Positions 1 through 42,134 of a stretch of DNA of 42,134 nucleotides are shown piece by piece (the stretch's first letter is position 1; each line of letters opens with the position of its first letter). This DNA comes from a virus: the IMG/VR virus record IMGVR_UViG_3300044634_000285, positions 1-42,134 of that record. One strand, given 5' to 3'. The position numbers were made by a program, and so were the translations under genes. The notes beneath the pieces are model-generated. The model searched no databases. It worked only from the letters and a program-made list of their open reading frames with translations, and was not told the origin of the DNA.

Positions 1-127
1 ACTAACGGATTCTCCATGTCTGACGCTATTGGCGACTACTTAAACAGTATCGCGCGGTATCCATTACTCACACCGCAACAAGAGATACAACTTGGCCGCC
101 GAGTTTCAAAGTGGAGAGAATTAAAGG
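1..127. repeat. 127-bp terminal direct repeat, left copy
   Basis: Bases 1-127 are identical, base for base, to 42008-42134. The repeat covers the start of the sigma-factor gene. An exact 127-base overlap is what a de Bruijn assembler running at k=127 leaves on a circular contig, so it most likely marks circular closure (circularly permuted or circular DNA). A true short terminal repeat cannot be excluded from sequence alone. Confidence 0.95.
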
Positions 128-942
128 ATCTTGAAAGACCTTTAACAACACAAGAACGCCGCGAGCTACGCAGCGGTGAGCGCGCGCGGCAAAAGTTCAT
201 GCAATCCAACCTGCAGCTTGTAGTGCATGTTGCACGCAAGTACAGCAGGCGCAACACGCAAACGCTTGACATGCTGGATCTGATCCAAGAAGGTAACATC
301 GGCCTTGCGCGCGCGGTTGAGCTGTTTGACTACACTCGCGGGTATAAGTTCAGCACCTACGCCTACTGGTGGATCCGCCAATCCATCGGGCGTGCATTGA
401 TTCAATACGATCCAATCATCAGGCTGCCGCTTGGCGTGCATGAAATGCTGATCAAGCTCAACAAGACAGCGCAAGCATTTGCGCAAGAGCACGGACGCAC
501 GGCAACCATGGCGGAGCTTGCTGCAGTGCTTGATGTGACTCCCAAGATGATATCTGACACGCTGCAACAGGCTTATCGGGTAACAAGCCTTGATAAACCT
601 GCACAAGATGAATCATCTAACATTCTTGACATCATTGCCGATAAAAGACAATACGACGTTGAATACGATTGGCAACTTGAAACGGTGCGCGACTATTGCG
701 ATGAGCATTTAGATGATCGCACTCGTGAAATCATCTATGCACGCAACAGTCGCAATCCAGTGCCATGGAATGACCTAGAAAAACGCATGGGCCTATCACG
801 TGCGCGCATGTGTGAAATACAAAGGCGTGGCATCAGCCGCCTTCGTATGCTGATAGGCAACCCGCTGGCAGGCACCCCACTTGGCGCCAACAATACAGAA
901 AGTCGGGAACGTCTGGAGGGTCTGCCTAGCGGGAATGTGTAA
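16..942 (+). CDS. sigma-70 family RNA polymerase sigma factor, cyanobacterial type
   Basis: 308 aa. It should bind host core RNA polymerase and direct it to a set of promoters. Region 1.2 lies at about residues 4-30 (DYLNSIARYPLLT), region 2 at 58-130 with the melting and -10 helix (FSTYAYWWIRQSIGRA), region 3 at 135-195 and region 4 at 222-280. The order and the DYL..I.R.PLLT start are those of cyanobacterial group 1/2 sigma factors, without region 1.1. The Y, WW and Q residues of the -10 helix are kept, but the usual ATWW is AYWW and the usual Thr after QxI is Gly. The -35 helix is diverged: SRARMCEIQ where primary factors have TRERIRQIE, which changes several DNA-contacting positions. It is the last plus-strand gene before a convergent HNH gene. 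The family is certain; a late-gene role is inferred. Confidence 0.93.
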   Translation: MSDAIGDYLNSIARYPLLTPQQEIQLGRRVSKWRELKDLERPLTTQERRELRSGERARQKFMQSNLQLVVHVARKYSRRNTQTLDMLDLIQEGNIGLARAVELFDYTRGYKFSTYAYWWIRQSIGRALIQYDPIIRLPLGVHEMLIKLNKTAQAFAQEHGRTATMAELAAVLDVTPKMISDTLQQAYRVTSLDKPAQDESSNILDIIADKRQYDVEYDWQLETVRDYCDEHLDDRTREIIYARNSRNPVPWNDLEKRMGLSRARMCEIQRRGISRLRMLIGNPLAGTPLGANNTESRERLEGLPSGNV

Positions 943-965
943 AGATCACCAGCAAGAATGGCAGG

Positions 966-1283
966 CTAGGGTGTTCTATCATCAGATGCTTGAATCCAGT
1001 GCAGCACAGCAAGCTCACGATCTAGCAGATAAGAATCCTGCTGATTGAACCACTGTTGCCATTCTTCGCTGCCCTTCTTTCGATTACATGGCCTGCAAGC
1101 TGGCACAAGGTTACTCGTCACAGTAGCGCCACCTTTGTGGCGCGGCTTGACGTGATCTAACGTGTCAGCCGCATCTCCGCAGTAAGCACATTGATGCTGC
1201 CATGCCTCAAAGATTTGCTGCCTGAATCTATGTTTTGCACTGCGTTTCGGGATGAGGTTTGCGCCATCAATGCAGTGATCCAC
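966..1283 (-). CDS. HNH endonuclease
   Basis: 105 aa. The HNH fold is shown by CAYC at residues 32-35, LDHVKP (His44), the GG.....NLVPAC stretch and CRPCN at 63-67, so the Cys pairs form the structural zinc site and His44 is the catalytic base. It starts at a GTG just downstream of the endolysin stop and converges on the sigma gene. HNH genes in phages act either in packaging, beside terminase, or as free-standing homing or nicking enzymes. This one is far from the terminase, which favours a homing or host-DNA role. The exact role cannot be told from sequence. Confidence 0.85.
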   Translation of the reverse strand: MDHCIDGANLIPKRSAKHRFRQQIFEAWQHQCAYCGDAADTLDHVKPRHKGGATVTSNLVPACRPCNRKKGSEEWQQWFNQQDSYLLDRELAVLHWIQASDDRTP

Positions 1284-1292
1284 GCAGTGGCT

Positions 1293-2351
1293 TCAATAAT
1301 CCCATCGTACCTTTGGCTTGCCGCGACGCATTCCTAAATGCACAAATCCTTTAGGCGCGCCGTAGCCGAGTGAATACGGCCAGTTCTGATCGCACCACTC
1401 TTGCACATGGTTGATGTTGACCTCACGGATGTAGAAATCAACCGCACCGACGTCAGGCGCATCGTATAGATGCTCGCTACCACTGGAGCCACCTACCGCT
1501 GCATTGATGGCACGCGGGCGATAGCCGCTGGTGATGACCACAGGCTTGCCGCCAAACTTGACACGTGCGCGCTCAAGGAATGCCGCTAACTCTGCTGCCG
1601 TGTCGAGCTGGTATTGATGGTCAAAGCGCCGTGCTTCTTGAAATAGCGCAAACTCACCAAGCTGCACGTGCGGCGTAATGCGAGCTGTAAATGCACTATT
1701 GGGCGACAGCTTGGCTGGATCCTGTTGCTGCTCACCAGCCCATAGCCTGCCTTCTGCGCGGCGACGACGTAGCAAACCTGCCTCTACGGCACTGCCTGGG
1801 TTGCGGTATAGCTCCATTGCTGCTGGCACTGCCTGCCAGGCCTTGCCAACAAGGCATTTGCTGATCGTCTCAAAACCAGTGCTGCCGTAGAAGCCGGCGC
1901 CAAGGTTGTAGGCAAAGGAGAGCAACGCGCACTGCTTGTTGCCCGTCATCTCATTCCAAAACGGCACGCTGTTGCGCAATTTTGCGGCAATGCGCTCAAC
2001 CTCAAGCGCTAGTAGCTGATCGGCATCAATCACGGTGATCTTGTCACCGCGCTGCACCTTGCGGCCATCCGGGTAGCGCGTGGTGCCATAGCCAATGGTT
2101 GCAACGTCCCATCCGTGCAGTGGGTCCGGGTATGCACTGAGGTGCACGCCCTCGAACTCTTTAATGAGTTTTATAGCTGGGTCATAATTATGCAACTTGC
2201 CGCCAGCTTGCCACGTCTTGTACCAATGCTGGTCCCTATTAAAGACTTCAGGCGCAACCTTTAATAGCTCAGCTTCCAATTCAGACACGGCTGCCATTTG
2301 ATGTGGCGTGCCGTGTTTGTAGTACTTAAACAGATCGCTCAGCTTGATCAT
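1293..2351 (-). CDS. endolysin with two domains: GH24 lysozyme and M15 peptidase
   Basis: 352 aa. It degrades peptidoglycan at lysis. A short N-terminal region (1-60) is followed by a GH24 muramidase at about 62-205 (KEFEG, YPDP, TIGYGT, giving Glu67, Asp76 and Thr90 of the catalytic triad). A linker leads to a zinc D,D-peptidase of the M15 type at about 240-350 (SGYRP, Gly-Gly-x-x-x-S-E-H294, Asp305, FVH338L as metal ligands). The same protein can therefore cut both glycan and peptide cross-links, which is unusual for one phage enzyme. Its start codon overlaps the stop of the putative holin (ATGA), so the two are translationally coupled. No signal peptide is seen, consistent with holin-dependent release. 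Confidence 0.92.
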   Translation of the reverse strand: MIKLSDLFKYYKHGTPHQMAAVSELEAELLKVAPEVFNRDQHWYKTWQAGGKLHNYDPAIKLIKEFEGVHLSAYPDPLHGWDVATIGYGTTRYPDGRKVQRGDKITVIDADQLLALEVERIAAKLRNSVPFWNEMTGNKQCALLSFAYNLGAGFYGSTGFETISKCLVGKAWQAVPAAMELYRNPGSAVEAGLLRRRRAEGRLWAGEQQQDPAKLSPNSAFTARITPHVQLGEFALFQEARRFDHQYQLDTAAELAAFLERARVKFGGKPVVITSGYRPRAINAAVGGSSGSEHLYDAPDVGAVDFYIREVNINHVQEWCDQNWPYSLGYGAPKGFVHLGMRRGKPKVRWDY

Positions 2352-2533
2352 CGCTTGACAAACGGAGTGATCACGCCAGCAAGGATCTCAATGGCCCTAT
2401 ACATCTTGACTGCTGCCTTAGCGGTGGCGCCAAGTGCTGCGTTGTCTTTAGGCGTAGGGGTTAAGTTGACTACGATCAAGGCAACGCCGTGAATAGCAAC
2501 TATCAAAGCAATGTAGTCAGCAAAGCGATCCAT
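2348..2533 (-). CDS. putative holin, one membrane segment
   Basis: 61 aa. One hydrophobic segment spans residues 7-24 (YIALIVAIHGVALIVV), followed by a polar TPTPKD turn and an amphipathic C-terminal half ending in KR. It sits directly upstream of the endolysin with a 4-base overlap, the usual place for a holin. Known one-segment holins are of similar size. No holin family can be named with certainty, so the call rests on size, topology and position. Confidence 0.6.
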   Translation of the reverse strand: MDRFADYIALIVAIHGVALIVVNLTPTPKDNAALGATAKAAVKMYRAIEILAGVITPFVKR

Positions 2534-2535
2534 GA

Positions 2536-2787
2536 TTAACGCGCCCGCGGCTGTGCCTCTAGCTTAGATACCCTTTGCTCAACCGTATTGAGCCGCGTAA
2601 AGGTTTCCTTGCGGTCTTCTTTGATGTCGGTGTGAAGCACTTCTAGCTGCGTAGCTATGTGCTCCACAGCGCTGGTCAATCGGATGACTGCATCCCGCGC
2701 CTCATCATTGCGGCGGCTAAAGCCCATCGCGCCCATTGCAGCAACGGAGATCGACGCCCCGGCGATAGCAGCGATCAGCTCGATCAT
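2536..2787 (-). CDS. membrane-anchored coiled-coil protein of the lysis cassette
   Basis: 83 aa. Residues 1-22 are a hydrophobic, Ala/Gly-rich segment (IELIAAIAGASISVAAMGA). The rest is a charged, heptad-like helix (about 30-80: VEHIATQLEVLHTDI, FTRLNTVEQRVSKLE). The topology fits a spanin subunit or a partner that regulates the holin. It is the mirror image of XhlA, which has the coil first. It lies between the putative holin and a strongly structured non-coding stretch. The lysis role is inferred from position. Confidence 0.6.
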   Translation of the reverse strand: MIELIAAIAGASISVAAMGAMGFSRRNDEARDAVIRLTSAVEHIATQLEVLHTDIKEDRKETFTRLNTVEQRVSKLEAQPRAR

Positions 2788-2793
2788 GCCATT

Positions 2794-2903
2794 AGCTTAG
2801 CTACCTGCTAAGCTTGACACCTAAACCCTTTTGAGGCGTTTAGGCGATCCGCAGTGGCAGGCTGCGGCGAGGCCGGCACCGCGTGAGGACCGGCCACCTG
2901 CCA
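2794..2903 (-). other. three consecutive hairpins in a lysis-region untranslated RNA
   Basis: The 122-base gap between the genes ending at 2910 and starting at 2787 contains three perfect inverted repeats: AGCTTAG/CTAAGCT (2794-2814), CCTAAAC/GTTTAGG with inner CCT/AGG (2820-2844), and a nested TGGCAGG/CCTGCCA plus GGCCGG/CCGGCC (2855-2903). On the minus strand none is followed by a U run, so these are not standard intrinsic terminators. Roles in mRNA stability, processing or translation control are possible. Confidence 0.5.
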
Positions 2904-2909
2904 ACCCTT

Positions 2910-3017
2910 TTACCAGTAGCGATCTTGCCAATCAGAAGTGTGGCACCACTGCCAAGCCATGATGCCGAGAATGGCGATGGCTAACAGTGATGCAGCACAC
3001 ATGAGGATCAACCCCAT
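2910..3017 (-). CDS. 35-residue membrane protein
   Basis: The frame begins MGLILMCAASLLAIAILG and ends in a short polar tail (HTSDWQDRYW). One membrane segment fills residues 2-22. Its ATG lies inside the last codons of the upstream gene (overlap 3008-3017). A second in-frame ATG sits five codons on, at 3002, a spacing reminiscent of dual-start holin/antiholin genes, though here the extra residues carry no charge. Length and topology fit a holin, antiholin or lysis-accessory peptide. No family is recognised. Confidence 0.5.
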   Translation of the reverse strand: MGLILMCAASLLAIAILGIMAWQWCHTSDWQDRYW

Positions 3018-3316
3018 GGCACACCTGCAGCCTTGCTAGGGCTGCGCTGCTCGTCGATCTGAGCTTGCAGTGCAGCTTCGATCTCGGCAACCTTTTCGTC
3101 ACCGCCTAGTGCTTCCTTGACCCAGCCGATCACGGTGCCCTCCTGGAGCTGGTTGTACGGAATCAGGTTTTCGGGGCGCTGGAAGCCGATGCTGCCGTAC
3201 GCACCAGCCGAATAGGTGCCGTCTTCAGCGTTGACGGTGTAGTGAGCGGTAAAAACAAAGCCGTCGTCGGTTTCGCGCTCAAGGGTGTTGATACCCCAAA
3301 CAAAGTCGGTGGCCAT
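3008..3316 (-). CDS. small conserved cyanophage protein, function unknown
   Basis: 102 aa, acidic and soluble. The N-terminal 55 residues look like a small beta fold (FVWGINTLERET, FVFTAHYTV, YSAGAYGSIGF), followed by a helical, charged C-terminal part (WVKEALGGDEKVAEIEAALQ). Proteins of this type are common next to tail fibres in marine and freshwater cyanophages and may be minor virion or fibre-associated components. It is the first gene after a 127-base gap and overlaps the start of the 35-residue membrane protein. Confidence 0.75.
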   Translation of the reverse strand: MATDFVWGINTLERETDDGFVFTAHYTVNAEDGTYSAGAYGSIGFQRPENLIPYNQLQEGTVIGWVKEALGGDEKVAEIEAALQAQIDEQRSPSKAAGVPWG

Positions 3317-3443
3317 GGTAAAACCGTGTTCAGTAGCAGGTTAGTAGGGTTGCAACCAGTTGAGTAGGCCGGTTGCCCGCCTAGTGACGTGGACTGGCCA
3401 ACTTCAAACTTGAATCAAATTAGAAGTTGACTAGAGAAGGTGA
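3317..3443. other. intergenic gap with inverted repeats
   Basis: No reading frame is supported here. Two short inverted repeats are visible: GGTTGC/GCAACC within 3350-3380 and AACTTC/GAAGTT within 3401-3428. Neither has a U run in the direction of transcription. The AT-rich part at 3405-3435 could hold a promoter for the 3316 gene, but no convincing -35/-10 pair is present. Confidence 0.3.
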
Positions 3444-3668
3444 CTACTGAGCAAAAGCTTCAAGCTCGTCAGCGAGCGCGTAGAGGTCAGAAGCATCAAC
3501 CACCAGCTCAAACCAGCCATCGCCATGAACCTCGTAGGAATACTTGGCTGCGATTTCTCGGATTGCGGCGACAATGGCGGGCAAATAGTGCCACTCCTCA
3601 GGCTTACCGCTGGCTGCTCGGTTGAACGCCCAGAACACCTCTTGGGCTTGCGATGAAAGTTCAGGCAT
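3444..3668 (-). CDS. small protein of unknown function
   Basis: 74 aa, helical, with a balanced charge and an acidic C-terminus (ASDLYALADELEAFAQ). No membrane segment and no known motif are visible. It belongs to the cluster of short genes between the distal fibre and the lysis genes, 14 bases after the stop of the 53-aa gene upstream. Codon use resembles its neighbours. I do not recognise a family. Confidence 0.65.
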   Translation of the reverse strand: MPELSSQAQEVFWAFNRAASGKPEEWHYLPAIVAAIREIAAKYSYEVHGDGWFELVVDASDLYALADELEAFAQ

Positions 3669-3682
3669 GGAAGTGGTAATGA

Positions 3683-3844
3683 CTAGGCGGTGTGCTTCTT
3701 CAGGAACTCGACCAGCAAGCGATGCGCTTCACCGGCATCGGCAATGAACTGACCGTTGTAGTGGAAGCCTTCCTCGTCAACACGGATGACTTCTTTGCCA
3801 CGCTCGTTCAGCGTGATCTCGGAGCGGTATTCTGCTGTGGTCAT
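3683..3844 (-). CDS. 53-residue protein of unknown function
   Basis: The translation begins MTTAEYRSEITLNERGKE and ends in EFLKKHTA. The pattern (short beta strands, then an amphipathic helix) gives a plausible small soluble fold. Similar very short proteins are frequent beside fibre genes in cyanophages. It is the first gene after the fibre gene ending at 3974 and lies downstream of a TATAGT box at 3898-3903. Confidence 0.6.
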   Translation of the reverse strand: MTTAEYRSEITLNERGKEVIRVDEEGFHYNGQFIADAGEAHRLLVEFLKKHTA

Positions 3845-3897
3845 GGTTTCCAGGGAACTGTGGCCGGGGGCAGGAGGTGCAAACTCGCTGCCCCACC

Positions 3898-3903
3898 ACT
3901 ATA
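3898..3903 (-). promoter_or_regulatory. possible -10 box (TATAGT) without a clear -35
   Basis: TATAGT on the minus strand lies about 55 bases before the start of the 53-aa gene, preceded by GCG. The positions expected for -35 (16-18 bases upstream) read GTCTGA, GGTCTG or TGGTCT and match TTGACA poorly. It resembles the -35-poor boxes upstream of both fibre genes. Confidence 0.3.
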
Positions 3904-3921
3904 CGCTTGACGCAGGCGATC

Positions 3922-3953
3922 AGACCATATTGGTGACATCAACAAAATGGTCT
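3922..3953 (-). terminator. hairpin downstream of the distal fibre gene
   Basis: A perfect 7-bp stem AGACCAT/ATGGTCT, extended inward by a further imperfect TTGGTG/CAACAA pairing. It starts about 20 bases after the fibre stop codon at 3974. There is no U run behind it, so it is either a weak terminator or an RNA 3'-end stabilising hairpin. Confidence 0.4.
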
Positions 3954-3973
3954 AGTGAGTAGGGTTACTGGCT

Positions 3974-5962
3974 CTAGCAAGCCATCAGCACACAAGGCAC
4001 GCAGTAGCTGCCATTGTCGTAGGTGCAGGTGACGTGGGTTGAAGTGACTTTGGCGATGGTTTTGCTGCGAATGATGTCATCGTCTTGCGGTTTGGCAGTG
4101 CCATCACCAGCCGACATCAGCAGGTCGCCGCGTTGCACCGTGACACCCTCGGCAATGCGGATGATGAAGTCACCCGTCATCGCGCAGTAGAAGTCATCGG
4201 TGTAGGTGTCGTCGTCATCGTCCCAGCCCTGGAATACGCCAGCCACGTTGGGATCACCTTCTACGTCGCTCACCTTCATGCGATTGAGCTGCTCGTTGTC
4301 TTCCTCACCCCAGGCGCACATCTCGTCGATGTTGCTTAGGACGGTGCCGCGCAGGATTTCGGTGCGTTCAGTGCCGCCAGGGAGCTGAGACCAGCGGGAC
4401 AGGTGAGCGCCGTTGTAGCTGACGGTGGTGCCAGAGACGGAGATTGAGCCTTCAGATGTTCCATCTTGCTCAAACTGGATAATTGTTCCATCAGTTCCAC
4501 GCCTGTCAAAGTATGCAACAACTCCTGTATTGCGAGTAACTGTATATGCTCCGTTAGTTGTATTGCCAAAATCAATCTGACCATTACTCTTAATCCTCAT
4601 CCGCTCCGTCGGGCTGCTTGCCCCATCGGCAGTAGTGGAGAACACTAATCTCGACGGATAGTCATTCGTTCCGGTCGCCCCGTCTGCTTCACAACCTATA
4701 ACTGCATAGTTGGATCCTACGTTGTCTCCGAAAATTATGTATCCCATTGCAGCGCCTGCTGTAAGGCCGCTGCTAGAAGTGTCTCTTTGAATTAAGATAA
4801 TTCCCGGCTGGCCACTAGAGAAACTATTGCCTTGGAAGACAGCTCTTGCTGCACCAGTGCTCGAAGACGTGCCCACCAACAACCTGCCGGAGCTGTCGAG
4901 GCGGGCACGTTCGGTGGTGCCGTTAGTTGTAAAATAGAGACTATTGCTGCTGTGTTCATAGGCAATCTGGGAAGCCGCTGTTAAATTGGCTCGACTAAAT
5001 TCAATAATTGAATAGCTGCTGTTACCAGCAACAACATCTAAGCGTGACGTACCTGAGCCAATGATTCTGGCAAGCGTTCCGCCACTTGCAGAGAGTGCTG
5101 TGCCCCCATTGGAAATATCTAAGAGCGAGCTAGGGCTACTAGTCCCCAGACCTAAGCGCCCTTCGGCGGTTAGCCTCATTTTCTCGCTTACTGTGCTTGA
5201 ATTAATCGTCTTAAATACGATTGTGCCTTTGCGGGTTGCAGCAGTAGCATCACTAACTAGACCTTCAACGCTGGCATAACCCATCGTATTGCCAACAGAA
5301 TCGAAGCCGCGAAACTCAACGGCACCAGTGGCATATTCTGCCGTATTGCTAAAGCCGGCATTGCCGAGCTTGATTACACCCGGAACATTCGCAACATTTG
5401 AGGCAACATCTACCACGCCATTTGCTGTTGGGTAAAGTACAGAGGCGCCTCCGTATGTTCCAACAGCACTGCCTGTGCGAACAATTCCATTGGAATCTAT
5501 TTGCAACCGCCCAGCACCATTAGTCGAGATGGCTACTTGGTCTGCGCCGGGGGAGTAGATGCCGGTGTTGGTATCTCCGCTCACGTACAGCCCAGGGCTG
5601 CCAGCCGAGCCCGCAATGATGCCGAGCGCGCCGGTCATCACGTCGCCGGTCACATTCACGAACTCACCGGCCTCGCTGCGCCATGCCGAGCCGTCCCAGA
5701 TCTTGAACACATAAGTGCTGCCGCTGGTATCAAGCCACTGCTCACCCACGGTGTTGCCTGTTTCGCCGCCAGATGCGGGGCTGACGTTCGGTGCCGTGCT
5801 ACCGACGTGCACCGGGCCAACCTTGACTAGCACACCAGCCGAATCCTTGAAAAACAAGCCGGGGCTGCTGGTGTTAGTGTTGATGGCAATCTGACCATCA
5901 GACATTGAACCAGGCAGCGGGCGCTTGTTTGCGGTGCTGCTGCGCAGGTGCTGGAGAGTCAT
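3974..5962 (-). CDS. tail fibre / receptor-binding protein
   Basis: 662 aa. The N-terminus (LRSSTANKRPLPGSM, GQIAINTN, GLFFKDSAGVLVKVG, then WLDTSG, FKIWDGSAW) is the standard cyanophage fibre attachment domain. The middle (about 110-500) carries beta-rich repeats with R(L/A)..(E/S)GRL.(L/V)GTSS motifs, typical of trimeric fibre shafts that often end in an S74 chaperone. Here no S74 Lys-Ser chaperone is seen. Instead it ends in a Cys-rich domain (VQRGDLLMSAGDG, YDNGSYCVPCVLMAC). It likely sits distally and decides host binding. The gene follows the larger repeat fibre after 37 bases and has a TATAAG box upstream. Confidence 0.88.
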   Translation of the reverse strand: MTLQHLRSSTANKRPLPGSMSDGQIAINTNTSSPGLFFKDSAGVLVKVGPVHVGSTAPNVSPASGGETGNTVGEQWLDTSGSTYVFKIWDGSAWRSEAGEFVNVTGDVMTGALGIIAGSAGSPGLYVSGDTNTGIYSPGADQVAISTNGAGRLQIDSNGIVRTGSAVGTYGGASVLYPTANGVVDVASNVANVPGVIKLGNAGFSNTAEYATGAVEFRGFDSVGNTMGYASVEGLVSDATAATRKGTIVFKTINSSTVSEKMRLTAEGRLGLGTSSPSSLLDISNGGTALSASGGTLARIIGSGTSRLDVVAGNSSYSIIEFSRANLTAASQIAYEHSSNSLYFTTNGTTERARLDSSGRLLVGTSSSTGAARAVFQGNSFSSGQPGIILIQRDTSSSGLTAGAAMGYIIFGDNVGSNYAVIGCEADGATGTNDYPSRLVFSTTADGASSPTERMRIKSNGQIDFGNTTNGAYTVTRNTGVVAYFDRRGTDGTIIQFEQDGTSEGSISVSGTTVSYNGAHLSRWSQLPGGTERTEILRGTVLSNIDEMCAWGEEDNEQLNRMKVSDVEGDPNVAGVFQGWDDDDDTYTDDFYCAMTGDFIIRIAEGVTVQRGDLLMSAGDGTAKPQDDDIIRSKTIAKVTSTHVTCTYDNGSYCVPCVLMAC

Positions 5963-5991
5963 TCCTTAACGCCTACTGGCCGGAAGTTACC

Positions 5992-5997
5992 CTTATA
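5992..5997 (-). promoter_or_regulatory. possible late -10 box (TATAAG) before the fibre gene
   Basis: The minus strand reads GCTATAAGGG about 30 bases before the ATG at 5962, between the two fibre genes. The region 16-18 bases upstream does not resemble TTGACA. The same GCTATAAG sequence precedes the other fibre gene (8354-8359). Confidence 0.35.
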
Positions 5998-5999
5998 GC

Positions 6000-8336
6000 T
6001 TAATAAGTACCGTCGCTGTAGTTCAGGTTGCCTGCACCGATTGCTACGGTGGTGTCAAATGTGGCGACGCCAGTTACATCAAGCGTTCCGGGAATATCAA
6101 TGTTGCTTGCCCATTCCACATCAGTACCACCGGATGCAGTCTGCAGTAGTTGACGGGCTGTGCCGTTTGCCAGCTTGCTGACGGCAATCTCGGCCGTAGC
6201 CGAGATGTCAGCATTAACGATGCTGGCATTACCGGAAACCAGCACGTTGCCGCTTTGATTGGGCAGCGTGATGGTGCGATCAGCAGTTGGATCAACGACA
6301 GTCAGCGTTGTTTCGTAGTCGTCGGCTGTGCTGCCTTCAAAGATCAGGTTGGCATTGTTTAGCGTCAGGCTGCCTGTCATCGTGTCGCCTGCCTTGGCGA
6401 CCTTTTCGGTATCTAGCTCTTGAATGGCAAGCTGAACATTGGTAGCAATGATGTTGCCGGCAGGCGAAAAGCTGACGTTGGTTGCGATCTGCGAGCCAAT
6501 GGCGCTAGAAATGTCGATCAGATCCCAGCTTGCGCCATTGGACAGGATCATGTCCGGCGGCGCCAAAGCTTCCGCCGGTGCGTTGCCGGTGCCAGTGCCG
6601 GAGTCCGACACGACTAGGTAATACTGCCTGTTGACGCTGGAAGCAGCGGGCAACGCTACGCCTGCAGCCAGACCAACTGCTGCGCCAGCAGTGGTTACCG
6701 ACGCGACTTGGTTGACGCTGGCGTCATAGGTGCCTGCATAGATCAGCTCACCGGAAATGATCGTTACCGGTAGCCATGCCGAGCCAGACCAGATATAAAG
6801 ATCTTGATTGATCTCGTCGTAAAAGTATTGACCCTTGAAGGATGCGCTGGGGAATACAACGTTGCCGCCTGTATCACTGGCACCACCAAACAGCACGGTA
6901 GATTGGTCGGCAAGCTTTGGTGCCGTAATAGCACCAGTGGCGATCAATGATGCATTAAATGTGCCGGTTGTGATCTTGCTGGTATCCAGTGATGGGATGT
7001 CAGCAGCAGCAAGGTTGCTTGATCCTGTGACCAGGCCGCTGCTGTTATACGTTATCTTTGTAGCGGTAGCGCCAGTGACCGTGTTGGAGATGCTGAGAAT
7101 ACCGGCGCCATCTGCAGACAGCCCAGTGCCTACAGAGATAGTGCCGCGGACTGATGTCGTGGCAATCGGCAGTTGAGTGCCGGTCAACAGCGGGATGTCT
7201 GTTGCGGTAAGTGCTCTAAAGCTTGGAACTGCGCTGCCGCCAGCGGCCGGACCAGCAAGAACTGTGTTGGCAGACTGCGCTAGAAACTCGCTGCCATCTA
7301 GATCGTTAGCGAGCTTGGCTGCAGTAACATTGCCGTCAAGGATCTTGGCGGTAGTAACTGCATTGGATGCCAGCGCAGTTGCGTCAACAGCACTTGCGGC
7401 GAACTTGGCAGTGGTGACGGCTCCATTGATGATCTTTGCTGTAGTTACCGCATCGCTAGCCAGCTCGGATGCACCAACACTGCCATCGGCAATCTCAGAT
7501 GCGCCGACTGCTCCAGCGGCAATCTTGGCTGCGGTTACCGCGTCATCAGCAATCTTTGCCGTGGTAACTGCTAAATCCTGGATTGCCGCCGTATCGACAG
7601 CATTATCGGCAAGCTCACTGCTGCCTACAGCATCTGCTGCAATTTGCGCAGCCGTAATGGTGTCAGCGGCAATCTGAGTTGCGGTTACAGCGCCAGCGGC
7701 CAGCTTGGCAGTTGTAATTGCGCCGTCAGCAATCTTTGCTGTTGTCGCGGCATTGCTGGCAAGTTGAGTTGCAGTTACGGATGCGCCAACAAGCTTGGCC
7801 CCGTTGATCGAGCCATCAGCAAGATTGAGCTTTGTATCCGCAATCGTGCCGTCAGCGATCTTGGCATTGGTGACTGCGCCATCGCCGAGCTTGGTGTTGG
7901 TTACCGCGCCAGTGGCAATTTTTGCTTCTACGACAGCCGCCGATGCAATAGCTGCGCTGTCTACAGCGTCATCAGCAAGCTCACTAGCCCCAATCGCGTT
8001 TGGCGCAATCTGCGCGGCGGTGATTGCGTCATTGGCAATCTTGGCGGCTGTGACAGCTAGGTTGGCAATCGCCGCGGTATCAACAGCGTTATCTGCCAGC
8101 TCAGACGAGCCGATGGCATTCTCTGCAATCTGCGTAGCAGTGATGCTGCCGTCTTGAAGTTTGGCGCCAGCAATGGTGTTATCAGCAATTGCGCCAACGC
8201 CTGCGGTTACGACCGCAGCAACGGTGATCTTTTTGGTTTCTGCCGTGCTGACATCAGCAATAGGCAACACGTCAACGGTTGCCTGGGTATCGGCGGCTAG
8301 CAGCGGATTGAGCTGCGTAATCTTCTGATCAGCCAC
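6000..8336 (-). CDS. giant repeat-containing tail fibre
   Basis: 778 aa, GTG start. The N-terminus (MADQKITQLNPLLAADT, then VLPIADVS) is a classic cyanophage virion-attachment motif. Residues about 45-330 consist of many tandem ten-residue units of the form D.A(V/I)T.AKIA, with variants ending in SSELA and TAAIA, giving a regular beta-strand repeat that probably makes a long thin trimeric shaft. Residues 330-640 are a beta-rich tip region (VLFGGASDTGGNVVF, FYDEINQDLYIWSGSAW). The C-terminal part again carries fibre-like strands (ADYETTLTVVDPTADRTITLP). It likely reaches from the tail tip towards the cell surface. Confidence 0.88.
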   Translation of the reverse strand: MADQKITQLNPLLAADTQATVDVLPIADVSTAETKKITVAAVVTAGVGAIADNTIAGAKLQDGSITATQIAENAIGSSELADNAVDTAAIANLAVTAAKIANDAITAAQIAPNAIGASELADDAVDSAAIASAAVVEAKIATGAVTNTKLGDGAVTNAKIADGTIADTKLNLADGSINGAKLVGASVTATQLASNAATTAKIADGAITTAKLAAGAVTATQIAADTITAAQIAADAVGSSELADNAVDTAAIQDLAVTTAKIADDAVTAAKIAAGAVGASEIADGSVGASELASDAVTTAKIINGAVTTAKFAASAVDATALASNAVTTAKILDGNVTAAKLANDLDGSEFLAQSANTVLAGPAAGGSAVPSFRALTATDIPLLTGTQLPIATTSVRGTISVGTGLSADGAGILSISNTVTGATATKITYNSSGLVTGSSNLAAADIPSLDTSKITTGTFNASLIATGAITAPKLADQSTVLFGGASDTGGNVVFPSASFKGQYFYDEINQDLYIWSGSAWLPVTIISGELIYAGTYDASVNQVASVTTAGAAVGLAAGVALPAASSVNRQYYLVVSDSGTGTGNAPAEALAPPDMILSNGASWDLIDISSAIGSQIATNVSFSPAGNIIATNVQLAIQELDTEKVAKAGDTMTGSLTLNNANLIFEGSTADDYETTLTVVDPTADRTITLPNQSGNVLVSGNASIVNADISATAEIAVSKLANGTARQLLQTASGGTDVEWASNIDIPGTLDVTGVATFDTTVAIGAGNLNYSDGTY
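7290..8205 (-). repeat. tandem 30-bp coding repeats in the fibre shaft
   Basis: The region encodes about 28-30 copies of a ten-residue unit. At DNA level this shows as repeated near-copies of GCAATCTTGGC, AGCAATCTTTGC and GTTACCGC with 30-base periodicity on the plus strand. Such arrays change copy number by slippage or recombination, so shaft length may differ between relatives. The boundaries given are approximate. Confidence 0.75.
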
Positions 8337-8353
8337 TGCTAAGAAACCGTACG

Positions 8354-8359
8354 CTTATA
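8354..8359 (-). promoter_or_regulatory. possible late -10 box (TATAAG) before the repeat fibre
   Basis: The minus strand reads GGGCTATAAGCG, 18 bases before the GTG start at 8336. No good -35 is seen at the usual spacing. It matches the GCTATAAG box upstream of the second fibre gene. Confidence 0.35.
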
Positions 8360-8366
8360 GCCCAGT

Positions 8367-9296
8367 TTAGGATGGCAGTTCCAGAAGAATGCCGAACCCA
8401 GACTCCTGCAGAACTTTGTCCGGTGGATCTTGCTCTTGCAGCAGATAGCCCGATGGCAAATCAAACAGCAGCCGGATGGGTCCAGTGGTGATAAAGCTGA
8501 TCTTGCTGTGAATTGGCTGATCAGCGATCAACTCAGTTGCCACTGATGTGATCACGCAGTCGGCTGTGTAAAACAGCTCTTTTCGAGCTTCTACGGCATC
8601 AATCAGTGTGCCAATAGGCACGGTGTTCGTGCGCTTCATCAAAAATACACCGGTAAACTCAGCTCCTATTTCTTGCCGCAGCGCTAGTTGATGCATGTAT
8701 ACGGCAGACTCTTCCGTGCCGACATAGTCAGGCGCTCCGCCACGCCATGTTGTATCAAAAAAACAATCGAGTTCGCCGCTGCCAGATACCAGCGTGGACA
8801 TGCGTTGCCTAAAGTTGTCCCCAAGACTTGTGTACTCCGCTGTGTCTCGGTCAGTGTTTAGCATCCAGCTCACCGTTTGAGCCAGATAAGCATCATCTTT
8901 GGATACCACTTCATAGCTGACTCGGTAAGATGATGCCGGTGTCGTCAGTGTTATTGCATCTGCAACACTGCCGGTTAGCGCTTTCTGCCATGTAGCAAAA
9001 AGCCTAATGCCGCCAACGCTATCGACGTTGACGTACCATTGCCCGTCGTTGCGCCTAGTGTTGTCAGTCCAGCCACTTGTCGCCACAAAATCTAGTAGAT
9101 CTGTGGTCGGCACACCGCTTTCGTCGACGCGCCTAAGCCACACGCGGTCGCCTGTGATCAAGTTGACCACTCGATCTTGCAAGCCAAAACGCTTGGCTGT
9201 CACATCGACATCAGATGGAGTCAAGCGGCTGTAGATACGCTCAGATTGCTTGCGCCCGATACGCAAGCCGCCAGCCTCGCCGATCCAGATAGCCAT
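8367..9296 (-). CDS. minor tail protein with tail-tube-like domain
   Basis: 309 aa. The first 110 residues form an N-terminal domain (MAIWIGEAGGLRIGRK, DRVWLRRVDESG) common at the start of cyanophage tail-tip proteins. The C-terminal 170 residues resemble a tail-tube fold: YTSLGDNFRQRMSTLVSG followed by DCFFD, then ISFITTGPIRL. The TSLGD motif and the closing GP element recur in the protein encoded next (9296-9724). It overlaps that gene by one base. Likely part of the distal tail, near the fibre attachment site. Confidence 0.7.
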   Translation of the reverse strand: MAIWIGEAGGLRIGRKQSERIYSRLTPSDVDVTAKRFGLQDRVVNLITGDRVWLRRVDESGVPTTDLLDFVATSGWTDNTRRNDGQWYVNVDSVGGIRLFATWQKALTGSVADAITLTTPASSYRVSYEVVSKDDAYLAQTVSWMLNTDRDTAEYTSLGDNFRQRMSTLVSGSGELDCFFDTTWRGGAPDYVGTEESAVYMHQLALRQEIGAEFTGVFLMKRTNTVPIGTLIDAVEARKELFYTADCVITSVATELIADQPIHSKISFITTGPIRLLFDLPSGYLLQEQDPPDKVLQESGFGILLELPS

Positions 9297-9724
9297 CAGA
9301 TAAGGTTTACGGCCGTGAGCGGGCCGCAGACGGTGAAGTTAATGCTTGCTTGAATGATCTCACCGACAGTCGCGGCAATCTCCACGCTGGTAAGCGCACA
9401 CCTGAATCGCACAGCTCTGGTAGTGCTGCCGCCGGAGAAGCGGAGCTCTATCGTATGCGTTGGCTCTGTTGGCGTCTGCGTGGTTCGCAAAAGGTCATCC
9501 ATGATGGCGCGACCTTCAATCAAGTTTGATGCGTTTTCGTAATAGAAAATGGTGGCGCTGCCGGTGAAAGACTGCACGCCATAAACGTAGTTACGAGCAA
9601 AGTCACCAAGGCTGGTGGTCTCTAGCGTGTCAGCGTTGGCCGAAAAACTCCAGTCACTGACTCGCGCCACTTGCACGTTGTCGACCAGTAGGGAGCCATC
9701 AATGCCGGTGTACTGCTTAGCCAT
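9296..9724 (-). CDS. tail-tube-like minor tail protein
   Basis: 142 aa. It reads as a single tail-tube domain: strand (GSLLVDNVQVARVSDWSF), then LETTSLGDFARNYV, SFTGSATIFYY, and a final ASINFTVCGPL strand. The length fits tube proteins of long-tailed phages. The main tube protein is encoded separately at 15447-16205, so this is a second copy of the fold used near the tip. It precedes the 309-aa protein by one overlapping base, and a TACAAT box lies upstream. Confidence 0.72.
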   Translation of the reverse strand: MAKQYTGIDGSLLVDNVQVARVSDWSFSANADTLETTSLGDFARNYVYGVQSFTGSATIFYYENASNLIEGRAIMDDLLRTTQTPTEPTHTIELRFSGGSTTRAVRFRCALTSVEIAATVGEIIQASINFTVCGPLTAVNLI

Positions 9725-9752
9725 GCGCCGTACGTACTGGAGTCTTTAGTTA

Positions 9753-9758
9753 ATTGTA
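9753..9758 (-). promoter_or_regulatory. possible -10 box (TACAAT) upstream of minor tail gene
   Basis: TACAAT on the minus strand about 30 bases before the ATG at 9724, inside the short gap between tail genes. No TTGACA-like hexamer is found 15-19 bases upstream. Confidence 0.3.
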
Positions 9759-9766
9759 GCCGTGAG

Positions 9767-10147
9767 TCAGGCTCTAATTGCTAACAGGGATACAGAGGCA
9801 TTGCCGATGCCGGGCGCTGTCCACTCAACAGTTGGAGCAGCGGAATAACGCCACTTGTAATTAGATGGAGTCACACCGCTGTAACTCGACATGCCGGCAA
9901 AGATATCTGCTGGCAAATCAAAGTCTTCATACGTGCCTTTGGCCGTAGCGTAATGGTTTGTGATTAGCAGGAATACCGCTTCGGTCAGATTCTGAAAACC
10001 AAGCGACAACGTAGCTCCGATTGGGTTAGGCCCAAGCAGTACGCGAGCTTCGTAACCGGACAGCGCCGTAAAAGATTGAACGGGTTGCGAACCTGGCGTC
10101 CACGTCCGTGATGATGGCTTGATGCTTGGGAAGGATGCAACGGTCAT
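9767..10147 (-). CDS. conserved minor tail protein
   Basis: 126 aa. The start MTVASFPSIKPSSRTWTPG and the LGFQNLTEAVFLLITNHY helix are typical of a short protein found after the tail hub in many cyanophages. It is beta-rich with one central helix. It lies between the large tail-tip protein and the tube-like protein, which suggests a place in the distal tail. No enzymatic motif is visible. Confidence 0.75.
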   Translation of the reverse strand: MTVASFPSIKPSSRTWTPGSQPVQSFTALSGYEARVLLGPNPIGATLSLGFQNLTEAVFLLITNHYATAKGTYEDFDLPADIFAGMSSYSGVTPSNYKWRYSAAPTVEWTAPGIGNASVSLLAIRA

Positions 10148-10149
10148 GA

Positions 10150-11931
10150 TTAGATGCCAGTAAGCATGTCTAAAGCCACTTGGCTAACGCCAGCAGCCGT
10201 CGTCGGAAAGTGAGTTGCTTCCACGCTAAAAATACCGCTAGCGCCTTCAGTTACTGTATCAACTTGATAGAAGATGGTTTTGTTTTCGCCCGCGGAAAAG
10301 CTTGAGCTGTAATCCCAAGTGACGCTGATAATGTCAGTTGGCGCAAGGCTGCCAATCAGCTCAGTGGTTTGGAATGACACTGTATGCGTGGTCAGTTTGC
10401 GACTGGCAAGAATATAACGCCCAATCAGCGTGGCATGGTTTTCGGTTGTGCAGAACTCCTCCATGTCGTACTGCTCAAACGGGCCATCCATAGCCGTATT
10501 GGCGTAGCGTATTTCATTGGTGCGCGGTGTGCCGTATACGGAATCTGTTTGCGCGCGCCAAGTCATTAGCGCACAGAATGGCTTGCGCTGATTGATGTCG
10601 ATGTATTCTTTCTGATACGTGCCAGCAACAATGTTGCCGTCGTTGAACACATGAACCGGTGTTACGGCCGCTGTGCTGACATTGAATCCGCCATCAAGCG
10701 GCAACACCGGCTTGAGCCCAAACTTGCCGTTAATCTGCACAAATCGCAGCAGGAACAGCGGAGCAACTCGCGTCAAATAATCGCGCAGGTTAACGCTGTT
10801 GGCAAGTACACCATTAAAGAACAGCTCATATTTTGCGTTGAATCTTTCAGCGCCTTGGAACGATGGCAAGTCAATGAGCTGCGTTGATACCTTGTTAGCG
10901 TTCTTAAGCAAGTAATGTGCAAGATCCGGGAAGCTGCAGCTGCTACCGCTACCGCCAAGCACTCGATCAATCTGCACGCCATTACGGACAAAGCACCGGA
11001 CCTGCTGCTTGTAGATTCCCGTCTCTGCATCTACGGCATAACGGCCACGAACGGCAAGCGTGCTCATGCCAGCAAACGAGCCGCCAGAACCAGGGAATAG
11101 CGGTAGGTTTGTGACCGCGCCAGGGATATTTGGCGTCGTAACTGTTGTCGTGATTTTATAGTTATATGCAAGAGAAGAAAAGACTAAATACGCAGGATTA
11201 GGCCAGTAGTTGCTAAACGATGTGTCGATCGTTAGGGCAAATGTTACTGGTGACGAGAACGAGAACGATCCGTTAAAGTCGGTGCTTTCGGTCAATCCGC
11301 TGCCATCAATCAACGTGCCATTGCTGCGTGCTGCCCATCTATGAAAATAATTGACTGCTGCAGATGGGCTTGTGGTGATCTTTGATCCGTTGAAGTTAAA
11401 TGATGTACACCCTTGAACCGTGATGGTATATAGATTGCCTGAGAAGCTAAACGATACGTCCGTGTTTGCGTAGTTGTAGGTTTCGGTATTGGTAGTGGAT
11501 GTCGCCGGCGTATCTTTGCCAACGGATGTTAGCGTATAGTTGTAACCGCCTGTAGGCAGGCTGCCGTAAGCGTTTGTGATGCCATAGCCAGATAGCGTGT
11601 TGACTCTGATTGGCCCTTTCCAGACATCAGATTCGGTGATTGATGGAATCTGCCCATCGCTGATGACAAGCCCAAACGCAAAGTAATCGCCTGTGTTGGC
11701 GTTTTCTTCAACGCCAAAGCGAACAGCAGGCGGCGTTACCCATGCGCCGCCAATGCCACCAGTTTGCCTGCAGAACACCAACGGTATAGAGTTGCCGGTT
11801 GCCGCAATGCGCTGCTGCGCTGTAGCGCCCTGCTCAACGGTGAGCAAAGCTGCCAGCTCATCCTTGCGCAGGTTGGTGGTGATTGGAGCTGATGCGCTTT
11901 GCGGCGCAATGTAGTTCGGGTTGCTTGTCAT
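10150..11931 (-). CDS. tail tip / baseplate hub protein
   Basis: 593 aa. It follows the tape measure and its neighbour in the position of hub proteins of siphoviruses. The N-terminus (YIAPQSASAPITTNLRKDE, then GNSIPLVFCRQTGGIGGAW) and the middle region (FFNGVLANSVNLRDYLTRVAPLFLLRF) resemble cyanophage tail-hub proteins that form the ring from which fibres hang. Residues 130-270 contain an insertion rich in Ser, Thr and Tyr (FSFSGNLYTITVQGCTSF) that looks like an added beta domain. No peptidoglycan hydrolase motif is seen. It overlaps the upstream gene by four bases. Confidence 0.75.
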   Translation of the reverse strand: MTSNPNYIAPQSASAPITTNLRKDELAALLTVEQGATAQQRIAATGNSIPLVFCRQTGGIGGAWVTPPAVRFGVEENANTGDYFAFGLVISDGQIPSITESDVWKGPIRVNTLSGYGITNAYGSLPTGGYNYTLTSVGKDTPATSTTNTETYNYANTDVSFSFSGNLYTITVQGCTSFNFNGSKITTSPSAAVNYFHRWAARSNGTLIDGSGLTESTDFNGSFSFSSPVTFALTIDTSFSNYWPNPAYLVFSSLAYNYKITTTVTTPNIPGAVTNLPLFPGSGGSFAGMSTLAVRGRYAVDAETGIYKQQVRCFVRNGVQIDRVLGGSGSSCSFPDLAHYLLKNANKVSTQLIDLPSFQGAERFNAKYELFFNGVLANSVNLRDYLTRVAPLFLLRFVQINGKFGLKPVLPLDGGFNVSTAAVTPVHVFNDGNIVAGTYQKEYIDINQRKPFCALMTWRAQTDSVYGTPRTNEIRYANTAMDGPFEQYDMEEFCTTENHATLIGRYILASRKLTTHTVSFQTTELIGSLAPTDIISVTWDYSSSFSAGENKTIFYQVDTVTEGASGIFSVEATHFPTTAAGVSQVALDMLTGI

Positions 11932-12380
11932 ATCTTTGGCGGCTCTCCGATCAGCGTAGTTGTGAATTTGCGCGGCGGCGCCTGGGCCTCAACCGGATTC
12001 AGGCTAGATCCAATCTGGATCGAAATTGACGCCTCATTCTGGCTTGCGCTGATCAGCTCGCCGATATAACTAGCAAATAGCGTTTTAGCTGTTGGTGGTG
12101 CTCCGCTGGCTGTCGGCGTGAAGTAGTAGAAATTTAGCTCAACAAAATAGCTGTTAGCCAGGCCGGTCTCGACGAGACTGACAATATCATTGCTAGCCGC
12201 AAAATCAACGCTCAGGCTTTGCTGGCCACCGGTTGCATTTGAAATGATGGCGTTGGCATTAAACGGATAGAAAGTGTGATTATCAACAATCTGGCCCGGC
12301 CAATAGCTTTGATAACGAGCAGCAACGCTGTTGTAGTCGGCTTGTCTGAAGGCTAGAAAGCTAGCGATGCCAATTGTCAT
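11928..12380 (-). CDS. minor tail protein downstream of tape measure
   Basis: 150 aa, beta-rich, with the pattern of DUF1833-like or distal-tail proteins (AIISNATGGQQSLSVDFAA, YFVELNFYYF, SISIQIGSSLNPV). It sits directly after the tape-measure gene, whose stop overlaps its start, and before the hub protein. This is the usual slot for the protein that links tape measure or tube to the hub. The family assignment is tentative. Confidence 0.68.
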   Translation of the reverse strand: MTIGIASFLAFRQADYNSVAARYQSYWPGQIVDNHTFYPFNANAIISNATGGQQSLSVDFAASNDIVSLVETGLANSYFVELNFYYFTPTASGAPPTAKTLFASYIGELISASQNEASISIQIGSSLNPVEAQAPPRKFTTTLIGEPPKI

Positions 12381-14806
12381 CGTGCTACCCCGATGGCCCT
12401 ACGCAGCGATGGATTGCTCTGCAGTTGACTCAGTGCCATGTTGGCGCCTTGGCGCGCAGCCGTGGATGTTGCTTGCTGCAGGTCACCCATGGTGACGTAG
12501 TTGGTGCCGTCCATCTGCGTGACCGGGCCGGTGGTGATGTTGACTTGCGGTGTTGCCATGCCCGTTCCGGCGCCGATGCCATACTGCTGCATTCCAGTGG
12601 CTGCTGGGCGGTTGGCCGATGACATGCCAGGCAAGATTGTGCCGCCGCCTTTGAACCATGCTTCTTCCATGTTTTTACGATTCTCTTGCCAATATCGCCT
12701 GTTATAGCTTTGGGCGGCATCAAAAAATTGTTTGTTAATCTCGTTGTATTTTTGCTGGCTGTCGGATACGCTGATAAACATTTTGGTTTGGTCCAAAATG
12801 AATTTATTAATGGCGGCATCATACGCAGATTTGAACGCCGCATTTTGGCCAGCGGGTCCAAAGTCATAAGACACACCAACAGCTTTAGCACTAGACATGC
12901 CTTGCACATATCCAGATGTGGCTCCAGCCGCTTCTTTTGCTGCCGCTGCCGCACGCTCCATATTGCTAGCAAATGTACCGGACGACCCGGCTGCGGCTTG
13001 CGTAGCCTTGGCAACGATGTTCTGCTGATAAGCAGCGTCTGCTGCTTGCACCTTTCCATCGCGTACTGCTACCGCTGCCCGCTCTTGCTGCCTAGCAACC
13101 TCGCCAACGGTCCCTGCTTGGATCTGGGCCAGATCCGCCGCTTCTTTGATTGCACCAAGCGCTTTGTAGTGCTCGGCATTGGCGGTGCCTTGCGCTGCAG
13201 CTAAACGAACAACAGCCTCTACCTCTTTAGCTTTTTGCTCAGCGGAAATGACCGCCAGCCTTGCCTTTTCAACCTCGGCGGCAATCTGCGCTTGTGTTGC
13301 CTGCAACTCAAGCTCGGCTTGCCTGACAGTGATTTCATAGATATCTTTGGCGGCTTTGACTCGCTGCGTTTGATTCTGCGCGTTATCAAGCTGGCGCTGT
13401 GCCTGCTGGAGCAATACATCATTGACTTGCGTCTCAGCTTGCAGGTAAGCCTGCGTGATCGAGGCTCGCTGATTGGCTACTGCATCAACGACTTTGGCAG
13501 ATGCGTCAGCCGCTTGTCCTGCCTCTTGGATGGCTTTGGTGACGGCTTGCTGTTCTTCCTTTAGTTTCTTTGCCGCTTCTTTGGCGTCGTCAATCTTAGG
13601 CGGCAAGCTGGAATAGTTCTTGACTGATTCGGCTGCTGCCTCATTGACTTTTTGCTGTTCTTCCTTGAACTTGCCGACCTTATCGTTGGTCAGCCCAAGA
13701 AAACCAGCAAGCCTGCCTACCTGCTCAGCGATGAATTGAAAGACTGGATTCTGCGATAGAGCCTTGAAGCTGTCAATAACAAACGCAAGGACTTTAGAAA
13801 AGTTGCTGATAACGCCAATAGCATTCTCAAAGCCTTTGATCAAGATGCTTTGAATCGCTACGCGGATGGCGTCAAAGTCAATGTCTTTAAATGCTGCCCG
13901 CAGTGATGCGATGACCGGTTGGATTGCCTCGTAAACCTTGGGGAAGATCACATTCCCGAGATAGCTCCACCAGTCGGCAAGCATCTGGCCGACAGCCGCC
14001 AAGCCTTGGGCGCCAGCAACAACAGCAGGTGCAAAGACCTGGCCAATGCTGTTGAGCAGTTGATCCGTTACCTGCCGCAGGTTGTTGAATGTCTGCTGTT
14101 GTGCCGTCAGCTTGCCGTTTAAGTTTTCGGCTGCGCCTGCTGCACCGGACAGTGCCTCGTACAAAACTTGGCTTGTGATCTTGCCGTCTTGCGCCATGCC
14201 TTGCAGCTCGCCGCGGCTCTTGCCTGTGGTCTGCGCAATCGCATCAAGCAACTGCGGCATCCGCTCGGCAACGATGACGAACTCATCACCATTCAGCTTG
14301 CCCTTGCCTAGGGCTTGGCTGAGCTGGAAGAATGCGCCTGCTGCCTCTTCACCAGCAAGGCCGGATTGCAGCGCGATGGCGTTGAATCCTTGGTAGATCT
14401 GCCCGGTTTCCTGCAGGCCAAAGCCAACGCCTTTCAGTCGACCGTATACGTCAGCTAGAGCCTTGGTTGCGTCTGTTTGGGTAATGCCAAACTTTTCTGA
14501 GCTTTGCGAAGCCAGCGCCATTGCAGCGTTGAACTCCTCAGTGCTGCTTGTCAGATTGCGTAGTCGCTGCTCAGCCGCGCCGCGCTCAAATGCAACATTA
14601 AGCCCTTGCTGAACTGTTGATAGAGCCGCAGCTATTGACAGCATCGGGCCAAGTGCTGCCGTTAATGCGCTACCCAGCCCCTTTGCGCCAGTAGCTGCAG
14701 CGGTAAATCCGCCCTGCACATCTTGTGATGCAGTCTTGACGCGGTTGAGCTGCTGGATCGCGTTGGCGGCATCAACGTTAATCGCAACATTTGCTACGAC
14801 TGACAT
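12377..14806 (-). CDS. tape measure protein
   Basis: 809 aa, the longest protein here and in the standard position after the frameshifted chaperone pair. Residues 1-70 are a helical start (INVDAANAIQQLNRV). Residues 75-250 contain the tape-measure N-terminal domain (KFGITQTDATKALADVYGRLKGVG, ERMPQLLDAIAQTTGKSRG). Two hydrophobic stretches near 250-350 are followed by long Ala/Gln/Glu-rich coiled coil at about 380-640. Its length sets tail length: at about 1.5 angstrom per residue, 809 residues suggest a tail near 120 nm, which agrees with a siphovirus (an estimate from the general rule). Confidence 0.92.
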   Translation of the reverse strand: MSVVANVAINVDAANAIQQLNRVKTASQDVQGGFTAAATGAKGLGSALTAALGPMLSIAAALSTVQQGLNVAFERGAAEQRLRNLTSSTEEFNAAMALASQSSEKFGITQTDATKALADVYGRLKGVGFGLQETGQIYQGFNAIALQSGLAGEEAAGAFFQLSQALGKGKLNGDEFVIVAERMPQLLDAIAQTTGKSRGELQGMAQDGKITSQVLYEALSGAAGAAENLNGKLTAQQQTFNNLRQVTDQLLNSIGQVFAPAVVAGAQGLAAVGQMLADWWSYLGNVIFPKVYEAIQPVIASLRAAFKDIDFDAIRVAIQSILIKGFENAIGVISNFSKVLAFVIDSFKALSQNPVFQFIAEQVGRLAGFLGLTNDKVGKFKEEQQKVNEAAAESVKNYSSLPPKIDDAKEAAKKLKEEQQAVTKAIQEAGQAADASAKVVDAVANQRASITQAYLQAETQVNDVLLQQAQRQLDNAQNQTQRVKAAKDIYEITVRQAELELQATQAQIAAEVEKARLAVISAEQKAKEVEAVVRLAAAQGTANAEHYKALGAIKEAADLAQIQAGTVGEVARQQERAAVAVRDGKVQAADAAYQQNIVAKATQAAAGSSGTFASNMERAAAAAKEAAGATSGYVQGMSSAKAVGVSYDFGPAGQNAAFKSAYDAAINKFILDQTKMFISVSDSQQKYNEINKQFFDAAQSYNRRYWQENRKNMEEAWFKGGGTILPGMSSANRPAATGMQQYGIGAGTGMATPQVNITTGPVTQMDGTNYVTMGDLQQATSTAARQGANMALSQLQSNPSLRRAIGVAR

Positions 14807-14824
14807 GATCCGCCAACTGGTTCC

Positions 14825-15022
14825 TTACATTCTACGCCGACTAGCTTTCTGGCTTGACTCTTCCGCTTCTTGATATTCCACCTGATACATCAATCCCCAA
14901 AGCTGCAGCTCCTCGTAGGTGAGACGCTCCGACAGCTCTAAAAGCGTGTATCCAAGATCTCTGGCTAAGCGCATCATCAGCCGTAGCAGATGATCTTGCT
15001 TGACCAGCTTGATCAGTTTTTT
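14825..15022 (-). CDS. tail assembly chaperone T domain (made by -1 frameshift)
   Basis: This frame has no start of its own. It continues the G protein after the slippery site A AAA AAC (15022-15016, read on the minus strand). The -1 frame reads 63 residues, LIKLVKQDHLLRLMMRLAR, with DLGYTLLELSERLTYEELQ and LWGLMYQVEYQ following, then a TAA at 14827-14825. The T.EEL..W...Y motif is that of phage GT tail chaperones. The fusion product would be about 183 residues. The gene lies immediately before the tape measure, as in lambda-like phages. Confidence 0.88.
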   Translation of the reverse strand, partial: KKLIKLVKQDHLLRLMMRLARDLGYTLLELSERLTYEELQLWGLMYQVEYQEAEESSQKASRRRM

Positions 15023-15375
15023 GCGTCTACTTCCTCTTCGCTAGCGTCGTACTGATCTGTGATCACGGCCAACATCAGGCTTTGGAGGTCAGAATCGCGG
15101 ACTTCGTTTTTCAGTTCAGCGATCTCACCGGCGCGGAACAACGGGCGACCGTTCTCGTCCAATGCCTTGGATACCAAAAGCTGCAGCGCAAACGCCGTTG
15201 CCTCATCTGAGCCAGCATCCTTCTGCGCTCGCTCGCGTTCAGCCATGGTCAGAGGCTTGCAGTAAAACTCAAACACCTCGCCGTCGCTCAGCTCAACTTG
15301 CTTCTTGATCGGCGTAAGGTTCGCTGCTTTCTTCAGGCGATCAAGCGCGCGCATAGACGAATTGGCAGATGCCAT
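15013..15375 (-). CDS. tail assembly chaperone G
   Basis: 120 aa. It has the compact alpha/beta pattern of G chaperones (LKKAANLTPIKKQVELSDG, FEFYCKPLTMAERERAQKD, ATAFALQLLVSKALDENGRPLF), resembling the family that coats the tape measure before the tube polymerises. Its last codons GCA AAA AAC TGA contain the slippery heptamer. Most ribosomes stop at the TGA at 15013. A minority should slip back one base and add the T domain. A strong terminator lies between this gene and the tail tube gene upstream. Confidence 0.88.
   Translation of the reverse strand: MASANSSMRALDRLKKAANLTPIKKQVELSDGEVFEFYCKPLTMAERERAQKDAGSDEATAFALQLLVSKALDENGRPLFRAGEIAELKNEVRDSDLQSLMLAVITDQYDASEEEVDAKN
15016..15022 (-). 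promoter_or_regulatory. programmed -1 frameshift slippery site
   Basis: A AAA AAC in the correct phase (X XXY YYZ), directly abutting the 0-frame TGA stop. Both codons can re-pair after a -1 slip. The -1 frame stays open for 63 codons and codes for a recognisable T chaperone domain, which is strong support that slippage occurs. Confidence 0.88.
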
Positions 15376-15410
15376 GCAAAAAATGTTCAGTTCATTGATA
15401 CTTTAATCGT

Positions 15411-15437
15411 AAAAAAGCCCCTAGTGCAACTAGGGGC
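15411..15437 (-). terminator. intrinsic terminator after major tail protein
   Basis: On the minus strand GCCCCTAGT, loop TGC, ACTAGGGGC, followed directly by six U. A perfect 9-bp stem with a three-base loop. It lies ten bases after the stop of the tail tube gene and before chaperone G, so abundant tube mRNA ends here and only read-through reaches the chaperones and tape measure. Confidence 0.9.
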
Positions 15438-15446
15438 AATCAGCGA

Positions 15447-16205
15447 TCAAGCAGAGGTGCTGAAATCGAAGCTAGGAGCACCGGCCGGGCGGAAGGTAAT
15501 CTCAACCTGCTGAGCGTCATCAGGGTTGATATTCAGGCTGGCGGTCAGCAGCACGGCATCCATGGCAATGCTGCGGCTAAGCGCCTCGGTGCCTTGCTTG
15601 TCGGTGTACAGCTTGAAGCCGCAGCCAACCTGCTGACGCTGCAGCACGTCTTCCACCATGCGATTGGACAGCGCAGCGTCCTCGTTGGTGACGTAGATCG
15701 TTGCGGTGCCGTTGCCGTCGGCGAAGCCAGGAATGTAAGCGCGGAAGGGCGCATACTGGCCAGCGGTTTGGCCGATGGTGGTCACGTCGATCTCAGCGCG
15801 GCTGATCTCAAACGACCATGACTGCACTTGGCCAACGGCGGCATAGTCGGCGTAGTACACCTCGAACTCGTTAGGTGCCACGGCCGTGCCGTCGTCGGTG
15901 ATGGCGAGGATGGTGCCGCCAGCAGCGGTGGAGACTGTCAGCGCGCCAGTGGCTGCGGTGTAGCTCAACACGTAGTAGGTGGTAGCTGCATCAATCGGAG
16001 ATGGCAGCGTGCCGGATCCCGATCCACCGGTTTGGCTATTGATAACGCGGAACTTGACCGGATCGCCTGCCTTGAAGTTCAGATACGGCTGAACGGTGAT
16101 GACATCAGTGCTGGCATTGACGGCGGATTCAGGGAAGTTGCCGTTGGTGCCGGCGGGTTTGTAGTAAAGGGCGCCGGACGTACCGGACAGAACAGTAACA
16201 GCCAT
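15447..16205 (-). CDS. major tail (tube) protein
   Basis: 252 aa. The C-terminal 130 residues hold the tube fold: VGQVQSWSFEISRAEIDVTT, followed by GTATIYVTNED, then VLLTASLNINPDDAQQVEI. Residues 20-110 are an added beta domain (YLNFKAGDPVKFRVINS, then TYYVLSYTAATGALTVSTA) that probably projects from the tube surface. The gene sits between the tail terminator gene and the chaperone pair, and a strong terminator follows it, as expected for a protein needed in many copies. Confidence 0.88.
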   Translation of the reverse strand: MAVTVLSGTSGALYYKPAGTNGNFPESAVNASTDVITVQPYLNFKAGDPVKFRVINSQTGGSGSGTLPSPIDAATTYYVLSYTAATGALTVSTAAGGTILAITDDGTAVAPNEFEVYYADYAAVGQVQSWSFEISRAEIDVTTIGQTAGQYAPFRAYIPGFADGNGTATIYVTNEDAALSNRMVEDVLQRQQVGCGFKLYTDKQGTEALSRSIAMDAVLLTASLNINPDDAQQVEITFRPAGAPSFDFSTSA

Positions 16206-16228
16206 GTTGTGAACGGTAGTGGCTAGAT

Positions 16229-16651
16229 TCAGTCTAGATAAGCTTCAAACGTAGCAGTTAGCTGAGTTTGAAAGTAAGGCTCAGGCGCTGCTGGTGTTAC
16301 TTGCGCTGGCCCTGAGGCTGCATCAAAGATAATGCTTGAAAACTTGGCGCGATCAAACAAGTCCTTTAGCCGCTCTGCAATGGTGAAATTAGCCGCAGCG
16401 CCCTGACCCTGCGGCGTAAAGACATTGACCACCAGCGTGCCAGTCTGGCGGTTGAAACCAACACCACCAGTCGGCAGCAGCGTGGCGTAGCTGTTATCGC
16501 CAAAGCGGATGAACACCTGCACCCATGGCGTGTTGTTTGGCGGCGTAAACGGCACGTTCTGATAGCTAACCGGATACGCAGGCGACAGCGCCATCTGCGT
16601 TGCAATGCGCCCTTCGATGGCAGCGCGAACGTCGTTGTAGGTGCTGCTCAT
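16229..16651 (-). CDS. tail terminator / tail completion protein
   Basis: 140 aa. The start (YNDVRAAIEGRIATQMALS, then VPFTPPNNTPWVQVFIRFG) and the GTLVVNVFTPQGQGAAANF strand are typical of the gpU/DUF4128-like proteins that cap the tail tube. It lies between the gp10-like neck protein and the major tail protein, the usual place. It overlaps the upstream gene by four bases. Confidence 0.8.
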   Translation of the reverse strand: MSSTYNDVRAAIEGRIATQMALSPAYPVSYQNVPFTPPNNTPWVQVFIRFGDNSYATLLPTGGVGFNRQTGTLVVNVFTPQGQGAAANFTIAERLKDLFDRAKFSSIIFDAASGPAQVTPAAPEPYFQTQLTATFEAYLD

Positions 16652-17046
16652 GATTCCCTCCCGATGCGGTCAGCGTTGACGCGCACAAAGCCTTGGATGT
16701 CTTTGGCGATGCCTTGCACCCAACCTGCCGGCGCTTGTTTGCTGCTGCCATTGGCAAGAGGTTCTGCATACGGCAGATTGTTGTGCACGCTGTAGACGTT
16801 GCCTAGCTTTTCTTGCTGGTACCCGATGCGATCAATTTGCGGAATGCCGCTGTAGGTGCCTGCAGGTTTCTCACCGCCTGGCGCCGCATTCTCTCCTACC
16901 TGCCAGCTAACGCGAAACCGGCCAGTATCAACAGGGCTTGCTTGCTTGAGGCGGCTGTCGGTCTCTAGTACAGCAACTCGCAACAGCTTCTCCATTTGCT
17001 GGCTGGCGTAATCACCAATATCAGCAACCCGGATCGTGCGCGCCAT
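16648..17046 (-). CDS. HK97 gp10-like neck / tail completion protein
   Basis: 132 aa. The signature is the SPVDTGRFRVSWQV motif at about residues 38-50, shared by HK97 gp10-like proteins, followed by a variable loop and VHNNLPYAEPLANGSS. These proteins act at the joint between head and tail. It overlaps its neighbours on both sides by a few bases, so the head-tail joining genes form a tightly coupled set. Confidence 0.85.
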   Translation of the reverse strand: MARTIRVADIGDYASQQMEKLLRVAVLETDSRLKQASPVDTGRFRVSWQVGENAAPGGEKPAGTYSGIPQIDRIGYQQEKLGNVYSVHNNLPYAEPLANGSSKQAPAGWVQGIAKDIQGFVRVNADRIGRES

Positions 17047-17402
17047 TATGCCCTCAGGATCAGCTCGTAAGTAATGGCGATGTTATCTTGCTCAATCGTA
17101 CGAACCTCAATCACTTGATGCGTCACGCTGCTAATCAGCACTTCATCGGCCGTAGTAGGCGCGTTTGCAATATCAGCCGCTGCAATCAACAGGCGCTTGT
17201 CGCCAGCTTGAATCAGATCATTAACCTCACGCAGGTTGACATCTTCCAGCACACCGCGCACTGTAGTGTCGGCGGTGGTTTCAGTGACGGTGCCAGTGGT
17301 GGCGTTATACGAGCCAGTTGTTACCCGACGGATGGTGGCAACACCGCCAAACTTTGCCATCAGCTTGCTGGCAACCTTGCGTAGCGGGCTAGCTAATGCC
17401 AT
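17046..17402 (-). CDS. head closure / head-tail adaptor protein
   Basis: 118 aa. It reads as a small beta barrel with N-terminal helix (SPLRKVASKLMAKFGGVAT, then VRGVLEDVNLREVNDLIQAGD, then ISSVTHQVIEVRTIEQDNI), consistent with the head-closure proteins of the SPP1 gp16/HK97 type. Its one-base overlap with the gp10-like gene supports this. The exact family is inferred from position and pattern. Confidence 0.75.
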   Translation of the reverse strand: MALASPLRKVASKLMAKFGGVATIRRVTTGSYNATTGTVTETTADTTVRGVLEDVNLREVNDLIQAGDKRLLIAAADIANAPTTADEVLISSVTHQVIEVRTIEQDNIAITYELILRA

Positions 17403-17935
17403 CAGGCAACCTGCACTGCTGTAAGGATAATGCCAGGGATGGAAGGATGCGCTGGTCCCGATGGCGACGAAGGAAGCGATTGGATACTAGCGGCTACGTC
17501 TGTGGTAGACCAGATCAATTCCAAGTAATCATTAGCGGCAAGTTTCAGAACATAGTTCACGCAACCAATAACGTGGCCATCAACGTTGCCATGCCTTGAA
17601 ATGATGCTGAACTTACTGTCGCTAGCCGGCACGTCGCCAGCGCTGCTTTCATTGTTCTTGCGCAGCCAGATATTGATGTCGTGAATCGAGTTGCTTGTGT
17701 TCACAAACTGGACAGAGTAAGTGACGCTGTAAACGCCTGCCCTAGAAAAGGTGACTCGTGAGCCAGAGACAATGCTTATCCCACGGCTATCAGCATCCGT
17801 TGAATTAATGCCAATCGAATAGGCAGTGTTAGCAGCCGCTGCAATCTGCTGAGTTGTGTCATAAAACGACCCCCACAACATTTGGTTGCGGACTGTATCA
17901 AGACCACTTGTGAACGGATTGAGCTTAAAGGCCAT
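17402..17935 (-). CDS. jelly-roll virion protein, C1q/TNF-like
   Basis: 177 aa. Strand pattern and motifs (GVYSVTYSVQFVNTSNSIHD, then INIWLRKNNESS, then YLELIWSTTDVAASI) match the C1q/TNF-like trimeric jelly rolls found as virion decorations in marine and freshwater phages. The N-terminus (MAFKLNPFTSGLD) is typical of such proteins. Position inside the neck genes suggests a head or neck fibre. No enzymatic function is expected. Confidence 0.68.
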   Translation of the reverse strand: MAFKLNPFTSGLDTVRNQMLWGSFYDTTQQIAAAANTAYSIGINSTDADSRGISIVSGSRVTFSRAGVYSVTYSVQFVNTSNSIHDINIWLRKNNESSAGDVPASDSKFSIISRHGNVDGHVIGCVNYVLKLAANDYLELIWSTTDVAASIQSLPSSPSGPAHPSIPGIILTAVQVA

Positions 17936-17938
17936 TGC

Positions 17939-18148
17939 TCAGCTCCGAACAACGGTAAGCAGATTATTGTTGCCATCATAAGTCATTGTCAGCACTGCTA
18001 CGGTTTTGCCGCTTGTACCGCCACGTTTGTACGTTGCAGTTAGCAAGTTATTTGCGCCGTCGTATGTATTGACAATGCAATCATGCGTAGGGATTTCGAG
18101 CCCATCGCGTGCTACCGCATCACCACCACCAAGGAAGGCAAGAGCCAT
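17939..18148 (-). CDS. small virion-module protein of unknown function
   Basis: 69 aa. Two similar short beta segments are visible: NTYDGANNLLTATYKRGG and MTYDGNNNLLTVVRS, an internal repeat of YDG.NNLLT. It is placed between a 75-aa protein and the jelly-roll protein, with gaps of 2-3 bases, so it is co-translated with virion genes. Likely a small virion or adaptor component. No family recognised. Confidence 0.68.
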   Translation of the reverse strand: MALAFLGGGDAVARDGLEIPTHDCIVNTYDGANNLLTATYKRGGTSGKTVAVLTMTYDGNNNLLTVVRS

Positions 18149-18150
18149 GA

Positions 18151-18378
18151 TCAGATCCGGTACGCAATAACTTTGCCGCTAGCCAGGGTCACGCTGGTGA
18201 ATACACCTTCAATCTCGTCGCCTGCGCCAAGCGGTACGGAGGTAAACGCATTGCCAGTTGCATTTTGCACGGTAGCTGTGCTGATTACGGCATCAGCAAC
18301 TGCATACAGCTTGTAAAACCTACCGGCATGGGCAGCGGTATCGCTAATGTACTCAAAACCTATGCTGTACTCGTCCAT
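18151..18378 (-). CDS. small virion-module protein of unknown function
   Basis: 75 aa, beta-rich (FYKLYAVADAVISTATVQN, then GDEIEGVFTSVTLASGKVI). The pattern is like small capsid-associated beta barrels. It lies two bases upstream of the 69-aa gene and just after the connector gene. Function not recognised; a virion role is inferred from the neighbourhood. Confidence 0.68.
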   Translation of the reverse strand: MDEYSIGFEYISDTAAHAGRFYKLYAVADAVISTATVQNATGNAFTSVPLGAGDEIEGVFTSVTLASGKVIAYRI

Positions 18379-18380
18379 GG

Positions 18381-18944
18381 TTAGCTCCTGCGGATAGAGA
18401 AGTTGCCTGGTCCGCTAATTCTAAGCCCTGTGAGGTATCGCTCCATCAGCGGCGGCACCTTGTCAACACCAACAGCGCCGTAACCGAGGTTAGGAGTCAC
18501 GTCAATGCTGCCAATCTTGACGTTCTTGTAGTCTTCCAGCCCGCTTAGCCCAATGCCATCAGGGTTGTTGTTGAGATAAGTGGCCAGCACAACTTGCGCA
18601 TACTGCACCTGCTGCGGAATTTCAGTGTCGGTGTAGTAGTCCGTCGTGATGCGAAACGGAAAGCCAACAGCGTACGTATTGATGTAGGTGTCAGGCTTGC
18701 GCACCCCAGTACGCGGCCACTGCAGCGCCTGCGTGTCAGTAGCGCGGGCGCCTAGAAACCGCTCACGATCCAAGCGTTGGGTAGCGGTAAACAGCGCACG
18801 GTTCTTTTGGTCAGTAGTAGCTGATGCCCATGCCGTTACATCAGCATCCTGCACAAAGCCATCAATGATCTCCTGCGCTGCTGCCAGCGTCAGGTAGGAG
18901 TTTGCGCTTGCCGACCCTACGGTTGCGTTGATTGCTATTGCCAT
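18381..18944 (-). CDS. head-tail connector, DnaT-like fold
   Basis: 187 aa. It starts with INATVGSASANSYLTLAAAQ and has QKNRALFTATQRLDRERFLG with WPRTGV, the pattern of proteins often annotated as DnaT-like ssDNA-binding but located among head-to-tail connectors in many phages. The C-terminal stretch (PPLMERYLTGLRISG) also fits. I take it as the first connector attached to the portal. Confidence 0.75.
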   Translation of the reverse strand: MAIAINATVGSASANSYLTLAAAQEIIDGFVQDADVTAWASATTDQKNRALFTATQRLDRERFLGARATDTQALQWPRTGVRKPDTYINTYAVGFPFRITTDYYTDTEIPQQVQYAQVVLATYLNNNPDGIGLSGLEDYKNVKIGSIDVTPNLGYGAVGVDKVPPLMERYLTGLRISGPGNFSIRRS

Positions 18945-19053
18945 CGTTGGGTGGCTCCGTCATCTCAAGTTTAAGTGTGGGCTCTGCAATAGAAAGAGAG
19001 GCTGCCTCCGCAGAAGCAGCCTCCAGTTCACGCAGTCGCCGAAAGGCGAACAT
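18862..19053 (-). CDS. possible small protein between connector and HNH intruder
   Basis: 63 aa. The reading frame begins MFAFRRLRELEAASAEA and ends in a basic tail. It overlaps the connector gene by 83 bases in a different frame. A GGGAG sequence stands 14 bases before its ATG. The N-terminal half resembles short acidic/helical phage peptides, the C-terminal half could be a read-through of no meaning. It also contains the 18998-19023 hairpin. Confidence 0.42.
   Translation of the reverse strand: MFAFRRLRELEAASAEAASLSIAEPTLKLEMTEPPNDGNSNQRNRRVGKRKLLPDAGSSAGDH
18998..19023. repeat. perfect 8-bp inverted repeat
   Basis: GAGGCTGC, a ten-base loop, then GCAGCCTC. No U run follows on either strand. 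It may slow or stop transcription coming from the capsid genes, or may only reflect the Ala-Ser-Ala coding of the small frame that contains it. Confidence 0.4.
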
Positions 19054-19145
19054 GCCGATGAGGTTGTCTCCCTTGCTGCCTGTGTTCTAGAGTAGCGCGG
19101 CTGGCGAGTTAGCGCTCCCAGCCATGCCCAACCTGCGTTACCAGG

Positions 19146-19640
19146 ATGAGAACACCATTATGGCTTGCCGGCCAGCAATTTGGCAATTGGACTGTTATTG
19201 GCGAAAAGCCAATCAAAAAAACAATGCCAAATGGTGCAAAGCGCTGTTATTGGCTTTGTCGCTGCATTTGCGGAAGAGAGCGCGAGGTTAATGGAACCAG
19301 CTTAAAGCGAGGAATATCAAAATCATGCGGATGCGTTTCGGGTGTTCCTCGATACGAGTTTCACGGCATGACAAAAAAACTCCCCGAGTATCGAGTTTGG
19401 ATGGGCATGAGAGAAAGATGTCAAAATCCAAATCATGTTGCTTTTCAACACTATGGCGGAGTGGGTGTAACGGTTTGCGATAGATGGAATAGCTTTACCG
19501 CATTCATGCAAGACATGGGTCCAAGGCCGAGCGGTATGACTATTGACCGTATTGATCCATTTGGTAATTATGAACCAAATAATTGCAGATGGTCGACTTG
19601 GCTAGAGCAAGCCAATAACAAGCGAAAGCATAAGCAATAA
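19146..19640 (+). CDS. HNH homing-type endonuclease, antisense intruder in the capsid module
   Basis: 164 aa. The N-terminal half has a zinc-binding set of cysteines (Cys34, Cys38, Cys40, Cys42, then SCGC at 60-63). The C-terminal half has the HNH/homing signature MTIDRIDPFGNYEPNNCRW at 131-149 followed by EQANNKRKHK, common in free-standing phage endonucleases. It is the only clear plus-strand gene inside 30 kb of minus-strand genes, and its AT content is higher than that of its neighbours. A shared bidirectional terminator closes it off from the decoration gene. It is probably a mobile element in its own right. Confidence 0.85.
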   Translation: MRTPLWLAGQQFGNWTVIGEKPIKKTMPNGAKRCYWLCRCICGREREVNGTSLKRGISKSCGCVSGVPRYEFHGMTKKLPEYRVWMGMRERCQNPNHVAFQHYGGVGVTVCDRWNSFTAFMQDMGPRPSGMTIDRIDPFGNYEPNNCRWSTWLEQANNKRKHKQ

Positions 19641-19670
19641 AAAAGGGAGGCTAGGCCTCCCCTTTTCTTT
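19641..19670. terminator. bidirectional intrinsic terminator
   Basis: AAAA, GGGAGGC, loop TAG, GCCTCCC, then CTTTTCTTT. The 7-bp stem is flanked by A and T runs on opposite sides, so it can stop transcription from the HNH gene (plus) and from the decoration gene (minus). It falls exactly between the two convergent stops. Confidence 0.9.
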
Positions 19671-19683
19671 TGTTTGCGTTGAA

Positions 19684-20085
19684 TCAGACGCGCTTCAGCA
19701 GCACGGTCAGGATCACGCCAGCCAGGGTGGTGGTGGTGCCGGTGACATCAAGAGACAAGCGATCGCCTGCATCAAGGGTCAGGTTGGCAGTGGTGCTGGT
19801 CAGGGCAGGAGTTTGCTCAGTCAGAGCGGTGCCCTTGAGGTTGATCTTGGTGGTGCCGAGCAGGTCATCACCAGCAGTAGCAGCTTCGGTGCCTTGGCAG
19901 CGACGAACGGTGCCGGTGACATCACCAGCATCATTGCCAGCAACAGCATGCACTTCACGCACTGCAACCACCTGACACTTCACTGGAGCAGCCCAGAATT
20001 GCACGTCGGCAATCGAGGATGCACCGTAAAAAGTGGCTTCGAGGTACTGCTCGGTGGACAGTTCAAACTGGGAAGGTTGTGCCAT
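19684..20085 (-). CDS. capsid decoration / head stabilisation protein
   Basis: 133 aa, beta-rich and without charged clusters (GTVRRCQGTEAATAGDDLL, then LTLDAGDRLSLDVTGTTTT, then LAGVILTVLLKRV). It follows the coat gene by 11 bases, the common place for a head decoration protein. A bidirectional terminator follows, so coat plus decoration end one abundant transcript. The assignment rests on position and composition. Confidence 0.7.
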   Translation of the reverse strand: MAQPSQFELSTEQYLEATFYGASSIADVQFWAAPVKCQVVAVREVHAVAGNDAGDVTGTVRRCQGTEAATAGDDLLGTTKINLKGTALTEQTPALTSTTANLTLDAGDRLSLDVTGTTTTLAGVILTVLLKRV

Positions 20086-20096
20086 GGTTAGTTACC

Positions 20097-21128
20097 TCAA
20101 TCGAAGTTAGAGGTGTTGGTGGCGCGCACGATGCCGAGGTTCTTCAGCTCGTACACCTTTGACCAGTTAGCAACCGTTTCCAGCTGAGCGCGAGTGGGGT
20201 TGGCAGTAGTCACCGCCCACTTAGCGCCAACGGGGTGGTAGCAGTAGTGCAGGTCGATCGACATGGCATCGCTCTTGGCGAGGATGTCACGATCGGTTTC
20301 GGTCTGCATCGCCATCTGTTCACCGCTGGCAACAGCGCCTTGGGTGAAGAAATAGGTGGCGTACTCAGTTGAAGAACCGCTGCCATCGGTCTGCACATCG
20401 TCAGACACGATCACGCGCAGACCCATGTAGGTCGGCACGCTCACGGGACCGTAGGCACCAGCGATGCTGCCGCCAACGAAATCAGTGACACTAGAGGTCA
20501 GACGTGCGTCTGTCTCGGTCACGTAGTCGATGGCCTTGCGCTCAACCAGGTCGTAATAGACCTTGGAGTGCATGGCAACAGCGGCCAGCTTGTCGCCTTG
20601 ATCGCCCAGCAGGCTGCGGGCTTCAGCAACATGACGGGGGCTCAGAGTCGTGGGGGTATCACCAGACTCGCCATCAATGGTCAGACCAAAGAAAGCGGCA
20701 GAGCTGGAGGTAGATCCCAGGCTGCCGAACACACCGCCAAGGCAGGACAGCAGATCCTTCTGGCGCTGGTTAGCGATGTAGTCAGCGATCTTGGCGCCGA
20801 TGGCGGCCATAGGATCGGAACCGGCAGCAAGAGCAGCGAGGTCTCTGCTTTCGAAGGCACGCCCGCGGTGCAAAATGACGCCAACTTGTTTGTCGGCTTG
20901 AATCTTGCCAGGGGTAAGGCTGGTGCTATCGGTCAGCACCTCGAAATCGCCGGAAAGGTTGGCTTTCCAGAAGGGAACGTTGATAAAATCACCGCCCTCG
21001 GTGGCATTCAGCTCCGCCAGAGGCTGCACCACACCGGAAGCCAGGAAGGCATCACGCTGAGTGGTTTGCTCAATGACGTAAGGCGTAAATACCTCGGGGA
21101 TGATGATGTCAGAGCGAAGGGTCGCCAT
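20097..21128 (-). CDS. major capsid (coat) protein
   Basis: 343 aa. Start MATLRSDIIIPEVFTPYVIE, then NVPFWKANLSGD, then VGVILHRGRAFESRDLAAL, then DYIANQRQKDLLSCLGG, a pattern shared by a large group of HK97-fold phage coat proteins. The end has SDAMSIDLHYCYHPVGAKW. It lies after scaffold and before the decoration protein. A good Shine-Dalgarno (GAGGA) precedes the ATG by about 6 bases, in line with high expression. No N-terminal protease-cleaved delta domain is obvious, and a separate scaffold is encoded. Confidence 0.92.
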   Translation of the reverse strand: MATLRSDIIIPEVFTPYVIEQTTQRDAFLASGVVQPLAELNATEGGDFINVPFWKANLSGDFEVLTDSTSLTPGKIQADKQVGVILHRGRAFESRDLAALAAGSDPMAAIGAKIADYIANQRQKDLLSCLGGVFGSLGSTSSSAAFFGLTIDGESGDTPTTLSPRHVAEARSLLGDQGDKLAAVAMHSKVYYDLVERKAIDYVTETDARLTSSVTDFVGGSIAGAYGPVSVPTYMGLRVIVSDDVQTDGSGSSTEYATYFFTQGAVASGEQMAMQTETDRDILAKSDAMSIDLHYCYHPVGAKWAVTTANPTRAQLETVANWSKVYELKNLGIVRATNTSNFD

Positions 21129-21212
21129 GACTAATCCTCAAAAAGGGTTTACGGATGTGGGCGCAGCCCTAGGCTCTATGTGGCGCAGCCATCACGAGCA
21201 GACACTCAAATA

Positions 21213-21884
21213 CTAACGGTTAGCTGCAGCTTTCATCCGCTCATATAGGTCGCGGTCTGTACGGAATAGCCGCGACTGCTCTGTGAGGTTGAAGCTATCG
21301 CGGCTGAATGGATTGCTCATGCCAGCCGGAATGGTGCCATTGCTGCCGCCGGTTGGTGCGCCGCTGCCTTGTGGCTTGGGTTGCTTCTGCATCCATGCCG
21401 GCAGTGTCTTGGCCCATTCAGCAACGGGCTTGCGCTCGTAGCCGTCAACAACCACAACGGTGCCGTCGGGTTCGCGCTGGATTGCGTCAGGCGACAGCTT
21501 GGTCTTTAGCACAAGGTCAGGATCGTGCACGATGTCAGCCAGTGCCGTGACCGCAGGCGTGACCAGTTCTAGTTCCCGGACGCGGGCTTCAAGTGTTGCG
21601 ATGCGCTGGTCCTTTTCAGCCGTCGCCTCACGGAACTGCTGCTCCAGAGCCTGTCGTGCCTCTTGGTATTTGCCTTGAGATTCGAGTTGCTGTTGCTCGT
21701 AGTTGCGCTTGAATTCCAGCAATTCATCGACATTGACCCCATCAGGCGTCTTGGATTTCTTTGCTGCACGCAGCTCTGCAATCAGCTCTTGATTCTTGCG
21801 CTCTAGTGCTTCAACGCTGCGCTGCAACGCTTCAGCTTCAACCCCAGTAGTCGCAGACTCTTGGGTTTGTTGTTCATCAGACAT
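21213..21884 (-). CDS. scaffolding protein
   Basis: 223 aa. Residues about 15-110 form a long charged coiled coil (LQRSVEALERKNQELIAEL, then YEQQQLESQGKYQEARQAL, then DQRIATLEARVRELEL). A Pro/Gly/Gln-rich linker (QKQPKPQGSGAPTGGSNG) and a short basic C-terminal helix follow (YERMKAAANR), which is the usual coat-binding part of scaffolds. It lies directly upstream of the coat gene. Confidence 0.87.
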   Translation of the reverse strand: MSDEQQTQESATTGVEAEALQRSVEALERKNQELIAELRAAKKSKTPDGVNVDELLEFKRNYEQQQLESQGKYQEARQALEQQFREATAEKDQRIATLEARVRELELVTPAVTALADIVHDPDLVLKTKLSPDAIQREPDGTVVVVDGYERKPVAEWAKTLPAWMQKQPKPQGSGAPTGGSNGTIPAGMSNPFSRDSFNLTEQSRLFRTDRDLYERMKAAANR

Positions 21885-21916
21885 GGATAAGCCGCAGGCT
21901 TAATTACACCTCTACG

Positions 21917-22189
21917 TTACCACTTCTCTTTATCTGCCCACCACGCAGCAGACATCTTGCCCTTGGCAATGTTGCTGGCGTGACGCGCTTTGAAAGATGC
22001 ACGGCGTGCTTTGGCCGCGGCAGATTCACCCTCGCGTGATGGGCTACCGCTAACGCCTTGCTGGCCAAATCGGATCAGCTTTACCTTGTCGCCTTCTTTG
22101 GCGAGCACCGCGTGCGATTTGTTCGGATGCTTTGGCGTCCGCTTCGGCTTGTTGTAGCCGTCAAACTGCTCGCCGCGGTAGGTGATCAT
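21917..22189 (-). CDS. small basic phage protein of conserved type
   Basis: 90 aa, strongly basic. The motifs YRGEQFDGYNKPKRTP, HAVLAKEGDKVKLIRFGQQG, and NIAKGKMSAAWWADKEKW recur in many phages and cyanophages near the capsid genes (DUF5872-like, name not certain). It is probably a virion-internal or DNA-associated protein. It overlaps the upstream gene by four bases and follows the scaffold on the far side by 32 bases. Confidence 0.75.
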   Translation of the reverse strand: MITYRGEQFDGYNKPKRTPKHPNKSHAVLAKEGDKVKLIRFGQQGVSGSPSREGESAAAKARRASFKARHASNIAKGKMSAAWWADKEKW

Positions 22190-22536
22190 TTGCGGGCGCC
22201 GCGCTTAGTGGCAGACTTGCCGCCAAGGCGAGCTTTGCTGGCTGCAAGCTGCGCTTTAAGCTCGGCCATCCGAGCTTTGCTTGCCGCCAATTTTTCAGTA
22301 GCAGCAGCTTTTTTAGCGCGTGCACCGGCAAGGCCGGCTTGCGCTGATGCGACTTTGGCTGATGGGGTATTAGCTTTCAGCTTGTCCAGCTTTTGCTGCA
22401 GCGTTGCCTGCTCTTTATTTAGCTTGGCAGTCTCGCGTTTGGCCCATCGGGCATCGGAGTTGCGATCACTACGATTGCCATACGTAACTCCGCCGCTACT
22501 GGCAAATCTGCCAATGCGATCTCTGCGTTGCGCCAT
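22186..22536 (-). CDS. Lys/Ala-rich coiled-coil protein
   Basis: 116 aa, very basic. Most of it is a helix with heptads (TAKLNKEQATLQQKLDKLK, then AATEKLAASKARMAELKAQ). The composition resembles histone-H1-like tails, which suggests binding to packaged DNA or to the inside of the capsid. It belongs to a set of four small basic genes with overlapping stops and starts (TAATG at 22536). Confidence 0.7.
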   Translation of the reverse strand: MAQRRDRIGRFASSGGVTYGNRSDRNSDARWAKRETAKLNKEQATLQQKLDKLKANTPSAKVASAQAGLAGARAKKAAATEKLAASKARMAELKAQLAASKARLGGKSATKRGARK

Positions 22537-22706
22537 TACTTTGCCCTCCGTGATTTTGGCTTTTTGGCAGTCTTGGCAGCCGCCTTGAACGCAGCAGCGG
22601 ATGGCCTGCCCGCTTCGCCTTTGCGTGCCATGCGCTCCTTGCTGCCAGCTTCAATGCGCTTGCGTTTGGCGGCAATGTTGGCGTATAGGCCAGGCTTCTT
22701 AGCCAT
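22536..22706 (-). CDS. 56-residue basic phage protein
   Basis: The reading frame begins MAKKPGLYANIAAKRKRIEA and continues with GSKERMARKGEAGRPS, then AFKAAAKTAKKPKSRR. The start MAKKPGLYANI.AK..RI..GS is a well-known pattern in phage genomes near head genes; its function is unknown. Its start shares a base with the stop of the gene upstream (TGATG), and its stop overlaps the next start. Confidence 0.75.
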   Translation of the reverse strand: MAKKPGLYANIAAKRKRIEAGSKERMARKGEAGRPSAAAFKAAAKTAKKPKSRRAK

Positions 22707-22843
22707 CACTTCTTACCCTTGCGTGATTTGCCGGCTTTTGCGAGCGCGATTGCCACCGCTTGCTTTTGCGGCTTGCCTTTTTTCATCTCGGTTTTGATGT
22801 TGGCTGATACTGCAGCCTGCGACTTGCCCCGCTTCAGTGGCAT
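22706..22843 (-). CDS. DUF6496-like 45-residue basic protein
   Basis: The translation begins MPLKRGKSQAAVSANIKTEM and continues KKGKPQKQAVAIALAKAGKS. This is the characteristic pattern of the DUF6496 family of small phage proteins (MPL..GKS..A.S.NI..EM..GKP.KQAVAIAL). Function unknown; the strongly basic composition suggests nucleic acid contact. It overlaps, in another frame, the C-terminal part of the 22713-23021 reading frame. Confidence 0.8.
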   Translation of the reverse strand: MPLKRGKSQAAVSANIKTEMKKGKPQKQAVAIALAKAGKSRKGKK

Positions 22844-23021
22844 CGCGCCATTCCTCAATACCTGTTAACAGTGTAGAGCCGTCTGCTGTTGCCCAGCCCT
22901 TGTCGGTGTAAATAGCTGGCACCCATGCCTCGCCATGCAGGGCTTCAACTGGATCAGAGCTAACAAAAAAGATGCCGCGATTCTCAAAATGCCGCAGGCT
23001 AGGCAGGTCCATATCGTGCAC
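22713..23021 (-). CDS. small protein of unknown function overlapping DUF6496-like gene
   Basis: Up to 102 aa, or 99 from the in-frame ATG (MDLPSLRHFENRGIFFVSS). The first 65 residues look like a real folded protein (GEAWVPAIYTDKGWATADGS, then LLTGIEEWRDATEAG). The last third lies entirely over the DUF6496-like gene in a different frame and has low complexity, so it may be an unselected tail. It overlaps the end of the Mu-F-like gene by 23 bases. Confidence 0.55.
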   Translation of the reverse strand: MHDMDLPSLRHFENRGIFFVSSDPVEALHGEAWVPAIYTDKGWATADGSTLLTGIEEWRDATEAGQVAGCSISQHQNRDEKRQAAKASGGNRARKSRQITQG

Positions 23022-24189
23022 GAAGCTGATCCAAGGTTAGCTCTGAGCCGTCATCACGAACTAACTTGGCGATGGCGTCAGTCGGGCCGTATTTATCGGC
23101 AAGTCGGTTGAAATACGGCACCTTGTTAGCGCCCAATGCCTTGGCCTTCGTCTCAAGATCTTGTTTTGCTAGCCACTGCCCATAGGTTTGATCCGCCGGC
23201 ACCTGGCCACCTGCTGATGCACGCTTTGCCGGCGGCGGCGGAATGAAGCCTAGCTCGTCATAGTCGATCACCGGCACTGTCGTGCTGCGGCAGTTGAAGT
23301 GCTGCGGCGGAGTCGGACCTTTGCCATATTCAAACTCGCGGCCATCCAATGCACGGCAAATGCTGCTGGTGCGGGTATCCAGTGTTGCCACATAGCGATA
23401 CTTCTTAGTGATGTCTTGATTGGCTTCATACACCTGCTGACTAGCTGCATTGGCTACTTGGTTGATACTGGTGCGCACAAGACTAACGATCTGATTGTCG
23501 GCAACCGCTGTTGCTTGGCCGCCTGCTGCAACTAGCTGCTTCACGGTTTTGGCCTCTTCGCCAAATTCAAGGTTTCCGATCAGCCGCTTAGCAATGGCTG
23601 GCGTCGGCTCACCAGTCAGCAAGCCTTGCCGCACGACTTGCGAGAACCGCTCAGCCTGATCAACGGCAATGCCGCGGAATGCTTTGGTAACCACTTCGCC
23701 ATTGGGCAACGTGATCGTGGCACCTTGTGCTGCGGTGAGGCTGAACGTCGCCGGTGCACCTTGCACAGCAGCAAAAAGGTCATCACTGAGCGCTACCACA
23801 TTAATCTGTGTCGGATCAGTGGTGACCACTGACTGCGCAAATTGCGGGCTAATCTCTACGGTGCGCACCGCATCACGTGCACCTGCCGGCAATGCACGCC
23901 GCAGTTGATCGGCCACAAACTCAGATTGCAGCTCTGCAATGCCTTGCAGCTCTAATGCTGTCAGCTCAGTTGCATCACCTGCCCAGGTTGCCAGGCTGTC
24001 CTTTAACTGCGCAAGAATTGCCCGCAGCCGCGCCGCCTTGACTGGCGCCGACAGCTCATCAATCGTGCGCAGCTGATTGACCGCATCAATGATGATGTCG
24101 TTGTAAGCATTGATGACGCGCCGCGCAACGCTATTGCTGTAGCGGTTGAGGTCTATTGCATTGCGATATAGCGCTTCTGGTGTGCTCAT
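22999..24189 (-). CDS. Mu-F-like minor head protein
   Basis: 396 aa. The C-terminal signature is YRYVATLDTRTSSICRALDG followed by PPQHFNCRSTTVPV, the Mu gpF / SPP1 gp7 domain, at about residues 262-310. The N-terminal 250 residues are helical. SPP1 gp7 binds the portal and helps DNA ejection; the gene directly follows the portal module here too. The C-terminus beyond residue 330 is an extra helical tail. Confidence 0.88.
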   Translation of the reverse strand: MSTPEALYRNAIDLNRYSNSVARRVINAYNDIIIDAVNQLRTIDELSAPVKAARLRAILAQLKDSLATWAGDATELTALELQGIAELQSEFVADQLRRALPAGARDAVRTVEISPQFAQSVVTTDPTQINVVALSDDLFAAVQGAPATFSLTAAQGATITLPNGEVVTKAFRGIAVDQAERFSQVVRQGLLTGEPTPAIAKRLIGNLEFGEEAKTVKQLVAAGGQATAVADNQIVSLVRTSINQVANAASQQVYEANQDITKKYRYVATLDTRTSSICRALDGREFEYGKGPTPPQHFNCRSTTVPVIDYDELGFIPPPPAKRASAGGQVPADQTYGQWLAKQDLETKAKALGANKVPYFNRLADKYGPTDAIAKLVRDDGSELTLDQLRARYGPA

Positions 24190-24440
24190 CGTTCAATGCC
24201 AAGATCTTCCGGTTGATAGCCGCTGCGGATGCTGACATTAGCGCCGCGGTTCAATGCAGTAGTAACCAATGCAGCGAATGCGTCATAACCGTTTTGGCCG
24301 TCTTCATACAGGATGGTTTCGTCAATCTCATCTGGCCTGCCTTCCTTGTACCAGCTGATCCGCACGATGGCTAAGACCTGTTCCGGCAAGGCGCTGACGT
24401 GATAATCAAGCTCTTGCCTCCTCGGTTTCTTCGGTTCCAT
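24186..24440 (-). CDS. small acidic protein between portal and Mu-F protein
   Basis: About 84 aa from the ATG at 24440 (MEPKKPRRQELDYHVSALPE). A longer frame reaches to 24548, but that part lies over the portal gene. It looks like a small alpha/beta protein (VLAIVRISWYKEGRPDE, then AFAALVTTALNRGANVSIR). It overlaps the portal gene by 35 bases and the Mu-F gene by four. No family recognised; probably a virion or assembly accessory. Confidence 0.65.
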   Translation of the reverse strand: MEPKKPRRQELDYHVSALPEQVLAIVRISWYKEGRPDEIDETILYEDGQNGYDAFAALVTTALNRGANVSIRSGYQPEDLGIER

Positions 24441-25851
24441 CCAGATCATCAGGTCCACTAAGCGGTCGGTCACCCAATCCAGCAGGTTGTAGATCAAGCC
24501 CCGCATTGGCCGTAGCTTCAAGCTCCTCATCCACGTTAAAGTCGTCACCTAGCACATCACCTTCAGCAAGCTCACGCAGCAACGTTTCTTGCGTGATGGT
24601 GCCTGCGGTGTAAAGCTGCAGCAGCGCTTGAATCTCCTGCGGTTCAAGGCGTGTGCCAAGGAAGTCACGGTTAACGTAACTGCTGCCAGGAGATGTGTTG
24701 TTGCCGATGTACTGCGCATGAAACTGCAGGCAGTTGTCGATCATGTCCTGCACGTTCTGTGCAATGACCATCATGGTGCTGTCGCCTTGGCTGCGATCAA
24801 TGCGCTTTGCCTCAGCAGTTTCAGCAGATAGCTTCTGGCCTAGCACTGCCGATAGCCCTAGCTCATTGATCTGCAGTGCAAGCTGCTCAAGCCTGCGAAA
24901 CTGATAATCAAAGCTGCGGCCAGCGGGTTCAATGTATTCAGCGCGGCCATCAGCAGGGAATGCAATCGCCTCGCCGGGTCCAGCGCTAACTTCCTCTGCT
25001 GCAGATGGGAAGCCATAAAACGCCAGCATCGGCACGGCGCTGATGTGGAGCTGGTTATCGAGGTCGCTCTGGATCTGATATGCCTTGAGGTTCAGCTCGG
25101 CGATGTCTTCCAGTGGTGGCCGTGACTCCATGAAGCCATGGCGCTGCGCATAGGCAACTGAGAAAGGAATCTCACTGAGGCTTGTGCGGCCCTCGTCGAC
25201 AACCTTAAAGTCGCCGTTGTCTTGCTTTTGGTGCAGCTGGAATTCACCTGGCGTCAGTACACGGATTTGCTCCACTGCCTTCTCGCCAAACTCACCATCA
25301 GGCACAGTGACCGTCTCGGCAAGTCGCAGTTGCGTTAGCACTTGCCGGCCTTCCTGCTGCTCAGCGCGCCAGCCAAGAATCTGCCGTGGTGTGTACGTCA
25401 CCCAGTAGGGTCTACCCCCATCAGCAGGTGCATCCACCAGTACACCAACGTGGCCATAACGGACCATCTTGCGCGTGGTTTCATAGGTCCAAACGTTGAG
25501 GTCATTGCCTTGCAGGTCAACATCAAACAACTGCTCGCGGATCACATCTGCTGTGTCGTCAAGCCGCACTGGCTTGCGCGTTAACATGCCAGCCAGCATC
25601 CGCTCTAGCCGCTGGTAATACGGCGACACTACGCTGCGTGCTAGGCGGTTGTCGTAGGACTCATCCAGCTCACGCGGCTCCTGCGGCAGGTAACGGCGAT
25701 GCTTGCGGCGCATCCCATAGGTGCCTTGCAGCAGATCTTCGATCAGGATCCAATGCGGCTCTTGTGCATACCACGCTGTATTGGCATCTTGCACGCGAGT
25801 AACGCGGCGCTGCGCAATGGGCCGGTCGTAGTTATTGAAGCCGGTGTACAT
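24406..25851 (-). CDS. portal protein (DUF4055 type)
   Basis: 481 aa. The opening region has DLLQGTYGMRRKHRRYLP, then RLARSVVSPYYQRLERMLAG, then VRYGHVGVLVDAP, and later LSAVLGQKLSAETAEAKRID, the pattern of DUF4055 portal proteins. It forms the dodecameric ring at the DNA entry vertex to which terminase and connector dock. The C-terminus is acidic (GPDDLDGTEETEEARA). It follows the cyAbrB-like gene after 26 bases. Confidence 0.9.
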   Translation of the reverse strand: MYTGFNNYDRPIAQRRVTRVQDANTAWYAQEPHWILIEDLLQGTYGMRRKHRRYLPQEPRELDESYDNRLARSVVSPYYQRLERMLAGMLTRKPVRLDDTADVIREQLFDVDLQGNDLNVWTYETTRKMVRYGHVGVLVDAPADGGRPYWVTYTPRQILGWRAEQQEGRQVLTQLRLAETVTVPDGEFGEKAVEQIRVLTPGEFQLHQKQDNGDFKVVDEGRTSLSEIPFSVAYAQRHGFMESRPPLEDIAELNLKAYQIQSDLDNQLHISAVPMLAFYGFPSAAEEVSAGPGEAIAFPADGRAEYIEPAGRSFDYQFRRLEQLALQINELGLSAVLGQKLSAETAEAKRIDRSQGDSTMMVIAQNVQDMIDNCLQFHAQYIGNNTSPGSSYVNRDFLGTRLEPQEIQALLQLYTAGTITQETLLRELAEGDVLGDDFNVDEELEATANAGLDLQPAGLGDRPLSGPDDLDGTEETEEARA

Positions 25852-25877
25852 TACAGCGCCGCAGTCATGAATGCAGT

Positions 25878-26198
25878 TTAAGCAGCAGTCAGCGTGATGC
25901 TATTGCGGCCAATCTTGATGTCAAACTCAGCGCCGGGCTCGTAACCCATCTCGCGCAGGTAGCCATCACCGATTTGCAGCTTGCCGTTGAATTGCACCTT
26001 GGCCTTGTAGGTCAGTCCGCGGCCGCGCTTTACTGTCTTGCTGCCTAGGTCAACGCCTTTGGCTTCCAGCAGCGCTTCATAGAACTGCGTGAATGCCACG
26101 CGATCCTTGATCACGTAGCCGCAAGCGCGCACCAGTTCAGACTTAGGCGCATTGCCGAGTTCTTTGACCTTGGCGAGTAGTTCGACGCCCTTGAGCAT
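25878..26198 (-). CDS. cyAbrB-like transcription regulator
   Basis: 106 aa. The N-terminal half (LLAKVKELGNAPKSELVRACGY as two short pieces, then FTQFYEALLEAKGVDL) and the C-terminal AbrB domain (residues 64-104: YKAKVQFNGKLQIGDGYL, then GAEFDIKIGRNSITL) match cyAbrB, a regulator family confined to cyanobacteria that affects nitrogen and carbon metabolism genes there. A phage copy could compete with or replace host cyAbrB at its targets, or regulate phage genes. It sits between the large terminase and portal genes on the same strand, an odd place for a regulator. Family assignment is strong; role is inferred. Confidence 0.88.
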   Translation of the reverse strand: MLKGVELLAKVKELGNAPKSELVRACGYVIKDRVAFTQFYEALLEAKGVDLGSKTVKRGRGLTYKAKVQFNGKLQIGDGYLREMGYEPGAEFDIKIGRNSITLTAA

Positions 26199-26222
26199 GG
26201 GTACAGTTAATGATTGGCGGAA

Positions 26223-27572
26223 TCAATATAGCCTGATGCCTGTAGATCGCCCAGCACCTGCGTGTAATGGGTTGAACTCACGCCAGATCAAGTAGCCCAG
26301 CGCGTCGTTCATGTGGTCATGGCCGGCATCCTTGTCCGGGTCGCCCTTGTCGGTGTAGCACTGCAGCTCTAAGCATTCGATCAGCCGCTTGCAGCGTTGA
26401 TGGATGGTGAGCCTGACCTGACCCTTGCCGTTTTCCAGCAAAGCCTGAACAGCAGCCACGCGATCACGGACGGGAGGATTTGCGCGTGGTGACTGGTTTG
26501 ACATGCCGTAGGACTCCAGGATCTGAATATCGGTCTGGCTTGCGTTAGTGCTGCGGTTGCCGCCGCTGGCATCTGGGTAGATGTAGATACGCCGCTGCGG
26601 ATGACGCGCTTGGATCTCTTGCGCCAATGCGTCGGTGTCATGGGCGCCGCTGATCTCATCAATCACTAGCAGGCTGCTGCCAGTGCGGATGCCGATTACA
26701 GCAGACATGTTGCCAACGTTGAAATCAACGCCAATGCGTAGCGGCTCGCGATCTAGGTCTGGCAGCTCAGCCACCACATGCTTGTCGCGGCTGAAGCGGT
26801 CGTAGATGGTGCCAGTGGTGAGGTTGACGAACTCACCGTCTAGGTAGGCCCGCAGCAGGTTTGGGTCGTAGTTGGCCTCTAGCCGCTCAATGAAGTCCGG
26901 CGGCAGATGCGGGTTATCTGCTGACCGCATCTTGATCAGCTTGCGATCCGCACGCCCTTTAGCATCCTCGCTGCCGAAGGTGTTCCACATCCAGCGGAAG
27001 CCTTCTGGTGTGGATGCAGCGCCAAACTGCCGCACGTTGCCGGAGCGCAAGCGGCCAAGGATCTTGGGAAATGCCTTGTTGGCGATAGATGGCGTCACTG
27101 TGTCGATTTCATCGGCCAGCACCCAAGCAAGGTTCAAACCGATGATGCGGCTCCAGTTTTCAAAACTGCGGCACAGGATCTTGGTATCACCGCCTGGTAG
27201 GTGCAGCATGTATTCAGGCAACGGGCTAGCCCTAAAGGTGTAGGGGATCTCATACGCCTCTAGGAAGTTCTCGAAGTCGTTCTGCCAAATGTCACGGATC
27301 AATGGGCCGGTCGGCTCCATAACGGCGCCGATGAAGCCTTGATTGGCCGCGGCAAGCATCACCGCCTTAGCGCACAGCGCACGGGTCTTGCCGGCGCCAT
27401 AGCCAGCACTGATGCCGATAATCTGCGTGTCGCTGTCGTCTACAAACGCAAGCTGGCCAGGGTGCAGGTCAGCGCGGATGCGTTGCAGCAGATCGCCCGT
27501 GTCCTCTTGCGTTGCAACATCCATGAACCCAAGCAGGCTGCCGGGTTGGCAGATGCCGGCAAGCAAGCTCAT
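26223..27572 (-). CDS. terL: terminase large subunit
   Basis: 449 aa. ATPase: Walker A SAGYGAGKT at 55-63 and Walker B WVLADEID at 150-157. Nuclease: GVDFNVG near 281, IYPDASGG, and the closing DHMNDALGYL. It cuts and translocates DNA into the prohead through the portal. The length and the C-terminal RNase-H-like part fit the P22/headful group, which agrees with circular permutation, though the packaging type is only inferred. It overlaps the small terminase gene by four bases. Confidence 0.93.
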   Translation of the reverse strand: MSLLAGICQPGSLLGFMDVATQEDTGDLLQRIRADLHPGQLAFVDDSDTQIIGISAGYGAGKTRALCAKAVMLAAANQGFIGAVMEPTGPLIRDIWQNDFENFLEAYEIPYTFRASPLPEYMLHLPGGDTKILCRSFENWSRIIGLNLAWVLADEIDTVTPSIANKAFPKILGRLRSGNVRQFGAASTPEGFRWMWNTFGSEDAKGRADRKLIKMRSADNPHLPPDFIERLEANYDPNLLRAYLDGEFVNLTTGTIYDRFSRDKHVVAELPDLDREPLRIGVDFNVGNMSAVIGIRTGSSLLVIDEISGAHDTDALAQEIQARHPQRRIYIYPDASGGNRSTNASQTDIQILESYGMSNQSPRANPPVRDRVAAVQALLENGKGQVRLTIHQRCKRLIECLELQCYTDKGDPDKDAGHDHMNDALGYLIWREFNPLHAGAGRSTGIRLY

Positions 27573-27892
27573 GACATCTCAAACCGCAACAGCTTGGCTT
27601 GATCTTCTAGGGCCTTGATTGCAATGCTGAGATTACCCTTGGCGCGTGCTTCACGCTCGTAATCCTGCAACCTTGCTAGTGCGGCTTGCAGCCATTGCGG
27701 GCGCTCTAGCTCTGAGTCAAGGGCAATCAGCTTGCGCGCTTCCGCCATGTAATCGCGCACTTGGCGTTCGCTGACGCCCCACAGCTCGGAACCGTGTTGA
27801 ACGATCTGATGGTGGCTGTGAGCACGCAGGATGAGGTCGTAAACCACGTTGACGCGGTTCTGAATCTCATCCTTGGTGCTCTTCTTTGCCAC
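27569..27892 (-). CDS. terS: terminase small subunit
   Basis: 107 aa, helical. The N-terminal part is a helix-turn-helix (VYDLILRAHSHHQIVQHG, then SELWGVSERQVRDYMAEAR), followed by a charged oligomerisation helix (WLQAALARLQDYEREAR). It recognises viral DNA and hands it to the large subunit. The four-base overlap with the large subunit gene supports the call. Confidence 0.85.
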   Translation of the reverse strand: MAKKSTKDEIQNRVNVVYDLILRAHSHHQIVQHGSELWGVSERQVRDYMAEARKLIALDSELERPQWLQAALARLQDYEREARAKGNLSIAIKALEDQAKLLRFEMS

Positions 27893-27895
27893 GTA

Positions 27896-28936
27896 TTAGT
27901 TGCGGACTTGCACAGGCATTACTAGATAAGTTACACCGTCCACGCCACTAGGTGTCAACACGACGGGTGTGGTTGCCGTATTGGCGTGCAGCGTGATGGC
28001 TTCTGCGGGCTTGAACGCCTTGATGCCGTCTAGCAGGTAGTGGACGTTGAACGCCCATGCGCCATTGACGGCGCCTTCCACCTTGAGCAACTCCTTGCCA
28101 TTGTTGGCATCGGCTTCAGCGGTGATCGCAAGTCCACCGGCGCCGGCTGTGAGCTTGACAATGGAGTTGTGCGCATCGGCAATGATGGCAACGCGCTCCA
28201 ATGCACGGGTCAAGCGGCGGCGGTCGGCGGTGATGGTGCTTTTGAACTCAGCGGGCACCAGTTTGGCCACGTCTGGATAAGTGCCATCCATGATGCGGCT
28301 GTAGATGGTGATGCCGTCACCTGCGTCAATCACGGCTTGGCCTTTGGCAACGGCGATGGTGACCACGCGATCTTGCAGCAGGCGCATGGTGCTGGCTGGT
28401 AGCACGAGGTCTAGGCCATCTGGCAGGTCAATGGCATAACGCATGAGGCGATGCCCGTCAGTGGCTTCCATGTGGCCATTGCCAAGGTGGATGCCTTGGA
28501 GCATCTGCTTGCTGGCGTCGGTGCTGGCAGCTGCCATACAGGCGCGGATGCCGGCGGATAGGTGCAGCTCGCTCGTAGCAGCGTCCACAACCGGCAGCGC
28601 GGGGTAATCCGCCGCATCAGCCGCTGCAAGCCCGTAGGAGCCCGCAGAGGCGGTCAGAGCGCCATCTACGAGGGTTAGAGCCTCATCGCCGTCAAAGCGG
28701 CTCACAAGGCCAGCCAGCAGCCGATACGGCAGCGCTACAGCGCCATCGGTGTCCACTGCCGCTGGGATGGTGACGGTGATGCCAAGGTCAAGGTTGAAGC
28801 CGGTGATGGTCATGGCGCCACCAGCGGCTTGGATCAGGCAGCAATCAAGGATCGGATGGCTGCTGCGATGGCCAACGGCTGGCGCAATGGTGCGCAATGC
28901 GTGATCGAGATCGGCTTGGCAGGTGACGGCTTTCAT
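27896..28936 (-). CDS. dnaN: DNA polymerase III beta sliding clamp homologue
   Basis: 346 aa, close to the usual bacterial length (about 366-390). Three clamp domains are recognisable: domain 1 (DLDHALRTIAPAVGHRSSHP, then ITGFNLDLGITVTIPA), domain 2 (GIHLGNGHMEATDGHRLMRY) and domain 3 (FKSTITADRRRLTRALERVA, ending YLVMPVQVRN where bacterial clamps end in a PM.L motif). It should ring DNA and tether the polymerase. The phage has no DNA polymerase gene, so its partner must be the host replicase. It lies between the terminase and the small genes beside the iterons. Confidence 0.92.
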   Translation of the reverse strand: MKAVTCQADLDHALRTIAPAVGHRSSHPILDCCLIQAAGGAMTITGFNLDLGITVTIPAAVDTDGAVALPYRLLAGLVSRFDGDEALTLVDGALTASAGSYGLAAADAADYPALPVVDAATSELHLSAGIRACMAAASTDASKQMLQGIHLGNGHMEATDGHRLMRYAIDLPDGLDLVLPASTMRLLQDRVVTIAVAKGQAVIDAGDGITIYSRIMDGTYPDVAKLVPAEFKSTITADRRRLTRALERVAIIADAHNSIVKLTAGAGGLAITAEADANNGKELLKVEGAVNGAWAFNVHYLLDGIKAFKPAEAITLHANTATTPVVLTPSGVDGVTYLVMPVQVRN

Positions 28937-29142
28937 TTGACGGTGGCGGCAGTGACGAGGCTGTTGATGATGCGTTCGTAATCAGCGGCGAAGCTATCCA
29001 CGAGTTCCATGGGTAGCGGTACGCCGTCATCAATGGCGTTGTCGGCAATGGCTGCGGCGTACGCCACTGCTTGGGTCATGGTCTCATGCAGCCGATTGAT
29101 CACCGGTTGCTGCTTGGCTGGAATGTGAATGAGCGATGACAT
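28933..29142 (-). CDS. small protein upstream of the clamp gene
   Basis: 69 aa from the ATG at 29142 (MSSLIHIPAKQQPVINRLHE), with a longer frame to 29160. It is helical (QAVAYAAAIADNAIDDGVPL, then FAADYERIINSLVTAATVK). It overlaps the clamp start by four bases and the RHH gene upstream by about 59 bases, so all three are probably translated in coordination. No family recognised. Confidence 0.65.
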   Translation of the reverse strand: MSSLIHIPAKQQPVINRLHETMTQAVAYAAAIADNAIDDGVPLPMELVDSFAADYERIINSLVTAATVK

Positions 29143-29365
29143 ATGCAACGAGAGTTTCAACGTGACGGCGGTTCAGGTCACCACGCATGAAGGCGCAGGC
29201 GTCCGCCACCAGCGCATGGTAAGCCGCCGTGGTCAATCCTGCAACAACCCCACCGCTCAAAGCACGTTGCCGGATCAGGTGCGCACGCGGGATGCCATGC
29301 GCTGCTGCTTCCGCGTTCAGCCGCGCCAGGTCGTCAGCGGTGACATTGATCTTGATTTCGGGCAT
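29084..29365 (-). CDS. ribbon-helix-helix DNA-binding protein next to the iterons
   Basis: 93 aa from the ATG at 29365. The N-terminus EIKINVTADDLARLNAEAAA followed by HGIPRAHLIRQRALSG is a classic RHH (MetJ/Arc/CopG type) domain: a beta strand that reads the DNA groove, then two helices. The C-terminal 50 residues form a helical oligomerisation part. A longer frame to 29458 would translate the iterons and begins in a poly-proline stretch, so 29365 is the preferred start. Its own upstream region contains the iteron array, which makes autoregulation or origin binding plausible (inference). Confidence 0.78.
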   Translation of the reverse strand: MPEIKINVTADDLARLNAEAAAHGIPRAHLIRQRALSGGVVAGLTTAAYHALVADACAFMRGDLNRRHVETLVAYVIAHSHSSQAATGDQSAA

Positions 29366-29488
29366 TTCTGGTGGTGGTGGTGGTGCAAATGGTAGGTCGG
29401 ACGCAAAAACCCTGTCCACGACTGGGTTCGGACGCAAGCGGACGCAAGTCGGACGCAAAAAACCCAGTCATGCCAAGGGAGGACGCAA

Positions 29489-29584
29489 AAACGGGGTTTC
29501 TCCTTATCCCCCCCTATATGTGTGTTTTGTTCACGCCGTTACATTCCCCCTCTTGTTTCCATACCTGACTTGATTTACCCCTAT
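29489..29584. other. low-GC pyrimidine-rich spacer between iteron groups
   Basis: No gene. This stretch carries runs such as TCCTTATCCCCCC, TATATGTGTGTTTTG, CCCCCTCTTG and TTGATTTACCCC, in contrast to the GC-rich surroundings. Such pyrimidine-strand asymmetric DNA is a good candidate for the initial melting site. Confidence 0.5.
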
Positions 29585-29649
29585 TTGCGTCCGAACAAGA
29601 GAAAAGGTAGATAGAGACAGGGTTTTTGCGTCCGAAATTTGCGTCCGAC

Positions 29650-29670
29650 TTGCGTCCGACCCGGACGCAA
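29650..29670. repeat. perfect 9-bp palindromic hairpin made of two iterons
   Basis: TTGCGTCCG, loop ACC, CGGACGCAA. Head-to-head iterons with only three bases between them can extrude as a cruciform or bind a protein dimer. Confidence 0.85.
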
Positions 29671-29683
29671 CTTGCGTCCGACA

Positions 29684-32062
29684 TCACGCCCACAAGTCCA
29701 GCCTGAGACCCGAGATGAGACGCTCACGGGACTTGCCGGAGCCTCTGTCGGACGCAAGTTTCGGGAAGATCTGGCGCAATGCCGGCACCAGAAGCCGCGG
29801 CGCCTTGACGGTCCGATCACTTGGTGGGTCCATCAGCCATCTACCTTTATCGTCCAAATAACCCTCCTCTCGGTACCACTCCTGCAAGGCATCCCATACG
29901 CGCTTAGTTGATACTTGGGCGTTCTCTTCATAGGTGAGTCCGATAGAGTCGCAGAAGTCCCAAAGATGGCAGCTGGCTCTTCTGACGTCCTGCATTGCTT
30001 GGCTTCCAGTTGTGTAATCAATGCCATCTGCAATGCTGAGCGCCATGCCTTCAAGCAACCAATTCAGGAATGCTGGACATATTTGCTGCTGGATGAAGTC
30101 GGGATCGTCCTTGAGCTTTGGGTCTGCTTGAAGGTGGTTGGGTTCAGTAGGCGTCGCCATGAAGGTCTTACGGAATTTGAATACATGAAACCGTGTTTCA
30201 ATGGCAGCCTGCTCACCAGTTAGCGATGGATCCTTGTTGAGGTTGAACACAAACAAAGACGACGGAACAAACTGCGACTCCTGTACGCCCTTGAGTTCAT
30301 ATGACAGCTCCTCTCCGCTGATGGCAGCCTTCAATGACTGGAGATTGTCAATGCTGACAAACTGCGAGTTTTCGCTTGACCAATTCACTGAGGCGCCGCG
30401 TAATGGCGCAATGGGAAACTTACGGCCTTGGTCGTATTGACGGAAATCAGCAAGCGTGCAGCTCGTGAAATTACGACTGCCGAGAGTATCCCGCAGTGCG
30501 GTGCGGATAGTGTCCTTACCGTTGCTGCCCTCGCCGATCATCAGCACAGCACGTGGCCTGCCTCGCGTGGCGCGGTATTTGATGAGGTCAAGCCCACTGC
30601 CGAGGATGCGTTGCAACGTGTCGCGGTCGCTAGGCTCTACGGCTTCAAGCAGCCGCCACAGGTGCTGGGCGTTGGCTTCAGGGTCGTAGTCGTAAGCAGT
30701 GACGTAGGTGAAGGCAACTGCAGGGCTGTGCTGTGTAAAGGTCAGATCCAGCTTGCGGCCAGACCATGCCCACGCCACCACGCCATTGCGGCAGTTGATG
30801 GCATTGGCTGGGTTGACCTCAACAGGCTTAAGCAGTCGCCTCATCCATTGCAGTGCTTCATCCACGTAACGCGGCCTGCGCCATGGGTATGTGGTGGCGC
30901 CTTGCTGGTTGATGACATGCAGCATGGAGAGGAATGCCGCGAGCTTTGGCGCTAGCTCTTCATCCGGCTTGGCTTGGTAATGGGTGCCGCTCCAGCAGTG
31001 CAGTACGCCATCAACGCAAATCCAGCGCTCGCGGGGATGGCAGAACACGTGCTCAACTGCAAGATCTAGCCATTCGGTGCCGGACTTGTCGTAAAGCTGC
31101 AGGTTGACTACTTCACCATCATTATCACCAGCAGGCTCTAGGCGGTGACGCTGCGGCGCAAGCATCGGCAGCGCTGGCCGCCAACCGTGATGACGCGCCC
31201 AGTACCAGAACGTCCCAGCACCGATGCGGTCACCGCCTGATGATGCGATCTGCTGCAGCCCTTGCCATTGCGGGCTGTGCTGCTGCATCAAGTCAATGGC
31301 CTGCTCAGCACTACCGCAGACTTGGATCAAGCCCCAGAAGATATTGCGGTAGATGTGATAGGTGCCGGACCCTGGCACGCGAGGTGGTATTGCCGCAAGC
31401 GCTTCGCGGATCTCATCAATGCCGCGCTCTGTGGGTTCTACGTAGTGCTGCGCCGGCTTTTCGTGTTGGTAGTAAGCCTCATTGGGTAGAACGGCTTCAA
31501 TATCGGAGACGCTGTAGCGATGGCCCGCGCTGGTGACCATGCGGCACATCTCACCAAGGCTGCCATCGGCTTCGGCGTAGTAGCTGCCAGGTAGTCGCAT
31601 CACGCGGGATGAGTTCTTGATGCTGCGATCTGCATCGCAGTAATCAAGCAACCGCCCTTGCACCAGCTCCCAATGGGCTGGTGTGATTGGGTCTGCTAGC
31701 ACCCAGTAGCTGTGGATGGATTTACCGCCGGTATTGATCTGAAATGTTGGCTCCGGCAGCCCTAGCTCCTGCCATGCGGTGAGTTGCCATTCGCGCGGGC
31801 GATCATCCCACTCAGCAAAGAACGCACGGCAAGCTGTGATTTCAGCGTTGGTGTCCCCGCCATCGTTGATGACGACATAAACGCCGCGGCCTTCGGCTTG
31901 CCACTGCTTGATCAGCGGCTTGCGAGCGCCACCTTTGCGGCCTTTGTCATTGGGCTTGTCGGGATGTAGTCGGTGCAGAAAAGCGCGCAGGCGGATGGTG
32001 CCTGCCGGTTTGCCGAGTAAGGCAATAAACCGACGGGCTTCGTCAAAATCAACTTCCTTCAT
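29684..32062 (-). CDS. primase-helicase (archaeo-eukaryotic primase plus D5-like SF3 helicase)
   Basis: 792 aa. The N-terminal 200 residues are an AEP-type primase: the acidic FFAEWDD at 81-87, the GGKSIHSYWVL motif at 112-122 and SSRVMRLPGSYY at 151-162. A middle helical part (about 205-460) precedes the SF3 helicase with Walker A GEGSNGKDT at 510-518, NWSSENSQF near 556 and FVFNLNKDPSLTGEQAAIE as the later motif. The C-terminal 100 residues are a winged-helix-like region. It would unwind the origin and lay primers. Its start overlaps the stop of a small RHH gene (ATGA), and its end carries an iteron, so it may initiate replication at the array next to it. Confidence 0.9.
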   Translation of the reverse strand: MKEVDFDEARRFIALLGKPAGTIRLRAFLHRLHPDKPNDKGRKGGARKPLIKQWQAEGRGVYVVINDGGDTNAEITACRAFFAEWDDRPREWQLTAWQELGLPEPTFQINTGGKSIHSYWVLADPITPAHWELVQGRLLDYCDADRSIKNSSRVMRLPGSYYAEADGSLGEMCRMVTSAGHRYSVSDIEAVLPNEAYYQHEKPAQHYVEPTERGIDEIREALAAIPPRVPGSGTYHIYRNIFWGLIQVCGSAEQAIDLMQQHSPQWQGLQQIASSGGDRIGAGTFWYWARHHGWRPALPMLAPQRHRLEPAGDNDGEVVNLQLYDKSGTEWLDLAVEHVFCHPRERWICVDGVLHCWSGTHYQAKPDEELAPKLAAFLSMLHVINQQGATTYPWRRPRYVDEALQWMRRLLKPVEVNPANAINCRNGVVAWAWSGRKLDLTFTQHSPAVAFTYVTAYDYDPEANAQHLWRLLEAVEPSDRDTLQRILGSGLDLIKYRATRGRPRAVLMIGEGSNGKDTIRTALRDTLGSRNFTSCTLADFRQYDQGRKFPIAPLRGASVNWSSENSQFVSIDNLQSLKAAISGEELSYELKGVQESQFVPSSLFVFNLNKDPSLTGEQAAIETRFHVFKFRKTFMATPTEPNHLQADPKLKDDPDFIQQQICPAFLNWLLEGMALSIADGIDYTTGSQAMQDVRRASCHLWDFCDSIGLTYEENAQVSTKRVWDALQEWYREEGYLDDKGRWLMDPPSDRTVKAPRLLVPALRQIFPKLASDRGSGKSRERLISGLRLDLWA

Positions 32063-32235
32063 GCCTGCCCCTTGGGTTCCGGCATGGTGATCACGCCATC
32101 GCCATGCAATCGGATGGCGTGCTCCAGCAGCAGTCGGATGGCAGCGCTGCGTGAAAGCGTGTCACCACGCCAGGAATCCAGCCATTGCAGCTGGTTTGGC
32201 GCAAGGCGCAGCGGTATTGGTCGGGCTAGCGGCAT
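32059..32235 (-). CDS. 58-residue RHH-like protein coupled to primase
   Basis: The reading frame begins MPLARPIPLRLAPNQLQWLD and continues SWRGDTLSRSAAIRLLLEHA. The strand (RPIPLRL), then Leu-rich helix, a turn with TLSRSAAIR, and a second helix fit a ribbon-helix-helix domain. The stop overlaps the primase start (ATGA), so both are translated together. It may regulate the primase operon. Confidence 0.75.
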   Translation of the reverse strand: MPLARPIPLRLAPNQLQWLDSWRGDTLSRSAAIRLLLEHAIRLHGDGVITMPEPKGQA

Positions 32236-32305
32236 CGGGTTCCGGCTGGATGCTTGACAGAGCGTATACGGTTAGTCTACGGTGTGCAAGCCACACGGCA
32301 CTGCT
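32236..32305. promoter_or_regulatory. divergent promoter region between the two halves of the genome
   Basis: This 70-base gap separates the minus-strand block from the plus-strand block. On plus, TTGACA at 32254-32259 is a perfect -35. With an 18-base spacer the -10 would be the weak TACGGT at 32278-32283. A hairpin GTGTG/CACAC lies at 32282-32296. The palindromic GCGTATACG at 32262-32270 could serve the minus strand (TATACG as -10). Which of these work is not clear. Confidence 0.4.
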
Positions 32306-32470
32306 ATGGATCACATCCCCAAAATCATTCAGATTTCAACCAACAGCAGCGATGAGGGCAAAACGTGCCTTTATGCGCTTGATAGCGATGGTGACGTATG
32401 GGATTTGCAATGGACAAGAGAGGGTTGGATTTGGGTTTGCATCGGTTCACCTTTTAACGATGCTCAATGA
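32306..32470 (+). CDS. 54-residue protein at the head of the plus-strand block
   Basis: Starts MDHIPKIIQISTNSSDEG and continues TCLYALDSDGDVWDLQWTRE, then GWIWVCIGSPFND. A beta-rich small protein with a repeated WD/W pattern (VWDLQW, WIWV). An upstream GTG at 32282 would add eight residues, but that codon lies in the candidate promoter. Its stop overlaps the start of the helicase-methyltransferase (ATGA), so it is part of that operon. No family recognised. Confidence 0.65.
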   Translation: MDHIPKIIQISTNSSDEGKTCLYALDSDGDVWDLQWTREGWIWVCIGSPFNDAQ

Positions 32471-34725
32471 CCTACCAACAGTTCCTAGCTTCCAAATCCA
32501 CTGCAGCACCTGTTGCCGGCTTTGACCCGCAGCAGTTCACCGCGCCGCTGTTCCCGTTTCAGCGGGACATCGTGACCATGGCTTGCCGCGTTGGCAAGTT
32601 CTGCATCTGGGCCGACTGCGGCATGGGTAAAACCGCCATGCAGCTCGAATGGGCGCATCAGGTGCATCAGCACACTGGCGCCAACGTGCTAGTGCTGGCA
32701 CCGCTTGCCGTTGCACACCAGACCGTGCGCGAGGGCAGCAAGTTCGGCATCCCATGCTCGTTCGCTGCCACGCAGGCCGAGGTCAAGCCCGGCATCACAG
32801 TCACCAACTACGAAAAGCTGAGCCACTTCGACCCATCCGCATTCGATGGCGTGGTGCTAGATGAGAGCAGCATCCTCAAGGCATATACGGGCAAGATCCG
32901 CAATCAGATCATCGAGTCGTTCAGCCTCACTCCATACCGCCTGGCCTGCTCAGCCACACCAGCACCCAACGACCACATGGAGCTTGGCAACCATGCCGAG
33001 TTCATCGGCGTGATGACCCGCACCGAGATGCTGGCCATGTTCTTTGTGCATGACGGCGGCGACACCGCTAAGTGGCGACTCAAGGGTCACGCGCGGGACA
33101 AGTTCTGGGAGTGGGTCTGCAGCTGGGCAGTGACCATCCGAAAGCCATCAGACCTTGGCTACGAGGATGGCAACTTCGTGCTGCCGGCGCTGCAGATCCA
33201 AGACTGCACGGTCGAGACACCACGCGAGGCAACTGCGGGTGACGACGGCCAGATGGCGCTGTTTGCCATGGAGGCCCGCACGCTCAACGACCAACGCAAG
33301 GTGCGCAAGGCATCGCTCGCTCTCCGCGTGGCCGCTGCCGCCAAGCTGGCCAACAGCAACACCGATCAGTGGCTGGTGTGGTGTGATCTCAACGATGAGA
33401 GCAAGGCGCTGACTGCGGCTATCAATGGCGCGGTTGAGGTGTCAGGCTCGGATTCTGACGACCACAAGCGGCAGGCCGCCATTGACTTCCAAGACGGCAA
33501 GATCCGCGTACTGGTCAGCAAGCCCAGCATCTTTGGCTTTGGCCTTAACTTCCAGCGCTGCCACAACGTCGCATTCGTTGGACTGTCGCATAGCTATGAG
33601 GCGTTCTATCAGGCCATCCGTCGATGCTGGCGATTCGGGCAAGAGCAGCCCGTCAACGCTCACATCATCTACGACGTAGCAGAAGGCCGCGTGATCGACA
33701 ACATCCGCCGCAAAGAGGCGGACAGCATCCAGATGGCTCAATCAATGGTTGAAATCATGAAGCAACAAACCATGGAACAACTCAAAAAGATCCAACGTCA
33801 AGTGGCGCCGCACATCACTGAGCACAAGTCCGGCGATGGATGGGATATGTATATGGGCGACTGCGTGGAGAGCATTAAGCAGCTCGACAGCGACTCCATC
33901 CATTACAGCATTTTCAGCCCACCGTTTGCGTCGCTCTACACCTACTCCAATAGCGACCGCGACATGGGCAACAGCCGCACCGAGCAGGAGTTCTTCGATC
34001 ACTTTGGATTCCTTGCTAGTGAGCTCCACCGCGTGATGATGCCCGGCCGGCTGATCAGCTTTCACTGCATGAATCTGCCCAGCAGCAAGGAGCGCGATGG
34101 TTTCATTGGTGTGAAGGATTTCCGCGGTGACATGCTGCGCATCTTCCAGGCTGCTGGTTTTGTCTTCCATAGCGAGGTGTGCATCTGGAAGGATCCGGTC
34201 ACTGCCATGCAGCGCACCAAGGCAATCGGCCTGCTGCATAAACAAGTGCGTAAGGATTCAGCACTCAGCCGCCAAGGCATTCCCGACTACCTCGTGACCG
34301 TGCGCAAACTGGGCGACAACCCCGAGCCGGTGGCCGGCCCGTTCACGGAGTTTGCCGGTGAAAATCCACCATCCAAAAGCGGCGACCCGATCAAGGACTC
34401 GATCAACATCTGGCAGCGTTACGCCAGTCCGGTGTGGATGGATATCAACCCATCAGACACGTTGCAATACCGCAGCGCACGCGCCAATGAGGATGAGCGT
34501 CACATCTGCCCGCTGCAGCTGGAGGTGATCCGCCGCGGCCTGCAGCTATGGAGCAACCCTGGCGACGTGGTGCTGTCGCCGTTCGCCGGCATCGGCAGTG
34601 AGGGTTACTGCAGCATCCAAGCCGGGCGCCAATTTGTCGGCTTTGAGCTGAAGCCGTCGTATTTCAACTGCGCGGTCAAGAACCTGGCTGAAGTAGTCAG
34701 CAACCGTCAAGGAGTGCTGGTGTGA
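32467..34725 (+). CDS. SNF2-type helicase fused to a beta-class DNA methyltransferase
   Basis: 752 aa. Residues about 20-430 are an SF2/SNF2-like translocase: Walker A ADCGMGKTA near 50-58, motif II VVLDESS near 130, SATPAP near 162 and motif VI QAIRRCWRFGQ near 382. Residues 450-752 are a methyltransferase in the beta order: motif IV IFSPPF near 480, and motif I LSPFAGIGSEG near 702 followed by FVGFELKPSYFNCA. SPPF favours N4-cytosine or, less likely, N6-adenine. No nuclease motif is present, so this is not a complete restriction enzyme. Possible roles are protection of phage DNA, epigenetic marking during replication, or counter-defence. It overlaps the next helicase gene by four bases. Confidence 0.88.
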   Translation: MTYQQFLASKSTAAPVAGFDPQQFTAPLFPFQRDIVTMACRVGKFCIWADCGMGKTAMQLEWAHQVHQHTGANVLVLAPLAVAHQTVREGSKFGIPCSFAATQAEVKPGITVTNYEKLSHFDPSAFDGVVLDESSILKAYTGKIRNQIIESFSLTPYRLACSATPAPNDHMELGNHAEFIGVMTRTEMLAMFFVHDGGDTAKWRLKGHARDKFWEWVCSWAVTIRKPSDLGYEDGNFVLPALQIQDCTVETPREATAGDDGQMALFAMEARTLNDQRKVRKASLALRVAAAAKLANSNTDQWLVWCDLNDESKALTAAINGAVEVSGSDSDDHKRQAAIDFQDGKIRVLVSKPSIFGFGLNFQRCHNVAFVGLSHSYEAFYQAIRRCWRFGQEQPVNAHIIYDVAEGRVIDNIRRKEADSIQMAQSMVEIMKQQTMEQLKKIQRQVAPHITEHKSGDGWDMYMGDCVESIKQLDSDSIHYSIFSPPFASLYTYSNSDRDMGNSRTEQEFFDHFGFLASELHRVMMPGRLISFHCMNLPSSKERDGFIGVKDFRGDMLRIFQAAGFVFHSEVCIWKDPVTAMQRTKAIGLLHKQVRKDSALSRQGIPDYLVTVRKLGDNPEPVAGPFTEFAGENPPSKSGDPIKDSINIWQRYASPVWMDINPSDTLQYRSARANEDERHICPLQLEVIRRGLQLWSNPGDVVLSPFAGIGSEGYCSIQAGRQFVGFELKPSYFNCAVKNLAEVVSNRQGVLV

Positions 34726-36068
34726 TGCAACTTCGCCCCTACCAACAACAACTCATCAACGACATCCGACTGCAGTACCAGCTAGGGCATAAATCTGTGC
34801 TTGCGGTGCTGCCCACCGGAGGCGGCAAGACGGTGTGCTTTAGCTACATCGCAGAGCAAGCCAGCCGCAAAGGCAACCGCGTGCTGGTGCTGGTGCACCG
34901 GCAGGAGCTGCTGGATCAAGCCAGCCGCGCTATGCCCATGCCGCATGGCCGTATCAGTGCTGGCCGCAGCATGGATCTCAGCTATGCCGTGCAGATTGCC
35001 AGCGTGCAAACCGTTGCCCGCCGGCTGCACCTGCTGCCGCGTGATTTCTTCCAGCTTCTAGTGGTCGATGAGGCACACCACACCACGGCTGGCACGTGGG
35101 CCAAAACGGTTCAGCACTTCCATAACGCCAAGCTGCTCGGCGTAACTGCAACACCGATCCGCAGCGATGGCCGCGGTCTTGGCGAGCACTATCAATCCAT
35201 GGTGCAAGGGCCAACATCGCAGCAGTTGACGGATGCTGGCTTCCTTGCGGCTGCCAAGGTGCTGGCACCGCCGGGCTTTGACTCAACCGGCCTACGCAAG
35301 CGGATGGGTGATTTCGACCCCAAGGAGGCTGAGCAGCGCGTCGGCACGATCATGGGTGATTGCCTTGGCCACTACCGCAAGCACCTGCCAGGCCAGACGG
35401 CGATCGCGTTCTGCTGCTCAGTGGCGCACGCGGAGGCAGTGGCAGCACTCTTCCAGTCAGCAGGCATCGCCGCGGCCAGTATTGACGGCAGCATGGATAC
35501 CACGCAGCGCCGGCAGTTGCTCAGCGATCTGGGCACCGGCAAGCTCAAAGTGCTGACATCCTGCGCATTAATCGGTGAAGGCGTGGACGTGCCATCAGTG
35601 GGCGGCTGCATCCTGCTCAGGCCTACTGCATCAGTGGCGCTGCATCTACAGATGATCGGTCGCTGCCTGCGCCCGCAACCCGGTAAGCGTGCAGTGGTGC
35701 TCGATCACGTCGGCAACACGCTCAGGATGGGACACCACTTAGAACCACGAGACTGGACCCTGGATGGCCTTAAAAAACGCGACCGCGAGCAGGCGCCATC
35801 GGTCAAGGTCTGCCCGCAATGCTTCGCCACTAGTGCCAGTGCGGTGCAGGTATGCCGCGAATGCGGTCATGTGTTTGCGCCGCAGGAACGCCGTGAGCTG
35901 CAGCAGGTTGATGGGGAGTTGCAGGAGTTGGCAGTGGCTAAGCGGCGTGAGCAATCCTCAGCCCGCGACCTGGATGCACTCCGCGAGCTAGCGCAGCAAC
36001 GCGGCTACAAGCGAGGATGGGCGGAACGTGTCTACCAGGCGCGACTGGCTAAGCGTTACGGCGGGTGA
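34722..36068 (+). CDS. DEAH-box SF2 helicase with C-terminal zinc ribbon
   Basis: 448 aa. Helicase motifs: Q-motif region RPYQQQLINDI, Walker A LPTGGGKT near 30, DEAHHT near 116, TATPIRSD near 143 and motif VI QMIGRCLRPQPGK near 310. Residues about 364-385 form a Cys4 zinc ribbon (CPQC, then CREC). The layout resembles UvrB/RAD25-like phage helicases that act in replication or recombination. It follows the helicase-methyltransferase with an ATGA overlap, so two helicases are made together. A promoter for the next gene begins right after its stop. Confidence 0.9.
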   Translation: MMQLRPYQQQLINDIRLQYQLGHKSVLAVLPTGGGKTVCFSYIAEQASRKGNRVLVLVHRQELLDQASRAMPMPHGRISAGRSMDLSYAVQIASVQTVARRLHLLPRDFFQLLVVDEAHHTTAGTWAKTVQHFHNAKLLGVTATPIRSDGRGLGEHYQSMVQGPTSQQLTDAGFLAAAKVLAPPGFDSTGLRKRMGDFDPKEAEQRVGTIMGDCLGHYRKHLPGQTAIAFCCSVAHAEAVAALFQSAGIAAASIDGSMDTTQRRQLLSDLGTGKLKVLTSCALIGEGVDVPSVGGCILLRPTASVALHLQMIGRCLRPQPGKRAVVLDHVGNTLRMGHHLEPRDWTLDGLKKRDREQAPSVKVCPQCFATSASAVQVCRECGHVFAPQERRELQQVDGELQELAVAKRREQSSARDLDALRELAQQRGYKRGWAERVYQARLAKRYGG

Positions 36069-36070
36069 GG

Positions 36071-36099
36071 TTGCGCACGGCTGAGCATGGTGGTATGAT
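36071..36099 (+). promoter_or_regulatory. promoter A for the 90-residue gene
   Basis: TTGCGC, 17 bases, TATGAT. It shares GGTTG..CACGGC.G.GCATGG with promoters B and C. The transcript should begin near 36106, immediately before a 5-bp hairpin. Confidence 0.72.
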
Positions 36100-36108
36100 T
36101 TGGGGACA

Positions 36109-36140
36109 GCAGGCAACACCTGCACCCCACACCGAGAACC
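36109..36140 (+). promoter_or_regulatory. 5' hairpin and conserved leader A
   Basis: GCAGG, CAACA, CCTGC at 36109-36123 is the likely extreme 5' end of the mRNA. Next comes CACCCCACACCGAGAACC, which is nearly identical to the leader of the 64-residue gene (C). A weak GAG is the only ribosome-binding element. Confidence 0.7.
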
Positions 36141-36413
36141 ATGACCCGCGCCTCCATCACCGCCAATATGACCGCCGCTGAACTGGCTGCATGGAAGGCA
36201 AACAACTGCAAGCAATCCAGCATCCAGGTTGTGATCACTGCACGCCGTAATCCTGCACGCAAGTCACAGCGTCAAGAATGGCAAGAGTTCCGCAACGAGA
36301 CTTTGGGCATGATTGAAGCCGCCAAGCGCGAGCGCCACTTCCACATCCTGCCGCAGCTCTTCCAGCGCCTCAACACCGCCAACGAAATGCTGGCTAACGC
36401 CTGCATCAACTGA
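36141..36413 (+). CDS. 90-residue protein with its own promoter and terminator
   Basis: The N-terminus MTRASITANMTAAELAAWKA leads into a basic middle (ARRNPARKSQRQEWQEF) and a helical C-terminus (HFHILPQLFQRLNTANEML). The gene is bracketed by promoter A and an intrinsic terminator (36423-36443), making a single-gene unit, which is unusual in this tightly packed genome. Such units in phages often encode abundant host-takeover or DNA-binding proteins. Function unknown. Confidence 0.75.
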   Translation: MTRASITANMTAAELAAWKANNCKQSSIQVVITARRNPARKSQRQEWQEFRNETLGMIEAAKRERHFHILPQLFQRLNTANEMLANACIN

Positions 36414-36422
36414 ACTGAACCG

Positions 36423-36443
36423 GGGCGCTACGGCGCCCTTTTT
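36423..36443 (+). terminator. intrinsic terminator
   Basis: GGGCGC, loop TACG, GCGCCC, then TTTTT. It closes the 90-residue gene ten bases after its stop and four bases before the next ATG. Confidence 0.88.
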
Positions 36444-36446
36444 GCT

Positions 36447-36677
36447 ATGCGCTTCACTCACGAACAATACCGAGCGCAGGGTCTTTTCCCGCCTTGCCCT
36501 AAAGCTGTCTACATTCCAAGCTCATCCCCTATAAGGGCTGGTGACATGTGGCAACCAGACGACACGCTTGATCAGTTTGTTGCATGGGAGCAGCATTGCA
36601 TGGCAACCGGCGGGGTGTGGACTGTGCGCCTTTGGTGGGTGCCTGTATCTGAGCTGCCGATCCAACCATTGCCTTAG
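36447..36677 (+). CDS. 76-residue protein of unknown function
   Basis: Reads MRFTHEQYRAQGLFPPCPKA, then a Ser/Pro linker, then MWQPDDTLDQFVAWEQHCMA and VWTVRLWWVPVSELP. It starts four bases after a terminator, so translation from 36447 would need read-through. An alternative start at the ATG 36546 (44 aa) has an AAGG at a suitable distance and a TATAAG box just upstream. No family recognised. Confidence 0.55.
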   Translation: MRFTHEQYRAQGLFPPCPKAVYIPSSSPIRAGDMWQPDDTLDQFVAWEQHCMATGGVWTVRLWWVPVSELPIQPLP

Positions 36678-36701
36678 CCTGCCGCCAGCAGTAACGCGGC
36701 A

Positions 36702-37055
36702 GTGACCGAGCAGCAAATCCAGCAACAGATCCGCATTGCCTGCAGCAACGGTGACACGCGCCTGTTCCGCAATAACACCGGCACGCTCAAGGACCAGAAT
36801 GGCCGCCCCGTGCAGTTCGGCCTATGCAAGGGCAGCGCTGACCTGATCGGCTGGAAGCGCGTCACCGTGACCGAGGAGATGGTCGGCACCCAAGTGGCGG
36901 TGTTCCTATCTATAGAGGTGAAGACCCCCACCGGAAGGCTGCGCCATGAGCAGCAGCAGTGGTTGGATGCAGTCCAGGCGGCTGGCGGCATTGCCGGCGT
37001 GGCGCGCAGCGTGGAGGATGCAGCGACATTATTAAGAGATGTTGCACACGGTTGA
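36702..37055 (+). CDS. VRR-NUC nuclease
   Basis: 117 aa, GTG start. The PD-(D/E)XK-type VRR-NUC motifs are present: KGSADLIG (Asp47), FLSIEVKTP (Glu72, Lys74) and LRHEQQQWLDAVQAAGG (Gln84-86). Stand-alone phage VRR-NUC proteins are Holliday-junction resolvases or structure-specific nucleases, in keeping with the helicases upstream and the RecE/RecT genes downstream. Confidence 0.88.
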   Translation: MTEQQIQQQIRIACSNGDTRLFRNNTGTLKDQNGRPVQFGLCKGSADLIGWKRVTVTEEMVGTQVAVFLSIEVKTPTGRLRHEQQQWLDAVQAAGGIAGVARSVEDAATLLRDVAHG

Positions 37056-37079
37056 TCAGGGCGGCGCATGGGCTATACT
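37052..37079 (+). promoter_or_regulatory. promoter B before the structured leader
   Basis: TTGATC, 16 bases, TATACT. Spacer CGGCGCATGGG matches promoters A and C. The -35 overlaps the last codons of the VRR-NUC gene. Confidence 0.75.
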
Positions 37080-37313
37080 GGTATCACGAGGGAAGGGAAG
37101 CGGCACCTCGCTAAAAACGCGGCCAGGGGGAACAGAGCACACGACCCCACAATCGAGCTCAACAGGGCCTAAGTAAGCCCGCACCGCCGGTTGGCCCGGC
37201 ACATTATTGATCCTTGAAAACCGAATACTCGCGGGCGTCGTCCCGCTCCGGTGGTGGCCTTCACCCGGCACCCATGAGTCCCGCCGGGGGCTCAACCATC
37301 AACCGGAGATCGC
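37080..37313 (+). ncRNA. structured leader RNA, about 230 bases, possibly a regulatory RNA
   Basis: Between promoter B and the ATG at 37314 no convincing gene is present. The RNA can fold several hairpins: CGAGG/CCTCG (37087-37110, at the transcript start), GGGC/GCCC near 37165-37180, GCCGG/CCGGC with five-base loop (37186-37200), CGGG/CCCG near 37231-37245, and a 7-bp GAGTCCC/GGGGCTC stem (37276-37293, one G-U pair). A 34-codon frame (37068-37172) exists but starts within the promoter. Either a cis-regulatory leader of the 65-residue gene or an independent small RNA. Confidence 0.5.
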
Positions 37314-37511
37314 ATGGACGACATCACCCGCAACGCCCTCGCCTTCGAGGCCGAAACCGCAGCGTTAATCGCTGAGGTGGACGCGGCCTTCGAGGCGTGG
37401 AGCCGCTCCACCGAGCAGCTGCTCACGGTGGCCCAAGAGGCCATCGCGCTAGCTGACTCGATCGAGCACGATCTGGGCAACGCCCAGGCCGCGCTTGAGG
37501 AGTGGTTCTAA
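37314..37511 (+). CDS. 65-residue acidic helical protein
   Basis: Begins MDDITRNALAFEAETAALIA and is a nearly continuous acidic helix (VDAAFEAWSRSTEQLLTVAQ, then DSIEHDLGNAQAALEEWF). Highly acidic small proteins in phages often mimic DNA or bind host enzymes; this is only a thought here. CCGGAGATCGC before the ATG gives a usable ribosome-binding site. It is preceded by a long structured leader and followed by a possible RNA switch. Confidence 0.72.
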   Translation: MDDITRNALAFEAETAALIAEVDAAFEAWSRSTEQLLTVAQEAIALADSIEHDLGNAQAALEEWF

Positions 37512-37567
37512 GGGCATCGCCCCTTCGGGGCGCAAGGATTTAGGCCATAAGCCGGATAGAGCGCCCC
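37512..37567 (+). promoter_or_regulatory. alternative hairpins upstream of the RlpA-like gene
   Basis: Four segments can pair in competing ways: GGGC (37512-37515) with GCCC (37519-37522), CGCCCC (37518-37523) with GGGGCG (37527-37532), or GGGGCGC (37527-37533) with GCGCCCC (37561-37567). This is the layout of attenuators and RNA switches. No U run is visible, so the effect would be on translation or processing. Confidence 0.4.
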
Positions 37568-37590
37568 GGATTCCCATCACCTCAAGCATC

Positions 37591-37905
37591 ATGCGTGCAC
37601 TGATTACCGCAGCAATCTTGCTGCTGTCGCCTGCTCAAGCCCGGCAGGTGACTGCCACCGTCTACGACGGCTGGTATCACGGGCGCACCACGTACTGCGG
37701 CGGCACCTACCGCCACTGGGACGTGTCCGCCGCCCATCCATGGCTGCCATGCGGCACGCGCGTCACGGTGCAACACCGCGGGCGCTTGCTGACTGTACCC
37801 GTCACTGATCGCTGCGACTGCGGATCGCTGGATCTCAGCGCTGGCGCTGCCTACCGACTAGGCGTGCCACTAGATGGCATCGCAACTGTGTCGATCCGTT
37901 ACTAG
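37591..37905 (+). CDS. exported RlpA-like double-psi beta-barrel protein
   Basis: 104 aa from the ATG at 37591; an upstream in-frame ATG is absent. Residues 1-18 are a signal peptide (MRALITAAILLLSPAQA, cut before RQ). The rest is an RlpA/expansin-like barrel: ATVYDGWYHGR, YCGG, WDVSAAHPWLPCGTRVTV, VPVTDRCDCGSLDLSAGAA with Asp73 and Asp81 as likely acid residues. RlpA proteins cleave or bind peptidoglycan strands. It probably acts in the periplasm on the host wall, late in infection or against superinfection. It is encoded away from the lysis cassette. Confidence 0.82.
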   Translation: MRALITAAILLLSPAQARQVTATVYDGWYHGRTTYCGGTYRHWDVSAAHPWLPCGTRVTVQHRGRLLTVPVTDRCDCGSLDLSAGAAYRLGVPLDGIATVSIRY

Positions 37906-37911
37906 GCATGG

Positions 37912-37939
37912 TTGACCACGGCGGCACATGGTGTAGGAT
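37912..37939 (+). promoter_or_regulatory. promoter C before the membrane HTH gene
   Basis: TTGACC, 16 bases, TAGGAT, with the shared CACGGCGGCACATGG spacer. The transcript should start near 37946 with the GCCGG/CCGGC hairpin. Confidence 0.75.
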
Positions 37940-37947
37940 ACGCACAA

Positions 37948-37978
37948 GCCGGACAACCGGCACCCCAAACCGAGAACC
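37948..37978 (+). promoter_or_regulatory. 5' hairpin and conserved leader C
   Basis: GCCGG, ACAA, CCGGC (37948-37961), then ACCCCAAACCGAGAACC before the ATG. Compared with leader A, the stem sequence differs on both sides in step (GCAGG/CCTGC versus GCCGG/CCGGC), so the pairing is conserved. Confidence 0.7.
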
Positions 37979-38173
37979 ATGCTCACAACCGCACTGCTAG
38001 TTATCTGGAAACTGCTGCTGCCACTGCTGGTAGTAGTCGCCGTGATCGACTGGCTCACCGCCTCAGATGACCGCCGCATCCGCGTATTGCGCCGCACTGG
38101 CCTGAGCCAGAAGCGCATTGCCGATCGCCTCAATCTGTCCACCTATCGCGTCCGTAAGGCGCTGATGGCATGA
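37979..38173 (+). CDS. membrane-anchored helix-turn-helix protein
   Basis: 64 aa. Residues 3-24 are a membrane segment (TTALLVIWKLLLPLLVVVAV). The C-terminal 30 residues form a helix-turn-helix (RRTGLSQKRIADRLNLSTYR). The HTH follows a short DDRR linker, so DNA binding at the membrane is possible. Similar small proteins occur in cyanophages. It stands behind promoter C and overlaps the next gene by four bases. Confidence 0.75.
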   Translation: MLTTALLVIWKLLLPLLVVVAVIDWLTASDDRRIRVLRRTGLSQKRIADRLNLSTYRVRKALMA

Positions 38174-38295
38174 ACAATCTGAACCGCTTTGCCGTGCTGG
38201 CAATCATCTTTGGTGTCTGGGCAATGGCCTATGACACCGGACGCCAGCAGCCTGCCTACAGCCATCACGCTTGCCAAGAGCAGCTCAAGCCATGA
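38170..38295 (+). CDS. 41-residue membrane protein
   Basis: Reads MNNLNRFAVLAIIFGVWAMA then YDTGRQQPAYSHHACQEQLK. One membrane segment (6-20) and a short polar tail with one Cys. The tail resembles small spanin-like or lipoprotein-like peptides, but no lipobox is seen at the start. Both ends overlap neighbours by four bases (ATGA). Confidence 0.6.
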   Translation: MNNLNRFAVLAIIFGVWAMAYDTGRQQPAYSHHACQEQLKP

Positions 38296-38492
38296 CAGAA
38301 GCAGACATTTACTGGACATTTGCCACCGCCTACCAGCACGGCGGTGGATTCTTCCAAGCGCTAGCCGCTGCTGGCCTCAAGGCTGATCCCGGCAACAAGC
38401 GCCGCCTGCTGGATGCGTTTCCCGAGCTGGTCGCCACCTACGGCACCGCCAGCCGGATGCACCGCCAGATGCGCAGTGGGGCAGCAACGTGA
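38292..38492 (+). CDS. 66-residue protein of unknown function
   Basis: Begins MTEADIYWTFATAYQHGGGF. It is helical and neutral to basic (ALAAAGLKADPGNKRRLLDA, then ELVATYGTASRMHRQMRSG). It lies in a chain of overlapping small genes leading into the exonuclease. No family recognised. Confidence 0.68.
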   Translation: MTEADIYWTFATAYQHGGGFFQALAAAGLKADPGNKRRLLDAFPELVATYGTASRMHRQMRSGAAT

Positions 38493-39280
38493 CCAGCAAT
38501 GCCGACTACCACGCCGACCCAGCCGTCAGCGCTTCGCACCTGCACGCAGTGGCTAAATCTCCCTACCACTACTTCAGCCGCTACCTCGACCCCAATCGCA
38601 TTGCACCAGAACCCACTGCTGCCATGCGGCTTGGATCACTAGTGCATTGCGCAGTGCTTGAGCCCAGTGAGCTAGCGGGCCGCTATGGCGTCTGCGCTCC
38701 ACGCAACACCAAAGCCGGCAAGGAGCAAGCAGAGCGGATGGCCACTGCTGGCATTGAGGCGGTTGCCGCTGGCGACATGATGGCCGCCAACTGCATGGCC
38801 GACAGCGTGCATCGTCATCCCGCAGCAGCAGCACTGCTTGCCCATGGCAAGGCTGAGCAGTCCTTCTGGTGGGATGACGCCGCCACTGGGCTGCGCTGCA
38901 AGTGCCGCCCCGACTGGCATGACGGCACCACGGTGGTTGACCTCAAGACCACCACGGACGCCAGCCCTGCCGGCTTCGCCCGTAGCGTGGCTACCTTCCG
39001 CTACCATGTGCAAGCGAGCCACTACCTAGCCGGCTTGCACGGTGCTGAGCGGTTTGTGTTCATTGCCGTTGAGAAGACTGCTCCGTACGCGGTTGCGGTC
39101 TACGAGCTTGATGCCGCGGCCATGGCTGCTGGTGATGAGCTACGGCAACGCGACATGCGCGTGATTGCCGACTGCCAAGCCACCAAGGAGTGGCCGGGCT
39201 ACGGCGATCACTGCCAGCCGCTCAGCCTGCCTTCATGGGCATTAACTGCCAACCCAACTATCACATCCGATGACTTCTAG
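38489..39280 (+). CDS. RecE-like PD-(D/E)XK exonuclease
   Basis: 263 aa, GTG start overlapping the previous stop. Motifs of the PDDEXK exodeoxyribonuclease VIII group: LGSLVHCAVLEP (His53), RPDW (Asp142), VVDLKTTTDA (Asp151, Lys153) and HVQASHYLAGL (Gln175, Tyr179). It should resect 5' ends of double-strand breaks to load the RecT-type annealase encoded next, whose start overlaps it by 11 bases. Confidence 0.88.
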   Translation: MTSNADYHADPAVSASHLHAVAKSPYHYFSRYLDPNRIAPEPTAAMRLGSLVHCAVLEPSELAGRYGVCAPRNTKAGKEQAERMATAGIEAVAAGDMMAANCMADSVHRHPAAAALLAHGKAEQSFWWDDAATGLRCKCRPDWHDGTTVVDLKTTTDASPAGFARSVATFRYHVQASHYLAGLHGAERFVFIAVEKTAPYAVAVYELDAAAMAAGDELRQRDMRVIADCQATKEWPGYGDHCQPLSLPSWALTANPTITSDDF

Positions 39281-40022
39281 CATCACGCTCTGGACTCCAG
39301 AGCAAACGCAGCTGATCTCAACCACCATTGCGCCTGGCTGCAGCAATGACGAGTTGCGACTGTTTGCCTACGCCTGCCAGCGCACTGGACTGGATCCGTT
39401 CAGCAAGCAGATTTACGCCATCAAGCGTGGCGGCAAGATGACCATCCAAGCCGGCATTGACGGCTTGCGTGCCATTGCTGAGCGCACTGGGCAACTGGAT
39501 GGCAGCATCACTGAATGGTGTGGTGAAGACGGCCAGTGGACTGACGTATGGCTGGGCAGCAAGCCACCTGCTGCGGCCAAGACCACTATCTGGCGCAAAG
39601 GTGCCAACCATCCATTTACTGGCGTTGCACGCTTTGCTGACTACAACGCCGGTCAAGGCTTGTGGTCCAAGATGGGTGCCGCGATGATCGCCAAATGCTC
39701 TGAGGCATTGGCACTGCGCAAGGCGTTCCCTGCCGACATGTCCGGTGTCTATAGCACCGATGAGATGCAGCAGGCCGAGGTGGAGCCGGTGACCGTTACC
39801 GCTGCACCTGCACCTGCAGGCGACGCCAAACTGTTCCAAGCCGGTAAGGCTGCTATCGCCAAGGCCGACACGCTCGACAAGCTGCAGGAGGTGGTAGCGC
39901 GCATGGATAAGCGCAAGCCTGATCTCAGCGATGAGCAAAACGACGAGTTGCTGCGCCTTGCCGTAGAGCGCGAAGCGGTGCTATCCGACACGCCATCGGA
40001 GGACCCCTTCGCTGATGACTGA
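39270..40022 (+). CDS. bet: RecT/Bet-type single-strand annealing protein
   Basis: 250 aa. The Bet/RecT core spans about 1-165 (LFAYACQRTGLDPFSKQIYA, then RGGKMTIQAGIDGLRAIAER, then GLWSKMGAAMIAKCSEALAL, then RKAFPADMSGVYSTDEM). The C-terminal part is a helical, acidic tail ending EDPFADD. It pairs with the exonuclease for recombination-dependent replication and repair and may assist end joining of concatemers. Confidence 0.9.
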   Translation: MTSSITLWTPEQTQLISTTIAPGCSNDELRLFAYACQRTGLDPFSKQIYAIKRGGKMTIQAGIDGLRAIAERTGQLDGSITEWCGEDGQWTDVWLGSKPPAAAKTTIWRKGANHPFTGVARFADYNAGQGLWSKMGAAMIAKCSEALALRKAFPADMSGVYSTDEMQQAEVEPVTVTAAPAPAGDAKLFQAGKAAIAKADTLDKLQEVVARMDKRKPDLSDEQNDELLRLAVEREAVLSDTPSEDPFADD

Positions 40023-40224
40023 ACCATTCCTCACCACTGACGAACTGGCAGCACGTTGGGGCCTGAAGCCAGCAGCCATCAAAAACCAACGTGCACGCGG
40101 TATTGGCCCTGCTTACGTCACCGCACCACGCATTGGCCTACCAGCTGGCACGCCGCGCGTTCGCTATCCCCTTGCACAAGTCTTGGCTTTTGAAGAAGCC
40201 AATGGCATTACACCACTGAACTGA
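40015..40224 (+). CDS. excisionase/MerR-like HTH protein
   Basis: 69 aa. The start FLTTDELAARWGLKPAAIKN is a winged-HTH_17 pattern as in AlpA/Xis proteins, followed by a wing (RARGIGPAYVTAPRIGLPAG, then VRYPLAQVLAFEEANG). No integrase is present, so a role in gene control or DNA architecture is more likely than excision. It overlaps the annealase gene by eight bases. Confidence 0.8.
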   Translation: MTEPFLTTDELAARWGLKPAAIKNQRARGIGPAYVTAPRIGLPAGTPRVRYPLAQVLAFEEANGITPLN

Positions 40225-40225
40225 A

Positions 40226-40576
40226 ATGAGCCTTTACGCAACCGGCATTGTTCGCATCATCACCGACCCGCAACTACGTGCCTTTGAATCCGGCACCATG
40301 GTTGCCAACTTCGCTGGTGGTATCCAGGAAGGCAAAGACAAAGACGGCAACTGGATTAATAACGCAATCGACTGCGAGATCTGGGGCAAATCTGCTGAGC
40401 TAATCGTCGATAAGCTCAAAAAAGGCGACAGCATCCTTGTGACTGGTGCCGTACGCCGGCAAGAGTGGAACGACAAGGAAACCGGTGCAAAGCGCAGCAA
40501 GCATGTGCTCAGCATCCAGCGCTTTGAATTCATGCCACGCGGCGCAGCAACCACCAGCGAGGAGCCTGTGTTCTGA
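40226..40576 (+). CDS. ssb: single-stranded DNA-binding protein
   Basis: 116 aa. OB-fold strands as in SSB: ATGIVRIITDPQLR, MVANFAGGIQEGKDKDG, WINNAIDCEIWGKSAELIV, and DSILVTGAVRRQEWNDKETG. The C-terminal tail is short and ends TTSEEPVF, acidic with a terminal F as in the tails that bind partner proteins. It sits in the replication-recombination run and ends in an ATGA overlap. Confidence 0.9.
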   Translation: MSLYATGIVRIITDPQLRAFESGTMVANFAGGIQEGKDKDGNWINNAIDCEIWGKSAELIVDKLKKGDSILVTGAVRRQEWNDKETGAKRSKHVLSIQRFEFMPRGAATTSEEPVF

Positions 40577-40731
40577 TGAACGAAACCACACTTGACATTG
40601 CATTCAAGGAGTGGTGGGAGGCGTCCTACGGGCGCCCTCCCGGCACCCATGCAGTGATGACACACGTGGCATTTGCCGCGCATATTCTTGAACTCCTGGA
40701 GCTGACGCAAGATGATCAACCACAAGACTGA
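40576..40731 (+). CDS. 51-residue protein of unknown function
   Basis: Reads MNETTLDIAFKEWWEASYGR then THAVMTHVAFAAHILELLEL. A helical acidic protein with a WW pair. It overlaps the SSB stop by one base and the next start by 20 bases. No family recognised. Confidence 0.65.
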   Translation: MNETTLDIAFKEWWEASYGRPPGTHAVMTHVAFAAHILELLELTQDDQPQD

Positions 40732-40867
40732 ACAGCGCCGTGATGACTACTTGCAGTGGTTGTACGAGCAAAGCGGCCGGACCTGCTGCACCTACACCGG
40801 CTTGTATCAACAGCGCATTGCTGATCTGATCCGCCGCGACATGGCAGAGGCTTTAGGTGATGAGTGA
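40712..40867 (+). CDS. 51-residue protein of unknown function
   Basis: Reads MINHKTEQRRDDYLQWLYEQ then RTCCTYTGLYQQRIADLIRR. A basic, helical protein with a CC pair. It overlaps its neighbours on both sides. No family recognised. Confidence 0.62.
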   Translation: MINHKTEQRRDDYLQWLYEQSGRTCCTYTGLYQQRIADLIRRDMAEALGDE

Positions 40868-41078
40868 TCTTGTCAATCATCCGCCGCATTACAAGCACGG
40901 CGACATTGAGTGCATCCAAGCCATTAAGGCAGCTCTCGGTGATGACGGCTTCCGCGCTTACTGCAAAGGCAACGTCATCAAATACCTGTGGCGCGCTGAG
41001 CACAAAGGCAATGCCGATCAGGATTACGGCAAAGCCGACTGGTACATGCGTACGTTGCTGTTGCATGTAGATGAGTGA
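40860..41078 (+). CDS. DUF3310 protein
   Basis: 72 aa from the ATG at 40860 (a GTG at 40857 is an alternative). The DUF3310 signature is clear: VNHPPHYKHGDIECIQAIKA, then YCKGNVIKYLWRAEHKGN, then DYGKADWYMRTLL. These proteins are widespread in phages near nucleotide and replication genes; function is unknown, with a role in nucleotide metabolism proposed from context only. Confidence 0.9.
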   Translation: MSDLVNHPPHYKHGDIECIQAIKAALGDDGFRAYCKGNVIKYLWRAEHKGNADQDYGKADWYMRTLLLHVDE

Positions 41079-41256
41079 TCCATTTAAGCGCGGCGAGGCA
41101 AACTACGCCGCGTTTCTTACAGAAGATCACGTGCGTGAACTACGCCAGTTGCGTGTTGCTGGTAACAGCTACAGACAACTAGCAGAACGCTACGGCATTG
41201 ACAAAAAACACGCATGGCGCATCTGCCAACGCATTGCATGGAGCTGGCTTGATTAG
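41071..41256 (+). CDS. small helix-turn-helix protein
   Basis: 61 aa. The HTH pattern is LTEDHVRELRQLRVAGNSYR then QLAERYGIDKKHAWRICQR, as in the homeodomain-like group. It overlaps the DUF3310 stop by eight bases. Possibly a transcription factor for the plus-strand genes. Confidence 0.75.
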   Translation: MSDPFKRGEANYAAFLTEDHVRELRQLRVAGNSYRQLAERYGIDKKHAWRICQRIAWSWLD

Positions 41257-41280
41257 CCAGCCTCACTATTTACCCAACCA

Positions 41281-41811
41281 ATGACCATCCTTTGCGACTA
41301 CGAAATCAAAGCGCTGTGCACCGATGGCATGGTGCCAAACTACGACGAGGCATTGATCAATCCCGCCAGCCTTGATCTACGGCTTGGTGACACGATCATG
41401 ATCGAGTCTGCCGAAAACCTAAACATGCGGCCGCTCAGCATTGCAGGACGCACGGCAGAGAATCCGTACGAACTCAAGCCAGGGCAATTCATCCTTGCGC
41501 AGACGATTGAAGTGTTCAACATGCCGGAGAACATTGCCGGCCTGTTCTTCCTCAAGTCAAGTCGCGCACGGGAAGGCTACGAAAACCTGCACGCCGGTTA
41601 CGCAGATCCCGGCTGGCATGGCAGCGTGCTGACCTTGGAGCTGAAGAACTCGCGCCAGATCTTGCCGTTGCCGCTTTGGCCTGGCTTAAAGATCGGGCAG
41701 ATGGTGTTCTTCCGCATGAGCCAGCAGCCGGTGACCAGCTACAGCGTCACAGGCCATTACAACTCAGACATCACGGCGACGGCCTCGAAGCAGTTCCTCA
41801 GCGGCATCTAG
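41281..41811 (+). CDS. dcd: dCTP deaminase
   Basis: 176 aa. Typical motifs: INPASLDLRLGDTIMI, FILAQTIEVFNMPENIAGLF, the SSRAREGYENLHAGYADPG active region and GSVLTLELKNS with the catalytic Glu. It turns dCTP into dUTP, feeding the dTMP pool for phage DNA synthesis. It stands alone from the small HTH gene by 24 bases and is the last plus-strand metabolic gene. Confidence 0.9.
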   Translation: MTILCDYEIKALCTDGMVPNYDEALINPASLDLRLGDTIMIESAENLNMRPLSIAGRTAENPYELKPGQFILAQTIEVFNMPENIAGLFFLKSSRAREGYENLHAGYADPGWHGSVLTLELKNSRQILPLPLWPGLKIGQMVFFRMSQQPVTSYSVTGHYNSDITATASKQFLSGI

Positions 41812-42000
41812 GTGCCACTGCTCTAGACCAGTCCGCAATGCTGCCGACGCTTCCTGCGCAAGCCAGTGGATTTGAGACCGCTGGCTTGCTTCTTGCTCGG
41901 CTAGCAGCAGCGCATATTCCAGCAGTCCGCCCCAATCTGCTGCAGCATGTAACGCACGTAGCTGCGCAGCATTGGCAGCACCGTGGAATTGTGCTTCCAT
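41764..42000 (-). CDS. likely minus-strand gene between deaminase and sigma factor
   Basis: 78 aa from the ATG at 42000 (MEAQFHGAANAAQLRALHAA, then WGGLLEYALLLAEQEASQR, then IHWLAQEASAALRTGLEQWH). A longer frame begins at 42024, inside the sigma start. The protein is helical and reads like a real sequence, while the plus strand between 41812 and 42007 has no convincing gene. Its end overlaps the deaminase gene tail to tail by 48 bases. Function unknown. Confidence 0.58.
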   Translation of the reverse strand: MEAQFHGAANAAQLRALHAAADWGGLLEYALLLAEQEASQRSQIHWLAQEASAALRTGLEQWHLDAAEELLRGRRRDV

Positions 42001-42007
42001 TGTATGT

Positions 42008-42134
42008 ACTAACGGATTCTCCATGTCTGACGCTATTGGCGACTACTTAAACAGTATCGCGCGGTATCCATTACTCACACCGCAACAAGAGATACAACTT
42101 GGCCGCCGAGTTTCAAAGTGGAGAGAATTAAAGG
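42008..42134. repeat. 127-bp terminal direct repeat, right copy
   Basis: Identical to 1-127. It contains the first 112 bases (from 42023) of a second, partial copy of the sigma-factor gene. When the two copies are merged, one continuous gene remains and the map closes to a 42,007-bp circle. Confidence 0.95.

Follow-up and report, generated by a model that had tools for sequence, protein, structure and literature searches.

Three cassettes in the window

The 42,134-nucleotide viral DNA analysed here (the window) carries on its plus strand three promoter-leader-gene units, designated cassettes A, B and C, in a region that adjoins RecE-like, RecT-like and VRR-NUC genes. Promoter A (36071..36099) consists of TTGCGC, the 17-base spacer ACGGCTGAGCATGGTGG and TATGAT, promoter B (37052..37079) of TTGATC, a 16-base spacer and TATACT, and promoter C (37912..37939) of TTGACC, a 16-base spacer and TAGGAT. 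The original prediction of promoters with a common -35, spacer and -10 at 36071, 37052 and 37912 was borne out at these coordinates, and the spacer is indeed shared, but the sequence given for it, CGGC.G.GCATGG, is only approximate (promoter B reads GGGCGGCGCATGG and promoter C CGGCGGCACATGG). A weight matrix built from 57 distinct promoters of relatives finds sites A, B and C and nothing else in the window, with C as the top match (46 bits) and A detected by the 17-base-spacer version of the matrix. The same matrix gave 0 sites on both strands of 1.01 Mb of first-order random sequence. An ordinary sigma-70 scan of the cassette region picked B and C and not A. On the basis of sequence and conservation, each cassette is thus predicted to have its own promoter.

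The genes behind these promoters are small. No family was found for cargo gene A (36141..36413, 90 aa) or for cargo gene B (37314..37511, 65 aa, starting MDDITRNAL), whereas cargo gene C (37979..38173, 64 aa) encodes a hydrophobic N terminus and a helix-turn-helix with weak, below-cutoff matches to Sigma70_r4 and HTH_38. Gene A is followed by an intrinsic terminator at 36422..36444 (GGGGCGCTACGGCGCCC-TTTTT), which gives cassette A the appearance of a complete transcription unit.

Stems had been proposed 8-10 bases past the -10 element, and the measured distances are 10, 8 and 9 nt for A, B and C, respectively; the arms GCAGG/CCTGC, CGAGG/CCTCG and GCCGG/CCGGC all pair as described. In the hairpin of leader A (36101..36129), the inner stem GCAGG/CCUGC (36109-36113/36119-36123) that had been noted earlier lies within an additional outer stem, UGGGG/CCCCA (36101-36105/36125-36129), and the leader folds at -16.2 kcal/mol (z -4.2). 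The hairpin of leader C (37948..37961), GCCGG-ACAA-CCGGC, gives a fold of -9.4 kcal/mol (z -2.9). From this hairpin to the AUG stretches the A/C-rich pad ACCCCAAACCGAGAACC (37962..37978), and the pad of leader A (36124-36140) is equal to it in length and almost equal in sequence; both leaders share the ending CACCCCA.ACCGAGAACC-ATG, as originally reported.

Conservation and exchange among related cyanophages

Promoters and leaders of this design are conserved in related cyanophage contigs, where we found 343 instances of promoter-leader units, 167 of them distinct, at 116 loci. The matrix produced 141 matches in the first loci, every one on the gene strand, and in these relatives the spacer is more conserved than some of the -10 positions. 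In most units the promoter is followed by a folded 5' block close to where transcription is predicted to start, then by an A/C-rich pad of 16-21 nt and the AUG. A search for TTGA...TANNNT in S-CBS1, S-CBS3 and S-LBS1 (a 13-kb region of S-LBS1) recovered no promoter-hairpin cassettes.

A strong stem starts at most 16 nt from the -10 element in 91% of 94 distinct leaders of relatives, compared with 18% of shuffled sequences. Stems begin mostly 8-9 nt past the -10, which corresponds to about +2 to +3 of the predicted start. Folding z-scores of the simple leaders tested range from -2.8 to -4.2. Since the stems were out of register in a MAFFT alignment of the simple leaders, the pairing was tested by re-dealing the 3' arms among leaders: full 5-bp pairing is seen in 57% of 54 simple leaders and in 17% after re-dealing (500 trials, maximum 30%). 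The pairing thus covaries, and the claim that stems differ while pairing is kept, also in relatives, which the original prediction had named as its own refutation test, withstood both the shuffling and the re-dealing.

The distance to the AUG is nearly fixed. Nearly all simple leaders have a pad of 16-17 nt, leaders of the GNRA type have one of 19 nt, and the pad is 20-21 nt long behind the pseudoknotted RNA described below where module D is absent; about 85% of the pad bases are A or C. Most phage genes here have no Shine-Dalgarno sequence, so the lack of one behind these leaders is nothing unusual, and an IRES-like role argued from it was dropped.

Cargo is swapped between leaders. The two combine in a many-to-many fashion: a given leader can precede unrelated cargo genes, and one cargo is found with at least five types of leader. 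Our table of leader-cargo combinations includes cassettes that are present or absent among otherwise similar phages and exchanged as a unit. The family of cargo gene C is the commonest cargo. A terminator stands directly behind 21 of 156 cargo genes and at the end of all 15 testable cassettes with GNRA leaders, and many cassettes seem to read through into the following genes. With leaders and cargo reshuffled among 167 distinct units, the view of a reusable expression module is well supported.

A pseudoknotted RNA in leader B

Leader B had been described as one more 5-bp hairpin, which is incorrect: the stem in question is the first helix of a pseudoknotted RNA of about 115 nt. The P1 hairpin (37087..37110, CGAGG/CCUCG) forms the 5' domain, and the core (37125..37200) contains an H-type pseudoknot in which P3 (37135-37138/37157-37160) crosses P2 (37126-37129/37145-37148), followed by P4 (37165-37168/37177-37180) and P5 (37186-37190/37196-37200); its match to the covariance model scores 92.7 bits. 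Between the RNA and gene B lies a second conserved leader segment, module D (37203..37313, ATTATTGATCCTTGAAAACCGAATACTCGCGGG...), which places the AUG about 113 nt from the RNA, a distance of about 20 nt in the majority of relatives.

Among 35 distinct sequences of the RNA, pairing is kept in 99.5% of the pair cells, compared with 81.9% after shuffling. The pseudoknot helices contain 77 compensatory cells against 18.5 in shuffles, their covariation is 0.406 against 0.089, and doubly substituted pairs occur at 4 of 4 positions in P2 and at 2 of 4 in P3. Compensatory changes in both pseudoknot helices indicate a structured RNA under selection. The fold of leader B as a single sequence (z +0.65) is uninformative, as expected of a pseudoknot. 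Conservation also extends beyond pairing, to GAACN, ACACGA, AACA and the CUNANUAA loop. The loop of P1 and the linker that joins P1 to P2 look likely to form a second pseudoknot (GCGG/CCGC, GAGG/CCTC, GGGGA/TCCCC), with a value of 12.6 against 11.3 when re-dealt (maximum 12.3), but the window's own subtype fits it poorly.

The RNA is present in 26 of 42 phage records, with a single strong copy in each of these 26 genomes, and it sits in unannotated gaps of the cultured phages S-CBS1 and S-CBS3. It frequently takes the place of the folded block in the slot that follows the VRR-NUC gene. In 60 of the 83 contexts, which involve unrelated genes, the first open reading frame begins 10-29 nt downstream of the RNA. 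In one lineage (loci L168 and L170), what follows the RNA is a terminator and then a convergent helix-turn-helix gene, with no cargo. On inspection for a riboswitch platform, we saw no clear Shine-Dalgarno sequence to mask, and most contexts are without a terminator before the cargo.

A cmscan of positions 34500-42134 against 4227 Rfam families gave no match at E-values up to 1, so leader B corresponds to none of these known families. ARAGORN identified no tRNA or tmRNA in the leaders; its sole call, on the opposite strand, is a tRNA-Leu within the helicase gene. A 27-base pattern over P4-P5 had 0 matches when bacterial and archaeal genomes totalling 257 Gb were searched, and a host origin of the RNA was rejected on these grounds. 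Extra model matches in two records (24 and 17 bits, compared with 75-97 bits) were dismissed as second copies, and a wider model search for divergent members in 98 loci yielded nothing convincing below the clear matches: a 36-bit match is an RNA copy cut off by the end of its locus and a 21-bit match a chance hit (L156). The open literature searched contained no previous description of either the motif or the RNA.

Possible functions and relation to known systems

We consider it somewhat probable that these units are exchangeable expression cassettes of cyanosiphophages, built from a host-sigma promoter, a protective folded 5' block and a bare ribosome pad. A strong, near-consensus promoter would probably be read by the main sigma factor of the host early in infection, and transcription would begin a few bases ahead of the folded block, which would cap the mRNA 5' end against 5'-end-dependent decay of the RppH/RNase E type. 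The unstructured pad of 16-21 nt would then offer the start codon of the small cargo gene to the ribosome, and leaders and cargo genes would be exchanged as units through recombination. Behind the VRR-NUC gene, the larger pseudoknotted RNA would serve mainly as a cis leader. The use of host sigma, the early timing, the mRNA protection, the role in translation and the operator discussed below are all inferred. The TTGAC -35 hexamers suit host sigma, and mRNA stabilisation would agree with where the stems lie, at the predicted 5' end, and with what is known of 5'-terminal stems: secondary structure at the 5' end stabilises mRNA because RppH and RNase E require single-stranded 5' ends (PMC3997798). 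A cyanophage protein increases host RNase E during infection (PMC9692554).

The conserved spacer may additionally bind a regulator. It is quite possible, and compatible with the cassette hypothesis, that a phage repressor or activator uses the spacer as its operator and that the cassettes form one regulon. By inspection, the spacer contains an imperfect dyad, TTGACCACG-N6-CATGGTGTA, matching at 6 of 9 positions, and sister phages have perfect palindromes between -35 and -10, such as TACACCGCCGGCGGTGTA. Palindrome arms of at least 6 occur in 18% of 84 sister regions and in 5% of shuffles, a difference that overstates independence since the palindromes are mutually related. The left half-site is, however, broken in many canonical sites (TTGATCAGGGCGG..., TTGACAGGGGTTG...), and tests of window proteins revealed only an AbrB-like regulator, and neither a repressor nor an integrase.

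Two readings of the pseudoknotted RNA reach beyond a cis leader. We tentatively suggest a new class of phage regulatory RNA, single-copy in cyanosiphophages and absent from cellular genomes, which could act either in trans as a defined molecule or as a portable element that supports translation or counters decay whatever gene follows. More narrowly, and less probably, the RNA may be a trans-acting non-coding RNA that targets, for instance, a host protein or the ribosome as a decoy or modulator and is merely co-transcribed with a small gene. The single strong copy in each of the 26 positive records, where simple leaders recur, counts for this idea and against the cassette hypothesis, and the conservation exceeding pairing points the same way. 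The terminator directly behind the RNA at L168 and L170, with only the convergent gene beyond, is left unexplained by a pure cis leader and makes a trans role conceivable, but these two loci may represent a single event. Against a trans role, most contexts have an AUG about 20 nt past P5, across unrelated genes, and the RNA is missing from 16 of the 42 related records and is thus not essential.

The window also contains a full phage sigma factor gene (16..942, plus strand; regions 1.2, 2, 3 and 4), which could read these promoters with the unusual conserved spacer as part of its recognition site. We think this unlikely, and less likely than reading by host sigma. The motif occurs in 22 of 28 sigma-bearing records and in 1 of 14 sigma-lacking records, and the spacer conservation above some -10 positions would agree with such a role; this co-occurrence fits phage-sigma promoters too, but it is confounded by clade, as two clades could yield the association. 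The -35 and -10 hexamers are close to the host consensus, whereas the region-4 helix of the phage protein, at what we take to be the -35-contacting positions, has diverged (SRARMCEIQ compared with TRERIRQIE in SigA), so that its -35 specificity is probably altered. S-CBS1, S-CBS3 and S-LBS1 have sigma and no motif, and the window has only three sites, none ahead of structural genes. It is very improbable that the conserved stretches are kept mainly as recombination homology for cargo swapping: despite the strong mosaicism at the junctions and the adjoining RecE-like, RecT-like and VRR-NUC genes, compensatory stem changes cut DNA identity yet keep RNA pairing, the opposite of homology selection, and promoter hexamers and spacing are retained.

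The put RNA antiterminators of phage HK022, two stem-loops that act on RNA polymerase, likewise place structured RNA directly behind a phage promoter, whereas leader B has an H-type pseudoknot and two hairpins. The 5' stem-loops of the ompA/papA type in E. coli (PMC3997798) similarly place a stem of variable sequence and retained pairing near the 5' end, here a predicted one, before a single-stranded ribosome site; unlike these, the cyanophage stem is a standard module, reused with one promoter and one pad before unrelated genes. Phage morons (PMC7067206) are also accessory genes of small size that occupy mosaic slots and carry their own promoter, and cassette A and the 15 testable GNRA-leader cassettes have a terminator at their end as well, but in the cyanophages promoter and leader are shared parts and a terminator directly follows just 21 of the 156 cargo genes. 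The SAS/ESAS elements of Cluster K mycobacteriophages are likewise short repeats, found where some of the genes of related phages begin; SAS is a 13-bp repeat with AGGAG at the start codon, half of the elements have upstream inverted repeats, and the authors found little support for RNA pairing in ESAS (PMC3203893), whereas the cyanophage pads are A/C-rich (ACCCCAAACCGAGAACC-like) without AGGAG and the pairing covaries. The manA, wcaG and PhotoRC-II RNAs, structured domains in potential 5' UTRs of cyanophage genes, are tied to genes for metabolism, exopolysaccharides or photosynthesis, with manA and wcaG occurring in T4-like phages (PMC2864571); leader B differs in its cargo and has no Rfam match.

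Our findings suggest that a group of viruses infecting the aquatic cyanobacterium Synechococcus expresses interchangeable accessory genes with a standard part that combines one promoter design, a folded mRNA cap and a bare pad. To this, leader B adds a widespread family of pseudoknotted RNAs with strong covariation, which is the most novel part, and since the RNA is present in the cultured phages S-CBS1 and S-CBS3, where the annotation is blank, its function is directly testable. The parts could also become ready-made leaders for expression work in cyanobacteria.

Promoters and the polymerase that may read them

The window is a virus record of 42,134 bases. Its minus strand carries tail, capsid, portal, terminase and endolysin genes, with an AbrB-like regulator gene (PF14250; 25878-26198, minus strand) beside the large terminase gene, and the plus strand from 32467 carries helicase, VRR-NUC, RecE-like, RecT-like, SSB and dCTP-deaminase genes. 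The closest cultured phages by DNA are the Synechococcus siphoviruses S-H1, S-LBS1, S-CBS3 and S-CBS1; none of the proteins tested, which cover a subset of the ORFs, was recognisable as an integrase or a CI-like repressor. The three promoters of the original prediction (A, B and C, at 36071, 37052 and 37912, plus strand) were confirmed together with their spacing and hairpins, the predicted spacer text being slightly inaccurate. A matrix derived from 57 distinct promoters of relatives matched only these three sites in the window, promoter A being recovered with the 17-base spacing, and gave no match in 1 Mb of random sequence whose dinucleotide composition was kept the same.

Among 80 loci of VRR-NUC relatives, inspection placed the start of such a promoter within a few tens of bases past the end of the VRR-NUC match in nearly all, and scanning viral contigs for the pattern returned 111 stretches, some of them overlapping this set. 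Together, these yielded 343 instances, or 167 distinct promoter-leader units at 116 loci; we prefer the distinct counts because contigs overlap between scans. The spacer, of 16 bases in 148 distinct units and 17 in 19, is conserved to the same degree as the hexamers, with positions -20, -19, -16, -12, -10 and -9 (numbered backwards from where the -10 hexamer ends) each above 90%.

Both hexamers lie close to the host consensus, and we favor, with low certainty, the hypothesis that the promoters are read by the host sigma factor. The window also encodes a phage sigma factor (regions 1.2-4; 16-942), and the motif was found in 22 of 28 sigma-bearing versus 1 of 14 sigma-lacking records; both sets, however, fall into clades, and the motif itself played a part in choosing them. 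Region 2 of the phage sigma is kept, whereas its -35-reading helix is SRARMCEIQ against TRERIRQIE in SigA. This unlikeness suggests that the phage sigma may serve another set of promoters, perhaps a late one. The spacer slot of a sister lineage is occupied by perfect palindromes (TACACCGCCGGCGGTGTA at locus L187, CACCGTCGACGGTG in several); the canonical motif itself forms an imperfect dyad around the spacer, as judged partly by inspection. Such symmetry would fit lineage-specific regulators, short of proof, and the spacer could be an operator.

Leaders, cargo genes and mRNA 5' ends

Classified by 5' stem, the leaders are of the types GCAGG, GCCGG, GGAGG, GTCGGGA with a GCGA tetraloop, GGGGGTCC, and a pseudoknot RNA. 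The pad before the AUG is about 85% A+C, and nearly all simple leaders have 16-17 nt between stem end and AUG, the tetraloop type 19 nt; from the pseudoknot RNA the distance is 20-21 nt, or 112-113 nt where, as in the window, a further conserved segment (module D) lies between. The stems mostly start 8-9 nt past the -10, near the expected transcription start, and pairing is kept across distinct stems, which favors the view that RNA structure at the 5' end of the message is under selection. The proposal of a reusable module with preserved 5' pairing is supported by the comparison with relatives. In E. coli, it is established that 5' structure slows decay by RppH/RNase E (PMC3997798), and one cyanophage regulator is able to increase host RNase E in infected Prochlorococcus (PMC9692554), a plausible setting for mRNA protection. 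By analogy, the leader stems may protect the mRNA of this phage from decay.

At least eight unrelated cargo families lie downstream of the GCAGG leader, a membrane-HTH small gene is found behind five named leader types and one unclassified unit, and the cargo MNASDWHNI behind two. The commonest cargo (37979-38173 in the window) encodes a protein of about 64 aa whose N terminus is hydrophobic and which contains a helix-turn-helix; it may be a DNA-binding protein tethered to the membrane. Cassette A has a terminator of its own at 36422-36444 and looks complete. Terminators are present in 15 of 15 testable tetraloop cassettes, and overall behind the cargo gene in 21 of 156 versus 2 of 156 shuffled. 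From these counts, some cassettes seem to be morons in the strict sense, while others seem to run into downstream genes.

A pseudoknotted RNA family

Leader B is headed by an RNA of about 115 nt, in which a P1 hairpin precedes the core P2a-GAACN-P3a-ACACGA-P2b-linker-CGA-P3b-AACA-P4-GCAYY-P5, with P3 crossing P2, a P4 loop of CUNANUAA and a P5 of GCCGG-UUGGY-CCGGC. The P5 motif occurs in 93 distinct stretches, 91 of which parse as the pseudoknot core; L205, with a shortened P2 arm, is counted beside these, and L156 was rejected as an unrelated chance match. Across the 91 cores, eight different arm pairs form P3 and 21 of five bases form P2, nearly all complementary, with extremes in S-CBS1 (P2 GUUCG/CGAAC, P3 GAUC/GAUC) and the window (GGGG/CCCC, GAGC/GCUC). 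In 35 distinct cores, standard pairs fill 99.5% of pair cells versus 81.9% when shuffled, covariation is 0.406 versus 0.089, and a one-base slide of the partners lowers pairing to about 40%.

A covariance model found exactly one strong copy per record in 26 of 42 large records; S-CBS1 and S-CBS3 are among these 26, S-LBS1 and S-H1 are not. Neither Rfam nor, for the 27-base P4-P5 pattern, 257 Gb of bacterial and archaeal genomes gave a match, and the family is apparently undescribed in the sources searched.

Other leader motifs were also observed. Module D (ATTGATCCTTGAAAACCGAATACTCGCGGG...; 37203-37313) lies between the pseudoknot RNA and the MDDITRNAL gene in many phages, looks structured and has no match in Rfam. 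Module E (GGCCAYAAGCCGGATAGNGCGCCCCGGATTC; 37543-37572), likewise conserved, precedes a DPBB lytic-transglycolase-like gene; it sits after the pseudoknot RNA in sister phages, and a similar segment forms the 5' domain of that RNA in S-CBS1. At L077:6084-6310, a leader containing repeats that resemble CAYAAGCCGGAUGC...GGCCCGGAG may be a further structured RNA, akin to module E. At L168:46-480, the pseudoknot RNA is apparently stand-alone and convergent to an HTH gene, with a terminator hairpin common to both.

We favor the hypothesis that the pseudoknot RNA is mainly a cis-acting leader, since an ORF begins 10-29 nt downstream in 60 of 83 contexts, whatever the gene family. Action in trans is a serious rival: the RNA is single-copy, and at L168 and L170 what comes directly behind it is a terminator and a convergent HTH gene. 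The pseudoknotted phage RNA family represents a larger finding than the promoter cassettes themselves.
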